A stretch of DNA of 64,000 nt, taken from assembly GCF_037094495.1 (NCBI RefSeq), contig NZ_CP146612.1:620001-684000 (forward strand). Direction: 5' to 3'. Within the stretch, counting starts at the first letter, position 1. Each line of letters starts with the position of its first letter. Shown here one piece after another: positions 1 to 64,000 of the stretch. The notes under the pieces were generated by a model that worked only from the letters and a program-made list of their open reading frames with translations, made no database searches and was not told the origin of the DNA. The DNA is from Dehalogenimonas sp. W (GTDB taxonomy: Bacteria; Chloroflexota; Dehalococcoidia; Dehalococcoidales; Dehalococcoidaceae). Position numbers and translations under genes: made by a program.

Positions 1-193
1 CAAATGGGACTTTGACCGTGAACAAGTGTGTATCAACACTGAACATGAATAAACCGCCTATTTTTTATCTTGTTTGGCTGATTATCTTTATTTTTCGGTG
101 ATTTTCTGCCATTTTAGCAAACACCACCCCCGGCTGCCAAAAACACCCACCCCTTTGACACCCCCGCCGGCGGTGAAGCCCGGCCGCCGGGTC

Positions 194-202
194 TGTTATA
201 AT
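194..202 (+). promoter_or_regulatory. Extended -10 promoter of tsaD
   Basis: TGTTATAAT (TG-n-TATAAT) ends 6 bases before the tsaD ATG at 209. A transcript starting 6-7 bases after the -10 would begin at or next to the ATG, so the mRNA is probably leaderless; no Shine-Dalgarno sequence fits in this space. A TTGACA at 155-160 is too far away to be its -35. Confidence 0.6.
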
Positions 203-208
203 AAAATC

Positions 209-1204
209 ATGCTGGTATTGGGTATTGAAAGTTCCTGTGATGAAACCGCCGCCGCCGTAGTCCGCGACGGCGTTGAAATTCTGGCCAATGAAATAGCCTC
301 CCAGGTAGACATCCACGCCCGTTATGGCGGGGTGGTGCCAGAGGTGGCCTCGCGCCAGCACCTGCTGTCTGCCGTGCCGGTACTGGAAAAATGCCTGACC
401 ACCGCCGCCGTCACCATCAATGACATAGATGCGGTGGCCGTGACCTCAGGACCGGGGCTGGCCGGTTCGCTGCTGGTGGGGGTGAACTTCGCCAAGGCCG
501 TCGCCATGGCCGCCCAAAAGCCATTGATTGGCGTTAATCACCTGGAAGGCCACATCTACGCCAACTGGCTGACCGGGGATCTGCCGCAGTTTCCAGTCAT
601 GGCCCTGATTGTCTCCGGCGGCCATACCGACCTCGTATATATGAAAGACCACGGCGAATATGAGATTATAGGCCGCACCCGGGACGACGCCGCCGGCGAG
701 GCCTTTGACAAGGCGGCGCGGCTGCTGAACCTGGGCTATCCCGGCGGGCCGGCTGTGGATAAAGCCGCCCGGCTGGGCAAACCGACCCTGAAGCTGCCTC
801 GCGCCGTAATCCGCAACAGTCATGACTTCAGCTTTTCCGGTCTGAAAACCGCCTTGTACCGTCTTGTCCAGACTGGACAGACAGACACCCCGGAAAATGC
901 CGCCGCCAGTTTTCAGGAAGCGGTAGTGAAGGTGCTGGTGACCAAAACCATAGCTGCCGCTATGGAATACGGCGTCAACCAGATACTGCTGTCCGGCGGC
1001 GTGGCCGCCAATTCCCGCCTGCGGGAGCGCATGGCGGCTGATTCGCCCATCCCGGTGCTTATCCCGCCGTTGAAACTGTGCACCGATAACGCCGCCGTCA
1101 TCGCCTCCTGCGGCTACTTCCATCTTCAGCGCGGCGAACGCTCCGGCCTTGACCTGGACGTTTACCCCACCATGGCCTTCACCCCGTCATCTTCCTCCGG
1201 GTAG
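209..1204 (+). CDS. tsaD: tRNA N6-adenosine threonylcarbamoyltransferase TsaD
   Basis: TsaD transfers the threonylcarbamoyl group from threonylcarbamoyl-AMP to A37 of ANN-decoding tRNAs in the cytoplasm, working with TsaB and TsaE. The 331-residue product has the ESSCDET motif at residues 7-13, the metal-binding HLEGH at 111-115 and a late [11 protein letters not shown] segment typical of the ASKHA-fold Kae1/TsaD family. The frame is open upstream to 74, but the family N-terminus ([13 protein letters not shown]) and the -10 box ending at 202 fix the start at 209. No tsaB or tsaE is adjacent. Length and motifs are standard. Confidence 0.96.
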
Positions 1205-1239
1205 GGATCAGTCTCGGACCGACCCGCCGCTAGCTGTCT

Positions 1240-1271
1240 TTGCGAGGCCGCCTCTGGCGGCTGTGGCAATC
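1240..1271 (+). repeat. REP-like palindromic repeat
   Basis: The 177-base gap after tsaD contains TTGCGAGG, then an imperfect GC-rich palindrome, then GGCAATC. The same arrangement recurs at 18164, 18294 and several times in 19.9-20.7 kb. Downstream (about 1305-1345) is a run of AGCTGA/GCTGA short repeats also shared with those regions. Function unknown. Confidence 0.6.
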
Positions 1272-1381
1272 GTGCAGGTATTCAAACCCTACCTAACCAT
1301 CTGTAAGCTGATAGCTGACGGCTGTTTGCTGAAAGCTCCCCTTTGCAATTTGTCGGCGGGTCGGTTGTCCACTGACCCGCT

Positions 1382-2275
1382 TCAACTTTCCGTCGCCTGA
1401 AGAAATACACTCTCCAGCGTTGACTTGGCACGCGTCATCCCTCTGGGATATATACCCTCCGCCGCCAGACAAACTCCAATAGCTTCCGCCTGGCCTTCAT
1501 GCGCTGTCACGATGACTAGATCCCCCTCGATACGGGAATCGAAACCGGCGTCAAAAAGTATCGCCACCGTTTTCACGGGATTGGCGACTGATAACTCCAT
1601 TTCACTGCGGCCGTGGAGGAACAGCAGTTCTTCCATCGCACCCTGCCTGACCACCTTCCCTTTCTTGAGGATAGCCAGGTGACTGCATACCTGCTCTACC
1701 TCCGCCAACAGATGGCTGGCCAGAAACACGGTTTTGCCTTGCTCAGCCAATCTGATTATCAACCCGCGGATATCGGCAATACCTTCCGGATCCATTCCGT
1801 TGGTCGGTTCATCAAAGATATAGAATTCCGGGTCGCCCAACATGGCCAGGGCAATCGCCAGCCGCTGTTTCATACCCATGGAATATGTGTGGAATTTGGT
1901 TTTAGCCCGGTCGGCCAGCGATACCGTTTCCAGTACCTCCGCCAGCCGTTTTCTACCCACAGGCTGATGCAGCCCGCCGAAGATAAGCAGGTTGTCCAGA
2001 CCTGACAGATCGGGGTAAAAGCCCCCGGTGTCCATCACCGTGCCCACCCGCATCAGTGCTTCCGGAGAAAGCTCCTGGCCGAACATATATACCTTGCCGG
2101 CGGTCGGGCGGATCAGACTCAGCATCATGGCGATGGTGGTTGTTTTGCCACTGCCGTTAGGCCCCAGGAAGCCGAATACCTGGCCGCGGCTGATTTCCAT
2201 ATTGAGACTGTCAACCGCGGCAATGTCACCGAAGCGTTTGGTCAGGTTTTCGGTTTTGACGATACAATCACTCAT
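1382..2275 (-). CDS. ABC transporter ATP-binding protein (ABC-2 exporter type)
   Basis: Cytoplasmic ATPase of an ABC-2 type exporter, partner of the permease gene just upstream (2280-3323). It has Walker A GPNGSGKTT near residues 38-46, a signature variant YSMGMKQR and Walker B YIFDEPTNGMD, and a C-terminal extension typical of the bacitracin/Nat/drug-export family. The ATG at 2275 lies 4 bases after the permease stop; a GTG at 2278 is an alternative start. The pair is divergent from a two-component system whose probable operator sits in the shared promoter region, suggesting stress- or antibiotic-induced export. The substrate cannot be read from the sequence. Confidence 0.9.
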   Translation of the reverse strand: MSDCIVKTENLTKRFGDIAAVDSLNMEISRGQVFGFLGPNGSGKTTTIAMMLSLIRPTAGKVYMFGQELSPEALMRVGTVMDTGGFYPDLSGLDNLLIFGGLHQPVGRKRLAEVLETVSLADRAKTKFHTYSMGMKQRLAIALAMLGDPEFYIFDEPTNGMDPEGIADIRGLIIRLAEQGKTVFLASHLLAEVEQVCSHLAILKKGKVVRQGAMEELLFLHGRSEMELSVANPVKTVAILFDAGFDSRIEGDLVIVTAHEGQAEAIGVCLAAEGIYPRGMTRAKSTLESVFLQATES

Positions 2276-2279
2276 CACG

Positions 2280-3323
2280 TTACTCTTTCAATTCTTTCCG
2301 CTGGAAGATACCATAAACAAGGGCGGTGAACAGACTGATATAGGCCAGTACCAGGGCAACGGCCGGACCAACCCCCCGAAAACACTCCACAGTTTGGGCG
2401 GAACCACCCACGATAACGACATTTTGCCCGGATGCGCCGCCGATGAATTCCTGCCCCGGCCACATATAATGCATGATACTTCCAAAGTTATATCCCATGG
2501 TTGCCGGGGAGATGGTGGCGAAAAGTCCCTGACCACAGGGGGTGACTGAAAAGAAACTGGTGGAAACAAGGCCGATGACAATGCCGACCATCACCGCCGA
2601 ACCGGGGGAGGCCAGGAATATACCTAAAAATCCCCCTAAAGCCATGTATGCCACAGCAATAAGACCAAAGACCCAAAATACGTTCCAGACGATGCCCAAT
2701 GACAGTGTCGCCGGGTGAATCGCTCCGAACCCATCATAAAACAGCCGTATCGTAATAAGCAGGGTGACTGTGGTAATGACTGTGAAAACAACCGCCAATG
2801 CCGCAGAAACAAGTATCTTGGCCGTCATTATGCGGTGCCTTCTGACACCCCGGCTGACCATCACACGGTAAGACCCGCTGTTGAACTCACCGGCGACAAG
2901 GTTGACTGCCATCACCAGGCTCAACACAGCCAGTATCCCGGCGCCCTGGCGGGCCCCTTGGGACAGAAGGCTGGTCATTTCGTACCGCCCTCCTTCGGCT
3001 GTCAGAGCGTCTATCTTCGCCTGATAATGTTCCCGGATAAACCGTTTATAGACTTCGGCGTTTTCCGGTATCAGCTTACCCTGGGAATCAACCAGGGGAT
3101 AATCCTCAGGGTCATAACTCTCCGGCCACTCACTGAGAATAACCGGGGACCCACGGTCTACTGCCGCAATATCAAATTCGGTCAGGCGCTCAAAACTGTC
3201 GGCCATGACTTTGTACTCGTTGCCCGGAACCGTCGCAAACAGAGCAACGAATACAATCATAACCAACAGAATGATGATAACCGTTTTGTTTCTGGTCAGC
3301 TTGAAATATTCGGTGGCGATCAT
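2280..3323 (-). CDS. ABC-2 type transporter permease
   Basis: Membrane subunit (347 residues) partnering the ATPase that follows it. It has an N-terminal membrane segment after MIATEYFKLTRNK, an extracytoplasmic loop of about 120 residues, then about five more hydrophobic segments, as in ABC-2 permeases. An ATG at 3398 is in frame, but it lies upstream of the probable -10 box (3381-3386), so transcripts from that promoter would not include it; the ATG at 3323 also matches the family N-terminus and has AAAGGGCG just upstream. The product probably exports a peptide, lipid or antibiotic; substrate unknown. Confidence 0.88.
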   Translation of the reverse strand: MIATEYFKLTRNKTVIIILLVMIVFVALFATVPGNEYKVMADSFERLTEFDIAAVDRGSPVILSEWPESYDPEDYPLVDSQGKLIPENAEVYKRFIREHYQAKIDALTAEGGRYEMTSLLSQGARQGAGILAVLSLVMAVNLVAGEFNSGSYRVMVSRGVRRHRIMTAKILVSAALAVVFTVITTVTLLITIRLFYDGFGAIHPATLSLGIVWNVFWVFGLIAVAYMALGGFLGIFLASPGSAVMVGIVIGLVSTSFFSVTPCGQGLFATISPATMGYNFGSIMHYMWPGQEFIGGASGQNVVIVGGSAQTVECFRGVGPAVALVLAYISLFTALVYGIFQRKELKE

Positions 3324-3380
3324 GCGCCCTTTTGGATTTTCATTGTTCAAATTCCATTGACCCCGGCTATTTTTCCGGCC

Positions 3381-3413
3381 ATTGTACCACCCCGACATTA
3401 ACCTAACCTTAAC
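3381..3413 (-). promoter_or_regulatory. Response-regulator operator and promoter of the ABC exporter operon
   Basis: Read on the minus strand: GTTAAGGTTAGGTTAATGT (3413-3395), 8 bases, then a -10 TACAAT (3386-3381). GTTAA recurs with an 11-base period, the direct-repeat layout bound by OmpR/PhoB-family regulators, placed where a -35 box would be. The same module with the same spacing occurs at 5589-5621. It also lies 43 bases upstream of the response regulator gene, so autoregulation is possible. Binding is inferred. Confidence 0.72.
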
Positions 3414-3456
3414 GGGTTTTACTTTTTTTCAGCCGTCAACTACCATCTAAGCTGTC

Positions 3457-4134
3457 ATGCGCTTATTACTAATTGAGGACGATAAGAGCCTGGGCTGGAC
3501 AATCAAGTCCAGTCTGGACAAACAGCACGGCTATGTTATGGACTGGGTAACCAATGGCCTTGAAGGCGTTGAGATGGCCGAGGCTTACGAATATGACCTC
3601 ATCCTGCTGGACATCATGCTGCCGGGGCAGGATGGCTTTGCCGCCTGCCGGTCTATCCGTAACACCGGCAATAAAACCCCCATCCTGATGCTGACCGCCC
3701 GCTCCCGGGAGGATGACCGGGTGCGCGGGCTGGACCTGGGCGCAGATGACTATCTGGTGAAGCCGTTCAGCTACCCGGAACTTTTCGCCCGCATCCGGGC
3801 GCTCATCCGCCGTGCTGGTAATCAATATGATTCGGTTATCACCGCCGGCCTTCTGGTCATGGATACCGCCGCCCGGAAGGTGGTATACGATGGGAAACAG
3901 ATTGAACTGACCGCCAGGGAATATGCCGTACTGGAATACCTGTCCCTCAACAAGGGCAATGTGGTAACCCGGGAAATGCTGGAACACCAGCTCTGGGACT
4001 GTGAATCCGGTGCTTTCTCCAACGTCATTGAAGTCATGATCTGCCACATCCGCCGGAAATTATGCCCCTCCGGTGAGAGGGAAACGGTGGTAAAAACGGT
4101 CAAAGGACTGGGCTATGTTATCCGCGATTCGTAA
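3457..4134 (+). CDS. OmpR/PhoB-family DNA-binding response regulator
   Basis: 225-residue two-domain response regulator. The receiver domain has the acidic pocket (EDD at 7-9), phospho-acceptor D52 in LLDIMLPG and K102 in VKPFSYPEL; the C-terminal winged helix includes the ELTAREYAVLEYL and VIEVMICHIRRKL segments. It overlaps the histidine kinase gene by 20 bases, so the two are co-transcribed. The flanking operators at 3395-3413 and 5589-5607 have 11-base direct repeats suited to this family, so probable targets are the divergent ABC exporter and the 5631-6683 gene. Confidence 0.94.
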   Translation: MRLLLIEDDKSLGWTIKSSLDKQHGYVMDWVTNGLEGVEMAEAYEYDLILLDIMLPGQDGFAACRSIRNTGNKTPILMLTARSREDDRVRGLDLGADDYLVKPFSYPELFARIRALIRRAGNQYDSVITAGLLVMDTAARKVVYDGKQIELTAREYAVLEYLSLNKGNVVTREMLEHQLWDCESGAFSNVIEVMICHIRRKLCPSGERETVVKTVKGLGYVIRDS

Positions 4135-5551
4135 GCGATTCAGCAGTCTCACCTGGCGCTTTCTGGGAGTGTATCTGCTGTCGCTGGTGGTCATACTGGC
4201 AACCTTCGTCTGGCTCATCACCGCCATCAACACCCAGCAGGCATACAACGCCATCAACAGGACTCTGGAAGTTGGGCCGGGCTACCTTGACGGCTTCAGC
4301 GCAGATAATACCCTGGCACCGCCGAATTCCTATTATACGGGGGAGAGGGTAATTACCGAATTCGTTCCTTTTGGTGACCGATCCGCCAACGGTGTTTCAG
4401 TAGACGGAGTCCTGTTTAAATACTTAATGACAGCCCCGGACGTAATGGCAACCACCACCACAAATTCTGATCAAATCTCTCTATACCGCTCCGACTTCCC
4501 CAGAACCTTTGAACTTGGTTTTACCAACATGAACGCCTACCGTATCTTTTACTACTACCCGGTACCCGGTTTTGACAACGTGGTACTGGTGGCCTCAGTG
4601 GACGGCCAGACGGTCCAGACGCTGGAAGCCGCTGACCGCACCCTCACCCAGGCTGTTTATCTCCTACCGGTTCTTTTGATTCTGGCCGCTGTCTTCGGAC
4701 AGTTCGTCGCCCGGAAAGCGGTCGCCCCGGTGCTGACCATCGCCCGGGCCACGGAATCCATGAGTGAAAAGAACCTGTCCGAAAGGGTCTGGCGCGTTTC
4801 GTCATCGGACGAAATTGGCCGCCTGGCGCATTCCTTCAACCGCATGGCTGACCGGCTGGAACAGGCCTTCACCGCCCAAAAACTCTTCATATCCGATGCC
4901 GCCCACGAACTCCGGACACCGCTGGCTTCCATGAAAACCGCCGTCACCTACGCCCTCAGCCGTCCAGACATCGCACCGGAACACCAGCAGCTGCTTATCG
5001 GGTTGTCAACACGAGTAGAAACGATGGAACACCTGGTCAATGAGTTGCTCCTCCAGGCCAGAGTAGATGAGAACCGGACTTTAGCCGCGGGTATTCCGGT
5101 AAGTGTCGCCGTCATCGTTACCGAAGCCGCCGATATCTTCCAGCCGCTGTTTGAAGAAAACGGCATCACATTTACCCTGGACACCCCGGACAAGGCCTCG
5201 ACAGTCAGGGGCGACGGCAAGCAACTGTTCCGGCTGATTTCCAACCTGCTGGACAACGCCGCCAAAAACACCCCCGCCGGCAGAGAGGTGACATTGGAAC
5301 TGACGGCGGAAGAAGGGGAAGCCGTCATCAGGGTGCGGGATACCGGTCGCGGTATCGCCCCGGAACATCTGAACCGAATATTTGACCGTTTCTATAAGGT
5401 TTCGGCCGAGCGTTCACCGGAATCCGGCTTCGGCCTGGGCCTATCCATCTGCCGCGGCATCGCCGCCCGTCATGGCGGCAGCATTGCAGTGGAGAGCGAA
5501 CCAGGCAGGGGCACCGTCTTCACCGTCCGCTTGCCGCTGGCCAAAGGATAA
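4115..5551 (+). CDS. Membrane sensor histidine kinase
   Basis: 478-residue sensor kinase paired with the preceding response regulator. It has a membrane segment at about 17-40, an extracytoplasmic sensor region to about 183, a second membrane segment at about 186-208, a HAMP domain, a HisKA domain with phospho-acceptor H264 in DAAHELRTP, and a HATPase domain with N-box (NLLDNAAKNTP), G1 (DTGRGIAP) and G2 (GFGLGLSI) motifs. The sensor region resembles no ligand-binding domain I recognise. The linked exporter suggests a cell-envelope or toxic-compound signal. Confidence 0.93.
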   Translation: MLSAIRKRFSSLTWRFLGVYLLSLVVILATFVWLITAINTQQAYNAINRTLEVGPGYLDGFSADNTLAPPNSYYTGERVITEFVPFGDRSANGVSVDGVLFKYLMTAPDVMATTTTNSDQISLYRSDFPRTFELGFTNMNAYRIFYYYPVPGFDNVVLVASVDGQTVQTLEAADRTLTQAVYLLPVLLILAAVFGQFVARKAVAPVLTIARATESMSEKNLSERVWRVSSSDEIGRLAHSFNRMADRLEQAFTAQKLFISDAAHELRTPLASMKTAVTYALSRPDIAPEHQQLLIGLSTRVETMEHLVNELLLQARVDENRTLAAGIPVSVAVIVTEAADIFQPLFEENGITFTLDTPDKASTVRGDGKQLFRLISNLLDNAAKNTPAGREVTLELTAEEGEAVIRVRDTGRGIAPEHLNRIFDRFYKVSAERSPESGFGLGLSICRGIAARHGGSIAVESEPGRGTVFTVRLPLAKG

Positions 5552-5588
5552 CTCGCGTCTTTTGTTTCCCTTTTAATTCTCCAGTTCC

Positions 5589-5621
5589 GTTAATGTTAGG
5601 TTAATGTTGCCGTGGTAGAAT
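5589..5621 (+). promoter_or_regulatory. Response-regulator operator and promoter of the propeller-like gene
   Basis: GTTAATGTTAGGTTAATGT (5589-5607), 8 bases, then -10 TAGAAT (5616-5621). It matches the minus-strand module at 3413-3381 in 18 of 19 operator bases, with identical spacing to the -10. The -10 ends 9 bases before the ATG at 5631, so the mRNA would have almost no leader. There is no -35 consensus, as expected of an activator-dependent promoter. Confidence 0.72.
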
Positions 5622-5630
5622 GCTTTGCAA

Positions 5631-6683
5631 ATGAATAAATTGCTTAAATGGCCGCTCATCTTCCTCGGTTCCCTGGCCGTGATATTTGTTGTCGCCAACG
5701 TGGTAAGCGTCATTGAATCCCGCTTCTGGGTCAAAGCCAAAGACTGCAACGCCACGGCATTTGAAATCGCCGGTCCAGCCTCGCCGGTGTGGCAGAACTC
5801 AAGGGGCTGGGCGTTCGACGGCGATCATCTCTGGATCATGGCCGCTAACGCCAGCCAGGTCATCAAGGTAAACCCCGCCACCGGGGCTACCGCGGGCGTC
5901 GTTATGCTGCCATCGAAACCCGTTGACCTCTCTTTCGACGGTACGCACATCTGGGTCTCCAGCGAGCGTTACTACTATGTTATAGATATCATAAGCAGTG
6001 TTTTTGTCGAGCTACCGGCGGCCGATGAAAAGGGCCGGCAGCTGAAGTCCGCTGTTGGGAATCTTATTTTCGATGGCCAGTATTTTTGGAGCGGCACCTT
6101 CGGCGTTTCCCGCATCTGCCGTGATACTGGTGAATTCCTCGCATGGAATATATCAGGGGGAGCGGGAACGGTCGGGATTTATGATGGACAGTTCTTGTGG
6201 GGAATTTCTCAGTCAGGGCTACTCCAAGTCGACCCTTCGGCCGGGTCCGTGGTTGCGGAGCACGCGCTGGATATCGGCGGTCCGTTGTACTATGACGGCG
6301 ACGCTATCTGGGGTATCGTCGTTGAAGGAGGTGTCCCGAATGAATACGGCGGCATCCATTACACCGACGACAACTTCACCACCTTTCTGGTCAAGACTAA
6401 TATTTCCCAACCCGCCTTTCCGTATATCTCGGCTAAATATGAATTGGGTGCCGTACGGATAAAAGACATTACGTTCGCCGGAGGTCTGACCTGGCTAATC
6501 TCTGACACTGGCAAAGTGATAACCTTCGACCCGCTGTCCAGGCAAATAACCGAATCCCGACAGGTGTTCAACCGCATGATGGGTGATTTCTCTCTGGTCA
6601 CTGATGGAATTATAGTGTTCGCCCTCGATTATTCCAGCGGTACCTTAGTCAGCCTGGCGGATTGGCCGGCTTTCGTGCGGTAG
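5631..6683 (+). CDS. Membrane-anchored putative beta-propeller protein, function unknown
   Basis: 350-residue protein with an N-terminal hydrophobic segment (about residues 6-25) acting as signal or anchor, so the rest is probably extracytoplasmic. The body repeats a [FY]DGxxhW motif (FDGDHLW, FDGTHIW, FDGQYFW, YDGQFLW, YDGDAIW) at roughly 40-50 residue intervals, which fits blades of a beta-propeller. No catalytic motif was recognised. A TTG at 5625 is an alternative start. Its promoter module matches that of the ABC exporter, so it probably belongs to the regulon of the neighbouring two-component system. Confidence 0.75.
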   Translation: MNKLLKWPLIFLGSLAVIFVVANVVSVIESRFWVKAKDCNATAFEIAGPASPVWQNSRGWAFDGDHLWIMAANASQVIKVNPATGATAGVVMLPSKPVDLSFDGTHIWVSSERYYYVIDIISSVFVELPAADEKGRQLKSAVGNLIFDGQYFWSGTFGVSRICRDTGEFLAWNISGGAGTVGIYDGQFLWGISQSGLLQVDPSAGSVVAEHALDIGGPLYYDGDAIWGIVVEGGVPNEYGGIHYTDDNFTTFLVKTNISQPAFPYISAKYELGAVRIKDITFAGGLTWLISDTGKVITFDPLSRQITESRQVFNRMMGDFSLVTDGIIVFALDYSSGTLVSLADWPAFVR

Positions 6684-6746
6684 TTAAATTAGGGTATTGT
6701 GCCTGGTCGGAGCTGGACCTATAATGTATTGTAACAGGAGTAAGAC

Positions 6747-6848
6747 ATGCAATCACCGCTACTTAGTTTTTTGTTGCTTACCGCGCTGGTAGCGGCGATC
6801 GTCTGGGTCATTTCCTGTACACCGCCGACGCCGTCCGCCGAGGAATGA
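6747..6848 (+). CDS. Small putative lipoprotein or membrane peptide (33 aa)
   Basis: ATG preceded by AACAGGAG at good spacing. The product has a hydrophobic stretch (LLSFLLLTALVAAIVWV) ending in VISC, which resembles a lipobox, followed by a short Pro/Glu tail. Its stop overlaps the start of the next small ORF (ATGA), suggesting translational coupling. It could be a genuine small lipoprotein or a single-helix membrane subunit. No family recognised. Confidence 0.5.
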   Translation: MQSPLLSFLLLTALVAAIVWVISCTPPTPSAEE

Positions 6849-6952
6849 GTAGCGGCCAGCTATATCTCCTGCGAGTCATGTGCTTCTTTACCTTCCCTTT
6901 CGGCCTGTTCGCCTGGATGCTGCTCCGGCCTTCTTTGAGGAGCAATGTTTAA
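6845..6952 (+). CDS. Small single-helix membrane peptide (35 aa)
   Basis: Starts in an ATGA overlap with the preceding small ORF. It encodes one hydrophobic helix rich in Phe (CFFTFPFGLFAWMLL) followed by a basic tail (RPSLRSNV), consistent with a tiny inner-membrane subunit. Its stop is one base before the next ATG at 6954. No family recognised; the tight spacing is the main support for it being a gene. Confidence 0.4.
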   Translation: MSSGQLYLLRVMCFFTFPFGLFAWMLLRPSLRSNV

Positions 6953-6953
6953 A

Positions 6954-7187
6954 ATGAACCGCCAGTTACTTAGCCGTGTCGTCAGAGCAGCCACCATCGC
7001 CGGGCTGACGGCCATCGCGGTTCCGTTGGTGGATTCTTTCATCTCCGGCCCCATTATGGGGTTAAGGTGAAATCTCATTTGCGGCCCGCTCGTGGGGTGG
7101 GGCTTGTTCTTTCTGGGCTTCACGCTCCTGGTCTCTTCCTGGTTCCTTGACCGAAAATTAAGAAGAAGCGCCCCTCCGTCAGGCTGA
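6954..7187 (+). pseudogene. Two-helix membrane ORF interrupted by an in-frame TGA
   Basis: From the ATG at 6954, 38 codons encode a hydrophobic segment and end at TGA (7068-7070). The same frame then continues for 38 codons encoding a second clear membrane helix (GWGLFFLGFTLLVSSWFL) with a basic tail, ending at 7187. Either a two-helix protein has been broken by a nonsense change, or these are two tiny ORFs (the second could start at GTG 7092). Readthrough or recoding cannot be excluded, but no signal for it was seen. The gene follows two other small membrane ORFs with almost no spacing. Confidence 0.35.
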
Positions 7188-7322
7188 ACCCGCAGCTTCC
7201 CGGCCTGGTGCCGGTCAGGTGAACGCATTTTCATTTTCCGTATATATTGGCTCTGCCTATATTCAATCCGACTTTGCCCGCGCCCCAAAAACCGGTACAA
7301 TTAGCGCCAAGAGGAGTCATTA

Positions 7323-8588
7323 ATGTACCGTAAAACCACCCTGCCCAACGGCCTGCGCATCCTGACCCAGGAAATGCCGTCCACCCTGTCCGCAACTATC
7401 TGCCTGTTTATCGGCACCGGTTCACGTTATGAACCGGAAAACCTCAGCGGCGTGTCTCATTTTATTGAGCACATGCTCTTCCGCGGCACCGAGAAGCGGC
7501 GCACCGCACATGACATTTCCGAGGCTATTGAAGGCGTCGGCGGCATCATGAACGGCGGCACCGATAAAGAAACCACCATTTACTGGGCCAAAGTCGCCAG
7601 CAGCCATTTCATGTCCACACTGGACACCCTGGCCGACATGCTCCTCAATTCACGCTTTGACCCGGAAGACCTGGAGAAGGAGCGCCAGGTCATCATTGAA
7701 GAAATCCACATGACTGAAGACCAGCCGGACCAGAAGGTCTGCCAGTTGATAGATACTATCCTTTGGCCGGACCACCCGCTGGGCCGCGACATCGCCGGCA
7801 CCGAATCCACCGTGCGGGACATGAGCCGGGCTGATATCCTGCATTTCATGGCCGGACACTACCGGCCGGACAACACCGTGGTTTCCATCGCCGGCGGCAT
7901 GAGCCACCAGCAGATGATTGAAGCCGTTGACGCCCAGTTCGGCAGCTGGCAATCCGCCAAACCGGCGGCTGATTTTGAGCCCTTCAACAACAGCGGCTTT
8001 GAGCGACTGGTGGTTGAACACCGGGACATTGAGCAGGACCACTTCCAACTGGCGGTACCGGCATTGTCCACCGTTGACCCGCGCCGCTACACCCAGAGCC
8101 TGCTGAATGTGATTCTGGGTGAGGGCATGAGTTCCCGGCTATTTTCCGAGATTCGCGATAAACTGGGCCTGGCCTATGCCATTCAAAGCTATGCTGATTT
8201 CCTGCTGGATACCGGCGCTTTAACCGTAGCCGCCAGCGTGGATACCGACAATCTGGAACTGGCTATCGGGGCCGTCATCAAGGAACTGGAAAAATTAAAA
8301 ACCACCATCACCCAGCATGAACTGGACAAAGCCCGGGAATTGTCCAAGGGTCGGATGGCCCTGCGGCTGGAAGACTCGCGGCATGTAGCCACCTGGCTGG
8401 GCGGGCAGGAAGTACTGGCCGGGGAGATATTTACTCCGGAGGAGATCATCGCCCGGCTGGATAAGGTTACGCTGGAAGACCTCGCTGAACTGGCTGAGGA
8501 GATTATCCAAACCGATAAATTCCACCTGGCGGTGGTCGGTCCGGTGGCGGATCAAAAGCCGCTGCGGCAGCTTATCGGCGGTGTTTAG
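7323..8588 (+). CDS. M16 family zinc peptidase (processing peptidase-like)
   Basis: 421-residue insulinase/pitrilysin-type metallopeptidase. The inverted zinc motif HFIEH is at 46-50, followed by the conserved AEV-type acidic segment around residues 110-130 (KERQVIIEEIHM). The C-terminal half has the SSRLFSEIRDKLGLAY segment of the second M16 domain. It resembles bacterial relatives of the mitochondrial processing peptidase beta subunit (PqqL/YmxG type). GAGGAG lies just upstream of the ATG, with TTTGCC/TACAAT-like promoter boxes about 40 bases before it. Substrate unknown. Confidence 0.93.
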   Translation: MYRKTTLPNGLRILTQEMPSTLSATICLFIGTGSRYEPENLSGVSHFIEHMLFRGTEKRRTAHDISEAIEGVGGIMNGGTDKETTIYWAKVASSHFMSTLDTLADMLLNSRFDPEDLEKERQVIIEEIHMTEDQPDQKVCQLIDTILWPDHPLGRDIAGTESTVRDMSRADILHFMAGHYRPDNTVVSIAGGMSHQQMIEAVDAQFGSWQSAKPAADFEPFNNSGFERLVVEHRDIEQDHFQLAVPALSTVDPRRYTQSLLNVILGEGMSSRLFSEIRDKLGLAYAIQSYADFLLDTGALTVAASVDTDNLELAIGAVIKELEKLKTTITQHELDKARELSKGRMALRLEDSRHVATWLGGQEVLAGEIFTPEEIIARLDKVTLEDLAELAEEIIQTDKFHLAVVGPVADQKPLRQLIGGV

Positions 8589-8624
8589 CCGCCAGTTGTC
8601 TAGCCTTGTCTAAGGCTCCGTCGG

Positions 8625-9029
8625 CTAAACCAGACCCCAGTCCCGGTAGCCCTGCTGTAAAATGGCCAGGTATTCCGGTGCCGGTTTATCTTCCGCCGCC
8701 TGGTGCTTGGGCACATAGGTAAAGCAGTTCAAAGATTCGCCGCTCTCGGTATTGACCACCACATTGATCTTGGTATTCTGGGTTGGAAAGCTCTCAGCAA
8801 TATCCAGGCGTTTGGTCGCCGTATCTGGAACATCATAGACACCGCCGTTGACGTGCGCCCCGCGCAGCGGCCGCAGAGAGGCGGTAGCGCCCCGGTACAC
8901 CCGTGACCAGCCGGTAAAAACCAGCTGGTACTGGGCCAGCGTCGCCGAGACTTTAGGCTTACAGCCGGGACACTGGGCGGCCATGTGTTTGCGGCTGAGA
9001 GCCGCGCCATAGGCAAAGAATAAAGGCAT
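8625..9029 (-). CDS. Gamma-glutamylcyclotransferase-like (GGCT/AIG2 fold) protein
   Basis: 134-residue protein starting MPLFFAYGAALS, the glycine-rich N-terminal loop of GGCT-like proteins, followed by GWSRVYRGATASLRP and HVNGGVYDV segments of the same fold. Known members split gamma-glutamyl peptides or gamma-glutamylamines, but many bacterial ones are uncharacterised. The frame is open to 9080; MPLFFAYG is chosen because it matches the family N-terminus. The next gene is divergent. Fold fairly sure, substrate unknown. Confidence 0.75.
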   Translation of the reverse strand: MPLFFAYGAALSRKHMAAQCPGCKPKVSATLAQYQLVFTGWSRVYRGATASLRPLRGAHVNGGVYDVPDTATKRLDIAESFPTQNTKINVVVNTESGESLNCFTYVPKHQAAEDKPAPEYLAILQQGYRDWGLV

Positions 9030-9177
9030 GGCGCTATTATAGCATAATGCAGCCTGACTGCCGGCAACAGGGTTTGTCAATGGGTTGTCAAGCCCTTGTC
9101 GGCAACCGGCGGCGTTTGACTTTTAGCTTTATGAGCATTATATTGGCGCTGGACGCTGAGATGGAGAAAACCGCCGC

Positions 9178-10164
9178 ATGCGGGCAACCGATGAACCAAT
9201 CATAATTGAAAGCCTGGGCCGGTTGAATGAATACGGCGCGGATGACCTGTTCATCTGCTGTGCTTCGTTTGAAGAACGCTCAATCTCTGCGGTGGAACGC
9301 CTCTCCGGTAACTTCCGGGTCCGTTTTTCCATCATCTTCGTCATTGAAGAGCCGGTCTATCAGCAGCAGATAGACACTAACTTATTCAAGATTCAGGGCA
9401 TGCTGTCCCGTAAGACTTCGGAGGGCGTCTTCGTCATCCGCTGCCAGCGCGACGACCCGCCAGAAGGCATCTCCCAGCTTAAAGCCGTTTGGAAACGCTG
9501 CCGCCCCAAGGACGATGACGAGCCGCACATTACCCTGGACATCAGCGGATTCTCCAAAATTTACCTGCTGGGGCTGATGCACTATCTGGTCGCCGAACTC
9601 AACCTGGGCCTGCCGCGCATCCTGCATACCACCCAGACCTATGCCCCGTCGCGCCTGACTCAGGGCGTCCACCAGATTACCACCGTGGCCAATTTCTTTG
9701 GTTCCATGTCGCTGGAAAAAGAAACGGTGCTGGTGCTGTTCCTGGGTTTTGAGGCTGAGCGTTCGCAGTCAGTCTGGAAGCAGTTCAATCCGTCACGCAC
9801 CATCTGCCTGATTACCGTGCCGCGGGACGGCAATGAGGAATACGTGCGCTACGCCGAAAAGAATAATGAACTGCTGCTGGCTCAGCCGAACGTTGAAGTC
9901 CGGCACGTCGCCGCGGATTCCCCCTATGAAATCCGTAATACCCTGGAAGCCATCCACGATGAATTCAAGACCACCGCCAATATGATTATCGGCCCCTTCG
10001 GCACCAAACCGCAGACAGTGGGGATTTTTGTCTTCTGGCTGGAGCACCCGCGTATCCAGATCGTCTATTCCTTCCCGTCGCAGTACACCAAAAGCTATCT
10101 CAACCGCAAGCCGGGCAAGACCCTGATGCTGCCTTTGGCTAACGTGACCCGGGGCGCAGTCTAG
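9178..10164 (+). CDS. Protein of unknown function with FICCASFEERS and DISGFSK motifs
   Basis: 328-residue soluble protein. Residues about 20-35 (ADDLFICCASFEERSISAVERL) and about 118-135 (ITLDISGFSKIYLLGLMHYL) look like two conserved blocks of a Rossmann-like fold; a second half (VLVLFLGFEAERS, then GPFGTKPQTVG) appears to repeat a similar beta-alpha theme. No membrane segment or signal is seen. I do not recognise a named family with certainty; comparable proteins are often found near defence genes, but that is recollection, not something this sequence proves. A weak GGAG lies 11 bases before the ATG. Confidence 0.8.
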   Translation: MRATDEPIIIESLGRLNEYGADDLFICCASFEERSISAVERLSGNFRVRFSIIFVIEEPVYQQQIDTNLFKIQGMLSRKTSEGVFVIRCQRDDPPEGISQLKAVWKRCRPKDDDEPHITLDISGFSKIYLLGLMHYLVAELNLGLPRILHTTQTYAPSRLTQGVHQITTVANFFGSMSLEKETVLVLFLGFEAERSQSVWKQFNPSRTICLITVPRDGNEEYVRYAEKNNELLLAQPNVEVRHVAADSPYEIRNTLEAIHDEFKTTANMIIGPFGTKPQTVGIFVFWLEHPRIQIVYSFPSQYTKSYLNRKPGKTLMLPLANVTRGAV

Positions 10165-10215
10165 TACTTTTGGGCTATATGGACTCCCAGCTTTGAATTT
10201 TTCCGCCCAAAGCTC

Positions 10216-10244
10216 TTGACAATCGCGTCAGCTTGGGCTATCGT
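10216..10244 (+). promoter_or_regulatory. Sigma-70 type promoter of the zinc-ribbon gene
   Basis: TTGACA (10216-10221), 17-base spacer, TATCGT (10239-10244), followed by AGGAGG at 10261-10266 and the GTG start at 10273. Confidence 0.65.
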
Positions 10245-10272
10245 ATATTCAAATTTACGAAGGAGGTTACTT

Positions 10273-10416
10273 GTGGAAGGTTATTGCATGAAATGCCGCA
10301 CCAAGAGGGAAATGAAGGACGCCAAGGCGATTACCATGAAAAACGGCCGTCCCGCCACCCAGGGCGCCTGCCCGGTCTGCGGTACCAAGATGTTCAAAAT
10401 CGGCAAAGCTGCCTAA
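10273..10416 (+). CDS. Small zinc-ribbon protein (DUF5679-like)
   Basis: 47-residue protein beginning at GTG, placed by AGGAGG six bases upstream; earlier in-frame codons fall between the promoter and that site. It has two Cys pairs, CMKC near residues 5-8 and CPVC near the C-terminus, with the short basic core KAITMKNGRPATQGACPVCGTKMF cut here for length only; the four cysteines should bind one zinc ion. It resembles the DUF5679 family, common in Chloroflexi and Actinobacteria. Role unknown; possibly nucleic-acid or ribosome associated. A strong terminator follows, so it is monocistronic. Confidence 0.85.
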   Translation: MEGYCMKCRTKREMKDAKAITMKNGRPATQGACPVCGTKMFKIGKAA

Positions 10417-10442
10417 TTACCCCGATTAGATTTAAACTGATG

Positions 10443-10475
10443 AGCCGGGTGCAATTGCACCCGGCTCCGGCTTTT
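10443..10475 (+). terminator. Rho-independent terminator
   Basis: Perfect palindrome AGCCGGGTGCAA/TTGCACCCGGCT (10443-10466), followed by CCGG and a T5 run. It ends the zinc-ribbon transcript. Confidence 0.85.
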
Positions 10476-10490
10476 TGGACAATAAAGCCC

Positions 10491-10519
10491 TTGACACCAA
10501 TTCTGCCCCCACCTATAAT
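10491..10519 (+). promoter_or_regulatory. Consensus promoter of the tetR gene
   Basis: TTGACA (10491-10496), 17-base spacer, perfect TATAAT (10514-10519). The ATG at 10528 is 8 bases after the -10, so initiation 6-7 bases downstream gives a leaderless or nearly leaderless mRNA. Confidence 0.8.
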
Positions 10520-10527
10520 CGGCCCGT

Positions 10528-11163
10528 ATGACTGAGCATTCAATTAACCCCTCTGCCCCGAAGCGCGCCACCCAGCGTGATGAGAAAGCCGTGGAACGGC
10601 GCACCCAGCTGATTGACACCGCGCTGGAGGTCTTTGCCAAAAAAGGCTTTGACAAGACCAGCGTCCGGGAACTGGCCGCCGCCGCCGGTGTCGCCCAGGG
10701 GCTGATGTATCATTATTTCAAGAGCAAGGACCAGTTGCTGGAAGCGGTAGTGGAGCGGCACAGCTTTCTGCCGCAGCTCAAGGCCATGCTGACCACCATG
10801 CACAATGAACCGGCGGCTAAGGTGCTCAAGATCACCGGCAATCAGTTCTTTGCTTTGCTGGGCCAGAAAGAAAGCCTGATGAACATCTTCTTTCACGAAA
10901 CCCAGAGCCATCCCATTGTGCCGCGCATCTGGCGCAATATCCTGAATCAGGGCATCGGCCTGTTCCAGACTTATCTTGACGAGCGGGTCGCCGCCGGCGA
11001 GCTGAAACCTCACACCACCGACGTCACCGCCCGCACACTGGCCTATACCATCGTACTGCTGCGGGCTACCAGCGTCGCCTTCCATCACCGCACCCGGCCG
11101 GAGGCGTTCATCAACGAAATGGTGGATAACCTGCTGAGCGGCGTAGCCGCCCCCGCCGCCTGA
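10528..11163 (+). CDS. TetR/AcrR family transcriptional regulator
   Basis: 211-residue one-component regulator. The N-terminal TetR DNA-binding domain (about residues 20-70) has IDTALEVFAKKGFDKTSVRELAA and the recognition helix region GVAQGLMYHYFKSKDQLL; the C-terminal helical domain is variable and probably binds a ligand. It is preceded by a consensus promoter with almost no leader. No efflux or enzyme gene is adjacent in the same operon (tRNA genes follow), so its target is not evident. Confidence 0.93.
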   Translation: MTEHSINPSAPKRATQRDEKAVERRTQLIDTALEVFAKKGFDKTSVRELAAAAGVAQGLMYHYFKSKDQLLEAVVERHSFLPQLKAMLTTMHNEPAAKVLKITGNQFFALLGQKESLMNIFFHETQSHPIVPRIWRNILNQGIGLFQTYLDERVAAGELKPHTTDVTARTLAYTIVLLRATSVAFHHRTRPEAFINEMVDNLLSGVAAPAA

Positions 11164-11214
11164 AGAAGGCTCTTTCCGGTCTGCATAATTTTCTCTCCCG
11201 CAGGTCTGCCGCCA

Positions 11215-11244
11215 TTGACAATTCCAAACTGCTTGCGCTATGCT
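11215..11244 (+). promoter_or_regulatory. Promoter of the tRNA cluster
   Basis: TTGACA (11215-11220), 18-base spacer, TATGCT (11239-11244), 21 bases before the mature 5' end of tRNA-Trp. Confidence 0.65.
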
Positions 11245-11265
11245 ATTTACTCGCGCCTGCATTGT

Positions 11266-11341
11266 AGGAGTGTAGCTCAGTTGGTAGAGCAGTGGTCTCC
11301 AAAACCACCGGTCGAGGGTTCGAGTCCTTCCGCTCCTGCCA
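11266..11341 (+). tRNA. trnW: tRNA-Trp (CCA anticodon)
   Basis: Complete cloverleaf: acceptor AGGAGTG/CGCTCCT with one G-T pair, anticodon loop CTCCAAA within GTGGT/ACCAC, T arm with GGTTCGAGTCC, encoded CCA at 11339-11341. First of four co-oriented tRNAs. Confidence 0.96.
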
Positions 11342-11344
11342 GTG

Positions 11345-11431
11345 GCCGAGATGGTGGAATGGTAGACACGCTAGCTTGAGGGGCTAGTGAGTGATGAGCT
11401 CGTGGGAGTTCAAATCTCCCTCTCGGCACCA
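11345..11431 (+). tRNA. trnL: tRNA-Leu (GAG anticodon)
   Basis: Class II tRNA with long variable arm: acceptor GCCGAGA/TCTCGGC, anticodon stem CTAGC/GCTAG with loop TTGAGGG (anticodon GAG), encoded CCA. It lies three bases after tRNA-Trp. Confidence 0.96.
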
Positions 11432-11458
11432 TTTTGTGTTAAAATTGCGTTTAAATAT

Positions 11459-11533
11459 GCGGAAGTAGTTCAGTGGTAGAACGCCTCCTTGCCAAGGAGG
11501 AGGTCGCGAGTTCGAGCCTCGTCTTCCGCTCCA
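11459..11533 (+). tRNA. trnG: tRNA-Gly (GCC anticodon)
   Basis: Acceptor GCGGAAG/CTTCCGC, anticodon loop TTGCCAA between CTCC and GGAG stem bases, T arm GAGTTCGAGCCTC, encoded CCA at 11531-11533. Confidence 0.96.
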
Positions 11534-11580
11534 TTAAAGACACCGCGGACTTTCCCCCGAAAGTCCGCTTCAATAACGCC

Positions 11581-11655
11581 GGCGACGTAGCCAAGTGGCA
11601 AGGCGGGGGTCTGCAAAACCCCTATTCACCGGTTCGAATCCGGTCGTCGCCTCCA
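11581..11655 (+). tRNA. trnC: tRNA-Cys (GCA anticodon)
   Basis: Acceptor GGCGACG/CGTCGCC, anticodon stem GGGGT/ACCCC with loop CTGCAAA (anticodon GCA), T arm CCGGTTCGAATCCGG, encoded CCA at 11653-11655. Last of the cluster. Confidence 0.96.
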
Positions 11656-11671
11656 ATTTTCCAACCCCGTA

Positions 11672-12082
11672 TCAGCTGTTCTTGCCCGCCTTCAGATGAT
11701 AGCCCCAGCTTGCCAGCACCACCGTCACTGTAAAATAACTCAACAGCAGCACATTGCTGTCGGCATTCAGGTTCAGCGGTTCAGCCAGCCCGAATATCAG
11801 CACCACGCCCATCACGGCGCCGGCCAGCGCCAGCCAGATGGATCCGGGATACTTGAACACGCGGCCGTAAATCCAAATCCCCAGCACCGCGCCCAGCGGA
11901 TAGCCAAAAACCATCCCCATGATACCGCCGACCAGGTCGCCGAAGCCGCCGGCATCGTTACCGGATACCAGGGCGGCACCGAGAACGATACCCGGAATCG
12001 CTATTAAAAAGCCGGTAAAAGCCCCGGCCAGCAGCATACCGGCGAAGGATTTGAAAGTGCGTTTTGCTATCGGTTTTATCAT
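11672..12082 (-). CDS. Four-helix membrane protein, function unknown
   Basis: 136-residue integral membrane protein with about four hydrophobic segments, glycine-rich in the first half (GGFGDLVGGIMGMVFGYPLG). AAGGAG sits 6 bases before the ATG at 12082 but directly abuts the ATG at 12088, so 12082 is the likelier start. No catalytic or transport motif was recognised. It converges on the tRNA cluster and is divergent from the next small membrane gene. Confidence 0.78.
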   Translation of the reverse strand: MIKPIAKRTFKSFAGMLLAGAFTGFLIAIPGIVLGAALVSGNDAGGFGDLVGGIMGMVFGYPLGAVLGIWIYGRVFKYPGSIWLALAGAVMGVVLIFGLAEPLNLNADSNVLLLSYFTVTVVLASWGYHLKAGKNS

Positions 12083-12143
12083 TGACATCTCCTTGAATCC
12101 ATTATAGCATTACACAGTTTCAATATTATTACGGGAGGACACA

Positions 12144-12308
12144 ATGAAAAACACCAAATTATGGACCTTAATCACTGCAGGGCTGGCAATTCTGGCCGGC
12201 GTCGGCGGTTTCCTGGCGGCGGGTGAAGATGGCAACGCCGAGATTCATGTAATCTTAGGTGTTTTGACGCTTATTTCAGCGTTGATTGCCGCTTACTCAG
12301 CCAGATAA
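12144..12308 (+). CDS. Small two-helix membrane protein (54 aa)
   Basis: ATG preceded by GGGAGG at ideal spacing. The product has two hydrophobic helices (about residues 8-26 and 36-52) joined by a short acidic loop GEDGNAEIH, with basic residues at the N-terminus. No family recognised. It is divergently transcribed from the 11672-12082 gene. Confidence 0.68.
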   Translation: MKNTKLWTLITAGLAILAGVGGFLAAGEDGNAEIHVILGVLTLISALIAAYSAR

Positions 12309-12483
12309 ACCGGGGAAATGCCACCTGGCAACAGGCAGGAAATTCCTGTCTGCTGTCAGGTGTTGTCTTTCTTCCCCCTAAATCGGAGCCGGGGGTTTTT
12401 ATCACCATCTTCATCATCGCCGTGTGGGCGGTCTGGCATGCCCAATTCAACTGGCTCAAATTCGGCTGACCGTCCCTTATTTA

Positions 12484-12528
12484 AAATATTGGTAGTATTT
12501 GTTTTTGGTAGTATTGGTATTATTCCGG
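12484..12528 (+). repeat. GTAGTATT-type short tandem repeat
   Basis: Degenerate copy of the AT-rich repeat (ATATTGGTAGTATTTG..., GGTAGTATTGG) that recurs at 18118, 19955, 20212 and 20565. It lies upstream of the promoter at 12549. Confidence 0.6.
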
Positions 12529-12548
12529 CTCTGCCGGCCCCTGACCCC

Positions 12549-12577
12549 TTGACACCCCTTGCCATGATATATAAACT
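12549..12577 (+). promoter_or_regulatory. Promoter of the MerR-like gene
   Basis: TTGACA (12549-12554), 17-base spacer, TAAACT (12572-12577), with an overlapping TATAAA at 12570. The ATG at 12587 is 9 bases after the -10 and lacks a Shine-Dalgarno sequence: probably leaderless. Confidence 0.6.
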
Positions 12578-12586
12578 ATGGGCACT

Positions 12587-13027
12587 ATGTCTGATACAAG
12601 CATGACCATCGCCCAGGCTGCGGAGAAACTCAATGTTTCCACCCGCACCATCCGCCGCTACATCAAGGCCGGCCGGCTCAAGGCTGACCTGATTAACGGC
12701 CCCTTTGGTGAAGAATACCGCATCCGGGAACTGCCGGATGACCTGCACAAGACCGAAGGGGTGGACAAGTCCGGACAGACAGCCCTTGACAGCCATGACC
12801 CCGCTGCCGGTGCCTCCGGCGACATGCTGGCCGTCTTCCGGGAACTCCAGGAAAAGAATCTGGCGCTGGCGGCTCAGTTAGGCGCCGCTACCGAACGGGT
12901 ACGGCACCTGGAAGGCCAGCTTAAACAGCTGACCGACGGCAAACCGCCCAAATCCCCGTGGTGGCAGAAATGGTACGCCGATATTAAATCCCGCTTGAAC
13001 GGCCGTAAAAAAGAAACCGAAGAATAA
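12587..13027 (+). CDS. MerR/excisionase-type helix-turn-helix protein
   Basis: 146-residue DNA-binding protein. The N-terminal winged helix (TIAQAAEKLNVSTRTIRRYIKAGRLKA) is of the MerR/helix_turn_helix_17 type. The middle is a predicted helical or coiled-coil segment (LRELQEKNLALAAQLGAATERVRHLEGQLKQL-like), suggesting dimerisation, and the C-terminus is basic. An upstream ATG at 12578 abuts the -10 box, so 12587 is preferred. Regulatory target unknown. Confidence 0.82.
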   Translation: MSDTSMTIAQAAEKLNVSTRTIRRYIKAGRLKADLINGPFGEEYRIRELPDDLHKTEGVDKSGQTALDSHDPAAGASGDMLAVFRELQEKNLALAAQLGAATERVRHLEGQLKQLTDGKPPKSPWWQKWYADIKSRLNGRKKETEE

Positions 13028-13043
13028 AATACCGGGCTAACAC

Positions 13044-13073
13044 AAAAAGGCGCTGAAATCAGCGCCTTTTATT
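13044..13073 (+). terminator. Rho-independent terminator
   Basis: AAAAGGCGCTGA, loop AA, TCAGCGCCTTTT, then ATTAT. It lies 16 bases after the MerR-like gene stop. Confidence 0.85.
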
Positions 13074-13149
13074 ATCTCAACTACCCCTGGACAATCCGGT
13101 CCGTTTTTTCTACTTGGGCTTGGTTATTTGAGATTTGAAGTCTAGTTAG

Positions 13150-13234
13150 TGGTGCCGGGAGAGGGGATCGAACCCACATGACCGAAGTCGGCGGATTTTA
13201 AGTCCGCTGCGTCTGCCTATTCCGCCATCCCGGC
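13150..13234 (-). tRNA. trnL: tRNA-Leu (TAA anticodon)
   Basis: Class II tRNA on the minus strand: acceptor GCCGGGA/TCCCGGC, anticodon loop with TAA between GCGGA and TCCGC stem bases, long variable arm, T arm GGGTTCGATCCC, encoded CCA. It is the second leucine tRNA in the window. Confidence 0.95.
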
Positions 13235-13286
13235 GCCGCCCAGATTATAACACAAGACCCCATCACTTTTGCCAATTCCGCTGCGG

Positions 13287-13925
13287 TCAGATAACCGAAC
13301 CCAGCACCACGGCAAAATGAATAGCGGCGCCAATGAGTATCCAGACGTGAAAAATATCGTGAAAGCCAAAGACCCCAGGCAGGGGATTGGGCCGCTTCAA
13401 AGCATAAATCACCGCCCCGATGCTGTACGCCACCCCGCCCGCCGCCAGGCCCCAGAAAGCCCACCACGGCATGGCCAGCCACAGTTCCCGCAGCGGTATC
13501 AGTGCCAGCCAGCCCATGCCCAGGTAAAGAATGGGCGATAATACCCGCGGCGCCTGCAGCCAGTACAGCTTGAGAAAGACGCCCGCCACCACTATTGACC
13601 AGGGGGCAATGATCATCCCCCAGCGCCAGGCCCCTTCCAGGTAGATGTAAACCAGCGGCGTGTAACTGCCGGCGATCATGATGAAAATCGCAATGTGGTC
13701 CAGCTTGCGCCAGATGGTAATTTCGTTGTCACGCTTCTTGAGGGCATGATACACGGCGCTGAAAGAAAACAGGGTGGTCACCGCCATCCCGTAAATCAAG
13801 GTCACCGCCATGTAATCCCAGCGCCCCCAGGTCAGCACCAGCAGCACCAGCAACCCGATGACCGCCGCGACAGCACCGCCCAGATGGGAGTAATGGGAAA
13901 ACCGCTCGGTTCTGTTAACTACGAT
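13287..13925 (-). CDS. Hemolysin III / PAQR family membrane protein, probable ATC start
   Basis: Seven-helix PAQR/YqfA-type membrane protein, about 212 residues. Conserved features include HxxH-type residues (SAVYHALKKRD, LDHIAIF, HDIFHVWILIGAAIHF) that bind zinc in PAQR hydrolases. The first ATG/GTG/TTG in frame is the TTG at 13853, but coding sequence typical of the family (NRTERFSHYSHLGGAVAAVIG) continues upstream to about 13920 with no usual start codon. GGAGG at 13937-13933 lies 7 bases before an ATC (13925-13923), which is therefore the likely, non-canonical start. The function of bacterial members is poorly known. Confidence 0.82.
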   Translation of the reverse strand: MVVNRTERFSHYSHLGGAVAAVIGLLVLLVLTWGRWDYMAVTLIYGMAVTTLFSFSAVYHALKKRDNEITIWRKLDHIAIFIMIAGSYTPLVYIYLEGAWRWGMIIAPWSIVVAGVFLKLYWLQAPRVLSPILYLGMGWLALIPLRELWLAMPWWAFWGLAAGGVAYSIGAVIYALKRPNPLPGVFGFHDIFHVWILIGAAIHFAVVLGSVI

Positions 13926-14122
13926 AACTCAGCCTCCGTCAGCACAGGTCTGCCATAGTGAATTATACCAGTTTTCGGCAAACTGAAAGCCAGCTGAAGA
14001 ACCGGAAATCCGCCGCTGCGCCGCCTGGCGGAGGCATTATTTTTTACCCGTATCCGGTTCAGGTGTTAGAATTAAATGTCCGGCTGTTTTCTGTCGGGCG
14101 AGTTAAAGGAGAGGAACAAAAA

Positions 14123-14512
14123 ATGCCCCTCGGTCTGTTGTTCGTCGGCATCCCGCTTATTGAGCTGGCGCTGCTGATTTATATTGGAAATTATCTCGGT
14201 GTGTTCAACACCGTACTCCTGGTCATCGTCACCGGCCTGGTGGGAGCCGCGCTGGCCAGAAGTCAGGGTTTCACGGCACTGTCAAAAATCCGCAATAATA
14301 TGGCCCAGGGCACCCCGCCCGGTGATGACATCCTCCAGGGCGGCCTGATTCTCATCGGCGGCCTGCTGCTGCTGACACCCGGTGTCCTGACCGACCTGAT
14401 CGGCTTTGCCCTGCTCATTCCGCCGTTCAGAATCCGGGCTGCCGCCGCCCTGAAAGCCTTCATCATGAATAAAATCCGCCGCGGCGATGTCCGCTACCAC
14501 CGCATCCAATAA
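14123..14512 (+). CDS. fxsA: FxsA family membrane protein
   Basis: 129-residue inner-membrane protein starting MPLGLLFVGIPLIELALLIYIG, with two or three further hydrophobic segments and the GGLLLLTPGVLTDLIGFALLIPP block typical of FxsA. In E. coli FxsA affects phage T7 exclusion; its molecular role is unknown. AAAGGAGAGG precedes the ATG at 14123, which overrides a longer open frame from 13958. Confidence 0.9.
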   Translation: MPLGLLFVGIPLIELALLIYIGNYLGVFNTVLLVIVTGLVGAALARSQGFTALSKIRNNMAQGTPPGDDILQGGLILIGGLLLLTPGVLTDLIGFALLIPPFRIRAAAALKAFIMNKIRRGDVRYHRIQ

Positions 14513-14544
14513 CGCCCCGCAGTCCCGGTTGTCACCCCTGGCGG

Positions 14545-14937
14545 TCAGCCGGATACCGCTTTACGCCCGAAATATTCCTTCACTTCCGGCTTCATCAGAT
14601 AAGCCAGTTGCAGGATACCGATGACCGTACCCACCGGAAACCCCGGCAGCAGCAAGGCTCCCTGAATAATAGCCGTTATCCGGCCGAACTCCCGGCCCCG
14701 GAGCAGCCCGACAGCGGAAACCACCGCCAGAGTGATGTAGGCCAGCAGGACAAAGGCCGCGATACTGATGCCGAAGAGCACCCAGATACGATCACCGTCC
14801 AGTAGGGGCGTATCCGGATACCACAATGACTCCGGCGCAAAGGCTATCAGCGCCAGCACCAGAATACCGATTGCGGCGAAAAAAGCCGTCGCCAATTCCC
14901 AAACCGCGATCAACACCACCAGATCAGGTCTTTTCAT
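14545..14937 (-). CDS. Small integral membrane protein, function unknown
   Basis: 130 residues, about four hydrophobic segments (13-35, 54-76, 82-100 and a final Leu-rich one), ending with the cytoplasmic-looking tail KPEVKEYFGRK. GGAGGAAC lies upstream of the ATG. The order of helices and the KPEVKEYF tail recall uncharacterised membrane proteins of about 130 residues found widely in bacteria, but no function is known to me. Confidence 0.78.
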   Translation of the reverse strand: MKRPDLVVLIAVWELATAFFAAIGILVLALIAFAPESLWYPDTPLLDGDRIWVLFGISIAAFVLLAYITLAVVSAVGLLRGREFGRITAIIQGALLLPGFPVGTVIGILQLAYLMKPEVKEYFGRKAVSG

Positions 14938-15035
14938 TTCTCTGTTCCTCCGAATGATTCTATTCTAAACCTTATGGCAAAAGAATCAATACAGCCGGAC
15001 CCCGCGTCAATGACTTAACATAATCTTCTTACCCA

Positions 15036-15065
15036 TTGACTAATGGTGTCCGGCTCTGCTTTAAT
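15036..15065 (+). promoter_or_regulatory. Promoter of rplY
   Basis: TTGACT (15036-15041), 18-base spacer, TTTAAT (15060-15065), with GAGAGGAAATGAAAC leading to the ATG at 15098. Confidence 0.55.
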
Positions 15066-15097
15066 AAACGTTTGTTAAGTTAGAGAGGAAATGAAAC

Positions 15098-15733
15098 ATG
15101 GACAAGATAGTTCTATCAATCAGCCAGCGTGAGGCCACCGGCCAGAAAAACCGGTTCCTGCGCCGCGACGGGTTCACCCCCTGTCATATTTACGGTCACA
15201 ACATCGCCTCGGAGACCGTTCAGGCTGATTCCGCCGCCCTGGAGCACGTTATCGCCACCGCCGGCAACACCCGGCTGGTCGCCCTGGAAGAAGCGGGTAA
15301 ACAACCCCGCATGGTCTTCATCCGGGAGATTCAGCGCACTCCGGTCGGCAGCAATGTACTGCACGTGGATTTTTATCAGGTTAAGATGACGGAAAAACTT
15401 ACCGCCCGGGTGCCGCTGCATCTGGTCGGCGAAGCCCCGGCGCTCAAGAGCAAAGGCCGCCTCCTGGCCCACCCCATTGATCATGTTGATGTAGAAAGCC
15501 TGCCGGCCGACATCCCCGCCAGCATTGCCGTGGACATCTCGGTGCTGGCCACTCTGGACGACGCCATCCACGTCAAAGACCTGCCGCTTAATAAAAAAGT
15601 GACCATGCTGACTGACCCCGACGCCCTGGTCGCCAAGGTCAATGAACCCACCGTCAAGGCTGAGGCTGAAGAAGCCGGCGCAACCGCAGAGGCACCTGAA
15701 GCCGAGGGTGCCGGAGCTGAGGACAACAGCTAG
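15098..15733 (+). CDS. rplY: 50S ribosomal protein L25/TL5/CTC
   Basis: 211-residue 5S rRNA-binding protein of the long CTC type. The N-terminal L25 domain (about 1-95) has the conserved GxxPCHIYG-like stretch (RRDGFTPCHIYGHN) and the DFYQV strand; the C-terminal TL5 domain (about 96-185) has HPIDHVDVESLPADIP; the acidic Ala/Glu-rich tail (EAEEAGATAEAPEAEG) is disordered. It stabilises the central protuberance of the large ribosomal subunit. It is monocistronic, with its own promoter and downstream hairpin. Confidence 0.95.
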   Translation: MDKIVLSISQREATGQKNRFLRRDGFTPCHIYGHNIASETVQADSAALEHVIATAGNTRLVALEEAGKQPRMVFIREIQRTPVGSNVLHVDFYQVKMTEKLTARVPLHLVGEAPALKSKGRLLAHPIDHVDVESLPADIPASIAVDISVLATLDDAIHVKDLPLNKKVTMLTDPDALVAKVNEPTVKAEAEEAGATAEAPEAEGAGAEDNS

Positions 15734-15782
15734 TTTTTTACAACTCAACCAGCCCATTCATGCGGCTGCAGCGGTAACCATC

Positions 15783-15814
15783 CTTCGGCTCTCCCTTTAC
15801 AGGGAGAGCCGAAG
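15783..15814 (+). terminator. Hairpin after rplY, probable terminator
   Basis: Perfect 14-base stem CTTCGGCTCTCCCT/AGGGAGAGCCGAAG with a TTAC loop. The following TCATTAAATATC is only weakly T-rich, so termination strength is uncertain. Confidence 0.65.
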
Positions 15815-15951
15815 TCATTAAATATCCGGAGTTGAAGGATGACAACTGCAAAAACTGGACATCCGGTCAGGTTAAAAACCCACCCGGCGACCGGTGGTTT
15901 GCCGGCGGATTTGGTATATTCTTGTCACAAACCTGAAGAAAGGACACAGTC

Positions 15952-16845
15952 ATGCCCACGGTCCAACTAAGTCATATCAACAAGACCTACGGCACCGCCC
16001 GGGTGGTTGACGACGTATCGTTTGAAGTTGACGGCGGCGAGATTTTTGCCCTCATCGGCCCCAACGGCGCCGGTAAATCCACTACCATCCGCATGATGAT
16101 GGACATCATCAAGCCGGACAGCGGTGAGATTCTCATTAACGGTGACCACCTCGGAGAGGCCGCCAAAAACCGTATCGGCTACCTGCCGGAAGAGCGCGGC
16201 CTGTACCGTAAGTTAAAGATCATAGATACCATCGTCTACCTGGCCAGTCTGAAGGGCGCCGATACCGCCGCCGCGGTGACGCGGGCGGAGAACATGCTCA
16301 GAAAGTTTGACCTTTTTGACCACCGCTTCAAGAAGATTGAAGAACTGTCCAAGGGTATGGGCCAGTTAACCCAGTTTGTGGTTACCGTGGCCCACAATCC
16401 CGACCTGATTATTCTGGATGAGCCGTTTGCCGGCCTGGATCCGGTCAATTCCCGCCTGCTCAAGGACACCATCAGAGAGTTGCGGGCTGAAGGCAAGGCC
16501 GTCATTCTGTCCACCCACCGCATGAACGAGGTGCAGGAGATGTGTGACCGCCTGTTCATGATTAACAAAGGCCGACGGTTGCTGTACGGCAAACTGGATG
16601 ACATTCGCCGCCAGTACCGCGCCCATGCCGCCGTGGTGGAAAGCCCGACGCCGCTGCCGGAAAATCTTACCGGCGTGCTCAACCGTCAGGTCAAAGGCAA
16701 TCTGACCGAACTCCAGCTGGATACCGCCACCTCACCGCAGGCCCTGCTGACGCAACTGGTTTCCGCCGGCGTTGCAGTGGAACGGTTTGAAGTGGTAACC
16801 CCCAGTCTGGATGAAATCTTTGTCCGGGTGGTGAAACAGTCATGA
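15952..16845 (+). CDS. ABC transporter ATP-binding protein (NatA-like)
   Basis: 297-residue ATPase of an ABC-2 exporter. Walker A GPNGAGKST is near 35-43, the signature variant LSKGMGQLTQF has Gly-Met in place of the usual GQ(Q) order, Walker B is LIILDEPFAGLDP, and the switch His follows in STHRM. The C-terminal domain is of the DUF4162 type found in Na+ exporter NatA relatives. AAAGGACAC precedes the ATG. Its stop overlaps the permease start by 4 bases (ATGA), so the two are translationally coupled. Confidence 0.92.
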   Translation: MPTVQLSHINKTYGTARVVDDVSFEVDGGEIFALIGPNGAGKSTTIRMMMDIIKPDSGEILINGDHLGEAAKNRIGYLPEERGLYRKLKIIDTIVYLASLKGADTAAAVTRAENMLRKFDLFDHRFKKIEELSKGMGQLTQFVVTVAHNPDLIILDEPFAGLDPVNSRLLKDTIRELRAEGKAVILSTHRMNEVQEMCDRLFMINKGRRLLYGKLDDIRRQYRAHAAVVESPTPLPENLTGVLNRQVKGNLTELQLDTATSPQALLTQLVSAGVAVERFEVVTPSLDEIFVRVVKQS

Positions 16846-18071
16846 ACAAAACGATGCTTATCTTCAAACATGAATTCCGCACCCTGGTGCGGCGTACCGG
16901 TTTCATCCTCATGACCGTAGCTTTCCCGCTGCTGGGGCTGCTGGCCATCGGCGGCGGCGAACTCATCTCCGGCATCGCCGGCGGCGATGACCCCGGCGAA
17001 GTTACCCAGGTCACCATCGGCTATGTTGACGATGCCGGCTTGATCGGTGCTTATGACCAGCAGACCAATTTCACTTTTGAGTCTTTCACCAGTGTTGAAG
17101 CCGCCAATCAGGCCCTGGTTGCCGGCGATATCGCCGAATATATCTACATCACCCCGGACTACCTGCAGAACGGTTCGGTCGCCCGCTTCACCGTCTCCCG
17201 TGAGCTGGAAACGCCCGGTGACCGCTATGATGCCATCCGTAATTTTGTGTTGCGCAATCTGCTGGGCCCGGAAGCCGACCCGGATATTGTTGACCGGGCG
17301 GTTTATCCCCTCAACCTGTCCAACATCGTGATTGATCCGGTCACCGGTCTGCCGGCGGACACTCAGGGCGGCTTTTCGCAGTTCATCCTGCCTTACATCT
17401 TCGCCATTTTACTGGTCATGTCCATCTTCACCTCTTCCGGCTACCTGCTCCAGGGCCTGGCCGAGGAGAAGGAAAACCGGGTCATGGAAATCCTGCTGTC
17501 GTCGGTCTCCAGTCGCCAGCTCATCACCGGCAAGGTCCTCGGACTGGGGGCCGCCGGACTGTTGCAGATGGCGGTCTGGCTGATTTCGGCGCGTTTCCTG
17601 GCCAATATGGCTTCGGAGAATTTCTCCGAAATCCTGGGCACCATTGAGGTGTCCACCACCTTTGTCATCATCGGCCTGGCCTACTTCATCCTGGGCTACC
17701 TGCTGTTCGCCATCATCATGGCTGCCGCCGGCAGCATCGGCTCCAACGCCCGGGAAAGCCAGCAGATGGCCACGGTTTTCACCCTGCTGGCGGTGTCGCC
17801 GATGTGGGGCATGGTTTTCCTGATTGAAAACCCCGACCACCCGGTCAGTATCTTCCTGACCCTGTTCCCGCTGACCGCGCCGATCACCACCATCGTCCGC
17901 ATCGGCGTCGCCGACGTGCCGTTGTGGCAGATCGGCCTGAGCATGCTGATCATGGCGTTGTCGGTAGTCGGCTTGCTCTTCCTGGCGGCCAAAATCTTCC
18001 GCACCTTCCTGCTGATGTACGGCAAAACACCAAAACTGGGGGAGATTATCCGCCTGATCCGGCAGTCATAG
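16842..18071 (+). CDS. ABC-2 type permease (NatB-like)
   Basis: 409-residue partner of the ATPase just upstream. A first membrane segment (about 20-42) is followed by a large extracytoplasmic domain to about 175, then six hydrophobic segments including the conserved QGLAEEKENRVMEILLSSVSSRQLITGK motif. This layout is that of NatB/YhaP-type exporters. Known relatives move Na+, drugs or peptides; the substrate here is unknown. Confidence 0.92.
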   Translation: MNKTMLIFKHEFRTLVRRTGFILMTVAFPLLGLLAIGGGELISGIAGGDDPGEVTQVTIGYVDDAGLIGAYDQQTNFTFESFTSVEAANQALVAGDIAEYIYITPDYLQNGSVARFTVSRELETPGDRYDAIRNFVLRNLLGPEADPDIVDRAVYPLNLSNIVIDPVTGLPADTQGGFSQFILPYIFAILLVMSIFTSSGYLLQGLAEEKENRVMEILLSSVSSRQLITGKVLGLGAAGLLQMAVWLISARFLANMASENFSEILGTIEVSTTFVIIGLAYFILGYLLFAIIMAAAGSIGSNARESQQMATVFTLLAVSPMWGMVFLIENPDHPVSIFLTLFPLTAPITTIVRIGVADVPLWQIGLSMLIMALSVVGLLFLAAKIFRTFLLMYGKTPKLGEIIRLIRQS

Positions 18072-18117
18072 CACCGGCATTGAACCCTTAGCCGAAGAAG
18101 AACTAATTGAAAACAAC

Positions 18118-18474
18118 TATTGGAAATTGGTAGTATTTGTAGTATTGGTAGTATTTCTCTGTCTTTGCGAGGATCGCAGCGACGTGGCAATCTAGCAAGA
18201 ATAGTCCCCCGTTTTCAGTAGGGGAGAGGCATGCCTCTCCCGCCAGGTAAGCTGATGTCTGACTACCGACGGCTGACAGCCCCCCCCCATCGTCATTGCG
18301 AGGCCGCCTTGGCGGCCGTGGCAATCTCGGTTCCCCGTTTCGGTCATTTGGTATTGTAATTTTGATATTGTTTAGGATTTAGGTATTAGATATTAGAATT
18401 TCCCGCAGGGCAATGCCTGCCCCGCCCGGTATTAAGCTGATGGCTGATGGCTGACCGCTGACAGCTCCGGAGTG
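18118..18474. repeat. Composite intergenic repeat block
   Basis: The 403-base gap holds no gene. In order: an AT-rich unit with three 9-base repeats (GGTAGTATT, TGTAGTATT, GGTAGTATT; 18129-18156); a REP-like TTGCGAGG...GGCAATCT unit (18164-18193); a second REP-like unit with a perfect GCCGCC/GGCGGC hairpin (18297-18336); an AT-rich stretch (TTTGGTATTGTAATTTTGA); and GCTGA-type short repeats (about 18432-18466). All recur in 19.9-20.7 kb. It may also terminate the two converging transcripts. Confidence 0.75.
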
Positions 18475-19086
18475 TTAGCCTATGGCTAACACTCCGGAAA
18501 CCACAAACCACCCCCCAAACCCCATCAACAACAACCCGCAAGCCACAAACACCGCCTCATGCAGCGCCGGCGCCCACAACCGGTGCGTTTTATACACCAG
18601 CCCCGAAACAATGGAAAGCCATATCAGGTCCACCGCCCAATGCGTCAACACCAGCGCTGTCAGGCCGCCTAAGCCATAATCAGCGATTTTCAGCACCAGC
18701 AGGGCCCCGACAGTCGCCCACCAGATAATAAAGAACGGATTTCCCGCTGACAGAATAATGCCGGCAGTAAATGCATTGTAAGGCGTGTCTTTGGTCCCGC
18801 CGGCATAAGCCTTGCGGGCGCGCAGCATCCCCAGCCCCATCCAGATAATCATCCCGCCCCCGACGATACCGAGGATGAGATGCGTAATATCGTTCTCAAG
18901 GATGGTGGCCGCGCCGAAATAGATCAGCAGGATCAGCGGCACCTCCACCACGGCATGCCCCAGCGATACCTGTGCCCCGGCCCATGGCGATTTATAGCTT
19001 TTGGCCAGAACGGTGGCAAACATCGGCCCGGGCATCAGCGCACCGGACATGGAGATAACGAAAACAGAAGCAAGAACAGCCAGCAT
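18475..19086 (-). CDS. LysE family amino-acid exporter/transporter
   Basis: 203-residue membrane protein with about six helices. The N-terminal GALMPGPMFATVLAKSYKSPWAGAQVSLGHA is the LysE/RhtB family signature, and NPFFIIWWATVG in the middle corresponds to the conserved second-half motif. LysE/RhtB proteins export amino acids driven by the proton gradient. The substrate cannot be predicted. plsY lies upstream on the same strand with a 48-base gap, but functional linkage is unlikely. Confidence 0.88.
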   Translation of the reverse strand: MLAVLASVFVISMSGALMPGPMFATVLAKSYKSPWAGAQVSLGHAVVEVPLILLIYFGAATILENDITHLILGIVGGGMIIWMGLGMLRARKAYAGGTKDTPYNAFTAGIILSAGNPFFIIWWATVGALLVLKIADYGLGGLTALVLTHWAVDLIWLSIVSGLVYKTHRLWAPALHEAVFVACGLLLMGFGGWFVVSGVLAIG

Positions 19087-19134
19087 AATCCGGCATTATA
19101 GCACCGCGCCGGGACTCGCCGCACGGCAGGGGAA

Positions 19135-19755
19135 TCACTTTTTTGGCTTGAGGTCGTCCCGTCCCAGAGCGGCCAGCCCCCGCTGCCGGAAATCCACCCG
19201 GGCGACCGGGTAATATTTGACGGCAATAACACCGCTGAGAACTGCAGCCAGCCCGGCGACCAGGCCGGAATCGGTAAAATACCAGGTGATAAACGGCAGT
19301 AACAGCAGACTGACGGCGTTGCCCAGCACCAGATTGCGGCTCACCAGCCACACTCCCAGAATAACAGCCATCATCGCCGCGATCACCGCCGGATAACCGT
19401 AGATGAAAGAAGCCCCGGCCACAGCCCCCACCGCCGCCGCCATCCCCTTGCCGCCGCGGAATCGGAGCCACACCATCCAGTTATGACCCGCCACCGCCGC
19501 CACTCCGGCAGCCAATACGAAACCGGTCTCAACATCAAGGACATAGTAAGCCGTCAGCACCGCCGCGGCCCCTTTAGCGACATCAATAAAAGCTACGGCC
19601 AGCCCGGCCTTCAGCCCGATGCGCCGGAGGGTGTTCAGCCCGCCGATATTGCCTTCGCCCAGCGCGTCGCCACTGCCGGCAACCTTGCGGGCGATGAGAT
19701 AAGCGGTCGGAATACTGCCCCAGAGATACCCCAGAAGCAACGCGAGAAATCCCAT
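19135..19755 (-). CDS. plsY: Acyl-phosphate:glycerol-3-phosphate acyltransferase PlsY
   Basis: 206-residue membrane enzyme that makes lysophosphatidic acid from acyl-phosphate and glycerol-3-phosphate, the first committed step of phospholipid synthesis. The three family motifs are seen: YLWGSIPTAYLIAR near the N-terminus, GHNWMVWLRFRGGKGMA in the middle (phosphate loop) and the NLVLGNAVSL region later. GGAGG lies 8 bases upstream of the ATG. Confidence 0.93.
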   Translation of the reverse strand: MGFLALLLGYLWGSIPTAYLIARKVAGSGDALGEGNIGGLNTLRRIGLKAGLAVAFIDVAKGAAAVLTAYYVLDVETGFVLAAGVAAVAGHNWMVWLRFRGGKGMAAAVGAVAGASFIYGYPAVIAAMMAVILGVWLVSRNLVLGNAVSLLLLPFITWYFTDSGLVAGLAAVLSGVIAVKYYPVARVDFRQRGLAALGRDDLKPKK

Positions 19756-19869
19756 ACCTCAACCTCCAACGGTCAGGTATCCGCCGGCCGAATGATGATT
19801 AAGGTAGTTGACGCCGGCCAGGCGGTATCCGGCTATCAGTATAAAACTCCCACCGGCCTTTGTCAGCAA

Positions 19870-20730
19870 AAAAGAAGCTGAAAGCTGACGGCTGATAGCT
19901 GACAGCCCCCCACCAGTCATTGCGAGCCTACGGCGAAGCAATCTCGGTTCCCCTATTCAAATATTGGAAATTGGTAGTATTTGTAGTATTGGTAGTATTT
20001 CACTGTCTTTGCGAGGAGCGCAGCGACGTGGCAATCTAAAACCCACTTCCATTCTGTCATCCTCGGCGCAAGCCGGGGATCCACGTCCCTGGTTACTGTC
20101 TACTGCCAACTGTTCACTGTAAACTAAAAAGCTGAAAGCTGACCGCTGACAGCTGCCAGCTCGTCCTCCTGCGTCCTTGCGAGCCTACGGCGAAGCAATC
20201 TCGGTTTCCCTATTCAAATATTGTAAATTGGTAGTATTTGTAGTATTGGTAGTATTTTCCCGTCTTTGCGAGGAGCGCAGCGACGCGGCAATCTAAAACC
20301 CACTTCCATTCTGTCATCCTCGGCGCAAGCCGGGGATCCACGTCCCTGGTTACTGTCTACTGCCAACTGTTCACTGTAAACCAATAAGCTGAAGGCTGAC
20401 CGCTGATTGCTGACCGCTGCCAGCTCGTCCCCCGTTTCGGTCATTTGGTATTGTAATTTTGAGCTTGTTTGTTATTTGGGTGCTTAGAGCTTGGAATTTC
20501 CCCCAGGGCAATGCCTCGCCCCTGCGTCCTTGCGAGCCTACGGCGAAGCAATCTCAGTTCCCCTATTCAAATATTGGAAATTGGTAGTATTTGTAGTATT
20601 GGTAGTATTTCACTGTCTTTGCGAGGAGCGCAGCGACGTGGCAATCTAGCAAGAATAGTCCACCGTTTTCAGTAGGGGGCAGGCATGCCTGCCCCGCCTG
20701 GTAAGCTGACTGCTGACTGCTGATGGCTGA
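19870..20730. repeat. Cluster of three long composite intergenic repeats
   Basis: The 983-base gap between plsY and ilvE has no credible gene. It contains three copies, starting at about 19955, 20212 and 20565, of a unit that begins ATTCAAATATTG and three 9-base GTAGTATT repeats, followed by a REP-like TTGCGAGGAGCGCAGCGACG element. The first two copies continue in register for about 200 bases (including CATCCTCGGCGCAAGCCGGG and CTGTCTACTGCCAACTGTTC), 257 bases apart. Each copy is preceded by TGCGAGCCTACGGCGAAGCA. GCTGA-type repeats fill the spaces. This looks like segmental duplication of a mobile or REP-like composite. Confidence 0.8.
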
Positions 20731-20738
20731 AAGCTCGC

Positions 20739-21650
20739 CTAGAAAACGGGCGTGCACCACCCCGCATACTTCGGCAAATTCCCCTTAATCGCCTCAAAAT
20801 ACAGGTCCTTCAACTTCGCCGTAATCGGTCCAACGCCGCCATTCCCCAGCGGATGCCGGTCAATCTCGCACACCGGCGTCAGATGCGCAGCAGTACCGGT
20901 CAGGAAGCACTCGTCAGCCACATAAAGCTCATAACGGTCCACCGGCCGTTCCACCACTTCCAGCCCCAGTTCCTGCCGGGCCAGAGTGATGACGGTATCG
21001 CGGGTGATGCCGTTCAGTATACTGTTATAAATAGCCGGCGTGATCAGTTTGCCGTTCTGAATCAGGAAGATGTTCTCGCCGCTCCCCTCAGCCACATGGC
21101 CGTCCGGTCCCAGCATAATCCCTTCATCAAAGCCGTTCTCAATGGCTTCGGTCTTGGTCAGGGCGTTATTGATATACAGCCCGGTGGCCTTGACGGAAGG
21201 CGGGAAGACGTTATCATCCGGTCTGCGCCAGGTAGACACAGCCACCCGACAGGCATCAGTGTCCAGATACCGCCCCCAGGGAATAGCAAACACCAAAAAC
21301 TCAGACTCCAGATCATGCAGCCGCACCCCCAGCGCTTTGCTGGATTTATAGGCCAGCGGCCGGATATAGGTGTCTTCCTTGAAGCCGCTTCTTTTGGTCA
21401 CTTCCAGTGTGATCTGCCCCAGTTCAGCAGCCGTCTTCGGAATATTGATCCGCAGCACCTTGGCGCCGTTCTTCATCCGCTCCATATGCTCCTGCAAGCG
21501 GAAGATATATACCTGCTGGTGAGCTTCGTTCCAGTTGCCGCGGATGCCTTCAAACAGGGCGGTGCCGTAATGCAGCGCATGAGTCATAACGCTGATCTTG
21601 GCGTCCTCCAGGGGAATTATCTGACCCTCAAAATAGCAATATGACGGCAT
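20739..21650 (-). CDS. ilvE: Branched-chain amino acid aminotransferase
   Basis: 303-residue PLP enzyme of fold type IV that interconverts Leu, Ile and Val with their 2-oxo acids using glutamate/2-oxoglutarate. It has the FEGIRGN motif near residues 33-39, the PLP lysine K154 in VKATGLYINN, and the EGSGENIFLI and GITRDTVITLA blocks of class IV aminotransferases. AAAAGGAG lies upstream of the ATG. It stands alone, with repeats downstream and an AT-richer accessory block upstream. Confidence 0.95.
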   Translation of the reverse strand: MPSYCYFEGQIIPLEDAKISVMTHALHYGTALFEGIRGNWNEAHQQVYIFRLQEHMERMKNGAKVLRINIPKTAAELGQITLEVTKRSGFKEDTYIRPLAYKSSKALGVRLHDLESEFLVFAIPWGRYLDTDACRVAVSTWRRPDDNVFPPSVKATGLYINNALTKTEAIENGFDEGIMLGPDGHVAEGSGENIFLIQNGKLITPAIYNSILNGITRDTVITLARQELGLEVVERPVDRYELYVADECFLTGTAAHLTPVCEIDRHPLGNGGVGPITAKLKDLYFEAIKGNLPKYAGWCTPVF

Positions 21651-21879
21651 GGCGGCTCTCCTTTTATGGTGGTGTGGCTATGGATTATAGACTGATGGGG
21701 GCTAAATTCCAAGTCAATTGGGACAGGCGTTTATCATCAAGGGGCACTGGTTGTTTCTGATTTCAACTTGAATACCTAACCCCGAATTGTTCCAATCGAC
21801 TGTCCCGAATGTATTACCTGATCTTGAAAACGCGAAGGCCTACCTTTTCCCTTTGAAGTTCCATCTCAATGGGGGTATT

Positions 21880-22668
21880 ATGAACCGCATAATGAATAGT
21901 TCAAATTCAAGCTTGAAAAACAAATGGTCAAGAGATGAACTGATTCTCGCTTTTAATCTATATTGCAAAACTCCGTTTGGAAAAATCCATCATAATAACA
22001 AGGATATAATTTCCCTTGCCTCGATTATCAAACGTTCTCCGTCAGCGGTATCGTTGAAACTCTCCAATTTTGCACGGCTTGATCCAGCTTTACAAGAGCG
22101 AAACATTGCCGGCATGAGTCATGGCAGCAAATCCGAAGTTGATGTGTGGGAGGAGTTTAACAATAATTGGGAAGCACTTGCATATCAAAGCGAAAGTATT
22201 CTTGCCCATTACAGAGATATACCTTTAGAAGAATCCGCCAAGATTAACAATACCGATTTGCCACCGGTGGGTAAAGAACGTGAATCCCTGATTAAAATCA
22301 GGGTCAATCAAAGCTTTTTCCGCCAAATGGTCATGGCGTCTTACGACAGTAAATGCTGCGTTACAGGTATCTCCGTCCCTGAATTACTGGTCGCCGGCCA
22401 TATTGTGCCTTGGTCCGTTGATGAATCTAACAGACTGAATCCTTGTAACGGATTATGTTTGAACTCTTTACACGATGCCGCTTTTGATAAAGGCTTAATG
22501 ACCATCACTCCTGAATACCGGATCAAACTGTCCAGTGTGTTAAAGGAAGATAAGAACACAAGCCTATGGTTCAATCGTTTCGACGGTGCAAAAATAACAC
22601 TGCCTAAAAAGTTCGTACCTTCCACTGAGTTCATTGAATACCACCACGATCATGTTTTCAAAGGTTGA
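21880..22668 (+). CDS. HNH endonuclease (putative restriction nuclease)
   Basis: 262-residue protein with a C-terminal HNH domain: CCVTGISVPELLVAGHIVPW supplies the first metal/catalytic His, NPCNGLCLNSLHDAAFD the Asn and second His. The N-terminal half (KWSRDELILAFNLYCKTPFGKIHHNN) resembles the specificity region of HNH restriction proteins. GGGGG lies 5 bases before the ATG at 21880; an upstream TTG frame from 21787 lacks such a site. The gene is AT-richer than ilvE and converges on a restriction-modification pair, so it is probably horizontally acquired and may cleave DNA independently. Confidence 0.85.
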   Translation: MNRIMNSSNSSLKNKWSRDELILAFNLYCKTPFGKIHHNNKDIISLASIIKRSPSAVSLKLSNFARLDPALQERNIAGMSHGSKSEVDVWEEFNNNWEALAYQSESILAHYRDIPLEESAKINNTDLPPVGKERESLIKIRVNQSFFRQMVMASYDSKCCVTGISVPELLVAGHIVPWSVDESNRLNPCNGLCLNSLHDAAFDKGLMTITPEYRIKLSSVLKEDKNTSLWFNRFDGAKITLPKKFVPSTEFIEYHHDHVFKG

Positions 22669-22682
22669 ACGTTCCTGGTTGA

Positions 22683-23423
22683 TTACTTTGAAGAATTAAA
22701 CCTCACCAGGCATTCCCAATCGATCTTCCCGTCATCAGCGCAGAAATCCTTTTGAAATTCGGCGGTGAATCGGTTGACAACACCAGCATATTCTTCGGCG
22801 AATTCATGGTTCTTTTCTTTGGCCTTATGCCCTAATGGTTTGATTAACTTAGTGTATAAATCCGGGTCGCCGGAAATAAACTCCCAAAAAGCCTGTCCAC
22901 AGTATTTATAATACTCACCTTTGTCAGGCTTAGTTTCCTTCCCGTAAGCACAGCCATTGACCGCAACAATATTATTTGGGGCATCCGTCGTTCTCAAGAT
23001 ACGTTTAGTCCTGGTAAAATCATCTTTCATCTTGCGTATTTGGCTACTGTTGCCCCAGTTCGGACCGGATTTGATGGCCACGATATACCAAATCCCGTCC
23101 TTTTCAAATTCCAGGTCAACGCCTTCAGCCCCGGACTTCTTACCGCTGAATACTGCCCCGTTGATATAAATCGCCAATCCTTCCAGAAAACGGCCGAATA
23201 TCGCTTCTTCCTGTGAAGATAAGTAGGCATCTAGAAGTATTTTCACCAGATCCTGAGCCAGAAGGACATTTTTCGCCTTGAAGAGATAAGGGTTTTTTCT
23301 TTTGAGGATATTGCCAAGTTTAAGTTTCCTGATGCTTTGAAGCCGGTTTTGGTGAAAAGTACCGATGTTATTCTCAATGTAGGCGGTAACATCAACGATA
23401 GCCAAGGCATTTATTTCTGCCAT
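22683..23423 (-). CDS. Type II restriction endonuclease, PmeII-like
   Basis: 246-residue protein whose gene overlaps the methyltransferase gene by 13 bases on the same strand, the usual M-then-R order. A PD-(D/E)xK-type core is seen: GAEGVDLEFEKDGIWYIVAIKSGPNWGN gives Asp, Glu-less strand and IKSG lysine. NPYLFKAKN and the FLEGLAIYING helix match what I recall of the PmeII restriction family. GGAGGAAACC precedes the ATG. Restriction role is well supported by context; recognition sequence unknown. Confidence 0.85.
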   Translation of the reverse strand: MAEINALAIVDVTAYIENNIGTFHQNRLQSIRKLKLGNILKRKNPYLFKAKNVLLAQDLVKILLDAYLSSQEEAIFGRFLEGLAIYINGAVFSGKKSGAEGVDLEFEKDGIWYIVAIKSGPNWGNSSQIRKMKDDFTRTKRILRTTDAPNNIVAVNGCAYGKETKPDKGEYYKYCGQAFWEFISGDPDLYTKLIKPLGHKAKEKNHEFAEEYAGVVNRFTAEFQKDFCADDGKIDWECLVRFNSSK

Positions 23424-24244
23424 TCGGTTTCCTCCTCCAACAAGTAACCTGCCGTCTGTGAGAGCGCCAACTCGTAATATTCAGGCTGGATCTCAATGCC
23501 GATGGCGTCGCGCCCCATCAGATGCGCAACTTTTAGAGTAGTGCCAGAGCCGGCAAACGGATCCAGAACAGTATCGTTCTCTTTCGTGAATAAATTGATA
23601 AACCACCGGGGTAATGATTCCGGGAATACCGCGCTATGGTTTTTATTACTGCATTCAGTTGCCATTCGTAGTACGTTGGTCGGATACACCATGTCTCTAC
23701 CGACCCAGTTAGAAATGTTTTTACCAAAACCGCTTTTGACCTTGGATTCATCGCGAACCTTGTCAGTGGGGCTTAACTTGGACAAGCGGGTTTTAGCCCA
23801 ATCTCCCACCGGTACCATCGCCGCGTCCTGATACATGTTGAATTTGGTGTTTTTATTGAACTGAAGCAGTCTCTCCCAGGCATCCCGGAAGCGGTTCGGC
23901 CATTTACCTGGATAACAATTCTTTTTATCCCAGATAAACTCTTCCGTCCATAACCAGCCCTGTTTTCTCATTTCCAGAATAAGCTCAAGGACATAGGTGT
24001 GACGTTCGCCTGCCACAACCCGTTCTTTGATATTGAGGATAAACGTCCCGGTTGGTTTAAGAACTCTCAACAATTCTGCCGATATCGGCAGAAACCACTC
24101 AACGTATTTATCAGGAGCAACTCCCCCATAAGTATGTTGCCGCTGGTCAGCGTAGGGCGGAGATGTTACCACCAGGTCAATACTGTCGGTGGGTATTTCT
24201 TTCAGCTTCTCCGCGCAATCGCCTAAAATCACTTTAACTGTCAT
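23411..24244 (-). CDS. DNA methyltransferase (beta class, SPPY motif)
   Basis: 277-residue modification enzyme. Catalytic motif IV, TSPPYADQ, lies near residue 30 and AdoMet-binding motif I, DPFAGSGTT, near residue 225, giving the beta-class order. SPPY is typical of N4-cytosine methyltransferases, though N6-adenine activity cannot be excluded. It protects DNA from the restriction enzyme encoded directly downstream. The pair has lower GC than its housekeeping neighbours, as expected of an acquired system. Confidence 0.92.
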   Translation of the reverse strand: MTVKVILGDCAEKLKEIPTDSIDLVVTSPPYADQRQHTYGGVAPDKYVEWFLPISAELLRVLKPTGTFILNIKERVVAGERHTYVLELILEMRKQGWLWTEEFIWDKKNCYPGKWPNRFRDAWERLLQFNKNTKFNMYQDAAMVPVGDWAKTRLSKLSPTDKVRDESKVKSGFGKNISNWVGRDMVYPTNVLRMATECSNKNHSAVFPESLPRWFINLFTKENDTVLDPFAGSGTTLKVAHLMGRDAIGIEIQPEYYELALSQTAGYLLEEETEWQK

Positions 24245-24448
24245 AGCTATCCTATAAATCTAATACCGTTATTATACCTGTTGATTACCCCTGATACCAT
24301 GATTTTATATATTCTTGCGCATCCCCGCCGGTGTTAAAGGTAATTTAAATCTACTTACCATAATAGTTTGTGTAAAGTCATTCGCTTTCCAGATACTAAC
24401 CTTTTACCTCCCGTTACCGTTTTAACCTGTGAAGTAAGAAAAAGGAGA

Positions 24449-24868
24449 ATGGTAACACTAGTGACAAACAGATTTATTGGAAAATTGCTGGTCCCGTTGT
24501 TGATTGTAACAGCCTTGACCGCCGTGGGTTGCTCCGCAGCCGCCAGCGGCGCACAGGATGAATTTACCGAAAGTAAGGCGCTGCAACAGGCGGAATTGTA
24601 TGTTGAATACAGCCCGACTTTTATCTATGACGGCATTGACCAAAGCCTGAAACTGGTAGAGACGCTTTATCCTGACACTGAAAACACCTGGCAGTTTGTA
24701 TTTCAGTTTGAAAGCCGCCACTCCGGTTACGGAGACAGGGACGGCCAGATACTGCTTCAGGTTATTACCCCGCATGAGGTCATAATTACCATCCAGGACG
24801 GCGAGGTGACGACAGCCATCATGGATTCTGTATGGGATATGGTCAACCAGGATCTGATTGACGGATAG
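24449..24868 (+). CDS. Putative lipoprotein, function unknown
   Basis: About 139 residues with a signal peptide (FIGKLLVPLLIVTALTAVGC) ending in a lipobox-like AVGC; the mature part would be anchored to the outer face of the membrane by its Cys. It has no recognised domain. Start uncertain: the ATG at 24449 has AAGGAG only one base upstream, while the in-frame GTG at 24461 has it 13 bases upstream; both keep the signal peptide. A strong terminator follows. Confidence 0.75.
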   Translation: MVTLVTNRFIGKLLVPLLIVTALTAVGCSAAASGAQDEFTESKALQQAELYVEYSPTFIYDGIDQSLKLVETLYPDTENTWQFVFQFESRHSGYGDRDGQILLQVITPHEVIITIQDGEVTTAIMDSVWDMVNQDLIDG

Positions 24869-24910
24869 TCAGAATCTATCGTACTGGTAACAATAGACTT
24901 AAAACTGACA

Positions 24911-24948
24911 TACGGGCTGGGAAATAGATTCCCAGCCCGTATTGTTTT
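24911..24948 (+). terminator. Rho-independent terminator
   Basis: Stem TACGGGCTGGGAA/TTCCCAGCCCGTA with loop ATAGA, followed by TTGTTTT. Confidence 0.88.
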
Positions 24949-25051
24949 GATGGTATTGGTTAAATAATCACCGAACCTGTCAAACCCGTTGCCCCGTCCA
25001 TTTTCACATCCCTCCTCAAAAAAACCACTTGTCCACCATCGCCATTCCAAA

Positions 25052-26185
25052 TCATCTGAACAATCTCAAATACTCCTCAAAACTGAAAACACGGTTACGC
25101 TGGTAGCCGGTCTTTTCCTTCAGAATATCAGCCTCCACAAAAGCAGATACCAAATCATTTGCGGCTTTAGGTGACAAACCGGTTATTGTTCCGACATCGG
25201 TGATCGTGATCCGTGGCTGTGAGAAAAGCGCCGAAAATAAAATAGTGGCATTTTTCTGTCTTTTCCCCATTCTGGGTATTTTCTGGCGTTCAATCTCGTT
25301 CATCAGACCGATGATTTTATGCAGGTTTGAGGTGGCATTCTTGGCGGTCTCGATGACACCGGCAAGAAAGAACTTGAACCATTGCCCCAGATCGTTGTTG
25401 ACTCTTACCCGTTCCAGATTGTCGTAATAAAGTGTCCGGTTCCGGTCGAAGAATTCAGATAGATACAGCAGGGGCAGATCCAGCACGCCATTACTGACAA
25501 GATACAGAGTTATCAAAAGGCGTCCGGTTCTACCGTTGCCATCATCGAACGGGTGGATGGTTTCAAATTGATAATGGGCTATCGCAATGCGTATCAGGTG
25601 TGGTAGACGGACTTCATCATTGTTCAGAAACCTTTCCAGATCACCCAGTAACTCCGGTAACTCATGGGGCGCCGGGGGAACGAATACGGCATCGTCCAGC
25701 GTTGCCCCGCCGATCCAGTTCTGCCCGGTCCTGAACTCACCCGGGTTTTTGTTTTGCCCCCGACCGCTGGACAACAATCTCCGATGAACGTTCTTGATCA
25801 GCCTGTTCGACAACGGCAGTCGGTCCAGTTCAGAGATGGCATAGTTCATTGCTTCCACATAATTATTGACCTCTTGCCAGTCTTCTCTCCTTTCAGGGGC
25901 AAGGTCTTTTTGTGAAACCACGGCTTCATCGATGCTCGTCATGGTGCCTTCGATATGGCTGGACATGACCGCTTCTTTGAGTACATGCATCTTGATGAAC
26001 ATATCCGAGTCAGGCACGAACCGGGCGAAGGAATTCAGTTCCCCCAGTCTCAACGATGCTTTCTCCACCATTTCGTTAATGATATCGTCTTCCCAATAGA
26101 AGGAATGGTTTATCTTCTCTGGAAGGAAGTATTTATATCCGGTGGTTCGTCGCCATGTCCCGGATTTGAATTCGGCAATATCCAT
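25052..26185 (-). CDS. Fic family protein with C-terminal winged helix
   Basis: 377-residue Fic/DOC protein. An N-terminal Fic_N domain is followed by the catalytic motif HPFDDGNGRTGR beginning at H211, matching HPFx[D/E]GNGRxxR; Fic enzymes transfer AMP or other groups from nucleotides to protein hydroxyls. The inhibitory-helix-like stretch SSHIEGTMTSIDE near residue 70 suggests class II (N-terminal) autoinhibition. The last 50 residues (ITDVGTITGLSPKAANDLVSAF) look like a winged-helix DNA-binding domain, so it may repress its own promoter at the palindrome upstream. Target protein unknown. Confidence 0.92.
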   Translation of the reverse strand: MDIAEFKSGTWRRTTGYKYFLPEKINHSFYWEDDIINEMVEKASLRLGELNSFARFVPDSDMFIKMHVLKEAVMSSHIEGTMTSIDEAVVSQKDLAPERREDWQEVNNYVEAMNYAISELDRLPLSNRLIKNVHRRLLSSGRGQNKNPGEFRTGQNWIGGATLDDAVFVPPAPHELPELLGDLERFLNNDEVRLPHLIRIAIAHYQFETIHPFDDGNGRTGRLLITLYLVSNGVLDLPLLYLSEFFDRNRTLYYDNLERVRVNNDLGQWFKFFLAGVIETAKNATSNLHKIIGLMNEIERQKIPRMGKRQKNATILFSALFSQPRITITDVGTITGLSPKAANDLVSAFVEADILKEKTGYQRNRVFSFEEYLRLFR

Positions 26186-26208
26186 GAAAATATCCTTGGC
26201 AAATTCTT

Positions 26209-26258
26209 ATTTTACTTTAATACCTTAAAGTAAAATATACTCTCGCATATTTTACTTT
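26209..26258 (-). promoter_or_regulatory. Palindromic operator upstream of fic
   Basis: Perfect inverted repeat ATTTTACTTTAA (26209-26220), TACC, TTAAAGTAAAAT (26225-26236), plus a third half-site ATTTTACTTT at 26249-26258. It starts 23 bases upstream of the fic ATG. The Fic protein's C-terminal winged helix makes it the obvious candidate binder. Confidence 0.65.
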
Positions 26259-26375
26259 GTCAATACCTTTGCCGGGATGGCTGGCCGATACTATGCCTCC
26301 TCCCCCAAAAATAAACCTCCGAAATGAGACATCTGCCTATTGACAATTTTGGAACTATATAGTATCTTTATCAGT

Positions 26376-26870
26376 ATGATTTTTGAGAACACTAGTACAC
26401 ATCCAACGCCGCCGAATGAATCTGGCGAAGCGCCAAACCCGGAGCCGTTGCGCCGGAAGCGCGGCGGCCAGGCGGGAAATCAGAACGCCCGCAAGCACGG
26501 TTTCTATGCCCAGTACCACCGCTGCCTCCGGGAAACCAAAGAAGCCAGAATACGCAAAGTCCGGGCAATGCCGGCTATTGACCGGGAGATCGCCGAGGCC
26601 CGGGCCAAACTGGCTGACATTGTCAGCAAGACCCCTGACAATTACCGCGTCTTTCTGCTGGCCGTGGCTTCGCTGGGGCGCTTAGTGTCGGAAAGGGAGA
26701 AGCTGGACCGTGAGCAATTAAACGATAAGCTGCGGCGAATACTGGCAGACTTGCCTGTTTCGGCCGAACTGGAAGCCGCCGGCCTGAATGTTGCTGCAGC
26801 CGGATTGACATTCGTCTCAAATATTGAATCCCACGAAGGGCCCAAAGCTGAAGAAAATGATTCGTCTTGA
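26376..26870 (+). CDS. Hypothetical protein with GGQAGNQNARKHGFYA motif
   Basis: 164-residue protein. The basic segment RRKRGGQAGNQNARKHGFYAQ near residues 28-48 recurs in many uncharacterised, often phage-linked or repeated, bacterial proteins. The remainder is mostly helical (EIAEARAKLADIVSK, LGRLVSEREKLDREQLNDKLRRI). TTGACA (26340) and TATCTT (26363-26368) place initiation near the ATG at 26376, so the mRNA may be leaderless. No other phage genes are adjacent. Function unknown. Confidence 0.72.
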   Translation: MIFENTSTHPTPPNESGEAPNPEPLRRKRGGQAGNQNARKHGFYAQYHRCLRETKEARIRKVRAMPAIDREIAEARAKLADIVSKTPDNYRVFLLAVASLGRLVSEREKLDREQLNDKLRRILADLPVSAELEAAGLNVAAAGLTFVSNIESHEGPKAEENDSS

Positions 26871-26929
26871 AAAAGTATTTCGCTGATTTTGCACAAAACA
26901 ATGTTTGCCGGCGTGCCGGAGAGCAAAAA

Positions 26930-26970
26930 GATACCCGAACCGGGTAAAACCTTACCCTGATCCGGGTATC
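26930..26970 (+). terminator. Inverted repeat, possible terminator
   Basis: GATACCCG (26930-26937) pairs with CGGGTATC (26963-26970), with an internal GGGTAA/TTACCC pairing. No T run follows, so its role is uncertain. Confidence 0.4.
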
Positions 26971-27012
26971 GTCAGCATAAAAAGGCCGTCAGTGCCGGCG
27001 GGAACTCCGGTG

Positions 27013-27348
27013 TTAAACCTTCTTCGCCGCCCACTGCTCCGCCAGATCACCGGCGATGGGCAGTTTATACTTCTCTCCCTGGTAGGCCTTAACCATCAGC
27101 ACCAGCCACAGGACAAAAGCCACGATACCGAGAAAAGCGTTAATCACCCAGCCAATGAAAGGGATGACCGTAAATATCGCGGTAACAATACTCAGACCGC
27201 CGAAGACAATAATTGACTGGGCGGCGTGAAACCGCACGAACTGGCTCTTGGTCTCAACCAGATAGAAGATTAACCCGCTGACCCAGGCCGCCAGATAGCA
27301 GAGCAAACCGGCGACATTGCTTTTTAGCCCGGTAGAACTATCATCCAT
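27013..27348 (-). CDS. DUF4870-like small membrane protein
   Basis: 111-residue protein with three or four hydrophobic segments. NVAGLLCYLAAWVSGLIFYLVE followed by FVRFHAAQSIIVFG is the typical DUF4870/Tic20-like start, and a second helix pair follows (FIGWVINAFLGIVAFVLWLVLMVKAYQGEKYKLP). GGAGGCGG precedes the ATG. Function unknown; widespread in bacteria. Confidence 0.88.
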   Translation of the reverse strand: MDDSSTGLKSNVAGLLCYLAAWVSGLIFYLVETKSQFVRFHAAQSIIVFGGLSIVTAIFTVIPFIGWVINAFLGIVAFVLWLVLMVKAYQGEKYKLPIAGDLAEQWAAKKV

Positions 27349-27419
27349 AAACCGCCTCCAACTCTCAGTTTCAATTGAATATAAGAATATACTTGGTGAC
27401 TGCCGGGGTCAAGACATTA

Positions 27420-27452
27420 TTTGAAAAAAGAAAAGCCCCGTCAATGCGGGGC
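27420..27452 (-). terminator. Terminator of the gyrA-lexA side transcripts
   Basis: On the minus strand: GCCCCG, loop CATTGA, CGGGGC, then TTTTCTTTTTTC. It lies downstream of the aldolase gene (27548-28117). GCTGA-type short repeats sit between, at about 27515-27548. Confidence 0.8.
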
Positions 27453-27547
27453 ATTTACCTGGCGCTGATTTGAGTTATTCCAAATTTATTCAGTCAGGGC
27501 TAAAACTGCCCTGTCGCTACTGATAGCTGATAGCTGATGGCTGACAG

Positions 27548-28117
27548 CTACTTGGTCCGGAGCGTCTTCACCAGCCACAACACCTGACAGGCCTCTTCCA
27601 GACCGGCGGTGTACTTGCAGGCTTCTTCCAGGTCGGCGCCGATGGCGAAGGTGCCGTGGCCGTACACCAGGGCCAGCTTCTGGGTTTTAAGCGTCTCGGC
27701 GATGGCCTCGGCCATGGCTCCGGGTTTGACGTTCTCATTCCAGCCCAGCACCTTGATGGTGCCCAGTTCATAAAGCTCCGCCTGTTCGGAGACAATCTCC
27801 GGCTCGGTCATGGACAGGGCGATAGCGTGGGGCGGGTGGGCATGGACAATAGCGCCGGCGCCGGTGGCTTCCAGAATGGCGCGGTGTACCGGCAGTTCCA
27901 CCGAGGCCAGTTGCGTCTGGTCATCATCGGTGCTGATACCGGTAACAATGATATCCTGGTCCCGGAGCGCGCCGAGTTGAGAACCCCGCCGGGTGATGGC
28001 CATGCGACCGCCGTCCAGCCGGACCGACAGATTGCCGCTGTGAGAGGACACCAGACCGCGGGTGAACAGGGACTTACCGATTTTTTTAAACTGGGCGTTA
28101 GGAACAGATCTACTCAA
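27548..28117 (-). CDS. Class II aldolase/adducin family protein
   Basis: 189-residue zinc aldolase-fold protein related to L-fuculose-1-phosphate aldolase and methylthioribulose-1-phosphate dehydratase. The metal-binding HAHPPH is present (residue about 92), a later GHGTFAIG supplies the third His, and HSGNLSVR is the phosphate-binding loop. It starts at TTG 28117 inside the end of lexA (8-base overlap), with the frame extending further upstream only through lexA sequence. Exact substrate unknown. Confidence 0.87.
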   Translation of the reverse strand: MSRSVPNAQFKKIGKSLFTRGLVSSHSGNLSVRLDGGRMAITRRGSQLGALRDQDIIVTGISTDDDQTQLASVELPVHRAILEATGAGAIVHAHPPHAIALSMTEPEIVSEQAELYELGTIKVLGWNENVKPGAMAEAIAETLKTQKLALVYGHGTFAIGADLEEACKYTAGLEEACQVLWLVKTLRTK

Positions 28118-28763
28118 CTTTTCGCAGCACTCCGATAACCCGCCCCTGGATGACCACGTTCTTGGCATTTTCGTACATCGGGGTCATCAGCGCATTAGCC
28201 GGCTGCAGGCGAATCTTGCCGTCATCCTGCTTGAAAACGCGCTTGAGCGTGGCTTCCTTTTCGGATTTCAGCCACACCGCCGCCATCTGGCCATTTTCCA
28301 CATCATTGGCGGCCTGCATGATGACGATGTCGCCGTCATTGACCAGGGCATCAATCATGGAATTGCCGCGCACCTTAAGGGCAAAGACGTTCTTGCGGTG
28401 GCCGATCATGGTTTCCGGCACATCCACGTTTTCGGCGGCCAGTTCCGGCTTCCAGGTGTCAACATCAGGCACCGGTATCGGCCGGCCGGCGGCGATTTTA
28501 CCCAGCAGCGGCACCAGCTGGCGGGGACGGCCTTCGGCCCCCAGCAGTTCAATACCGCGGGAGACATCCTTGTGGCGGCGGATATAGCCGGCGCGCTCCA
28601 GATGTTTCAGATTATAGTCGGCCACCGAAGTGGAGCTGATTTTGCACCCGGTCACGATGTCCCGGATGCTGGGAGGGATGCCGAAGTCATTAAAATACCC
28701 CCGGATGAAATCCAGCATTTTGAGCTGTCTCTCGGACATGGTTTTTCTGGCTGTTCTAGGCAT
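28110..28763 (-). CDS. lexA: SOS repressor LexA
   Basis: 217-residue repressor-protease. The N-terminal winged helix covers about 1-70; the autocleavage bond is A92-G93 (KIAAGRP), and the catalytic dyad is S135 in RGNSM and K174 in EATLKRV. RecA filaments on single-stranded DNA trigger self-cleavage, releasing SOS genes. GGGGGGAATT places the start at ATG 28763 rather than 28784. A candidate LexA box lies upstream at 28778-28791. The class II aldolase gene overlaps its end. Confidence 0.96.
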   Translation of the reverse strand: MPRTARKTMSERQLKMLDFIRGYFNDFGIPPSIRDIVTGCKISSTSVADYNLKHLERAGYIRRHKDVSRGIELLGAEGRPRQLVPLLGKIAAGRPIPVPDVDTWKPELAAENVDVPETMIGHRKNVFALKVRGNSMIDALVNDGDIVIMQAANDVENGQMAAVWLKSEKEATLKRVFKQDDGKIRLQPANALMTPMYENAKNVVIQGRVIGVLRKVE

Positions 28764-28777
28764 AATTCCCCCCTGTC

Positions 28778-28791
28778 TGGACATTTGTTCT
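28778..28791 (-). promoter_or_regulatory. Candidate LexA (SOS) box upstream of lexA
   Basis: Minus-strand AGAACAAATGTCCA, adjacent to a TTATAA -10-like hexamer. It matches the recA upstream motif AGAACACTTGTGTA in AGAACAnnTGT and the Gram-positive box GAACnnnnGTTC with one mismatch. TTGACA lies at 28825-28820. Confidence 0.5.
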
Positions 28792-28861
28792 TTATAACTC
28801 TACTCTACGGCACGATGGTTGTCAAGAGGTACCGCGAATAATCCGAACTAACGGCGTTTTT

Positions 28862-31306
28862 TTATTCTACCATGGTGGCAAAAGTGACCACACGGTCGTT
28901 CTCATCCGGCCGGATAACAATGACTCCCTGGGTACTGCGCCCCATGACGATAATACCTTTTTCTTCGTCCTCGGTACCCACCGGGGTGCGGATAACCACT
29001 CCTTCGGCGGTGGCAATCATCACCTGGTGTTCACGGTCCACGACCTTGCCGGCCACGACCTTGCCGGTCTTGTCCACCACTTTGAAGGTCAGCACGCCGG
29101 AACCGGCGCGGTGCTGCAACGGATATTCTTCTACCGGCGTCAGCTTGCCGTACCCGCCGGCAGTGACCACCAGCACGAAGTGATCCGGTCGGGCCACATC
29201 CAGGCCGACCACCCGGTCGTCCACTTCCAGAGTCATACCCTTGACGCCGCCGGAAGCCCGCTGGGAAACCCGCAGGTCCTCGGCCGGGAAGTGAATGGAC
29301 TGGCCGTTGTGGGTGATAAGGAGAATATTCTGATCGGCATTGACCAGGACGGCGCCGATAAGTTCGTCGTTCTTGGGCAGGTCCATGGCGATTAAACCGC
29401 TGGAACGTACCGCGGCGAAGTCAGCCACCAGAGTACGCTTGACCTCACCGCCGGCGGTTGCCATGACCAGCGAGGTGTTTTCGCTGAATTCAGACACCGC
29501 AATCATGGAGGTAATCCGTTCGTTTTCCGCCAGCGGCACCAGATTGATAATGGCCAGGCCCTTGGCGGTCCGCAGCATGTCGCAGGGGATCTCATGGCAG
29601 CGGATGGAGAAGATCTTGCCGCGGTTGGTGAAGAGCAGCACGCTGTCGTGGGTGTCAGCCACCATGATGAAGCGCACCGAATCCTCTTCGCGGGTCTTGA
29701 TGATGCTCTTGCCGCGGCCGGCGCGGTGTTGTAGCCGATAGACATCGGACGGCACCCGCTTGATGAAGCCGCGCTCGGTCAGGGTCACCACCATGCTCTC
29801 GTGAGGGATCAGGTCTTCCTCACGGAACTCAATGACCCCCTGAGACTGGATCTCAGTCCGGCGGGCGTCGCCGTATTTGGTTTTGATTTCGCTGATATCG
29901 GATTTGACCAGCGCCAGCACCTTGCGCGGATTGGCCAGCAAATCCTCAAGGTAGGAAATCTGCTTGAGCACCTCGGCGTATTCGTCCAGAATCTTCTGGC
30001 GTTCCAGATTGGCCAGGCGACGCAGCTGGAGGTCCAGAATGGCCTGAGCCTGAAGCTGGGACAGCTCAAATTTGGTCATCAGGTCACGACGGGCGGAGTC
30101 GCCGCTCTCGGCGTGGCGGATGAGTTTAATAATTGCGTCAAGATTATCCAGGGCGATCTTGAGACCTTCCAAAATATGAGCCCTGGCTTTGGCCGCCTTG
30201 AGTTCAAACTTAGAGCGGCGGGTAATGATCTCCTGGCGGAATTCAATGTAGTGGACCAGCGCTTCCTTGAGGTTGAGCACCACCGGGCGGTTGTCCACCA
30301 GCGCCAGCATATTGATGAAGAAAGAGGTCTGAAGGTTAGTATGCTTATAGAGGTTATTGAGAATCTGCTGCGGTTCGCCGTCGCGCTTGAGTTCAATGAC
30401 CATCCGCATGCCCTGACGGTCGGATTCGTCCCGGACTTCGGCAATACCGTTGACCTTGCGCTCGCGGGCCAGGGTCACAATGCGCTTGACCAGGTCGGCC
30501 TTATTCACCTGGTAAGGCAGTTCGCTGATGATGATCTGACGCCGGCCGCCGGTTTCCGCCACGTCGGCCACGTGGGCCCGGGCGCGGATAACCACCTTGC
30601 CGTGGCCGGTGGCATAGGCGCTGCGGATGCCGTCCCGGCCCAGAATCAAGCCGCCGGTGGGGAAGTCGGGTCCCTTGACGAACTGCAACAGGTCGTCAAG
30701 ACCGCATTCAGGGTTATCAATCAGATAGGAGATGGCGTCACAGAGTTCAGTCAGATTGTGGGGCGGAATATTGGTCGCCATACCCACGGCGATACCGGAC
30801 GCGCCGTTCATCAGCAGGACCGGCAAACGCGACGGCAGCACCGTCGGTTCCTTGAGCGAGGCGTCAAAGTTGGGCATGAACTCAACGGTTTCTTTGTCAA
30901 TATCCACCAGCAGTTCACCGGCCAGCCGCATCAAGCGCGCCTCGGTGTAACGCATGGCAGCCGGGGGATCGCCGTCAACGGAACCGAAGTTACCCTGACC
31001 GTCCACCAGCATATAACGCAGGGAGAAGTTCTGGGCCATGCGCACCATGGCGTCATAAACCGAGGTGTCGCCGTGGGGATGATATTTACCGAGGACTTCA
31101 CCGACGATACGGGCGCTTTTCTTGTACGACGTGTTGTAGTGCATGCCCAGATCGCTCATGGCGTAGAGAATCCGCCGGTGTACCGGTTTCAACCCGTCCC
31201 GAACATCAGGCAGCGCCCGGGATACGATTACGCTCATGGCGTAATCCAGGTACGAGCTTTTCATCTCGTCCTCAATGTTTATGGGACGGATATTACCGAT
31301 TACCAT
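28862..31306 (-). CDS. gyrA: DNA gyrase subunit A
   Basis: 814-residue gyrase A, which cuts and reseals DNA during ATP-driven negative supercoiling with GyrB (encoded at 43721). The winged-helix region includes the quinolone-determining segment [10 protein letters not shown] at about 77-86, catalytic Y120 in [10 protein letters not shown], and a C-terminal beta-pinwheel carrying the GyrA box as QHRAGRGK (a variant of QRRGGKG). It begins immediately after the stop of the TPR gene (no gap), so the two are in one operon. Length and motifs are complete. Confidence 0.97.
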
Positions 31307-32137
31307 CTAGACCTCCAGTTCGTCGTCATCGTCGTCGTCATCATCGTCATCGTTATCTTCATCATCTTCAGCGAAGGCTTCCCCGTCGGCTACGGCCGGT
31401 TTTTCAGTTCCTTCCACGCTGTGGTCAACTTCTTCCTCATCCGCCAGGGAATCATCCAGGTCCGGTTTGCGGGCGGCGGTGGCGGAAAGGCGGGCCGGGA
31501 AGGATATTTGTCCCGCCTGAGACGGGTGCTGATAGATTTCCCGGATCATGATCGCCAGCTTATTGTCATCAGAGCTGACTACGGTCGCCGAATAACGGTT
31601 GCCGCCCTTCATCAGCTTGAGTAGGCGCAGTGCGGTGCGGGTATCCACAACGCCGAGGTATTCTCCGTTCAGGCTGTCCACGAACAAAACACCGGGGCCG
31701 GGACGCAGGCTGACGTTATCGCCGGCATCCACCCGGGCCAGGACTTCCCGGGCGGCCAGCTTGGACAACACCGCCACGCCGGCCTTGCCGATTTCCTCAA
31801 TAAAGGCCTGCGCCGGCACTCCCTGGCCGTCGCCCCGGGTCGGCCGGACACCGGAAGCCATCAGAACTTCCAGCCGCTTCAAATTGCGGTCGGCAATGCT
31901 GTTATAAGGGTCCAGATCCCGGGACCTGGTGTAGGCCTTGCGGGCTTCTTCGTATTCACCCAGTTCCATCTGCGCCCGCCCGAGACGGTTCAAGGCTTCC
32001 AGGTCATTGGAGAAGATTTCCAGGATAGCCTGATTGGCTTCCGCTGCCTCTTTCCAGCGCCCGGATATGGCGAATTCAATGGCCGCCTGGGCATTGCTCT
32101 TCTTGAGCTTGGCCTGTTCATCGTCGTTGTAAGCCAT
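31307..32137 (-). CDS. TPR protein with C-terminal poly-Asp tail, operon partner of gyrA
   Basis: 276-residue soluble protein. Residues about 15-85 hold two to three TPR motifs (WKEAAEANQAILEIFSNDLEALNRLGRAQMELGEYEEARKAYTRS-like, split here), followed by a globular middle, then a disordered tail ending in about ten consecutive Asp residues and ELEV. AGGAG with a 6-base gap fixes the start at ATG 32137 rather than TTG 32140. Its TAG is directly followed by the gyrA ATG. Acidic tails can mimic DNA, so a role around gyrase or histone-like proteins is conceivable but unproven. Confidence 0.85.
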   Translation of the reverse strand: MAYNDDEQAKLKKSNAQAAIEFAISGRWKEAAEANQAILEIFSNDLEALNRLGRAQMELGEYEEARKAYTRSRDLDPYNSIADRNLKRLEVLMASGVRPTRGDGQGVPAQAFIEEIGKAGVAVLSKLAAREVLARVDAGDNVSLRPGPGVLFVDSLNGEYLGVVDTRTALRLLKLMKGGNRYSATVVSSDDNKLAIMIREIYQHPSQAGQISFPARLSATAARKPDLDDSLADEEEVDHSVEGTEKPAVADGEAFAEDDEDNDDDDDDDDDDELEV

Positions 32138-32336
32138 CAATCGCTCCTGTTACCAGATTTAGATGTGAGATTTTACTTGATTGGCGCAACGCGGGCAAAT
32201 TGAGGCACCAACGACGTCTAACATAATGCCCTATTATAGCATTTTTGGTCTTCAAACGTCAGCCGAAAACGGCGAACCGGGGACTGGTTTCAGGTCCGGG
32301 CAAGAACGGACAGGCGGTGTCAGGTGAAGTGCCGGG

Positions 32337-33593
32337 CTATAATGCTGACAGCGTCGCAGCCAGGCCGTCCAGCGGCAACGGCCGTTGTTCGGAGTTGCCC
32401 ATGTCCCGCAGAATGATGGTCCCCTCAGCCAGTTCTGATTCACCCAGAATCAGCGTATAGCTGACGCCGAGGGCAGAGGCCTGGCGCAGTTGGGCCTTTA
32501 AGCTGCGGCTGCCGAGCGACTGGGCCAGCGGTACGCCGGCGCGCCGGAGTTCGGCGCCAAGCGTGAAAGCCGGGACAGCGGCGGCCTCGCCCAGCCAGGC
32601 TAAAAAGAAACGGGGTGCACTCAGCGGCGGCACGGCAATCTCCTGCCGCTTGAGATTCAGGATGATTCGCTCAATGCCGGTAGCGAAACCGACCGCCGGG
32701 GTAGCCTCACCGCCGAGTTGGCCTATCAGGCCGTCATAGCGGCCGCCGCCGCCGATGGTGGACTGGGCGCCCTCTTCCAGCGGCTGAATCTCAAAGACCG
32801 TGCGGCGGTAATAGTCCAGACCGCGCACCAGCCGGTGATTGACGGCAAAGGGGATGTTCACCGCCCCCAGCAACGCTTTCAGGCGTTCAAAATGCGTCAG
32901 ACAGTCCGGACAGAGGTAATCAGCGGAATGAGGCGCACCGGCGGCCGCAGCGCTGCAATCCGGTTTCTTACAGTCCAGCAGCCGCAGCGGGTTGTTGTCA
33001 TAACGGGTACGGCAATCCTGACACTGGCCGGCGACACCGGCGGCATAATAATCCTTGAGCGCGGTCGTGTAGGCTTTGCGGCAGTCCGGACAACCGATAG
33101 AATTGAGCTGCACCGGCAGGGTCGTCAATCCCAGTTCCCGGTAGAAGCTCCAGGCCATATCAATCACCTCGGCATCCGCTGCGGCATCGGCATCACCGAT
33201 CAGCTCAAAACCGAACTGATGATGCTCCCGGTAACGGCCGGCCTGAGGCCGGTCATAACGGAAAATATTGGCCAGATAATACAGTTTGACCGGCTTGGGA
33301 CGTGACCCCATGCCGTGCTCAATATAAGCGCGGGCCACCGGAGCGGTGCCTTCCGGACGCAGCGTCAGGTCCGAGCCGCCGCGGTCGGCAAAGGTATACA
33401 TTTCCTTGCTGACAATATCAGTCTCCTCACCCACGGTGCGGGTGAAAAGACGGGCATCCTCAAAGGTGGGGGTATCAATGCGGGCGTAACCGTAACGGGC
33501 GGCGATATCCGCCGCCTTGTCCTGGATAAAGCGCCAGTACGGCTGCTCCTCCGGCAGGATGTCCTGGGTACCCCGGGGTGACTGATAATCCAT
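32337..33593 (-). CDS. hisS: Histidine--tRNA ligase
   Basis: 418-residue class II synthetase that charges tRNA-His. Motif 1 region RGTQDILP is at 6-13, motif 2 contains RPEGTAPVARAYIEH, the histidine A motif is LVRGLDYYRRTVFEI, and the C-terminal anticodon-binding domain ends with TIILRDMGNSEQ. A small Cys-rich insert (CPDCRKAYTT, CQDCRTRYDNN) resembles those of other bacterial HisRS and may bind zinc. GGAGCCGC precedes the ATG. Confidence 0.97.
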   Translation of the reverse strand: MDYQSPRGTQDILPEEQPYWRFIQDKAADIAARYGYARIDTPTFEDARLFTRTVGEETDIVSKEMYTFADRGGSDLTLRPEGTAPVARAYIEHGMGSRPKPVKLYYLANIFRYDRPQAGRYREHHQFGFELIGDADAAADAEVIDMAWSFYRELGLTTLPVQLNSIGCPDCRKAYTTALKDYYAAGVAGQCQDCRTRYDNNPLRLLDCKKPDCSAAAAGAPHSADYLCPDCLTHFERLKALLGAVNIPFAVNHRLVRGLDYYRRTVFEIQPLEEGAQSTIGGGGRYDGLIGQLGGEATPAVGFATGIERIILNLKRQEIAVPPLSAPRFFLAWLGEAAAVPAFTLGAELRRAGVPLAQSLGSRSLKAQLRQASALGVSYTLILGESELAEGTIILRDMGNSEQRPLPLDGLAATLSAL

Positions 33594-33669
33594 GCGGCTC
33601 CTTTAACGCCTGATAATACTATTGCAGCGGGCTTGCTGTAAACAGGAGCTTGTTTTCACCGGTCCGGCC

Positions 33670-34758
33670 TTAAACGTTAAACAGGAAGTGCGCGATATCG
33701 CCGTCTTTCACGATATAGGTCTTGCCTTCCAGCCGCAGGACGCCCTGTTTCTTAGCCTCGGCCATGGAGCCGGTGCGGATGAGGTCATCATAGGCCACCA
33801 CCTCGGCGCGAATAAAGCCGCGTTCAATATCCGAGTGGATCTTGCCGGCTGCCTGTTGGGCCGGCAAGCCGGCCGAGATACTCCAGGCCCGGACTTCGTC
33901 CGGCCCGACGGTAAAGAAAGAAATCAGCTCCAGCAGCTCATAGGAAGCCCGGACGGTCCGCGCCAGACCGGTCTCTACCAGCCCGTAATCGGAACGGAAC
34001 TCCGCGGCGGAGTCTGCGTCCATGGCTGCCAGTTCGGCCTCCAGCCGGCCGCACATGGCGATAACCCGGCAGCCTTTGCCTGAAAAGCGCGCTGACAGGT
34101 CTTGTTCTATCTCCGCAACGCGGGCGAGGTCTTCCTCGCCGATATTAACCACAATAAGCAGCGGTTTAGCCGACAGGAACTGATAACCGGAAATGGTTCG
34201 TTCCTCCTCGGCATCCAGCGGGACATCCCGCAGCGGAATATCCTTTTCCAGCTCACCCTTGAGGCGGGCTAAAAGGTCCTGTTCCGCGATGAACTTGGGA
34301 CGTTCAATGGCCTTGGCGCTTTTGAGCGACTGCTCAATGCGGCCGAGGCGGCGTTCCAGGATGGCCAGGTCGGAAAAGGTGAGTTCCAGATTCATGGCTT
34401 CAATGTCCCGCGCCGCATCTACGGTGATCTGAGGATGGGGCACGGTTTCATCTTCAAAGGCCCGCACCACGTTGATGAGTTCATCCATGTTGGACAGTTC
34501 CCTTAGTGCCTCACCGCCGACACCGGACTGCGCCAGACTTTTGACCGAGGCGCCCAGGTCCAGATACTTCACTTCAGCGAAGGTGGTTTTTTTGGGATTG
34601 AACATCCCCGTCAGCTTATCTATGCGGGCGTCAGGCACCCGGGCCACCCCCACGTGGGCTGCCTCGCCTGATTTCGCCGCCGCGCCGCCGGTGGCGGCTT
34701 GAAAGATGGTGGTCCGGCCGCTCTGGGCCAGTCCGATGATACCGATATCTAAGGACAT
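33670..34758 (-). CDS. ychF: YchF-family NTPase, divergent P-loop
   Basis: 362-residue YchF/OLA1-type protein: N-terminal G domain, coiled-coil insert (around 130-190), and the C-terminal TGS domain ending in FFTVGPDEVRAWSI and YIVKDGDIAHFLF. Unlike E. coli YchF (LPNVGKST), the P-loop reads GLAQSGRTT, with Arg in place of the catalytic Lys, and the G3 DxAG is replaced by DLGAS. These changes may mean weak or altered nucleotide hydrolysis, or a separate subfamily. AAAAGGGG precedes the ATG. Canonical YchF binds ATP and the ribosome. Confidence 0.88.
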   Translation of the reverse strand: MSLDIGIIGLAQSGRTTIFQAATGGAAAKSGEAAHVGVARVPDARIDKLTGMFNPKKTTFAEVKYLDLGASVKSLAQSGVGGEALRELSNMDELINVVRAFEDETVPHPQITVDAARDIEAMNLELTFSDLAILERRLGRIEQSLKSAKAIERPKFIAEQDLLARLKGELEKDIPLRDVPLDAEEERTISGYQFLSAKPLLIVVNIGEEDLARVAEIEQDLSARFSGKGCRVIAMCGRLEAELAAMDADSAAEFRSDYGLVETGLARTVRASYELLELISFFTVGPDEVRAWSISAGLPAQQAAGKIHSDIERGFIRAEVVAYDDLIRTGSMAEAKKQGVLRLEGKTYIVKDGDIAHFLFNV

Positions 34759-34839
34759 GGTTTCCCCTTTTGTAAATAGTCAACGGTGAAAAGAAAGATG
34801 TGATATCCGATGGCGGTGCCGGCAGCCGCCCGGCCGGGA

Positions 34840-35064
34840 TTATTTTTCGTTGCTGATGATGTCCCGGGCACTCACCAGAGCCTGGTCCCGTATCTCGTAG
34901 TCCGCGTCCTTGTTCGCGGCAATATCCAGCAAAGCCAGGAACGCCTGACGGCTGCCGAGGCGGGCGATGTCGGCGATAGCCTGAGAGCGCATCCCGGCGG
35001 ACAGGCCGGTGTCCTGGGCGATATTCATCAATTTCTTAAGTTCCGGGCTGAACGTCTCCGCCAT
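34840..35064 (-). CDS. Small HEAT-like repeat protein (74 aa)
   Basis: 74-residue helical protein whose pattern (GMRSQAIADIARLGSRQAFLALLDIAAN, then EIRDQALVSARDII) resembles one HEAT/PBS-lyase repeat and half of another. AGGAGG 8 bases before ATG 35064 fixes the start. It lies between ychF and tgt on the same strand. Probably a protein-protein interaction module; function unknown. Confidence 0.72.
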   Translation of the reverse strand: MAETFSPELKKLMNIAQDTGLSAGMRSQAIADIARLGSRQAFLALLDIAANKDADYEIRDQALVSARDIISNEK

Positions 35065-35156
35065 AACCGGCCTCCTAGTATTACTGGGGATTATTGTTAC
35101 ACAACCCCGCGGCGAGTTCAATACACCGGTTTTTTGATCCGCGCCCACCGCCGCGT

Positions 35157-36332
35157 TTAAGCACTGTCCGCGGCCTTGTTCCGGTCATTCAGCCACTGGC
35201 GCTTCTGACTGAGGCGCACTGTTTCATCGGTCGGCCGGTAGTCGGCAAGGAAATCCCGGGCAAAATCGCCGTAGCGGCCGGCCACAATAGCCTGCCGGAT
35301 ATCAGCCATCAAACGGCTCATGAAATACAGATTATGCAGCGTCGCCAGACGATGGCCCAGCAATTCCTTAGCCCGGAACAGATGATGGACGTAGCCGGCG
35401 GAAAAAGACGTACAGGCCGGACAGGCGCAGCCGGTCTCAATGGGATTTTTGTCACCCTGGTAGCGGGCATTGACGATATCAATGCGCCCCTGCCGGGTGA
35501 ATAACGCTCCGTTGCGGGCCACCCGCGTCGGCAGCGCCGAGTCAAACATGTCAACGCCGGCTGCTACCGCCCGGATAATATCTTCGGGTGAGCCGACGCC
35601 CATCAGGTAGCGCGGTTTGTCCACCGGTAAAACATCAGTAACCGCCGCGGTGATTTCTATGGTCTGGTCTTTGCTTTCACCGATCGCCAGCCCGCCGACG
35701 GCATAGCCGGGAAAATCCAGGGCCACCAGCCCTTCCGCCGAACGAAGCCGCAAGTCGGTATGCAAGCCGCCCTGGATAATGGGGAACAGCGCCTGGTCAG
35801 TGCGGGTTTTGGCTTTTAAACAACGTTCCGCCCAGTCGTGGGTGCGGGCCACGGCGGCAGTAATAACGTCACGGGACCCTTCCACCGGCGGGCACTCGTC
35901 CAGCGCCATGATGATATCGGCCCCGAATGATTCCTGGTATTTAATCGCCAGTTCGGGACTGAAAAAGTGTTCCGAACCGTCAATATGCGAGCGAAAGGTA
36001 ACGCCGGCATCAGTCACCTTCCGGAGCGGCGACAGGGAAAATACCTGGTAGCCGCCGGAATCGGTCAGCAGCGCACCGTCCCAACCCATGAATTGGTGCA
36101 GTCCGCCGTAACCTTCAACGACTTCGGTGCCGGGGCGCAGGTACAGGTGGTAATTATTGGCCAGAATCAGTTTATAACCGATTGCCGCCACCTCATCCGG
36201 CGTCAGTGTCTTGATGGTAGCCTGGGAGCCGACGGGCATGAAACAGGGCGTCTCCACTTCAGCATGAGGCAGACGCAAACGGCCGGTCCTGGCGGAGCCT
36301 GATTTTTCCAGTTTAAAAGATAGTGCGGTCAT
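35157..36332 (-). CDS. tgt: Queuine tRNA-ribosyltransferase
   Basis: 391-residue enzyme that swaps G34 of GUN tRNAs for preQ1 in bacteria, a step of queuosine synthesis. It has LTDSGGYQVFSL near residue 90 (with the catalytic Asp), a second Asp in VDMFDSALPTR, the GVGSPEDI phosphate loop and the zinc site CACPACTSFSAGYVHHLF. No other queuosine gene is adjacent. A GAGGAATTT site precedes the ATG. Confidence 0.96.
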   Translation of the reverse strand: MTALSFKLEKSGSARTGRLRLPHAEVETPCFMPVGSQATIKTLTPDEVAAIGYKLILANNYHLYLRPGTEVVEGYGGLHQFMGWDGALLTDSGGYQVFSLSPLRKVTDAGVTFRSHIDGSEHFFSPELAIKYQESFGADIIMALDECPPVEGSRDVITAAVARTHDWAERCLKAKTRTDQALFPIIQGGLHTDLRLRSAEGLVALDFPGYAVGGLAIGESKDQTIEITAAVTDVLPVDKPRYLMGVGSPEDIIRAVAAGVDMFDSALPTRVARNGALFTRQGRIDIVNARYQGDKNPIETGCACPACTSFSAGYVHHLFRAKELLGHRLATLHNLYFMSRLMADIRQAIVAGRYGDFARDFLADYRPTDETVRLSQKRQWLNDRNKAADSA

Positions 36333-36339
36333 AAATTCC

Positions 36340-36840
36340 TCAAAATAAGTCTACCAGATAGCGCCCCAACGCCCGGCGGGTCAAGGCCAGAGCAACGGCG
36401 AAAATAATAATAGCCGGTATGGCTAAAAGAGCTCCGTCATAAATCAGCATCCCCAGCGCCGTCGCCGCAGCCGGCGGGTGTTCCGTATTGGTGGCCGCCA
36501 TCAGAAACATCGCTACAGCCACCGACGCGGCGTAGGTGAAAACTGTCAACACCAGCGGCGCATCACCGGCTATTAAACCCGTCTGATAAAAGATAAATTG
36601 GCAGCCGGTGCCGGCGATAATGCCGACAATATGTCCGCCTACCAGCCGTCGCGGCTGAGCAGTAATGGAGTGCGGCATGGAAAATACCACAAAGGTGGAA
36701 GCCCCCAAGGCTGCCACAATAACGGCCTGAGTCAGGCTTTCCACAAAGAACAGGATGACAAACAAAGCGGCCAGCGCCATCAAACTCTGGACAATGTATG
36801 GCCGGGGATTTTTCTTGAAATGAGGGTCTATTATTTCCAT
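36340..36840 (-). CDS. HPP family membrane protein
   Basis: 166-residue membrane protein with four hydrophobic segments and the conserved TEHPPAAATALGMLI block (the HPP motif) near residue 120, with LGASTFVVFSMP earlier. HPP proteins are integral membrane proteins; some transport nitrite in plastids and cyanobacteria, but the substrate here is unknown. Its start overlaps the end of ruvX by 10 bases. Confidence 0.92.
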   Translation of the reverse strand: MEIIDPHFKKNPRPYIVQSLMALAALFVILFFVESLTQAVIVAALGASTFVVFSMPHSITAQPRRLVGGHIVGIIAGTGCQFIFYQTGLIAGDAPLVLTVFTYAASVAVAMFLMAATNTEHPPAAATALGMLIYDGALLAIPAIIIFAVALALTRRALGRYLVDLF

Positions 36841-37274
36841 GGTAAAGTCATCGGCCGGTTTTCGTCCAGCCAGTCCTGCAGAATCACCGCCGCCGCCACC
36901 GCGTCGTCCCGCTCCCGGGAATAAAAACCCTTTTTCCGCTTGCGGTTAGCCTTCATGATTTCCTGGGCACCGGCGGTAGAAAACCGTTCATCCTGAAAAA
37001 GCACCGGCGTATCGGTCAGCGAGGCCAGCCGTTGGGCAAAGCCCTGCACCCGTTCGGCCTGCGTGCCGACAACCCCGGTCAATAACCGCGGCAGACCGAC
37101 GATGACTTTAGCGGCCTGATACTGGCTGATGATTTTGACAACCGCCTCAGCATCAGTCAGTTCGTCGCAGCGCTCCAGAATCGTCAGCGGGCGGGCAATG
37201 ATGCCCATCGGATCCGACAAAGCCACCCCGACCCATTTATCCCCGACGTCCAGACCAATGACGCGCTCAAGCAC
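36831..37274 (-). CDS. ruvX: Putative pre-16S rRNA nuclease YqgF/RuvX
   Basis: 147-residue RNase H-like protein of the YqgF/RuvX family: GLDVGDKWVGVALSD near residue 7 (first catalytic Asp), GLPRLLTG, and FQDERFSTAGAQ with the DERxST motif. The family processes the 5' end of 16S rRNA; a Holliday-junction role was once proposed. It starts at GTG 37274, 6 bases after the alaS stop, with AGGATACC upstream, and overlaps the HPP gene. Confidence 0.95.
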   Translation of the reverse strand: MLERVIGLDVGDKWVGVALSDPMGIIARPLTILERCDELTDAEAVVKIISQYQAAKVIVGLPRLLTGVVGTQAERVQGFAQRLASLTDTPVLFQDERFSTAGAQEIMKANRKRKKGFYSRERDDAVAAAVILQDWLDENRPMTLPWK

Positions 37275-37280
37275 GGTATC

Positions 37281-39851
37281 CTACCTGACGAACTCGCTGA
37301 CGGCATCCAGGGCTTCCTGGAGTTTGTCTTTATCGCGCCCGCCGCCCTGGGCCAGATTAGGTTTACCGCCGCCGCCGCCGCCGGCAATCTGAGATAATCG
37401 CTTGATGATGTTACCGGCGTGATAGCCCCTGGTCACCAGTTCGGGACTGACCGCGGCCAGAAAAACCGGCTTATCCGCCCAGACCGAACCCAAAACGATA
37501 ACCGCGGCACCAAGTTTAGGCCGCAGTTCATCAATCATGTCCCGCAGCGTGTCCATGTTGACTTCATGCACCGCCGCCGCCAATAGTTTACCGCCATCAA
37601 TTTCCCGCGCACTGCTGATAAGGGCAGCCGCGTCCTGCCGGGCCAATTCCCGTTCCAGCGCGGTCACAGTATGCCGGCCGGCATCAATTTCTGCCTGAAA
37701 ACGGGCGGTTTTTTCTTCAAATGCCTTGAACTGCTCCCGGAGCCAGGCTTCAGCCCCGCGGCCGGTGACCGCTTCAATGCGCCGGAGTCCGGCGCCGACG
37801 CTGGATTCACTGATAATCTTGAAATACCCGATTTCACCAGTCGTCTTGATGTGAGTGCCGCCGCACAGCTCAGCAGACACTGGTTCGTCGCCGCCAATCG
37901 CCAGCACCCGCACCGTCTCACCGTACTTTTCACCGAACAGCGCAGTGACGCCGGATTTCAGGGCCTCCTGGTAACCGGTTTCGGCAGCAGTGACGGGATG
38001 ATTCTCGCGAATACGCTCATTAACGATATCCTCAACCCGGGCGAGCTCTTCCGGCGCAACCGCCTTCAGATGGGAAAAGTCAAAACGCAATCGCTCCGGC
38101 GCCACTACCGAACCCCGTTGCTGGACGTGTTCACCCAGCACTTCTCTCAGAGCCGCCTGCAGTAAATGGGTAGCTGTGTGGTTACGGGCAGTGTCGTAGC
38201 GACGGGATGGGTCCACACTGGTCAGCGCCTCGTCGCCGATACCGAAGCCGCCCTGACTGACATAACCCTGATGCAGCGTCACTCCTGGTGACAGCAGCAC
38301 CGTACCGGTCACTACAAAGATGTTGTCACCGGCGGTAATGCGGCCAGTATCTCCGGTCTGGCCGCCCATCTCAGCATAGAAGGCGGTTTTGTCCAGTATC
38401 AAGCCGCCCTGCTCACCGTCGGCAATGGCATCAGCCTGGTTATTGTGCTTGATGATACCGTTAACCGTGCCGTATTGTGCCAACTGGTCGTAACCGGTAA
38501 AGCAGGTGGCGTTGAACGAGTGACTGCCATGACCGGCCTTGTCCAGCACAAATTTAGCTCCGGCCCGGGCCTTCTCCCGCTGCCGCTCCATTTCCTGCTG
38601 GAAACCTGCCGCGTCAACTTCAAAGCCATTGCCGGCGGCTATTTCAACGGTCAGATCCAGCGGAAAACCGAAGGTATCATACAACTTGAAGGCCTGTTCG
38701 CCGGTAATACGGCGGTCGCCGGCAGCCGCCGCCATCATGTCCTCCAGCAACTGCATGCCGGTTTGAAGCGTTTCTGCAAAGCGGGACTCTTCCCGCGCCA
38801 CCAGTTCAATGATGAAATCCCGGCGGCTTTTAAGTTCGGGGTAAACCTGCCCCATATGAGCTATAACCGCCTCCACCAGCGGCACCATAAAGGGCTTTTC
38901 CAGACCCAGCATCCGGCCGAAAAGGGCTGTCCGGCGCAACAGCCGCCGCAGCACATAGCCCCGGCTTTCGTTGGACGGTATAACGCCGTCAGCGATGAGG
39001 AAGGTGATGCCGCGTGAATGCTCGGCGACAATGCGCATGGCGCGGTCGGTTTCAACGTCGGCCCCGTATTTTTTCCCGGACACTTCAGCCACTTTATTCA
39101 AGAGGTAGTCAAACCGGTCAGTCTGATAAACGGTGGATTTGCCCTGCATGATGGCCGACAGTCGTTCCAGGCCCATGCCGGTATCAATATTGGGCCGGGG
39201 CAGCGGCGTACGGGCGCCGCCGGTATCCTGATTAAACTGCATAAACACCAGATTCCAGATTTCGCAGAAGCGGCCGCAGGAACAGGCCGGGCCGCAGTCA
39301 GGCTTACCGCAACCCACTGCCTCACCGAAGTCATAATGAATCTCGGAGCAGGGGCCGCAGGGACCAGAATCTCCGGCCGGGCCCCAGAAATTATCCTTCT
39401 CTCCCAGCCGCACGATACGCTCCGCCGGGACCCCCTTGTCACGCCAGAAACGGATGGCTTCATCGTCATCCAGAAAAACCGTGACCCACAAACGCTCTTC
39501 CGGCAGCCGGAGACGGTCGGTCACGAATTCCCAGGCGAAGTCAATGGCCTCTTTCTTAAAATAATCCCCAACCGAGAAATTGCCCAGCATTTCAAAGAAG
39601 GTCAGATGGGAAGAGTCCCCGACCGAGTCAATATCGGTGGTGCGGAAGCATTTCTGCGTGGTGGTCAGTCGGGTCGCCGGAGGCTTTTCCTTGCCCAGAA
39701 AATAGGGCTTAAACTGCACCATGCCCGCCGTGGTTAACAGCAGGGTCGGGTCGCCATGGGGAATAAGCGACGCGGAAGGCATGACCTTATGGCCTTTCTC
39801 CGCGAAATAATCCAGAAAAAGTCTGCGTAACTCATCACCATTCATGGGCAT
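37281..39851 (-). CDS. alaS: Alanine--tRNA ligase
   Basis: 856-residue class II synthetase. The aminoacylation domain includes the DSVGDSSHLTFFEMLGNFSVGDYFKKEAI region (split here), the editing domain has NHTATHLLQAALREVLG and CGGTHIKTTGEIG (zinc/editing residues), and the C-terminal dimerisation domain ends in a Gly-rich AGGGGGGKPN segment typical of AlaRS. It starts an operon with ruvX and the HPP gene. ATG at 39851 or 39845 could be the start; the AGGTG site is ambiguous. Confidence 0.97.
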   Translation of the reverse strand: MPMNGDELRRLFLDYFAEKGHKVMPSASLIPHGDPTLLLTTAGMVQFKPYFLGKEKPPATRLTTTQKCFRTTDIDSVGDSSHLTFFEMLGNFSVGDYFKKEAIDFAWEFVTDRLRLPEERLWVTVFLDDDEAIRFWRDKGVPAERIVRLGEKDNFWGPAGDSGPCGPCSEIHYDFGEAVGCGKPDCGPACSCGRFCEIWNLVFMQFNQDTGGARTPLPRPNIDTGMGLERLSAIMQGKSTVYQTDRFDYLLNKVAEVSGKKYGADVETDRAMRIVAEHSRGITFLIADGVIPSNESRGYVLRRLLRRTALFGRMLGLEKPFMVPLVEAVIAHMGQVYPELKSRRDFIIELVAREESRFAETLQTGMQLLEDMMAAAAGDRRITGEQAFKLYDTFGFPLDLTVEIAAGNGFEVDAAGFQQEMERQREKARAGAKFVLDKAGHGSHSFNATCFTGYDQLAQYGTVNGIIKHNNQADAIADGEQGGLILDKTAFYAEMGGQTGDTGRITAGDNIFVVTGTVLLSPGVTLHQGYVSQGGFGIGDEALTSVDPSRRYDTARNHTATHLLQAALREVLGEHVQQRGSVVAPERLRFDFSHLKAVAPEELARVEDIVNERIRENHPVTAAETGYQEALKSGVTALFGEKYGETVRVLAIGGDEPVSAELCGGTHIKTTGEIGYFKIISESSVGAGLRRIEAVTGRGAEAWLREQFKAFEEKTARFQAEIDAGRHTVTALERELARQDAAALISSAREIDGGKLLAAAVHEVNMDTLRDMIDELRPKLGAAVIVLGSVWADKPVFLAAVSPELVTRGYHAGNIIKRLSQIAGGGGGGKPNLAQGGGRDKDKLQEALDAVSEFVR

Positions 39852-39959
39852 GATAATCTAACACCTGTCTTGAATAATATAGCTTTAGATTGTAGGCGAG
39901 GGGTATGGGGATGTCAATTCATCCATCGGGCGGAATGTCCGTTGAAAAGCCAACTGTTA

Positions 39960-40787
39960 TCAGTGCGGTTTTAACTTATCAGCCCAGGCATTATTGGCCG
40001 CCAGCCAGCCCTCCGGGGTACCGGTGTCATAACGGGTGCCTTCAAATTCACAGGCGAAGACCGGCTGGTCTTCCAGAAGCAATTGAATGGCGTCAGTCAA
40101 TTGAATCTCGCCGCCTTTGCCCGGCTTGACCCTGGAGAGCGCCTCAAATATCTGCGGCATCAGCAGGTAGCGGCCGACAATAGCCAGGTTGGAAGGCGCG
40201 TCCTGCGGCCTGGGTTTCTCCACCAAACCTTTCACCCGGTATACCCCCGGCGCCGTTGTTTCGGCATCAATAATACCGTAATGCCCAGTATCTTCCGGAC
40301 GGCACTTTTCCACCAGCAGAATATTGCCGGGGTGCCTTTTGTACACTTCCAGCATCTGCTTGAGCACCGGCTCTTTGGCGTCAATAACATCATCGGGCAG
40401 CACCAGAGCGAATGGCTCGTCACCCACCGTCTCCGCCGCCAACCCGGCGGCATGACCCAGCCCCAGCGGTGCTGACTGATACACCCGGCTGAAATGCGCC
40501 ATCCGGGACAGGCCACGAACCTGTCGCAGGCTTGAGGCGTCACCCCGAGCCACCAGTAAGGTTTCCAGCCCCGGGTCCGGGCTGAAATAGTCCACGACAG
40601 ACTCCTTGCCGTGAGCGATGACAAAAGTAATATCTTTAATGCCGGACGCTGTTATTTCCTCCACCGCGTATTGGACTACCGGCTTGGCCGCCAGTGGCAG
40701 CATTTCCTTGGGAACACTTTTGGTAATCGGCAGGAACCGGGTGCCGGCGCCGCCGGCGGCAATGACCGCTTTCTTGAAATGACTCAT
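39960..40787 (-). CDS. galU: UTP--glucose-1-phosphate uridylyltransferase
   Basis: 275-residue sugar nucleotidyltransferase that makes UDP-glucose. The N-terminal signature AAGGAGTRFLPITKSVPKEMLP and later VEKPRPQDAPSNLAIVGRY and YDTGTPEGWLAANNAW segments mark GalU. Its ATG overlaps the stop of the upstream ROK gene by 4 bases (ATGA), so the two are co-translated. With a probable glucokinase upstream, the pair would supply UDP-glucose for glycan or trehalose-like synthesis. Confidence 0.95.
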   Translation of the reverse strand: MSHFKKAVIAAGGAGTRFLPITKSVPKEMLPLAAKPVVQYAVEEITASGIKDITFVIAHGKESVVDYFSPDPGLETLLVARGDASSLRQVRGLSRMAHFSRVYQSAPLGLGHAAGLAAETVGDEPFALVLPDDVIDAKEPVLKQMLEVYKRHPGNILLVEKCRPEDTGHYGIIDAETTAPGVYRVKGLVEKPRPQDAPSNLAIVGRYLLMPQIFEALSRVKPGKGGEIQLTDAIQLLLEDQPVFACEFEGTRYDTGTPEGWLAANNAWADKLKPH

Positions 40788-41746
40788 AAACCGAGCTCCT
40801 CCCTGGCGAACAGCGCCGCGCCGACTGCGCCAGCTTCATCGCCTAAAGCGGCCGGCACAATCTTCACCCGTGACGCCGGCAGCTTGTAGGCGTGTTCGGC
40901 CACCGCCCGGCGCACCGGCGCAAAGAGCTGCTCCCCGGTCTGGCTGACGCCGCCGCCGATAACAATTAGCTCCGGATTAAAGACATTGACAATACTGATA
41001 ATACCTGTACCCAGTGCCCGCATAGCGGCGTCAAAAACCTCTTTGGCCAGCGGGTCGCCGCTCAAAGCCGCGGCAGCCACATCCGCCGCGGTAATCCGGC
41101 CCTGTCGCGCCAGCACATCAGCCAGACTGGACGCCACGCCGGAATTGAGTAAATTGACCGCCTTCCGCGCTATGGCGGTGCCGGAAGCGTATTGTTCCAG
41201 ACAACCGTAGCCGCCGCAGGTATCTGCCGGGCCGTTAAGATCAATGATCGTATGGCCGAATTCACCGGCGGTGCCGTCCGCGCCCTGATAAAGCTTATTA
41301 TCTACGATAATGCCGCCGCCGATACCGGTGGACACTGTCAGAAAAATCATGTCGCGGCTACCCCGCCCGGCACCCAGATGGTGTTCCGCCAGCGCCGCGG
41401 CGCTGGCGTCATTAAGCATCACCGCCGGGATACCGTAGCGCTGAGATAAGAGTTCCCGCAGCGGGGCACCATTCACCGCCATCATATTGGGCGAATGGGT
41501 GACAACGCCCTTTTTCAGGTCAATCGCCCCGGCAGAGGCCAGTGCCACCGCCGCCGGAGATGAAGCCGCAGCGGCCAGCACGTCATCAAGGGCGGCGTAG
41601 AGGTTGGCGAGAATGTCTTTCAGCTCGCCGTCACCCGCCGATTCCCGTTTGCGCCGGTGTTGCAGCTTGCCGTCACCGCTCACAATACCGGCCAGCACCT
41701 TGGTTCCGCCCAGGTCGGCCACCAAAATCTTCGGCACTTCTTTCAT
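40784..41746 (-). CDS. ROK family sugar kinase (probable glucokinase)
   Basis: 320-residue ROK kinase: ATP-binding LVADLGGTKVLAGIV at the N-terminus, catalytic Asp in MLNDASAAALAEH, the ROK zinc-binding signature CGGYGCLEQYASG, and IGGGVSQTGEQLF late. Homology to glucokinase is likely from its coupling to galU, but ROK kinases can phosphorylate other hexoses or act on N-acetylhexosamines. Expressed in an operon with galU. Confidence 0.9.
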   Translation of the reverse strand: MKEVPKILVADLGGTKVLAGIVSGDGKLQHRRKRESAGDGELKDILANLYAALDDVLAAAASSPAAVALASAGAIDLKKGVVTHSPNMMAVNGAPLRELLSQRYGIPAVMLNDASAAALAEHHLGAGRGSRDMIFLTVSTGIGGGIIVDNKLYQGADGTAGEFGHTIIDLNGPADTCGGYGCLEQYASGTAIARKAVNLLNSGVASSLADVLARQGRITAADVAAAALSGDPLAKEVFDAAMRALGTGIISIVNVFNPELIVIGGGVSQTGEQLFAPVRRAVAEHAYKLPASRVKIVPAALGDEAGAVGAALFAREELGL

Positions 41747-41852
41747 CGCTTAAAATTATAAGCCCCACCTTCGGCACCGCGCAAACCTGCATCATTGACT
41801 CATCCGGCGCCTCAGGCATATATTGGTAGGCAATACGCAATTGGAGGCTGAC

Positions 41853-42995
41853 ATGGCTGTATCGGAATTCAATCTACCCACCAAAGTAATCTTCGGCGAG
41901 GGCTCATTCAACCGCCTTGCCGATGAGGCGGCAGGGCTGGGCCAGCGTGCGGTGATTGTTTCCGGCATGAAAAACCTGCGCCGTCTTGGTGTTTTGGATA
42001 AGGCAGCCGATATGCTGGAGCGCGCCGGAGTCCAGGCTTTTCTGTTTGATAAAATTGAGCCTAACCCGCGGGCGGCCACCATTGATGAAGGTGCAGCGCT
42101 GGTCCGCAGTGAGCATATAGACCTGGTTATTGCCCTGGGCGGCGGTAGTGCCATGGACGCCGCCAAAGGCATCGCCCTTGCCGGCGCCGACACCCACCCG
42201 GTCTGGCACTATATCACTACCCATGACAATCCCGCCGGTAAGGTGCCGCCGCTGTTGACGGTGCCGACAGTGGCCGCCTCCGGCTCCGAAGTCAATTCCG
42301 GAGCTGTCATCACCGATTGGGAGAGTCACCAGAAACGGGTATTATCCCGCCCTTCATTACAACCCCGGACCGCCATTATTGACCCCGAACTGACACTGTC
42401 TTTACCGCTGAAACCGACCCTCCAGGGCGGCGTAGATATTTTCTGCCACGCCCTTGAGCCATACATCACGGCATCCGAACCTGAAGACCTCAACGACGGG
42501 TGGCGTGAGGCCATGATGCGCAACGTGGTCAAGTATTTGCCGATACTTTGCGATAATCTACATGACCTTGAAGCCCGGCGCGCTCTGGCCTGGACTTCCA
42601 CCATGGCTTGTTCCGCCTTTTCCGGCCTGGGCGGGGGCAACGGCGCCATGACCCTGCACGGTATGGAACATCCGGTTTCCGGGCTGTATGATATCGCCCA
42701 CGGCGATGGTCTGGCCGCCATGCTGCCGGCCTGGCTGGCTGATGTTGCCCGGGTTAAGGCTGACCGGATAAACCTGCTTGGTGAGCGCGTCTTCGGCGCC
42801 GGTAATGGACTCAGTGCCGTTGAAGACTGGCTGAAAGGCATCGGCATGCGGCTGCGGCTGGAAGGTTTGGGGGTGGCCAAAAGCGCCATTCCGGAACTTG
42901 CCCGGCTGGCGCCGGTCTCCTCGCCATGGATTGTCAATAACCCCACTGAAGTCAGTAAGGCTGATTTGGAACGCCTCTACCGCATGGCGTGGTAA
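41853..42995 (+). CDS. Iron-containing (type III) alcohol dehydrogenase
   Basis: 380-residue dehydrogenase: NAD(P)-binding GGGSAMDAAKGIA near residue 95, metal-binding region around D/H residues in GVDIFCHALEPYITAS, and GLGGGNGAMTLHGMEHPVSGLYDIAHGDGLA (split family motif). Such enzymes interconvert primary alcohols and aldehydes; substrate unknown. GGAGG (41843-41847) places the start at ATG 41853 rather than 41823. It is divergent from the ROK-galU operon. Confidence 0.93.
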   Translation: MAVSEFNLPTKVIFGEGSFNRLADEAAGLGQRAVIVSGMKNLRRLGVLDKAADMLERAGVQAFLFDKIEPNPRAATIDEGAALVRSEHIDLVIALGGGSAMDAAKGIALAGADTHPVWHYITTHDNPAGKVPPLLTVPTVAASGSEVNSGAVITDWESHQKRVLSRPSLQPRTAIIDPELTLSLPLKPTLQGGVDIFCHALEPYITASEPEDLNDGWREAMMRNVVKYLPILCDNLHDLEARRALAWTSTMACSAFSGLGGGNGAMTLHGMEHPVSGLYDIAHGDGLAAMLPAWLADVARVKADRINLLGERVFGAGNGLSAVEDWLKGIGMRLRLEGLGVAKSAIPELARLAPVSSPWIVNNPTEVSKADLERLYRMAW

Positions 42996-43067
42996 CGTCA
43001 ACCGTTGTTTTTTGTACGGGGGGGGGTAAAATAGCCCGATACTATGAATCGGGGAAAGGTTAATATT

Positions 43068-43406
43068 ATGGCGGCTAAAAAAACACCCACCAAAGGGGAC
43101 CTTCAGTCCCTGCTGCTAATAAATATCCTGGCTACCGTCGTTTTCATCGGAATCATCATCGCCGTAGGACACTACCGCCATTTTGAGTTCTGGCTGGTAG
43201 CCGCCGCTTACATCGCCTTCGCCTACATCGTTGCCCGGATTCCTGCTCGGTGGGGCAACTGGCGATGGGTACTGATCGTTGCTGGTTATCTTGCTGCCAT
43301 GTTGATGGGGCAGTATATTCCCATTGAACCCGATATTTCTTCGGTCAACATCATCTTGCTGCTGGCGCTGTTCTGGCTGCCGTTCATGAACGGCTATCGT
43401 CAGTAA
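43068..43406 (+). CDS. Small membrane protein, function unknown
   Basis: 112-residue protein with a basic N-terminus (AAKKTPTKGD) and about four hydrophobic segments (18-38, 45-62, 68-88, 93-110). GGGAAAGG lies 11 bases before the ATG at 43068, which is preferred to 43044. No motif recognised. Confidence 0.72.
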   Translation: MAAKKTPTKGDLQSLLLINILATVVFIGIIIAVGHYRHFEFWLVAAAYIAFAYIVARIPARWGNWRWVLIVAGYLAAMLMGQYIPIEPDISSVNIILLLALFWLPFMNGYRQ

Positions 43407-43720
43407 AAGACCGCTTAAGGTTGAGCACAAGTGCCTTTCTCACCCTTGCGTGGTGAATTGTGGCATCCAGGAGGAGATGTTGCCTCCTTCGCCGCACTGC
43501 CGCTAAGGCGATACCAACCGCACATCACCAACGCGAAGCAGGCTGTTAATTACTGTTACGGCTCCCTCTTTCTTTGCCCCTTACGTTCCTAAAATGTTAT
43601 AATACTCGGGCTTGAAGCACATGATTTACGAACATTCATCCCCTCTGACATTCCTGCCCGGCGCGGTTTTCGCCCGGTGCTTCCCGGCCAGACCGTCAAA
43701 TTTCGTTTTAAGGTAGAACT
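43407..43720 (+). promoter_or_regulatory. gyrB upstream region with extended -10 promoter
   Basis: The 314-base gap has no credible gene. TGTTATAAT (43595-43603) is an extended -10; a poor -35 is all that precedes it. Transcription from there gives a leader of about 110 bases containing a GC-rich hairpin (GCCCGGCG...CGCCCGG, around 43657-43678). AAGGTAG precedes the gyrB ATG. Confidence 0.55.
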
Positions 43721-45646
43721 ATGGCTGAAGAAAAGCTCACTGATACTCAAAAAGCAGACAGCTACACCGCTGAAGATATCCAGGTTCTCGGCGGACGGGA
43801 AGCCGTACGCAAACGCCCGGGCATGTACATCGGCTCCACCGATTACCGCGGTCTGCACCACCTGGTCTATGAAGTAGTCTATAACTCCGTTGATGAGTCC
43901 ATGGCCGGCTATTGCGACAAAATCAACGTCATTATCCACAGTGATGAATCCATTTCCGTTGAGGATAACGGCCGCGGCATCCCGGTTGATATCCAGAAGA
44001 AAACCGGGGTTTCAGCGCTGGAAACGGTGATGACCGTGCTGCACGCCGGGGCTAAATTCGGCGGTAAGACCTACCAGGTATCCGGCGGCTTGCACGGCGT
44101 CGGCGCCTCAGTGGTTAATGCGCTGTCGGAATGGGTTTCGGTGGAAGTCCGCCGCGATGGCAATCTCTATCGCCAGCAGTACCGGGAAGGTATCCCGGAG
44201 GCCCCGGTGGCGATTGTCGGCGAATCCTGCGGCACCGGCACCACCACCACGTTCAAATTTGACCCCAAGATTTTTAATGATGCCAGCTACGATTTCAAGA
44301 CCCTGACCGAGCGGATGCGGGAAATCGCCTACCTCAATAAAGGGTTGGAGATTTCCATCACCGATCGCCGGGTTGATAAGGAACAAACTTATTACTTTGA
44401 GGGCGGCATCACCGGTTTCGTACGCCACCTTAATCACAACCGTATAACCATCCACCGGTTGCCCATCGCCATCTACAAGAAAGTAGATTCCTCCATGGTA
44501 GAAGTGGCCATCCAATACAATGACGGCTACTCCGAGACCAATTTCAGCTTTGCCAATTGTATCAATACTCAGGATGGCGGCACCCACCTGACCGGCTTCC
44601 GTTCGGCTATGACCCGCGTCATCAACGACTATGCTTATAAGAATAAAATGGTCAAGGATTCCGACCCCAGCATCATGGGCGATGACTGCCGCGAGGGTCT
44701 GGTCAGTATCGTGTCGGTTAAACTGCCGGAGCCGCAGTTTGAAGGCCAGACCAAGGGCAAACTGGGCAATGCGGAGATGAAGAGTATGGTGGAAAGCGTG
44801 GTCGTTGACCAGCTGGCGCTGTACTTTGAAGAGCATCCGGACGAAGCCAAGAAAATTATTGATAAAGTACTGACCTCCGCCCGCGCCCGGGATGCGGCCC
44901 GCAAAGCGCGCGACCTGATCATCAAGAAGAACTCACTGGACGGCGGTTCACTGCCGGGCAAACTGGCCGAGTGTTCAGAAAAAGAGCCGTCACTGTGTGA
45001 GCTTTTCCTGGTTGAGGGTGACTCTGCCGGCGGCTCGGCCAAGCAGGGGCGCAACCGCCGCTTTCAGGCAATCCTACCGCTCCGCGGTAAGATTCTGAAC
45101 GTGGAAAAGGCTGCCCCGGACAAGATGTTGTCCCACGAGGAAATCCGGGCCATCATCACCGCCCTCGGGGCCGGCATTGACGATGATTTTGATTTCAATC
45201 GGTTGCGTTACCACCGGGTGGTACTAATGACCGATGCCGATGTTGATGGTTCTCACATCCGCACGCTGCTGTTGACCTTCTTCTTCCGTCACATGAGTAA
45301 GCTCATCGCCAACGGCGGGCTTTACATCGCTCAGCCGCCGCTGTATCGCATCAAGCAGGGGCAAAATGAACGCTGGGTCTACAACGACGCGGAAAAAGAG
45401 GAAGTCCTTAAGGAGTTCAAAGGCAAAAGCGTTGACATCCAGCGGTACAAAGGTCTGGGTGAAATGTCCGCCGAACAGCTCTGGAACACCACTATGAACC
45501 CGGCCACCCGCACCATGCTGACCGTTGAGGTAGAGGATGCCGTCGGTGCCGACGCCACTTTCAACCTGCTGATGGGCGACCAGGTCCCACCGCGCAAGGC
45601 CTTTATTCAGGCTCACGCCAAGCAGGTTAAAAATCTGGATATATAA
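43721..45646 (+). CDS. gyrB: DNA gyrase subunit B
   Basis: 641-residue ATPase subunit that drives negative supercoiling together with GyrA (encoded at 28862-31306, separate locus). It has the GHKL ATP-binding segments (VEDNGRGIPVD near 78, GGLHGVGASVVNALS near 125), the TOPRIM motif EGDSAGGSAKQGRNR near 427 with the DADVDGSH magnesium site near 505, and the YKGLGEMSAEQLWNTTM C-terminal block. Complete and canonical. Confidence 0.97.
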   Translation: MAEEKLTDTQKADSYTAEDIQVLGGREAVRKRPGMYIGSTDYRGLHHLVYEVVYNSVDESMAGYCDKINVIIHSDESISVEDNGRGIPVDIQKKTGVSALETVMTVLHAGAKFGGKTYQVSGGLHGVGASVVNALSEWVSVEVRRDGNLYRQQYREGIPEAPVAIVGESCGTGTTTTFKFDPKIFNDASYDFKTLTERMREIAYLNKGLEISITDRRVDKEQTYYFEGGITGFVRHLNHNRITIHRLPIAIYKKVDSSMVEVAIQYNDGYSETNFSFANCINTQDGGTHLTGFRSAMTRVINDYAYKNKMVKDSDPSIMGDDCREGLVSIVSVKLPEPQFEGQTKGKLGNAEMKSMVESVVVDQLALYFEEHPDEAKKIIDKVLTSARARDAARKARDLIIKKNSLDGGSLPGKLAECSEKEPSLCELFLVEGDSAGGSAKQGRNRRFQAILPLRGKILNVEKAAPDKMLSHEEIRAIITALGAGIDDDFDFNRLRYHRVVLMTDADVDGSHIRTLLLTFFFRHMSKLIANGGLYIAQPPLYRIKQGQNERWVYNDAEKEEVLKEFKGKSVDIQRYKGLGEMSAEQLWNTTMNPATRTMLTVEVEDAVGADATFNLLMGDQVPPRKAFIQAHAKQVKNLDI

Positions 45647-45671
45647 TTCATCGTAACGCTTTATGACAAAT

Positions 45672-45696
45672 AAAAGGGGCTTACAGCCCCTTTTAT
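45672..45696 (+). terminator. Terminator of gyrB
   Basis: AAAAGGGGC, loop TTACA, GCCCCTTTT, then ATT; 25 bases after the gyrB stop. Confidence 0.85.
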
Positions 45697-45763
45697 TGTA
45701 TCGCCCGACCGGCGGTGACCCATTGAAATAACCACCCCCTTGGAGTATGCTGGAAGCCGTAAT

Positions 45764-46315
45764 ATGACTGCTATTGAAACCGAAAATAAAGACGCCCCGC
45801 CTGACAAGGAAGAGCATCAGGAGCTGCCGAGTTTAGAGCTGGTTTACACTGAGGTCAAGGACCGGCTGGAGGTACAGCTGGCGCAGATTGACGCCCTGGA
45901 CGGCAAGTTCGGCACGCTGATGTTTGTCTCCAGTGTCGTTATCGGTATGGGGGCTGCGGCTCAGGCGGCCATTCTGGGCACCATTCATGAAACTATTCCG
46001 ATGGTGCTGTTCTCGGTTCCGATTATCTTTTACGTGATTACGGTTATTTTGGCGATGCAAAGCTGGGTCAGACGGCCTTATTTTCGGGACCCGGAGCCCC
46101 GGCCATTGCGTGACTATTATATATCCCAGCCTTATGAGTTCACAAAACGGCGGCTGACCACTCACTTCATTTCGTCGTATGAGTGGAATGCGGTGGTAAT
46201 GAGAAAAAAGGTGAACGGCCTGCGCATTGCAGTCTGGTTCTTCCTGCTTCAGGTGGTCTCGCTGACTCTGGTGCTGGCCAGCCGCCCGTGGATAAGTCAA
46301 ATATTTGGAGACTAA
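45764..46315 (+). CDS. Three-helix membrane protein, function unknown
   Basis: 183-residue protein: an acidic N-terminal tail and amphipathic helix (LELVYTEVKDRLEVQLAQIDALDGK), two close membrane helices (FGTLMFVSSVVIGMGAAAQAAILG, split; IPMVLFSVPIIFYVITVILAM), a cytoplasmic loop of about 65 residues, and a third helix near the C-terminus. ATG 45764 has GGAAG upstream. It is followed two bases after its stop by an acidic small protein gene. The layout loosely resembles effector-type small membrane proteins, but there is no firm family match. Confidence 0.75.
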   Translation: MTAIETENKDAPPDKEEHQELPSLELVYTEVKDRLEVQLAQIDALDGKFGTLMFVSSVVIGMGAAAQAAILGTIHETIPMVLFSVPIIFYVITVILAMQSWVRRPYFRDPEPRPLRDYYISQPYEFTKRRLTTHFISSYEWNAVVMRKKVNGLRIAVWFFLLQVVSLTLVLASRPWISQIFGD

Positions 46316-46316
46316 C

Positions 46317-46589
46317 ATGCCCAACGATAAAGCGGATTTCCCTCAGCAAAAGTCGGAAACCGAAAACCAGACTGATAAATCAACGAAATCGGAAGATAAA
46401 GAAGCCCCGGGCGAAATCCATCCGGAAACCGATAATCCGGATGAACTGGATCCGCGGCTTTTCAGCCCGTTGCAGGCTGCCGATGCGGCGCCGCCTGAAG
46501 AACGTATTCCGGAAATTGTGCCAACCGAAGAGCCTTCCACCGATAATGAAAGTGAAGAGGAAACCGATCAGCCACCAAGTGGATCCTGA
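46317..46589 (+). CDS. Small acidic, probably disordered protein
   Basis: 90 residues dominated by Glu, Asp, Pro, Ser and Lys, with no hydrophobic core, so probably unstructured. TTGGAG at the end of the preceding gene serves as its ribosome site and the ATG lies 2 bases after that gene's stop, suggesting co-expression with the three-helix membrane protein. Function unknown. Confidence 0.6.
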   Translation: MPNDKADFPQQKSETENQTDKSTKSEDKEAPGEIHPETDNPDELDPRLFSPLQAADAAPPEERIPEIVPTEEPSTDNESEEETDQPPSGS

Positions 46590-46625
46590 CCTGTCGACCA
46601 CGAAACATTCCTAACGATTAGACTG

Positions 46626-46652
46626 ACGGCTGACAGGAGTCAGCCGTTTTGT
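46626..46652 (+). terminator. Rho-independent terminator
   Basis: ACGGCTGAC, AGGA loop, GTCAGCCGT, then TTTGTT. It ends the two-gene transcript before relA/spoT. Confidence 0.82.
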
Positions 46653-46686
46653 TATACTTAAGAATCAACCATTTTATGGTAAATAC

Positions 46687-48891
46687 ATGGAAATAACCGT
46701 CCTTCTTGATGCCTGTGCCCGCTACCTGCCGCCTGAGAAACTGGAAATTATCCAGGCGGCCTATGATTTTGCGGCCGAAGCGCACCTGGGACAAACCCGC
46801 CGCTCCGGCGAACCCTACATTGAACACCCCCTGGCCGTCGCCCTGGAACTGGCCGATCTTCAGTTGGACACCACCGCTATCGCCGCCGCCCTGCTGCACG
46901 ACGTCCCGGAAGATTCCAATGTTACACTGGCCAAAATTGAGGCGAGTTTCGGCCCGGACGTCGCCCGGTTGGTTGACGGGGTAACCAAGCTGGCCAAGCT
47001 GTCATTGGCCGCCCCCGGTGAAACCCGATTTTCCGGCAATACCACCTACGAACGCCAGGCGGAAAACCTGCGTAAAATGCTGGTGGCGATGGCCGAAGAC
47101 CTGCGGGTAGTGTTTATCAAGCTGTCTGACCGTCTCCATAATATGCGCACACTGGATGCCATGCCGCCGGACAAACAGAAGGACATCGCCCGGGAAACGA
47201 TGGAAATATACGCCCCGCTGGCCCATCGGCTGGGTATCTGGGAGATCAAGTGGCAGCTTGAAGACCTTTCTTTCCGCTTTCTGGAGCCGGTACGCTATAA
47301 ACAATTGGCCCGCCTCATCGCCGGCAAACGCGGGCAGCGCGAAGAGTTTATCGCCAAAGTTATTGATATCTTAAAGGCCGAATTTGAAAATTCCGGCCTC
47401 AAGCCGGAAGTCAACGGCCGGGCTAAGCACATCTTCTCGCTACACCAGAAAGCCGAAAAATACGCCGCTCAGGGACGGCATTTTGACGAAATTTATGACC
47501 TGTCGGCCATCCGGGTGCTGGTGAACTCCGTCCACGAATGTTATTCCGCCCTGGGCGCCGTTCATAATCTGTGGCATCCCATTCCCGGTTCTTTTGATGA
47601 CTATATCGCCAACCCCAAACCCAACGGCTACCAGTCGCTCCACACCGCCGTACTTTCCCTTAACGGCACGCCGCTGGAGATTCAGATCCGCACTTATGAG
47701 ATGCACCGGCTGGCTGAATACGGTGTGGCTGCACACTGGCGCTATAAGGCCAATGAACGCTCCGCCAGCCATAATGAAGACCGTATTTCCTGGTTGCGAC
47801 AGTTGGTAGACTGGCACCGTGACTTGTCCGGCGCCGAGGAGTTTCTGGAATCGGTCAAGACCGACATCTTCAATGACCAGGTATTTGTCTTTACCCCGGG
47901 CGGTGAGATCAAGGACATGCCGAAAGGGGCAACCCCGCTGGATTTCGCCTACCGGGTACATACCGAACTGGGCAACCGTTGCATCGGGGCTAAAGTCAAC
48001 GGTAAACTGGTCAGCCTGGACTATCAGCTCAAAAACGGTGAGGTCGTGGAGATTGTCACCACCCGCAAAAATAAGGGGCCGTCACGAGACTGGCTCAATC
48101 CAAATCTGGGCTATGTCAAGACCTCGCACGCCATTACCAAGATACGCCAGTGGTTTAAAAAACAGGAACGCACCGAAAACATAGAAAAAGGCAAGGAGAT
48201 ACTGGAGAAAGAGTTCCGCCACATGGGACTCAAGTTTCCGGAACTCAAGTCTCTGGCCGCCGGATATAACTACGATACCACCGATGATTTTCTGGCAGCC
48301 ATCGGTTACGGCGGTCTTTCCGCCCATTCGGTGGCACTGACCCAGGTGCCGGTAGTTGACACGCCGAAAACAACCACACCGGAGGTGACCCAGCCGGTTA
48401 ACCCACCGCCGGGGAAAGTGATTGATACCGGTATCTCTGTCATGGGCCTGGGTGACATTCTGACCAGGATGGCCGGGTGTTGCCAGCCGCTGCCGGGGGA
48501 CGACATTGTGGGTTACGTCACCCGTTCTCAGGGCGTAACCATCCACCGGGCGGACTGTCATAACGTGACCAAGGAAGACGAGCCGGAACGCCTGATTCGG
48601 GTAGCCTGGGGCAGGAATGACCGCCTGTACCCGGCGCGCCTTCAGATTACGGCCTGGGACCGGGTTGGCCTGGTACGTGATATTTCCACGCTGATCGCCG
48701 ATGAAAAGGTTAACATCACCAGCATGACCGTCTCAGAAAGCCCGGACCACGTCACCACCGTCGTGTTGTTCATTGAAACCAAGAGTCTTTCCCAGGTTGC
48801 CCGCCTGATTTCCAAGACAGAAGGCATCAAAGGCGTAACCAGTGTCATCCGGTTGGGAGAAGACGTAAAACGGCCTAAAGCCGATAGTTAA
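46687..48891 (+). CDS. Bifunctional (p)ppGpp synthetase/hydrolase (RelA/SpoT)
   Basis: 734-residue RSH enzyme controlling the stringent response. The hydrolase domain has HD residues in HPLAVALELA and LLHDVPED, and RFSGNTTYERQAENLRKMLV and RLHNMRTL nearby; the synthetase domain has RVLVNSVHECYSALGAVH and GYQSLHTAV; then a TGS domain (FVFTPGGEIKDMPKGATPLDFAY, split) and a C-terminal ACT domain (AWDRVGLVRDISTLIADEKVNI). Both active sites appear intact. It lies alone between a terminator and the converging apbE gene. Confidence 0.96.
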   Translation: MEITVLLDACARYLPPEKLEIIQAAYDFAAEAHLGQTRRSGEPYIEHPLAVALELADLQLDTTAIAAALLHDVPEDSNVTLAKIEASFGPDVARLVDGVTKLAKLSLAAPGETRFSGNTTYERQAENLRKMLVAMAEDLRVVFIKLSDRLHNMRTLDAMPPDKQKDIARETMEIYAPLAHRLGIWEIKWQLEDLSFRFLEPVRYKQLARLIAGKRGQREEFIAKVIDILKAEFENSGLKPEVNGRAKHIFSLHQKAEKYAAQGRHFDEIYDLSAIRVLVNSVHECYSALGAVHNLWHPIPGSFDDYIANPKPNGYQSLHTAVLSLNGTPLEIQIRTYEMHRLAEYGVAAHWRYKANERSASHNEDRISWLRQLVDWHRDLSGAEEFLESVKTDIFNDQVFVFTPGGEIKDMPKGATPLDFAYRVHTELGNRCIGAKVNGKLVSLDYQLKNGEVVEIVTTRKNKGPSRDWLNPNLGYVKTSHAITKIRQWFKKQERTENIEKGKEILEKEFRHMGLKFPELKSLAAGYNYDTTDDFLAAIGYGGLSAHSVALTQVPVVDTPKTTTPEVTQPVNPPPGKVIDTGISVMGLGDILTRMAGCCQPLPGDDIVGYVTRSQGVTIHRADCHNVTKEDEPERLIRVAWGRNDRLYPARLQITAWDRVGLVRDISTLIADEKVNITSMTVSESPDHVTTVVLFIETKSLSQVARLISKTEGIKGVTSVIRLGEDVKRPKADS

Positions 48892-48910
48892 CCGGCTCTG
48901 AGCCTTGAGG

Positions 48911-49933
48911 CTAACCTACCACTGCTCCGAAATTACTGGTGGCGTGCCGTTTCATGCCTTTATCAATGAGTAAGGCTTGAACACCCGGCAGCGTCTCAAA
49001 TAGTGCCAGCGACTCCGAAACACCCATGACCATGGCGGCAGTAGCCAGGGCATCGGCATAGGCAGTATCGGCGGCAATGACAGTGGCGGAAGCCACTTCC
49101 CGCGGTGAATGTCCGACTCTGGGGTCAATTATATGGTGCCAGGAATAATCAGCAGTAAAAGCGTTCTCGTAATCACCGGATGTCGCCAGGCAGTCATTGG
49201 ATGTTTGGATAACTTCATAGTAACCAGCCAGCGCCCGCGGATGAGTCAGACCAATCTTCCAAGCCTGACCATCCTCTCGCATCCCCCGTAGCGACATATC
49301 GCCCCCGGCTTCAACCATCACCTGGGTCAGGCCCCGGGCTTTCAACAGCGCCGCAGCCTGGTCAACCACATAGCCCTTGGCGATACCGTCAAGGGTCAGT
49401 CCCATGCCCGGCGCGGCCAGTGTAATACTCCGGTCTTTGGTTTCAATCAAACGGTAATCAACCGCTGCCCGGGTTGCTTCAATGTCACGTTCAGCCGGCG
49501 GGGAGCCGCCCTCAGCGAAACTCTGCGAGTAGAGTTTCAGCAAAGGCAGAACACTCACATCAAAGGCACCGGAACTTAGTTCAGAAAACGCCCGGGCTTT
49601 TTGAATAACCCCCACCAGTTCCGGGGAGGCATTGGCGATGGCGCCGGTTTTATTCAGAATGGACAGTTCACTTGCCGGGTCATGCCGTGACAGAATAAGT
49701 GACAAGCGCTGGATCTCGGCAAAAGCGTCTTCAATGGCACCGTTGGCCCGCTCAGCTTCGGTCTCAATCAGTTTGATGGTGATGAAAGTGCCCAACAAGG
49801 GCCTGGTTTCGGCAAACTCCCGAGCGCTTCCGGATTCAATGAGTTCCTTTATTCCGAACCCGCCGAGTGCCAGAACCCCGGCACCGACAGCGGTAATACG
49901 GACGAAATCCCTGCGGTTGATATTATTCTTCAT
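48911..49933 (-). CDS. apbE: FAD:protein FMN transferase ApbE, Tat-exported
   Basis: 340-residue flavin transferase that covalently attaches FMN to Ser/Thr residues of target proteins using FAD. It has LLGTFITIKL near residue 45, TLDGIAKGYVVDQAAALL, EAGGDMSLRG and HIIDPRVGHSPREVASATV, all ApbE family motifs. The N-terminus reads NINRRDFVRITAVGAGVLALGG, a twin-arginine signal, so it works outside the cytoplasm. The adjacent FMN-binding membrane protein (51761-52954) and the homologue at 58453-59670 both carry ApbE-type target motifs, so they are probable substrates. Confidence 0.94.
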   Translation of the reverse strand: MKNNINRRDFVRITAVGAGVLALGGFGIKELIESGSAREFAETRPLLGTFITIKLIETEAERANGAIEDAFAEIQRLSLILSRHDPASELSILNKTGAIANASPELVGVIQKARAFSELSSGAFDVSVLPLLKLYSQSFAEGGSPPAERDIEATRAAVDYRLIETKDRSITLAAPGMGLTLDGIAKGYVVDQAAALLKARGLTQVMVEAGGDMSLRGMREDGQAWKIGLTHPRALAGYYEVIQTSNDCLATSGDYENAFTADYSWHHIIDPRVGHSPREVASATVIAADTAYADALATAAMVMGVSESLALFETLPGVQALLIDKGMKRHATSNFGAVVG

Positions 49934-49953
49934 ATTCCAGACTCCCGATGGTA

Positions 49954-51738
49954 TTAGGCTAGTATATCAGTCAATTTCATAAAAGTAACGGCCGCAATCA
50001 ACACCACGCCGATTGCCACCAGTACCGTCAAAACAGTAGCAAAGCGTTTGTCCTTGGCGGAAACCGCCTCAGCGACCTGCCGGGCTTGTTCATAGCCGGC
50101 ACCCGGCGTGATGGCGTTCCAATAGCAGGCCTCAATACAGCGGCCGCAATACACACAGACACCGGTTTCCAGCTGGTAATCCTTGAGATTATAACTCAAA
50201 TCACACTTGAGGCACCGCTTGGCGTCAGCTACCGCCGCGGCATCAGGCAGAGTCTGTTCCGAGGCCGCCTGACTGCCGTCCGCAGCCCGAACATATTTTA
50301 CCGGTACCGGGGAGGGGAACTTGCTTTTCAGGTCTTTGAGCGGCGTCACCGCTGCGTCTGACTCCGGCACGGCCAGCGTCTGGGTTAAATCGCCGGAACC
50401 GCCCAGATACCGGTCAACCGCCGCAGCCACCCACCGCGCAGCGGCGATGGATTCAATAACTGAGCGTTGCTCGTTAACGGCATCGCCGGCGGCAAAAACC
50501 CCCGGGCTGACCCCCATCGGCTCGCGGGAAATATCCTCACTGCTGATGGTTGATACCACACTGTCAGCCTCAAAGAATTGCTCGTCAAGCGGCAACGGGT
50601 CATAACAGGCCTGATTATCGCTGTCATATCCCAAAGCACGAATCTTCAAACCCGCCACACCCTGAACCTTGCCATCCGCCGATACTACCCGGTAGAACAG
50701 CGATGAGGAATGAACGGTGACCCCCTCAGCTAGGGCCTGGTCAACTTCCCAGGCGTCGGCGTCCGTACCGCCTGTGTGTTCCTGCCCGAAGATATGGACC
50801 TCGGCTCCTTCACGAGCGGCAGCCAGAGCAATGCGGAACGCATCAGTCCCGCCGCCCAACACCATAACCCTGCTGCCCAGTTCCAGCGGCCATTCAGCCG
50901 CTATTTTCTTTAGCAGTTCCGACCCGGCGACAACCCCCTCGGCATCACACCCCGGAATCGGCAGTTTGATGGATTTGCCCCAGCCCTTGACCCCGATGGC
51001 CAGCGCTACGGCCTCAAACCCCTGGGCGAACAAGCTCGCTGTTGAATCAACGCTGGAGTTGGTTTTCACCTCAACCCCCAGGCTTTCAATAATACCGATT
51101 TCGGCAGCCACAACATCTTTAGGCAGTTGATAATCCGGGATGCTGGAGAGCATCTTACCGCCCTTATCTGGTAAGGATTCAAAAACGGTGACATCATGCC
51201 CCAGTATTTTCAAGAAGTAAGCGATAGACATACCGGCCGGACCAGAGCCGACCACGGCAACCTTTTTTCCCGAATCCGGCGCAATATTCAGCCGCTCCCG
51301 CCACACCCCATCATCTTTGGCCGCGGCAAAGCGCTTCAACGCACGGAGTTGCAATGAACCTTCATATTTACCGCGCTGACACTCTGATTCACAGGGACGT
51401 TTGCAGATATGCCCCAGCACCAGTGGCAGGGGCGCCCGTTCCCTGATAACCGCCGCCGCTTCAGAATACTTGCCTTCTCCGATAAAGCGGGCATAGCGGG
51501 ATCCGTCAAGCCCGGCGGGACAAGCCTGCGAGCAGGGCGCGGCACGCATCCGCTTGGTCAGTTCGTCCGTACGATCAATCGTGATAGCGTCAACCGGACA
51601 GATACGGCTGCAACGACCGCAGGCCGTACAATGGCTTTCCGTCCATTTAAATTCTTCCTGACGTCCAAAAGTTTTAGCCCTGCGGCTGACCTGGTCTTCA
51701 GTTACTATCGTGATGTTTTTCATTTTTTGCTTCGTCAT
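49954..51738 (-). CDS. GltD-like flavoprotein with two ferredoxin domains and C-terminal membrane anchor
   Basis: 594-residue multidomain redox protein. Residues 37-47 bind a 4Fe-4S cluster (CTACGRCSRIC); about 69-120 form the GltD-type Cys domain (CSQACPAG, CKRPCESEC); 160-300 has the FAD motif VGSGPAGMS and a NAD(P)H-type motif LGGGTDAFRI; near 525-550 is a second 4Fe-4S motif (CVYCGRCIEACYWNAITPG); the last 25 residues form one hydrophobic helix that could anchor it to the membrane. GltD-like proteins transfer electrons between NAD(P)H and iron-sulfur partners. It lies between apbE and a NosR-like protein, so it may feed that protein. Confidence 0.88.
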   Translation of the reverse strand: MTKQKMKNITIVTEDQVSRRAKTFGRQEEFKWTESHCTACGRCSRICPVDAITIDRTDELTKRMRAAPCSQACPAGLDGSRYARFIGEGKYSEAAAVIRERAPLPLVLGHICKRPCESECQRGKYEGSLQLRALKRFAAAKDDGVWRERLNIAPDSGKKVAVVGSGPAGMSIAYFLKILGHDVTVFESLPDKGGKMLSSIPDYQLPKDVVAAEIGIIESLGVEVKTNSSVDSTASLFAQGFEAVALAIGVKGWGKSIKLPIPGCDAEGVVAGSELLKKIAAEWPLELGSRVMVLGGGTDAFRIALAAAREGAEVHIFGQEHTGGTDADAWEVDQALAEGVTVHSSSLFYRVVSADGKVQGVAGLKIRALGYDSDNQACYDPLPLDEQFFEADSVVSTISSEDISREPMGVSPGVFAAGDAVNEQRSVIESIAAARWVAAAVDRYLGGSGDLTQTLAVPESDAAVTPLKDLKSKFPSPVPVKYVRAADGSQAASEQTLPDAAAVADAKRCLKCDLSYNLKDYQLETGVCVYCGRCIEACYWNAITPGAGYEQARQVAEAVSAKDKRFATVLTVLVAIGVVLIAAVTFMKLTDILA

Positions 51739-51760
51739 TTCTGCTATCCTTTCCAGCGGC

Positions 51761-52954
51761 CTAACGAGAGGTCAGCCGCCCGAAAGCGCCGGCAAACCAG
51801 GCTCTGATTTTCAACACTATGTCCATGGTAGCGCCTACCGGGCACAGGTAGTGGCACCAAAAGTCGTGGATAAACATGGCAATCCCAATCGTGACCGCAA
51901 CCAGCAGCCACTGAATTACACTACCTTCAAGACTAAACAGCGTATTCCACGGTTCAAACACCGCCAGTTGCGGCTGACGGAAGATCAGCACCATCAGCAC
52001 CACCACCCAAAGGATAATGTATCTGGTATTCCGCAGCATCAATTGACGCCGGGTAACCGGACGGGCCTTACTGCCGCCGATAAAATGAGCTGTCTCCTGA
52101 ACAGCGCAGTAAGGACAGATCCAAAAACACCAGAAGTTCTTTCCGAAAATCAGTGCGAGTCCGATGATACCGAAGACGATGAGATAAAGGTATAGATTAG
52201 TTATCGGAGATGGTGCATAGCCGATAGGGAAGAGAATAAAATTGATGAGTGAGAGCATTCCGGAGAGTGCAATACCGAAGATGATGAAACCAAAGGCCAG
52301 CATAACTCCCCGGGTCCATCGCAATTTCCGTAAGGCCGGCACCAGTCGGAACAACATCACCAGTCCAAGACCGACCAGCAATAAGATTTCCGGGGAACCA
52401 AATTTGATCGGCACCTTAGGCCCAACATAGGGCTGCCCCAGATGTTCAGCCAAGAGCAATCGGGAATTATAGACACCCTGCGCCACCCCGGTTGATGACC
52501 TGGTGGCCCCGCTGACCTTATCAATATCTTCACCAAGAGTGAACGGCTCAGAAAAAGTGCGTCCGATATACTGAATAAAATGTTCATTTTCAGCTAGGCG
52601 CCCATACCACGCCTCAGTTTCCTGATGCTCCGGCACCAGCACATTCAGAATAGTGCCATCCATGCCCCAGGCCACCTCAATCAGCATTGGACCGCCGTAG
52701 CCCTGCCCCTGACCGGTGGTAATAAAACCCACCTGGGTACCGTCGGCACTGGCGGAGTAAAGGTATTGATTTTCCGAGGGAGCACTGGCTATAAGTTCAA
52801 ATGTTGTCGCTTCCGGCATGACTTCTGGAAAATACTGTTCAACATCAGTACTGAGGTTAATCTCCCCGTATGTCCAAGCACCAATCAGGCTTAAAATAAC
52901 GCCAATGACCAGAACTTTTTTTCCATGCAATTGCCAAAATGCGTTTTTTACCAA
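51761..52954 (-). CDS. NosR/PceC-like FMN-binding membrane iron-sulfur protein (RdhC-like)
   Basis: 397-residue membrane protein. An N-terminal membrane helix (about 12-33) precedes an extracytoplasmic FMN-binding domain with DKVSGATRSSTGV near 140, the covalent-FMN target motif of the RnfG/NosR family. Four or so membrane helices follow, with CxxxCP pairs typical of NosR/NapH: CFWICPYCAVQE and CHYLCPVGATMD. In Desulfitobacterium/Dehalobacter PceC, a homologue, carries FMN. It starts at TTG 52954 with GAGGG upstream and is followed by the GltD-like gene. Inferred role: moving electrons across or along the membrane towards RdhA. Confidence 0.9.
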   Translation of the reverse strand: MVKNAFWQLHGKKVLVIGVILSLIGAWTYGEINLSTDVEQYFPEVMPEATTFELIASAPSENQYLYSASADGTQVGFITTGQGQGYGGPMLIEVAWGMDGTILNVLVPEHQETEAWYGRLAENEHFIQYIGRTFSEPFTLGEDIDKVSGATRSSTGVAQGVYNSRLLLAEHLGQPYVGPKVPIKFGSPEILLLVGLGLVMLFRLVPALRKLRWTRGVMLAFGFIIFGIALSGMLSLINFILFPIGYAPSPITNLYLYLIVFGIIGLALIFGKNFWCFWICPYCAVQETAHFIGGSKARPVTRRQLMLRNTRYIILWVVVLMVLIFRQPQLAVFEPWNTLFSLEGSVIQWLLVAVTIGIAMFIHDFWCHYLCPVGATMDIVLKIRAWFAGAFGRLTSR

Positions 52955-53145
52955 TTATGCGCCCTCGCTTTCCATTCAATGGCAACCCGGCAACTAAAGC
53001 GTCCGATCATCCTTAGGTCAGGTGAATATTTATCACTATACCCGGGACAATTTTAAGATTTAAGGGGAATATTACCGCTAACTCAATTTTTGTGCAAGGT
53101 AAGAACTGGAGCTAAACCTGAATCCTTATTATGATTATACAGTCA

Positions 53146-53169
53146 GGAGGGGCTTTTTACAGCCCCTCC
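53146..53169 (-). terminator. Inverted repeat downstream of rdhA (first copy)
   Basis: GGAGGGGC (53146-53153) pairs perfectly with GCCCCTCC (53162-53169). It lies 29 bases past the end of rdhA on the minus strand. The stem is strong; no long T run follows on either strand, so it could be a terminator or an mRNA-stabilising hairpin. Confidence 0.6.
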
Positions 53170-53197
53170 CAACCCTAATCTCTACAAAAGCCGTAAC

Positions 53198-54622
53198 TTA
53201 CCACCAGCGCCCGGATGTAGCGTCATATTTAAACGGAATTTCTCGGTTCCACCAATCATCCGTATCGTAATTATTGTATCCGAAAGCATCATCCATATTT
53301 CGGAAGAACCCATTGAATATTGTTGTCGTTCCCACTACTCCTTTAACCACTTCATGCACACTTGCAGCATCCAATTTCGAGAACACACATATTCCCTGGC
53401 AGTTACCACACAAGCCTGGATATCTCATGTTCCTATATGGCAGACATGTTTTCCAATTTGCATACCAGGTTCGTACGCCACCAGCATTCCAAGGTCCCGC
53501 CGTATCCCAACTCGGCTCTTTTTCAGTGCTTATTGAACCGCTGGGACAGGTGTCAGCACACTTCATGCAGGTTTCGCAGAACTTGAAGGCTCCGAAATCA
53601 ATCGGCTTTTCATTCGGCACCGGCAAATCGGTGAGCAACATATTTGGTACCCGCCCGACCATCCCATACACCGGATGAATCATAATATTTGCACGCCCCA
53701 GCTCACCCTGACCACCCAGTACTGCAAATCCATTCACGTGTCCTGGGTTACTCCCTACGCCGGTATACCCTAGGGTACGCACAAAGGTCATAACCCGCCC
53801 CTGCAAAAAGTTCAATTCTGAATAAGCTTTAGCGACTGCCGCCCCACCAATATAGCTATCCCAGCTTTGGCCCACTTTATTTGAATAAAGGTTCTGGACA
53901 ACGAGATAACTTATAACGTATTTACACTTCTTGGGAATAACGTACTTTTCCGGAGTAGCATAAGGCTGTTCAACATCCTCAAAAACATAGGGCCGACCGC
54001 CGCTGTCGTTGGCATAAATCAATTTCAAGGTATTGTCGTCAAGTTCTTGAAAGGATACATGCGCTGCTCCAAAATAATGAAATGCAGCTCTAATCATCCT
54101 CGCATTTTCTTCCGCGGAACCCTGATGCTTTGGAATTCCCACTTCCTGTGGTGTTTGAAAACCGCCTGGTAAGACTACCGGGAAATTTGAATCAGTAAAA
54201 AAACTATAGTAGCGATGAGCTTCGTGAATCCAACCCCATTGGGAACCCAATGCTATTCCCAAATCTTTCAGTTCAGCGCCTTTTTTGCCTGATTTTGCGT
54301 AGTCGATCATGCTGGCACGTTGTTCAGCCGCCCACTTTGCGGCAACATTCGGATACCCCTCAGCGCCCTCGGTATCTGCACCAGGATTGTATTGCTTCCT
54401 CAGGTCATACCTGGACATGGCGCTCCAGTCAATTTCTGCCGTAGGTGTATCCTTCTGTTTAACATACCACGGCAGCTTGTGACCGGCCTTTTGACTCGCC
54501 GCCAACTCATCTAAATCATGAAAAGATGGACCGACCGCTGAAGCGACTCCTAACCCAACACCCGTTACACCGAGTGCTTTCATGAAATCCCTCCGGGAAA
54601 CTGTGTTGTGGAATTGAGACAT
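53198..54622 (-). CDS. rdhA: Reductive dehalogenase catalytic subunit RdhA (copy 1)
   Basis: 474-residue reductive dehalogenase precursor, which uses cobamide and two 4Fe-4S clusters to remove halogens from organohalides. The Tat signal is SRRDFMKALG (R10-R11), and the mature enzyme faces the outside of the membrane. First cluster motif CETCMKCADTCP starts at C349; the second is spread as C(x11)CGNCQGICVF. The start is ATG 54622, preceded by AGGAGTGAAG, not the upstream frame to 54703. No rdhB follows it. It is divergent from copy 2 across an AT-rich promoter region. Confidence 0.95.
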   Translation of the reverse strand: MSQFHNTVSRRDFMKALGVTGVGLGVASAVGPSFHDLDELAASQKAGHKLPWYVKQKDTPTAEIDWSAMSRYDLRKQYNPGADTEGAEGYPNVAAKWAAEQRASMIDYAKSGKKGAELKDLGIALGSQWGWIHEAHRYYSFFTDSNFPVVLPGGFQTPQEVGIPKHQGSAEENARMIRAAFHYFGAAHVSFQELDDNTLKLIYANDSGGRPYVFEDVEQPYATPEKYVIPKKCKYVISYLVVQNLYSNKVGQSWDSYIGGAAVAKAYSELNFLQGRVMTFVRTLGYTGVGSNPGHVNGFAVLGGQGELGRANIMIHPVYGMVGRVPNMLLTDLPVPNEKPIDFGAFKFCETCMKCADTCPSGSISTEKEPSWDTAGPWNAGGVRTWYANWKTCLPYRNMRYPGLCGNCQGICVFSKLDAASVHEVVKGVVGTTTIFNGFFRNMDDAFGYNNYDTDDWWNREIPFKYDATSGRWW

Positions 54623-54680
54623 GAACTTCACTCCTAAAAATAAAGAATGGTCATATATTACCATCTGAATACTTATCTGA

Positions 54681-54804
54681 CATCGTACTAATAGCCTAAT
54701 CATATATAGTCCTTTGGTATACTTTTATATACTTCTGTATATATACTTTCGTATATATACCTTATATACTAAATGCTTAGTCAAACTAGTCCTTTAGTAC
54801 GATG
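54681..54804. promoter_or_regulatory. Divergent rdhA promoter region with repeats
   Basis: The 330-base gap between rdhA copies 1 and 2 has no gene. CATCGTACTA (54681-54690) and TAGTACGATG (54795-54804) form a perfect 10-base inverted repeat. Between them, TAGTCCTTT(G/A)GTA occurs twice (54707 and 54787, 80 bases apart) flanking an AT-rich tract with five TATAC-type elements spaced about 10-14 bases (54718-54769). Symmetry suggests joint control of both genes. No MarR, Crp/Fnr or two-component regulator gene lies nearby. Confidence 0.6.
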
Positions 54805-54952
54805 TTATTTTTCGCAACTTAGCGCATAATTCCTCTCGTACCATCCATCATCTTGATGAAAACAGGAGGGCCTTTGGTTTTTGACCTCCGGGAGAGACCG
54901 GAAATTGTTTGCCGTAGTACCTTTGAAGTTTTTTAAAAATGGAGGTCGTTCG

Positions 54953-56404
54953 ATGTCAAATTTTCACAGTACATTAAGCCGCCGTGAGTTTATGAAGGGA
55001 TTGGGATTGGCAGGGGCTGGTTTGGGTGCGGTGGCTGCGGTTGCCCCACAATTCCAAGACTTGGATGAAGCAACCGGCTCAGAGAAAGCTGGCTGGAAAA
55101 GAGCATGGTGGGTTAAAAGTGTTGATGAGCCTTCAAACCCCATTGATTGGTCGCTGATGCAGCGATTAGACCAACGCCAGGTCAATGACTGGATGCCAGG
55201 CGGAAAATTCAATGACTCCCCAGAAATGAAGGCTATCCGCGAAAACAATACTGAGTATGTGGAAAAGTGGAGTACTGAGCGGTTTTATCCCGAGTACAAA
55301 GGTACGTCAACCAGAGACAACGCGATGAATCTGGTAGCCGGCGTGTCTACATCCATATATTCCACCGGTTACACCACACCATTCGATGGGATACAAATAG
55401 TCAAAACACCAGAACAACTTGGAATCCCTAAATGGGAGGGTACACCAGAAGAAAATCTGAAAACCCTCAGAGCCGCGTTCCGCACTTTCGGAGCTGCCGA
55501 CGTCGCATGTATTGAAATAACGCCTGAAAAAACCAGGAAAATTATATTTAGCTACCAGCAACAATGCGCTGAACGACCCTACCCATATAAGGTAGCTAGG
55601 AACAAAAGATACGACTTTGAAAATATTGATCAGGCGTATTACACGGATGAAAAAATGGTAATTCCAGAAAAATGTCGCTATTTGATCGTATGGACCACTC
55701 TGATGCCACCGGAATTAACACTGAGAGAAGGTGTCCCGCTGGGAAAATCAAGCACTAGTCTGGCTTATGCGCGGTCTCAAACGATCAATACCAATGTCAT
55801 GGAATTCATCAGAGCCCTTGGATACCAGACTTTAAGTGCATTCCGCGCAACCATGACACCGGCTGCCCCTAGGGGCATTCTATCTGGGATTGGTGAACAC
55901 AATCGTATGTGCTTGCCAACCATGAGCCCGGAATACGGCATGTTTATCAGGACGGTAAACGGGATTTTAACCGATATGCCGATAGAAACCACCAAACCGA
56001 TAGACGCTGGCATGTATCGTTTCTGCGAAAAATGCGGTATTTGCTCTGTCTCTTGCCCTTACGGCGCGCTACCGCAGGGTGATCCCTCTTGGGATACTGA
56101 ATTTACCGGTCGCAACCCAGATCATCATATTTTCAACGGTAATACCCCCGGCTATGAAGGCTATCGAATGTATGTCAGTTTGTGTACCAAATGTGGTGTT
56201 TGCCAGGGCAATTGTCCGTTCAACACAATTAACCAGTCTTGGGTGCATAGTCTGGTAAAGGCTACAACAAGTACAACTTCATTATTTAATAGTTTCTTCC
56301 ATTCAATGCAGAACAACATGGGATACGGAATCAAAAATCCGGCCGAATGGTGGGACCTTAAGGAGCATTGGAGTTGGGGATATCCCCCTAATTTCGTTGG
56401 ATAA
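54953..56404 (+). CDS. rdhA: Reductive dehalogenase catalytic subunit RdhA (copy 2)
   Basis: 483-residue RdhA with Tat signal SRREFMKGLGLAGAGLG. The first cluster is CEKCGICSVSCP from C358 and the second is the compact classical CTKCGVCQGNCP from C411, whereas copies 1 and 3 have extended second motifs. GGAGG precedes ATG 54953. rdhB follows 34 bases later, then rdhA copy 3, giving an rdhA-rdhB-rdhA order. The substrate cannot be inferred. Confidence 0.95.
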   Translation: MSNFHSTLSRREFMKGLGLAGAGLGAVAAVAPQFQDLDEATGSEKAGWKRAWWVKSVDEPSNPIDWSLMQRLDQRQVNDWMPGGKFNDSPEMKAIRENNTEYVEKWSTERFYPEYKGTSTRDNAMNLVAGVSTSIYSTGYTTPFDGIQIVKTPEQLGIPKWEGTPEENLKTLRAAFRTFGAADVACIEITPEKTRKIIFSYQQQCAERPYPYKVARNKRYDFENIDQAYYTDEKMVIPEKCRYLIVWTTLMPPELTLREGVPLGKSSTSLAYARSQTINTNVMEFIRALGYQTLSAFRATMTPAAPRGILSGIGEHNRMCLPTMSPEYGMFIRTVNGILTDMPIETTKPIDAGMYRFCEKCGICSVSCPYGALPQGDPSWDTEFTGRNPDHHIFNGNTPGYEGYRMYVSLCTKCGVCQGNCPFNTINQSWVHSLVKATTSTTSLFNSFFHSMQNNMGYGIKNPAEWWDLKEHWSWGYPPNFVG

Positions 56405-56438
56405 ACCCTGAAACAAATTAATCGTGAGAGGTTTTTTT

Positions 56439-56720
56439 ATGGAGTGGATAATATTTGCATTTATATTTGGCGCAGCGCTTGTATGGTTCATCGTCTGGCT
56501 AAGAAACAAACAATTATCATTGAAATGGTATGAATGGCTGGTTGGTGGGTTGGGAATTTTGTTGTTGATAGGCTCTGTTCAGCATTACTTGGGATCGCTT
56601 CGCGAGGATTATGCAACTCCAGGGGCTATCGGTGCCTTAATATTTGGACTGCCCGCATTGATTTTGTTAGCTCTGGCTTGGCAACTGGTTGTTAGACGAA
56701 CCAAAACTCAACCAAACTAA
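56439..56720 (+). CDS. rdhB: Reductive dehalogenase membrane anchor RdhB
   Basis: 93-residue integral membrane protein with three helices: EWIIFAFIFGAALVWFIVWL, WYEWLVGGLGILLLIGSV and GAIGALIFGLPALILLALAWQ. The WYEWxxG turn is typical of RdhB. It anchors the Tat-exported RdhA to the outer face of the membrane. ATG 56439 is preferred to the upstream 56424 because MEWIIF matches the family start. It is the only rdhB for three rdhA genes here. Confidence 0.93.
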   Translation: MEWIIFAFIFGAALVWFIVWLRNKQLSLKWYEWLVGGLGILLLIGSVQHYLGSLREDYATPGAIGALIFGLPALILLALAWQLVVRRTKTQPN

Positions 56721-56784
56721 ACCACCAAGCGGTTGTGTGAATAAACCGAAACGTCCAGACAAAATAATGAGAGGAAGCAATAAA

Positions 56785-58200
56785 ATGTCAAAATTTCACA
56801 GTAGTGTAAGCAGAAGGGATTTCATGAAAGGTCTTGGCCTCGCAGGAGCAAGTATCGGGGCTTTATCAGCAGTGGCGCCCATGTTTAGTGATATGGATGA
56901 GGTGATGGGAGCTCCCGCCGGGGATCTCAAACGACCTTGGTACGTAAAAGAAAAGGATACGCCAGCTGTTGAAATTGATTGGTCGCTAATGAAACGTTAT
57001 GACAAAAGGATTTTTAGCACCGGTGATTTTCAAAAAATCAATGACGCATCAAAGGATTTGGTTCTCAAGCTTGAAGGCACGACTGACATAAATGAAGCCC
57101 ATAGTAAATGGGCCAAAGCCAATACCCCAGGGATGACACTGAGAGACCAGGCTTTATGGAACGGGACTCAAATCAGTCGCAGCTTTGAACCTCCATATAC
57201 TTTCTTAGGCCCCCAGAAATCAAAAACCCCGGAAATCCTCGGAGTACCGAAATGGTCTGCAACACCCGAGGAAAACACGCGTATTTTGAGAGTAGCCGGA
57301 AGATTGTTTGGCGCCTTCACCGTGGGCGTTGCCGAACTCAATGAACAAAACATCAAAATCATTTGGTCAAACAATGGCAAACAAGACATTGTGTTCGAAG
57401 ATGTTGACGAACCGTATACTACGGCAACAAAATATGTAGTTCCCCGTAAGTGTAAATATGTCTTTGTTGCCGATACTCGTCATGGAGAACATGCGACCAA
57501 GACAGCTCCCGGAGCAATAATCAATTCCGCCCAACAGATAGCATATTTTACCGCGGCCCATATGGATTCAAGATTCCAGGAATTCTTGCGGACACTTGGT
57601 TACTCCTGCCTGGGTACCAGCCCTGCAGGCTCGGCATCATGGCCTGTGATGACAGGCGTAGGTGAGCTAGGGCGTGGAGCCAATGTTATTACACCCGAGC
57701 ATGGGGCAATGCACCGGAAATTCAACTTCTTTTTCACCGACATGCCTCTGGCGCCCACTAAACCAATCGACGCAGGAATGAATCGTTTTTGTTATACATG
57801 TAAAAAATGCGGTATTCAATGCCCAACCAGTACCATTCCTATTGAGACAGAACCTACCTGGGAAGGTCATGGAGCATGGAATAATTCCGGCGTAAAGGCT
57901 TGGTTCCTCAATTACCCAACTTGTGGTGGTAAATTTGACTACAAGAGTACTTGGGGGCCAGGATACTGCGGTATGTGTATGGCCAATTGTGTCTTCTCAA
58001 AATTCGATGATGCCAACGTTCATGAGATTGTAAAGGCAGTCGCGTCCACCACCTCAGTATTTAATGCCTTCTTCAATAACATGGACGATACCTTCCAATA
58101 TGGACAAAATTGGCGGGCGCATCAAATGGGCGACACATATATTGAGGACTGGTGGAATACTATGGGACCTGAATTCGGTTATCTCACTAGAACCGGATAA
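56785..58200 (+). CDS. rdhA: Reductive dehalogenase catalytic subunit RdhA (copy 3)
   Basis: 471-residue RdhA with Tat signal SRRDFMKGLGLAGASIG. First cluster CYTCKKCGIQCP from C336, second spread as C(x14)CGMCMANCVF. GAGGAAG precedes ATG 56785; the frame extends upstream to 56689 without support. It lies 64 bases after rdhB, is probably in the same transcript as copy 2, and ends at a strong terminator. Like copy 1, its second-cluster layout differs from copy 2. Confidence 0.95.
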   Translation: MSKFHSSVSRRDFMKGLGLAGASIGALSAVAPMFSDMDEVMGAPAGDLKRPWYVKEKDTPAVEIDWSLMKRYDKRIFSTGDFQKINDASKDLVLKLEGTTDINEAHSKWAKANTPGMTLRDQALWNGTQISRSFEPPYTFLGPQKSKTPEILGVPKWSATPEENTRILRVAGRLFGAFTVGVAELNEQNIKIIWSNNGKQDIVFEDVDEPYTTATKYVVPRKCKYVFVADTRHGEHATKTAPGAIINSAQQIAYFTAAHMDSRFQEFLRTLGYSCLGTSPAGSASWPVMTGVGELGRGANVITPEHGAMHRKFNFFFTDMPLAPTKPIDAGMNRFCYTCKKCGIQCPTSTIPIETEPTWEGHGAWNNSGVKAWFLNYPTCGGKFDYKSTWGPGYCGMCMANCVFSKFDDANVHEIVKAVASTTSVFNAFFNNMDDTFQYGQNWRAHQMGDTYIEDWWNTMGPEFGYLTRTG

Positions 58201-58220
58201 AATAATAAATTCCGACTAAT

Positions 58221-58256
58221 AAGGGAAGAGGGGGTTAACCCCCTCTTCCCTTATTT
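58221..58256 (+). terminator. Terminator of rdhA-rdhB-rdhA
   Basis: Perfect 16-base palindrome AAGGGAAGAGGGGGTT/AACCCCCTCTTCCCTT, followed by ATTT. It lies 20 bases after rdhA copy 3. Confidence 0.85.
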
Positions 58257-58372
58257 AAACCAAAGTATTTCAAATCAGCCACCCAACCTCAATATCACGA
58301 GAAAATCAATATCGGGTGGTTCTTTGAAACGCGCTAAAATTAATATAAATGAGCTTGATCATTTTTTGATTG

Positions 58373-58507
58373 CTACACCTGTCCCAGCACCTCAGCCATC
58401 TTGTTAATAATAACAATCATGACCATGACGGCGCCGGTCAGCACCAGCAACCCTACAAAGATGTTGGAGGCGTAACGCGGTTTTGGACTGGTTTGTTTTT
58501 TGACCAT
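58373..58507 (-). CDS. Small membrane protein (44 aa) overlapping the end of the RdhC-like gene
   Basis: 44 residues: a basic N-terminus (VKKQTSPKPRYAS), one long hydrophobic helix (NIFVGLLVLTGAVMVMIVII) and a short amphipathic tail. It starts at ATG 58507, inside the last 55 bases of the 58453-59670 gene in another frame, with GGGGG 11 bases upstream. It could be an overlapping subunit of the NosR-like protein. No comparable ORF was found beside the 51761-52954 homologue. Confidence 0.55.
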   Translation of the reverse strand: MVKKQTSPKPRYASNIFVGLLVLTGAVMVMIVIINKMAEVLGQV

Positions 58508-59670
58508 TTTTCAACAATCCCCCGGCGGACTTTCAGAATAATATCCATTACGGCGCCGATTGGGCACAGATAATGGCACCAGAAATCGTATACAAACATG
58601 GAACCAGCCAGCGCAAAGAACATCAACACCCACTGGTCTTGAGTGCCCTTGAGGCTGAACAATACATTCCAGGGTTCAAACACCGATACGGACGGGTTCT
58701 TCAACGCAAGCACCAGAAACAGTGCTATGAACAACAGGACATAGCGCATATTCCTAAAGACCTTAAACCACTTTGCATCCGGCTGGATGCGCATGCGGAA
58801 GACCGTATGGATGAACTCCTGTACAGCCACGTAAGGGCAGAGCCAGAAACAGTAGAAGTTCTTGCCCAGTATTACCGCCAGGCCTAAAAAGCCAAAAACG
58901 ACAATATATATGATAATAAATGTTTCCAGGTGCGGTGAATACCCGATTAGCCATGAAGCAATGTTGGTCAGACTGAGCGGAACGGAAAGCCAGATGCCGA
59001 AAACGATCAAGCCATAGGCCAAGCTGTAATTACGCAACCAGGTATAGCGCCGCAACCGGGGCGTCAGCCGCAGCAGTACCACCGAGAGAATGCCGAAGAC
59101 AACCGCGATTTCTGGCCAGCCGAATTGGATGGGATCACCCGGTCCGGTATACGGCTGGCCCAGATATGATGCCATTATGGCACGGCCGTCACGAATACCG
59201 ACCGCCACGCCGTTGGACGAAACCGTTGACCCGGTTACATTGTCTATGTCATCAAAAAGCCGCAGCGGCTCGCTGAAGCTTCGCCCAACATACTGCCCGA
59301 AGAAGTTATTGCGCTCCAACGCCCGCCACCAGGGCAGGTCCTCATGGTGTTGGGGAATGTTGACGGCAGTAATCGTGCCTTCCAGTGTCCAGTTTACCAG
59401 CACCGCCATCGGCCCGCCGTACCCGGGTCCTTCGGAGGCGGTGATATAACCAATTTCCTGACCTTCGGCATCTTTAGCCGCATAGACAGTCGCGCCACCG
59501 CTTGAGCGCACTGCGCTGAAGCTGTCAGCTTCGGGCATCGCATCGGGCAGAAACTGCTCATAACCGGTCAGCCCATGGCTGGCCTGACCATATATAGCCG
59601 CGCCAATAAGAGCAATCACCGCCAGGCCTAAAAATACCCGGGAAGTGTGCTTTCTAAAATAATTATTCAA
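58453..59670 (-). CDS. NosR/PceC-like FMN-binding membrane iron-sulfur protein (RdhC-like), second copy
   Basis: 405-residue paralogue of the 51761-52954 protein with the same architecture: N-terminal helix, FMN domain with NVTGSTVSSNGVAVG, then membrane helices with CFWLCPYVAVQE and CHYLCPIGAVMD. The CxxxCP pairs suggest cofactors near the membrane. It lacks the second Cys of the WICPYCA motif found in the other copy (PYVA here). It starts at TTG 59670. It is probably flavinylated by ApbE and lies convergent to rdhA copy 3. Confidence 0.9.
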   Translation of the reverse strand: MNNYFRKHTSRVFLGLAVIALIGAAIYGQASHGLTGYEQFLPDAMPEADSFSAVRSSGGATVYAAKDAEGQEIGYITASEGPGYGGPMAVLVNWTLEGTITAVNIPQHHEDLPWWRALERNNFFGQYVGRSFSEPLRLFDDIDNVTGSTVSSNGVAVGIRDGRAIMASYLGQPYTGPGDPIQFGWPEIAVVFGILSVVLLRLTPRLRRYTWLRNYSLAYGLIVFGIWLSVPLSLTNIASWLIGYSPHLETFIIIYIVVFGFLGLAVILGKNFYCFWLCPYVAVQEFIHTVFRMRIQPDAKWFKVFRNMRYVLLFIALFLVLALKNPSVSVFEPWNVLFSLKGTQDQWVLMFFALAGSMFVYDFWCHYLCPIGAVMDIILKVRRGIVEKWSKNKPVQNRVTPPTSL

Positions 59671-59782
59671 GGATGACGCAACTTTCCGGATAGCGGCACG
59701 CGTTCAGCCTCAAGCCTGCTAATATGGTACTTCCGATACATAACCTGCTAATCACCGGTTTGTTTTCTCAATGTTTGCTCAC

Positions 59783-59820
59783 AATAAAAATCCCGGCCTG
59801 CCCGCACGGGTAAGCCGGGA
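59783..59820 (-). terminator. Terminator of the tat operon
   Basis: On the minus strand: TCCCGGC, internal loop with CCCGTGCGGG, GCCGGGA, then TTTTTATT. It lies 41 bases beyond the end of tatC. Confidence 0.85.
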
Positions 59821-59860
59821 CCACGGCGATATTATATGCTCCGGATTGACAGCTTACAAA

Positions 59861-60595
59861 TCAGCTTTTGGCCTTTTTGCCCTTTTTGACAATCTTAGTC
59901 AGCCAGATACTGAGTTCATACAGAACAATCAGCGGTCCGGCTACAATTGCCTGATTGATGGGATCCATGGTCGGTGTGATAAAGGCAGCCAATACAAAAG
60001 CCATTACTAACCATATTTTCCGTTTTGAAGCCAACCATTTTGATGTAACAATCCCCACCGCCGAGAGAGCAGTCAAAATAATTGGCAGTTCAAAAGCCAG
60101 GCCAATACCTACCAGCAAGCGGAGTACCACATCAATATAATTAGAAACCCGCGGCATTACTTCAATTGTCTCGGCACCAAACCCAAAGAGAAATTGCACC
60201 GCTGGAGGCATTGCCACCCAATACGCAAAAGCAACACCGGAGAGGAACATGATGACAATAAAGGGGAAGAAAGTGAAAATGAACCGCTTCTCTTTTTGAG
60301 TGAAGGCAGGCATCAGGAAAGCGAAGAACTGATACAGCACCCATGGCATAGCCAAGATGAAACCGGCGGTCAAAGAAACCCGAAAATACAGGCTGATCAT
60401 TTCCAGCATCTCGATAGCCACAAGCTGACCAGCGAGATCCCCTGCGGGACCTTTCAAGACTTCAATAATGTCAAACCCAAAGAAAATAGCGATTGCTGTA
60501 CCAACGCCAATACCCGCAAGAGAACGAATGAAGCGTTGCCGCATCTCGGTAAAATGCTGGGTGATGGGCAAACGATGTTCTTCTGCGGTGGTCAT
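59861..60595 (-). CDS. tatC: Sec-independent translocase protein TatC
   Basis: 244-residue six-helix membrane protein that recognises twin-arginine signals. It starts with HFTEMRQRFIRSLAGI (the conserved E and R residues of the first cytoplasmic region), then MPWVLYQFFAFLMPAFTQKEKR and FELPIILTALSAVGI. It ends a tat operon (TatA, TatA, TatB, TatC on the minus strand) and is the gene closest to the rdh cluster, consistent with RdhA and ApbE being its cargo. Confidence 0.95.
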   Translation of the reverse strand: MTTAEEHRLPITQHFTEMRQRFIRSLAGIGVGTAIAIFFGFDIIEVLKGPAGDLAGQLVAIEMLEMISLYFRVSLTAGFILAMPWVLYQFFAFLMPAFTQKEKRFIFTFFPFIVIMFLSGVAFAYWVAMPPAVQFLFGFGAETIEVMPRVSNYIDVVLRLLVGIGLAFELPIILTALSAVGIVTSKWLASKRKIWLVMAFVLAAFITPTMDPINQAIVAGPLIVLYELSIWLTKIVKKGKKAKS

Positions 60596-60625
60596 GTTTT
60601 CGGTTTAATCCTTCTGTTCAGCTGG

Positions 60626-60895
60626 TTATTTTTTATCGCTGCCGCTCAGGAAATTATCCAGTGTTTTACTGCCGGTAGAAGTACTTGATGGCTTTGAGGT
60701 GCTGGAAGGTTTGGTGGGGGAACTGTCAATGGCCTTGGTAAATTCCTTGGTCATGTCAGAAGTGACCTTACGGAAACCACGCAGGAACTCACCCGCCTTC
60801 TTGGCAAATTCCGGAATTCTGTTGGGACCAAAAATGAGAGTGGCGACAATGAGTATCGTAATGATCTCAAATGTACCCATACCGAAAAAATTCAT
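60626..60895 (-). CDS. tatB: Sec-independent translocase protein TatB-like
   Basis: 89-residue protein: one N-terminal membrane helix (FEIITILIVATLIFGP), the amphipathic helix RIPEFAKKAGEFLRGFRKVTSDMTKEF, and a Ser/Thr/Lys-rich tail. It resembles TatA/TatB; assigned as TatB because it is the third small subunit, immediately before TatC, but the split between TatA and TatB is tentative. Confidence 0.8.
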   Translation of the reverse strand: MNFFGMGTFEIITILIVATLIFGPNRIPEFAKKAGEFLRGFRKVTSDMTKEFTKAIDSSPTKPSSTSKPSSTSTGSKTLDNFLSGSDKK

Positions 60896-60956
60896 CTAGC
60901 TACCTTACGCCTCAGCACTTGATTGATTTTACCACAATTGGCTGACATCAGCCGGA

Positions 60957-61187
60957 TTATGAACTACTCTTACCCTTGGCCCGGCGGTTGATTTCTTGAG
61001 CGGCTTCACCATCCTCAAGTTTGGTGATCACCTTCGGGCTGTCATCGTTCTCTTTGCCGCCAAGGGCCTGCCGTAACTGCCGCACACCCTTGCCCAGATT
61101 CTTACTCACCGCGGGAACAAAGGCCGCCCCGGTGATCAGTAATATAATAACGACAACCAGTATGATTTCTAAAACACCAAACCGCAT
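60957..61187 (-). CDS. tatA: Twin-arginine translocase TatA-like subunit
   Basis: 76-residue protein starting MRFGVLEIILVVVIILLITGAAFVPAVSKNLG, one membrane helix then an amphipathic KGVRQLRQALGGK segment and a charged tail. This is TatA-type, though the loop AAFVPAVSKN is less typical than GPNKLP. GGGGGTG lies upstream of the ATG. Second of the three small Tat subunits. Confidence 0.8.
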   Translation of the reverse strand: MRFGVLEIILVVVIILLITGAAFVPAVSKNLGKGVRQLRQALGGKENDDSPKVITKLEDGEAAQEINRRAKGKSSS

Positions 61188-61253
61188 CTGTCACCCCCTG
61201 GGTTGGGGAGATACCTCCCCTTAAGAAAGAGATTACCGGTTAATACCGGACTA

Positions 61254-61514
61254 TCAGGCCTTCTCGGAAGATTCCGGCTTGGGGGCTTCAGCTTCGGGCT
61301 TTGCCTCAATAACCTCAGCCTTGGGGGCTTCCGCCGGCTTTTCAGCCTTAACTTCTTCCTTTTTCTCTTCTTCTTCATCCTCACCGGAAGAGGCCTTCTG
61401 GAAGGATTTCAAGCCTTTGCCCAGCGCCTCACCGACCTGCGGCAATTTGCCGACACCGAAAATCAAGAGAACTATCACCAGGATAATGATCAGCTCCATT
61501 GGTCCTAAACGCAT
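61254..61514 (-). CDS. tatA: Twin-arginine translocase TatA
   Basis: 86-residue protein: N-terminal membrane helix ([36 protein letters not shown], split here) followed by a long acidic Glu/Lys/Pro-rich tail. FGVGKLP matches the TatA hinge. AGGAGG precedes the ATG. First gene of the tat operon; TatA oligomers form the translocation path for folded proteins. Confidence 0.9.
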
Positions 61515-61710
61515 TTCTAACCTCCTGAGTTAGTGCAGGTAATTTCTGCTAACTGAGAATAAATGATACCCCGCCACCCGGACTCCTGTCAATCGTCACC
61601 GGACATAAAACCGCCCAAAACGGCCATAAATTAGCAAACTCTTACTTTGACTGCTAATTTTGACTGCCGCGCCACATCGGGTGATAATTACAGTGGTTAA
61701 ACCCATGGGT

Positions 61711-61730
61711 TATACTAGAACACTTGTGTA
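61711..61730 (+). promoter_or_regulatory. recA promoter with candidate LexA (SOS) box
   Basis: A -10 TATACT (61711-61716) is followed directly by AGAACACTTGTGTA (61717-61730), placing the box at the transcription start. TTACAG at 61688-61693 gives a 17-base spacer as a plausible -35. The box matches the motif upstream of lexA (AGAACAnnTGT). Confidence 0.55.
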
Positions 61731-61805
61731 ATTAGCCGGGCTGTGATATTATGCCGGTAGCCACCCTGATTGAAACTATATAATATAAAGGAACGAATTG
61801 AATTT

Positions 61806-62834
61806 ATGAGTACGGAAAAACAAAACGCGGAAAGGGATAAAGCCCTGGAGGTTGCCTTCGGACTGATTGAGAAACAGTTCGGCAAAGGCGCCATCATGAA
61901 GCTTACGGATGCCGCCTCAACCGTGGCCGTTGACGTTATCCCCACCGGCTCACTGGCGCTGGATCTGGCGTTGGGCGTCGGCGGCATCCCCCGTGGCCGG
62001 GTCACCGAAATCTACGGTCCGGAAGGCTCCGGCAAAACGACGCTGGCCCAGCACATCATCGCCGAATGCCAGAAAGCCGGCGGCAAGGCGTTCTACATTG
62101 ACGTTGAACACGCCTTTGATCCCAAATACGCCAAAATCTGCGGCATCAATCTGGATGAGTTCTTCATCGCCCAACCCGACGCCGGTGAAGAAGCGCTGGA
62201 TATCTGTGAAAAACTGGTCAGAAGCGGCGGGGCAGACCTGGTGGTCGTAGACAGCGTCGCTGCCCTGGTACCCAAAGCTGAATTGGAAGGGGACATGGGT
62301 GATTCTCATGTCGGCCTGCAAGCCCGCCTGATGAGTCAGGCCCTGCGTAAGCTGACAGCTACCATCGGCAACACCGGGACCGCTGTTATCTTCATCAACC
62401 AGTTGCGGGAAAAAGTGGGCGTCATGTTCGGTAATCCGGAAGTCACTCCCGGCGGCCGGGCACTCAAGTTCTATTCATCGGTGCGCCTGGATATCCGCCG
62501 GATGGAAACACTGAAAGCCGGCAACGTGGCCATCGGCAGCCATGTCAAGGCCAGAGTAGTAAAAAACAAAGTAGCACCGCCGTTCCGTGTGGCTGAATTT
62601 GATATCATGTTTGATTCCGGCATTTCCAAGGAAGGCAATCTGCTGGATCTGGGAGTGGAAAGCGGAATCGTTAAAAAATCCGGTGCCTTTTTCTCCTGGG
62701 GCGAAACCCGCCTGGGTCAGGGCCGGGAAGCTGCCCGGACTTTCCTGTCGCAGAATAAAGATATCGCCGAAACCATTGAACAGGAAATCAGGGCTAACGC
62801 CGGCGGCTGCAAGCTGGACACAGACATAGACTAA
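61806..62834 (+). CDS. recA: Recombinase RecA
   Basis: 342-residue ATP-dependent strand-exchange protein that also triggers LexA cleavage. Walker [10 protein letters not shown], the [11 protein letters not shown] segment (Walker B) and the [33 protein letters not shown]-binding region (split here) are all present. The start is ATG 61806 ([15 protein letters not shown]), matching family N-termini rather than the longer frame from 61770. It is followed by recX in the same direction. Confidence 0.97.
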
Positions 62835-62864
62835 CCAGTCGGTAAAAACAAAGGCAGATTAACT

Positions 62865-63449
62865 ATGCCGAAACGGCAGACAGGCGCCAGGCCGCTTGCC
62901 GATGGCGCTGAAGACAATATTAACTCACCTGCGGGTGAATCCGGGCAGCGGGCAAAGTCTGAAACAGATAATGCCTGTTTCCAGGCAGCTGTCAGGCTCC
63001 TGGCTCACCGGGCGCGTACTGAGACCGAAATGCGACAGCGCCTGACTCGAAAGAAGTTTGAACCTGAGACTGTCGACCGAGTCATAGACCGTCTGAAGCA
63101 ATCAGGGCTAATTGACGATGCCGCTTTTGCCCGGGCCTGGAGTGACAGCCGGTCATTCGCCAGCCCGCGCTCAACCTACGTTATTAAACAGGAATTGCGG
63201 TTGAAAGGCATCCCTGTTGATACCGCAGAAGCCGCCGTTGAAGACCTGGATGACGCAGCATCAGCCATGAAGGCCGCCGCCGGGCGGGCAGGGCGGCTGG
63301 CCAATTTACCGGCAGAGGAAGCCAAACAGAAACTGGCTGATTTTCTGCGCCGCCGCGGCTTCGGCTGGGAACTGACCCGCCAAACACTGGAACAACTGGA
63401 GTCCGAAGGACTGCTGGGGCAGGTTGACACTACAGAGGGAACACCTTAG
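62865..63449 (+). CDS. recX: Regulatory protein RecX
   Basis: 194-residue protein of three-helix RecX repeats: AVRLLAHRARTETEMRQRLTRKKFEPETVDRVIDRLKQSGLIDDAAFARAW (split) and RSTYVIKQELRLKGIPVDTAE. RecX binds RecA filaments and limits their activity. It is 30 bases after recA, probably co-transcribed and so SOS-induced. The N-terminal 45 residues are unusually long and disordered-looking. Confidence 0.94.
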   Translation: MPKRQTGARPLADGAEDNINSPAGESGQRAKSETDNACFQAAVRLLAHRARTETEMRQRLTRKKFEPETVDRVIDRLKQSGLIDDAAFARAWSDSRSFASPRSTYVIKQELRLKGIPVDTAEAAVEDLDDAASAMKAAAGRAGRLANLPAEEAKQKLADFLRRRGFGWELTRQTLEQLESEGLLGQVDTTEGTP

Positions 63450-63511
63450 TATAAGCCGGCTACCCCCAGGTAACGGCAGCCAATTAAATATATATCGGGG
63501 GTTTTTTATAT

Positions 63512-64000
63512 ATGGGTCTTGACAACGTACTGGCAATCTTTTTTAGTTTTGTAATCGGCGCCATCTTCGGCGGCATGGCCATTTTCATTTCCCGGGGCAC
63601 CATGATTTCCCGTCAATTGAAAGTTGCCCAACGCAAGGCGTCCCACACCATTGCCGAATCCCGTTCTGAATCCAGAAACATCATTCAGGAAGCCCGGGAC
63701 GAGGCCGACAAACTGCGGCAGACCGCGGAGGGAGAACTTCGCGAACGCCGCACCGAACTGGTCAAACAGGAAAACCGGGTTACTCAGAAGGTAGAAACCC
63801 TGGAGCGTAAGCTGGAGAATCTGGATCAGCGCGAACGCGCCCTGCTTAACCGTGAAAAGTCCATTGAGGAAGAGCTGGAGAAGGTTGAAGATCTCCGCTC
63901 TCAGGAACAACAGAAACTGGAAGCAGTCGCCGGCCTGACTACTCAGGAAGCCAAAGATCACCTGCTTGAGATGGTTGAATCTGAAATGCAGCAGGAGACT
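63512..64000 (+). CDS. rny: Ribonuclease Y, N-terminal part (cut by window end)
   Basis: 163 codons in the window: an N-terminal membrane helix (VLAIFFSFVIGAIFGGMAIF) followed by a long Glu/Lys/Arg-rich coiled coil containing KASHTIAESRSESRNIIQEAR and ERKLENLDQREALLNREK (split). This layout is typical of RNase Y, a membrane-bound endoribonuclease; the KH and HD domains would lie beyond 64000. Confidence 0.85.
   Translation, partial: MGLDNVLAIFFSFVIGAIFGGMAIFISRGTMISRQLKVAQRKASHTIAESRSESRNIIQEARDEADKLRQTAEGELRERRTELVKQENRVTQKVETLERKLENLDQRERALLNREKSIEEELEKVEDLRSQEQQKLEAVAGLTTQEAKDHLLEMVESEMQQET

Follow-up and report, generated by a model that had tools for sequence, protein, structure and literature searches.

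The genome of the anaerobic bacterium Dehalogenimonas sp. W carries a two-component system whose genes lie between two nearly identical sequences, each placed just before a possible promoter, and this arrangement raises the question of whether the system reads the sequences that flank it. The locus was analysed within a stretch of 64,000 nucleotides, hereafter "the window" (contig NZ_CP146612.1, positions 620,001 to 684,000), to which coordinates refer unless stated otherwise. The regulator gene (3457..4134, plus strand) encodes a receiver (Response_reg, 6.4e-28) and a winged-helix domain (Trans_reg_C, 1.5e-21), both with Pfam scores above cut-off, as expected of an OmpR/PhoB-family response regulator; 1kgs and the BasR/PmrA chains 4s04 and 8jo2 are among its closest solved relatives in the PDB. 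It overlaps by 20 nt the gene of a membrane sensor histidine kinase (4115..5551, plus strand; HAMP, HisKA and HATPase_c), the structure model of which (pLDDT 65, pTM 0.41) is too weak for naming a sensor fold. On the left, a leftward operon encodes an ABC-2 exporter permease (2280..3323, minus strand; ABC2_membrane_2, 1.4e-15) and, as its second gene, a DrrA-like exporter ATPase (1382..2278, minus strand; ABC_tran, 1.2e-26), for which the best NCBIfam models are drrA and galliderm_ABC, neither reaching its cut-off. On the right, the gene at 5631..6683 (plus strand) encodes a membrane-anchored protein modelled by AlphaFold2 (pTM 0.71) as one N-terminal helix followed by repeated strands; the top Foldseek matches are propellers (the designed Tako8, BamB and YVTN, E about 1e-9), and the product adopts a beta-propeller fold according to this model, which was built on 3 sequences and settles the fold level rather than the blade number. 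The locus is flanked by tsaD and an M16 peptidase gene. Elsewhere in the window, four tRNA genes are clustered on the plus strand (11266-11652), and a short AGCTGATAGCTGACGGCTG-like string, possibly a dispersed repeat, occurs in two intergenic regions of the genome (window 1290-1340 and segment L142 near 7850).

Reading the window directly, box 1 is the 19-mer GTTAAGGTTAGGTTAATGT on the minus strand (3413-3395), followed by an 8-nt spacer, CGGGGTGG, and the hexamer TACAAT (3386-3381), while box 2 is the 19-mer GTTAATGTTAGGTTAATGT on the plus strand (5589-5607), followed by the 8-nt spacer TGCCGTGG (5608-5615) and TAGAAT (5616-5621). Between the 19-mers, the single difference is at position 6 (G/T). 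The positions, the one-base difference, the 8-base gaps, the two -10 hexamers and the placement of the modules on either side of the regulator and kinase genes all agree with a preliminary description of this DNA. Written as half-sites, box 1 is GTTAAG-N5-GTTAAT and box 2 is GTTAAT-N5-GTTAAT, both followed by GT; in each, two 6-bp half-sites share one direction and are 11 bp apart, which is the direct-repeat arrangement of OmpR/PhoB-family promoters, and 10 nt separate the second half-site from the -10. In addition, TGG lies immediately 5′ of the -10 at both modules, giving extended -10 elements TGG-TACAAT on the minus strand (3381..3389, with the TGn at 3389-3387) and TGG-TAGAAT on the plus strand (5613..5621). 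A sigma-70 scan of 3300-5700 returned 0 promoters, and a -35 could not be recognised on the exporter and propeller sides, which is to be expected if a bound regulator replaces the -35. Box 1 probably serves the exporter promoter as an activator site.

The modules had also been said to fix the starts of both downstream genes, and this held on one side only. The propeller ATG at 5631 is fixed provided that its -10 is correctly assigned; it lies 9 nt after that -10, so the propeller mRNA is probably leaderless. For the exporter, the modules exclude the ATG at 3398 of the permease reading frame, which falls in the box 1 sequence, ahead of the predicted transcription start, and the gene would begin at TTG 3350 or, more likely, at ATG 3323 (MIATEYFKL). 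The regulator genes of two related systems, paralog B and G005_47k, likewise look leaderless.

Two 19-mers one base apart could stem from a DNA segment that was duplicated recently and has no regulatory meaning. We give this explanation hardly any credence, since the flanks and spacers are unlike (CGGGGTGG versus TGCCGTGG) and since across the order the box, the gap and the -10 are retained while the other bases drift. All genome-wide statements here rest on pattern searches. Allowing up to 3 mismatches, the 19-mer matched twice within the window against 0.01 expected from shuffles, and in the whole genome of 1,772,240 bases it matched the window pair only, although the reversed control also gave 2 matches; moreover, the pattern was derived from the two sites themselves. 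Independent evidence comes from a looser pattern, GTTMA-N6-GTTMA followed at a fixed distance by TGn-TANANT with one mismatch permitted, which found 9 sites in the genome itself (0 in the reversed control) and 32 matches in 156 genomes of the order (1 with the reversed pattern). As the TGn was read off the sites of this genome, the 23 matches in other genomes are the independent test, and TGn-TANANT is kept at modules other than the window pair both in this genome and in the order. A further site of this genome, found with GTTMA-N6-GTTMA and a -10 at the right spacing, without the TGn, is GTTCATCTCCCGTTCATGTTGGGGTGGTATAAT. In 60 relatives, matches to the exact 19-mer (up to 3 mismatches) were mostly scattered and about as frequent as those of the reversed control, indicating that the 19-mer is specific to this genome and that conservation, as judged by these searches, is limited to the layout.

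No further GTTAA-type module with a -10 was found anywhere in the genome by these searches. The only two other GTTAAK-N5-GTTAAK sites of the genome were rejected as modules: that at 707696 is part of a TTAAC array upstream of mgsA and has its -10 on the opposite strand, and that at 877286 lies inside an open reading frame and has no -10. The small regulon foreseen in the preliminary description would thus comprise this locus only.

The nine sites of the genome fall into four clusters, none lying more than 8.2 kb from either the window regulator or one of the three paralogs that most resemble it, namely B (257000), C (717288) and D (1359726), which hold ranks 2 to 4 out of 29 matches. The chance that three random clusters outside the window would all fall within 10 kb of B, C and D is about 3e-5. 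In locus C, a paralogous cassette, the regulator and kinase genes are joined by those of a permease (35%), an anchored propeller protein (29%) and a DrrA-like ATPase. The same kinds of genes recur next to modules elsewhere, namely ABC-2 permeases with ATPases (56% identity at the locus in G001, a genome of the same genus), propellers and DUF6612 lipoproteins, and the lipoprotein genes near B and D are likely to be further targets. The regulator of the window groups with G075_C77, G005_550k, G044_C8, B_own and G005_47k; a regulator search of genome contigs gave generic OmpR-family genes (36-46% identity), which were set aside. Proximity has its limits, as some modules (G005:1666146, G005:1720439, G144 and G145) have no close regulator alongside. 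Paralog D has GTTCAT boxes beside it but a different box, of the TGTCA type, upstream of its own gene, so the nearest regulator need not be the owner. This latter box, CTGTCATAATTCTGTCAG, resembles a Pho box. Near ftsZ, two tandem modules about 111 bp apart were observed (L200 6775-6919, L235 1550-1693 and L236 5514-5657); they precede an operon, which in L236 includes a lipoprotein gene and ABC exporter genes, and the owner regulator could not be assigned in these genomes.

In the related genome G001, the boxes and the local genes were lost jointly. There, the alignment covers tsaD up to its 3′ end and resumes about 17 bases further on, where the propeller gene is reduced to its last 68 bp; the exporter, the regulator, the kinase and both boxes are missing along with the rest of the propeller gene, and the scar, with the end of tsaD fused to these 68 bp, lies at G001:C1:1378600-1378710 (L264 8600-8710). 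The remnant of the propeller gene shows that a single deletion in G001 removed genes and boxes together, and that they were not gained in the window genome. No close copy of the window regulator was found in G001, where the best match reaches 42%. Along with the paralog modules and the recurrence across the order, this joint loss supports the earlier proposal that an OmpR/PhoB-type layout, belonging with the adjacent two-component system, controls expression of the exporter and the propeller protein.

These observations bear on whether the boxes are read by another OmpR/PhoB-family regulator, such as paralog C or the PhoB/YycF-like protein encoded at G000:C1:710797, while the local system merely shares the locus. 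An array of four TTAA repeats in 11-bp steps stands 10 nt before TATACT at G000:C1:707669-707712 (L268 around 1474-1517), upstream of the methylglyoxal synthase gene mgsA, near pstS and about 3 kb from the PhoB/YycF-like regulator; it is likely a Pho-type array and can serve as an internal control for promoter geometry. The PhoB/YycF-like regulator has these phased TTAAC repeats, with the same 10-nt gap as in the window modules, and boxes scattered over a genome can belong to one regulator, as is suggested by the GTTCAT boxes near paralog D. Yet the array, read toward its gene, has TTAACA where the window has TTAATG, GTTAA modules with a -10 are confined to the window locus, the paralogous regulators have boxes just upstream of their own genes, and G001 lost regulator and boxes together. 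We therefore consider reading by a foreign regulator quite unlikely, and reading by the local one remains the preferred interpretation.

A third promoter, that of the regulator and kinase genes, appears to share box 1. On the plus strand, 4 nt past box 1, lies a -35-like TTTACT (3418..3423), and 17 nt further a -10-like TACCAT (3441..3446), 10 nt ahead of the regulator ATG at 3457. Both hexamers are weak, and their assignment rests on a layout (box, 4 nt, -35, 17 nt, -10, 6-10 nt, ATG) common to the aligned upstream regions of the window regulator, B_own, G005_47k and G044_C8, the three relatives having TTTACA or TTGTCA as -35 and TATAGT/TATCAT as -10. Paralog B, for example, has CTGAA-N6-CTGAAT-ATTG-TTTACA-N17-TATAGT ahead of its regulator gene, and the window has TTAAC-N6-TTAAC-GGGT-TTTACT-N17-TACCAT. 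As this layout is shared by four regulator upstream regions, box 1 probably serves the exporter and the regulator-kinase promoters at once. Similar phased repeats stand upstream of the regulators of the C group, with as many as four copies in G001 and G008; in segments L198 and L203, four TGA(A/C) repeats in 11-bp steps were seen directly upstream of regulator genes.

With respect to the regulator gene, box 1 is inverted and lies right against the -35, from where control of either sign could be exerted. The boxes could hence be repressor sites, or box 1 could repress on the regulator side with activation elsewhere, making the circuit negative or mixed. We hold this to be unlikely, since on the exporter and propeller sides no -35 is present and the box takes its place ahead of an extended -10, as in promoters activated by CiaR (PMC3091779).

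Taken together, we think it very probable that the locus forms a two-component response cassette complete in itself, in which the regulator would bind and activate through both boxes. The kinase would sense a signal, probably related to the envelope, and phosphorylate the regulator, which as a head-to-tail dimer would bind the GTTAAK-N5-GTTAAT boxes in the place of the -35, 10 nt before the extended -10. Thus bound, it would recruit RNA polymerase to the ABC exporter operon leftward from box 1 and to the anchored propeller gene rightward from box 2, and as box 1 abuts the -35 of the regulator-kinase operon, a single box would couple exporter expression to autoregulation. What we infer from these patterns is that the local regulator binds the boxes, that it activates rather than represses, where transcription starts, and that the cassette acts in envelope stress or in the export of toxic compounds. 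The extended -10, the place of box 1 at the regulator-kinase promoter and the G001 deletion were absent from the preliminary description.

How would paralogous systems with the same promoter layout be kept apart? All 4 half-sites of the window read GTTAA, which is unique among the grouped relatives, whose boxes are mainly GTTCA; GGTCA and TGTCA occur as well, and the G005 regulator at 1120620 has GGTCAT boxes alongside. A GGTCAT-N5-GGTCAT version of the module was also observed around another regulator-kinase pair (L229 10550 and 14795, G005:C1; L195 9089). The recognition helix of the window regulator is SNVIEVMICHIRRKL, and at the position of PmrA Asn196 and PhoB Arg201 (the latter equivalence being from our own helix alignment) it has His, whereas Arg or Lys is found in 16 of 16 aligned relatives, the out-of-frame row of G002 being excluded. 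PmrA Asn196 contacts bases (PMC4660055) and PhoB Arg201 a guanine (PMC3973317). The box versions suggest that specificity has diverged among the paralogs. Perhaps, the paralogous exporter-propeller cassettes of this genome share one promoter chassis and are insulated by their dialects (GTTAA, GTTCA and TGTCA, with GGTCA in a relative), the window lineage having moved from GTTCA to GTTAA together with the change to His; we put this forward tentatively, as a conjecture that may well prove wrong. The link between helix and dialect is weakened by CiaR, which has Lys at this position and TTAAG boxes, so that the helix position alone does not decide the box sequence, and also by GTTAAG boxes in G145, to which no owner could be assigned.

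The fixed layout allows the likely targets of several two-component systems to be listed genome by genome, and it offers a testable cis-regulatory code for a bacterial group with little experimental regulation data. Close paralogs with differing boxes and small helix differences form a natural series for DNA specificity in the OmpR family after duplication, and the recurrence of exporter-propeller cassettes as paralogs points to a response, probably concerned with the envelope, that is as yet uncharacterised.

In the open-access literature, we found no description of this module for Dehalococcoidales. Two-component genes linked to reductive dehalogenase (rdh) genes in Dehalogenimonas adjoin their presumed target operon (PMC13390414); the window system shares this adjacency, but its neighbours encode an exporter and a propeller protein instead of reductive dehalogenases, and the passages of that paper that were covered mention no such operator. 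NCBIfam models do not place the window regulator in a named system, as it scores 191 against a cut-off of 330 for the PmrA equivalog, 170.6 against 296.2 for the PhoB equivalog, 210.1 against 250 for RppA, and 207.3 against 279.2 for the heavy-metal model CzcR/SilR/CopR. PhoB, of the same protein family, also uses an 11-bp direct repeat, with TGTCA in place of the TTAAT of the window half-site. PmrA of the enterobacterial PmrAB (BasRS) binds head to tail to half-sites CTTAAT and CCTAAG 5 bp apart (PMC3973317, PMC4660055), a spacing equal to that of the window; however, at helix positions 195/196 the window regulator has Cys-His and PmrA has His-Asn, and the gene content is also unlike that of PmrAB. 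The CiaRH system of streptococci has the same 11-bp direct repeat (NTTAAG-N5-TTTAAG) and the same 10 nt to the -10, its activated promoters reading TTTAAG-N5-TTTAAG and then 10 nt to TATAAT (PMC3091779), and the CiaR helix VVEVYVSKVRKKL resembles VIEVMICHIRRKL of the window regulator. Both window modules have the 10-nt distance and lack a separate -35 as in CiaR promoters, whereas the final G that is invariant in the CiaR half-site TTTAAG is replaced by T in 3 of the 4 window half-sites. CiaRH moreover belongs to another phylum and has many small-RNA targets, while the window has two boxes only, with half-sites beginning with G, for an exporter and a propeller protein. Judged by its sequence, the layout is of a type known from PmrA and CiaR, and the modules are an additional member, in Dehalococcoidales, of the OmpR/PhoB-family direct-repeat promoters.
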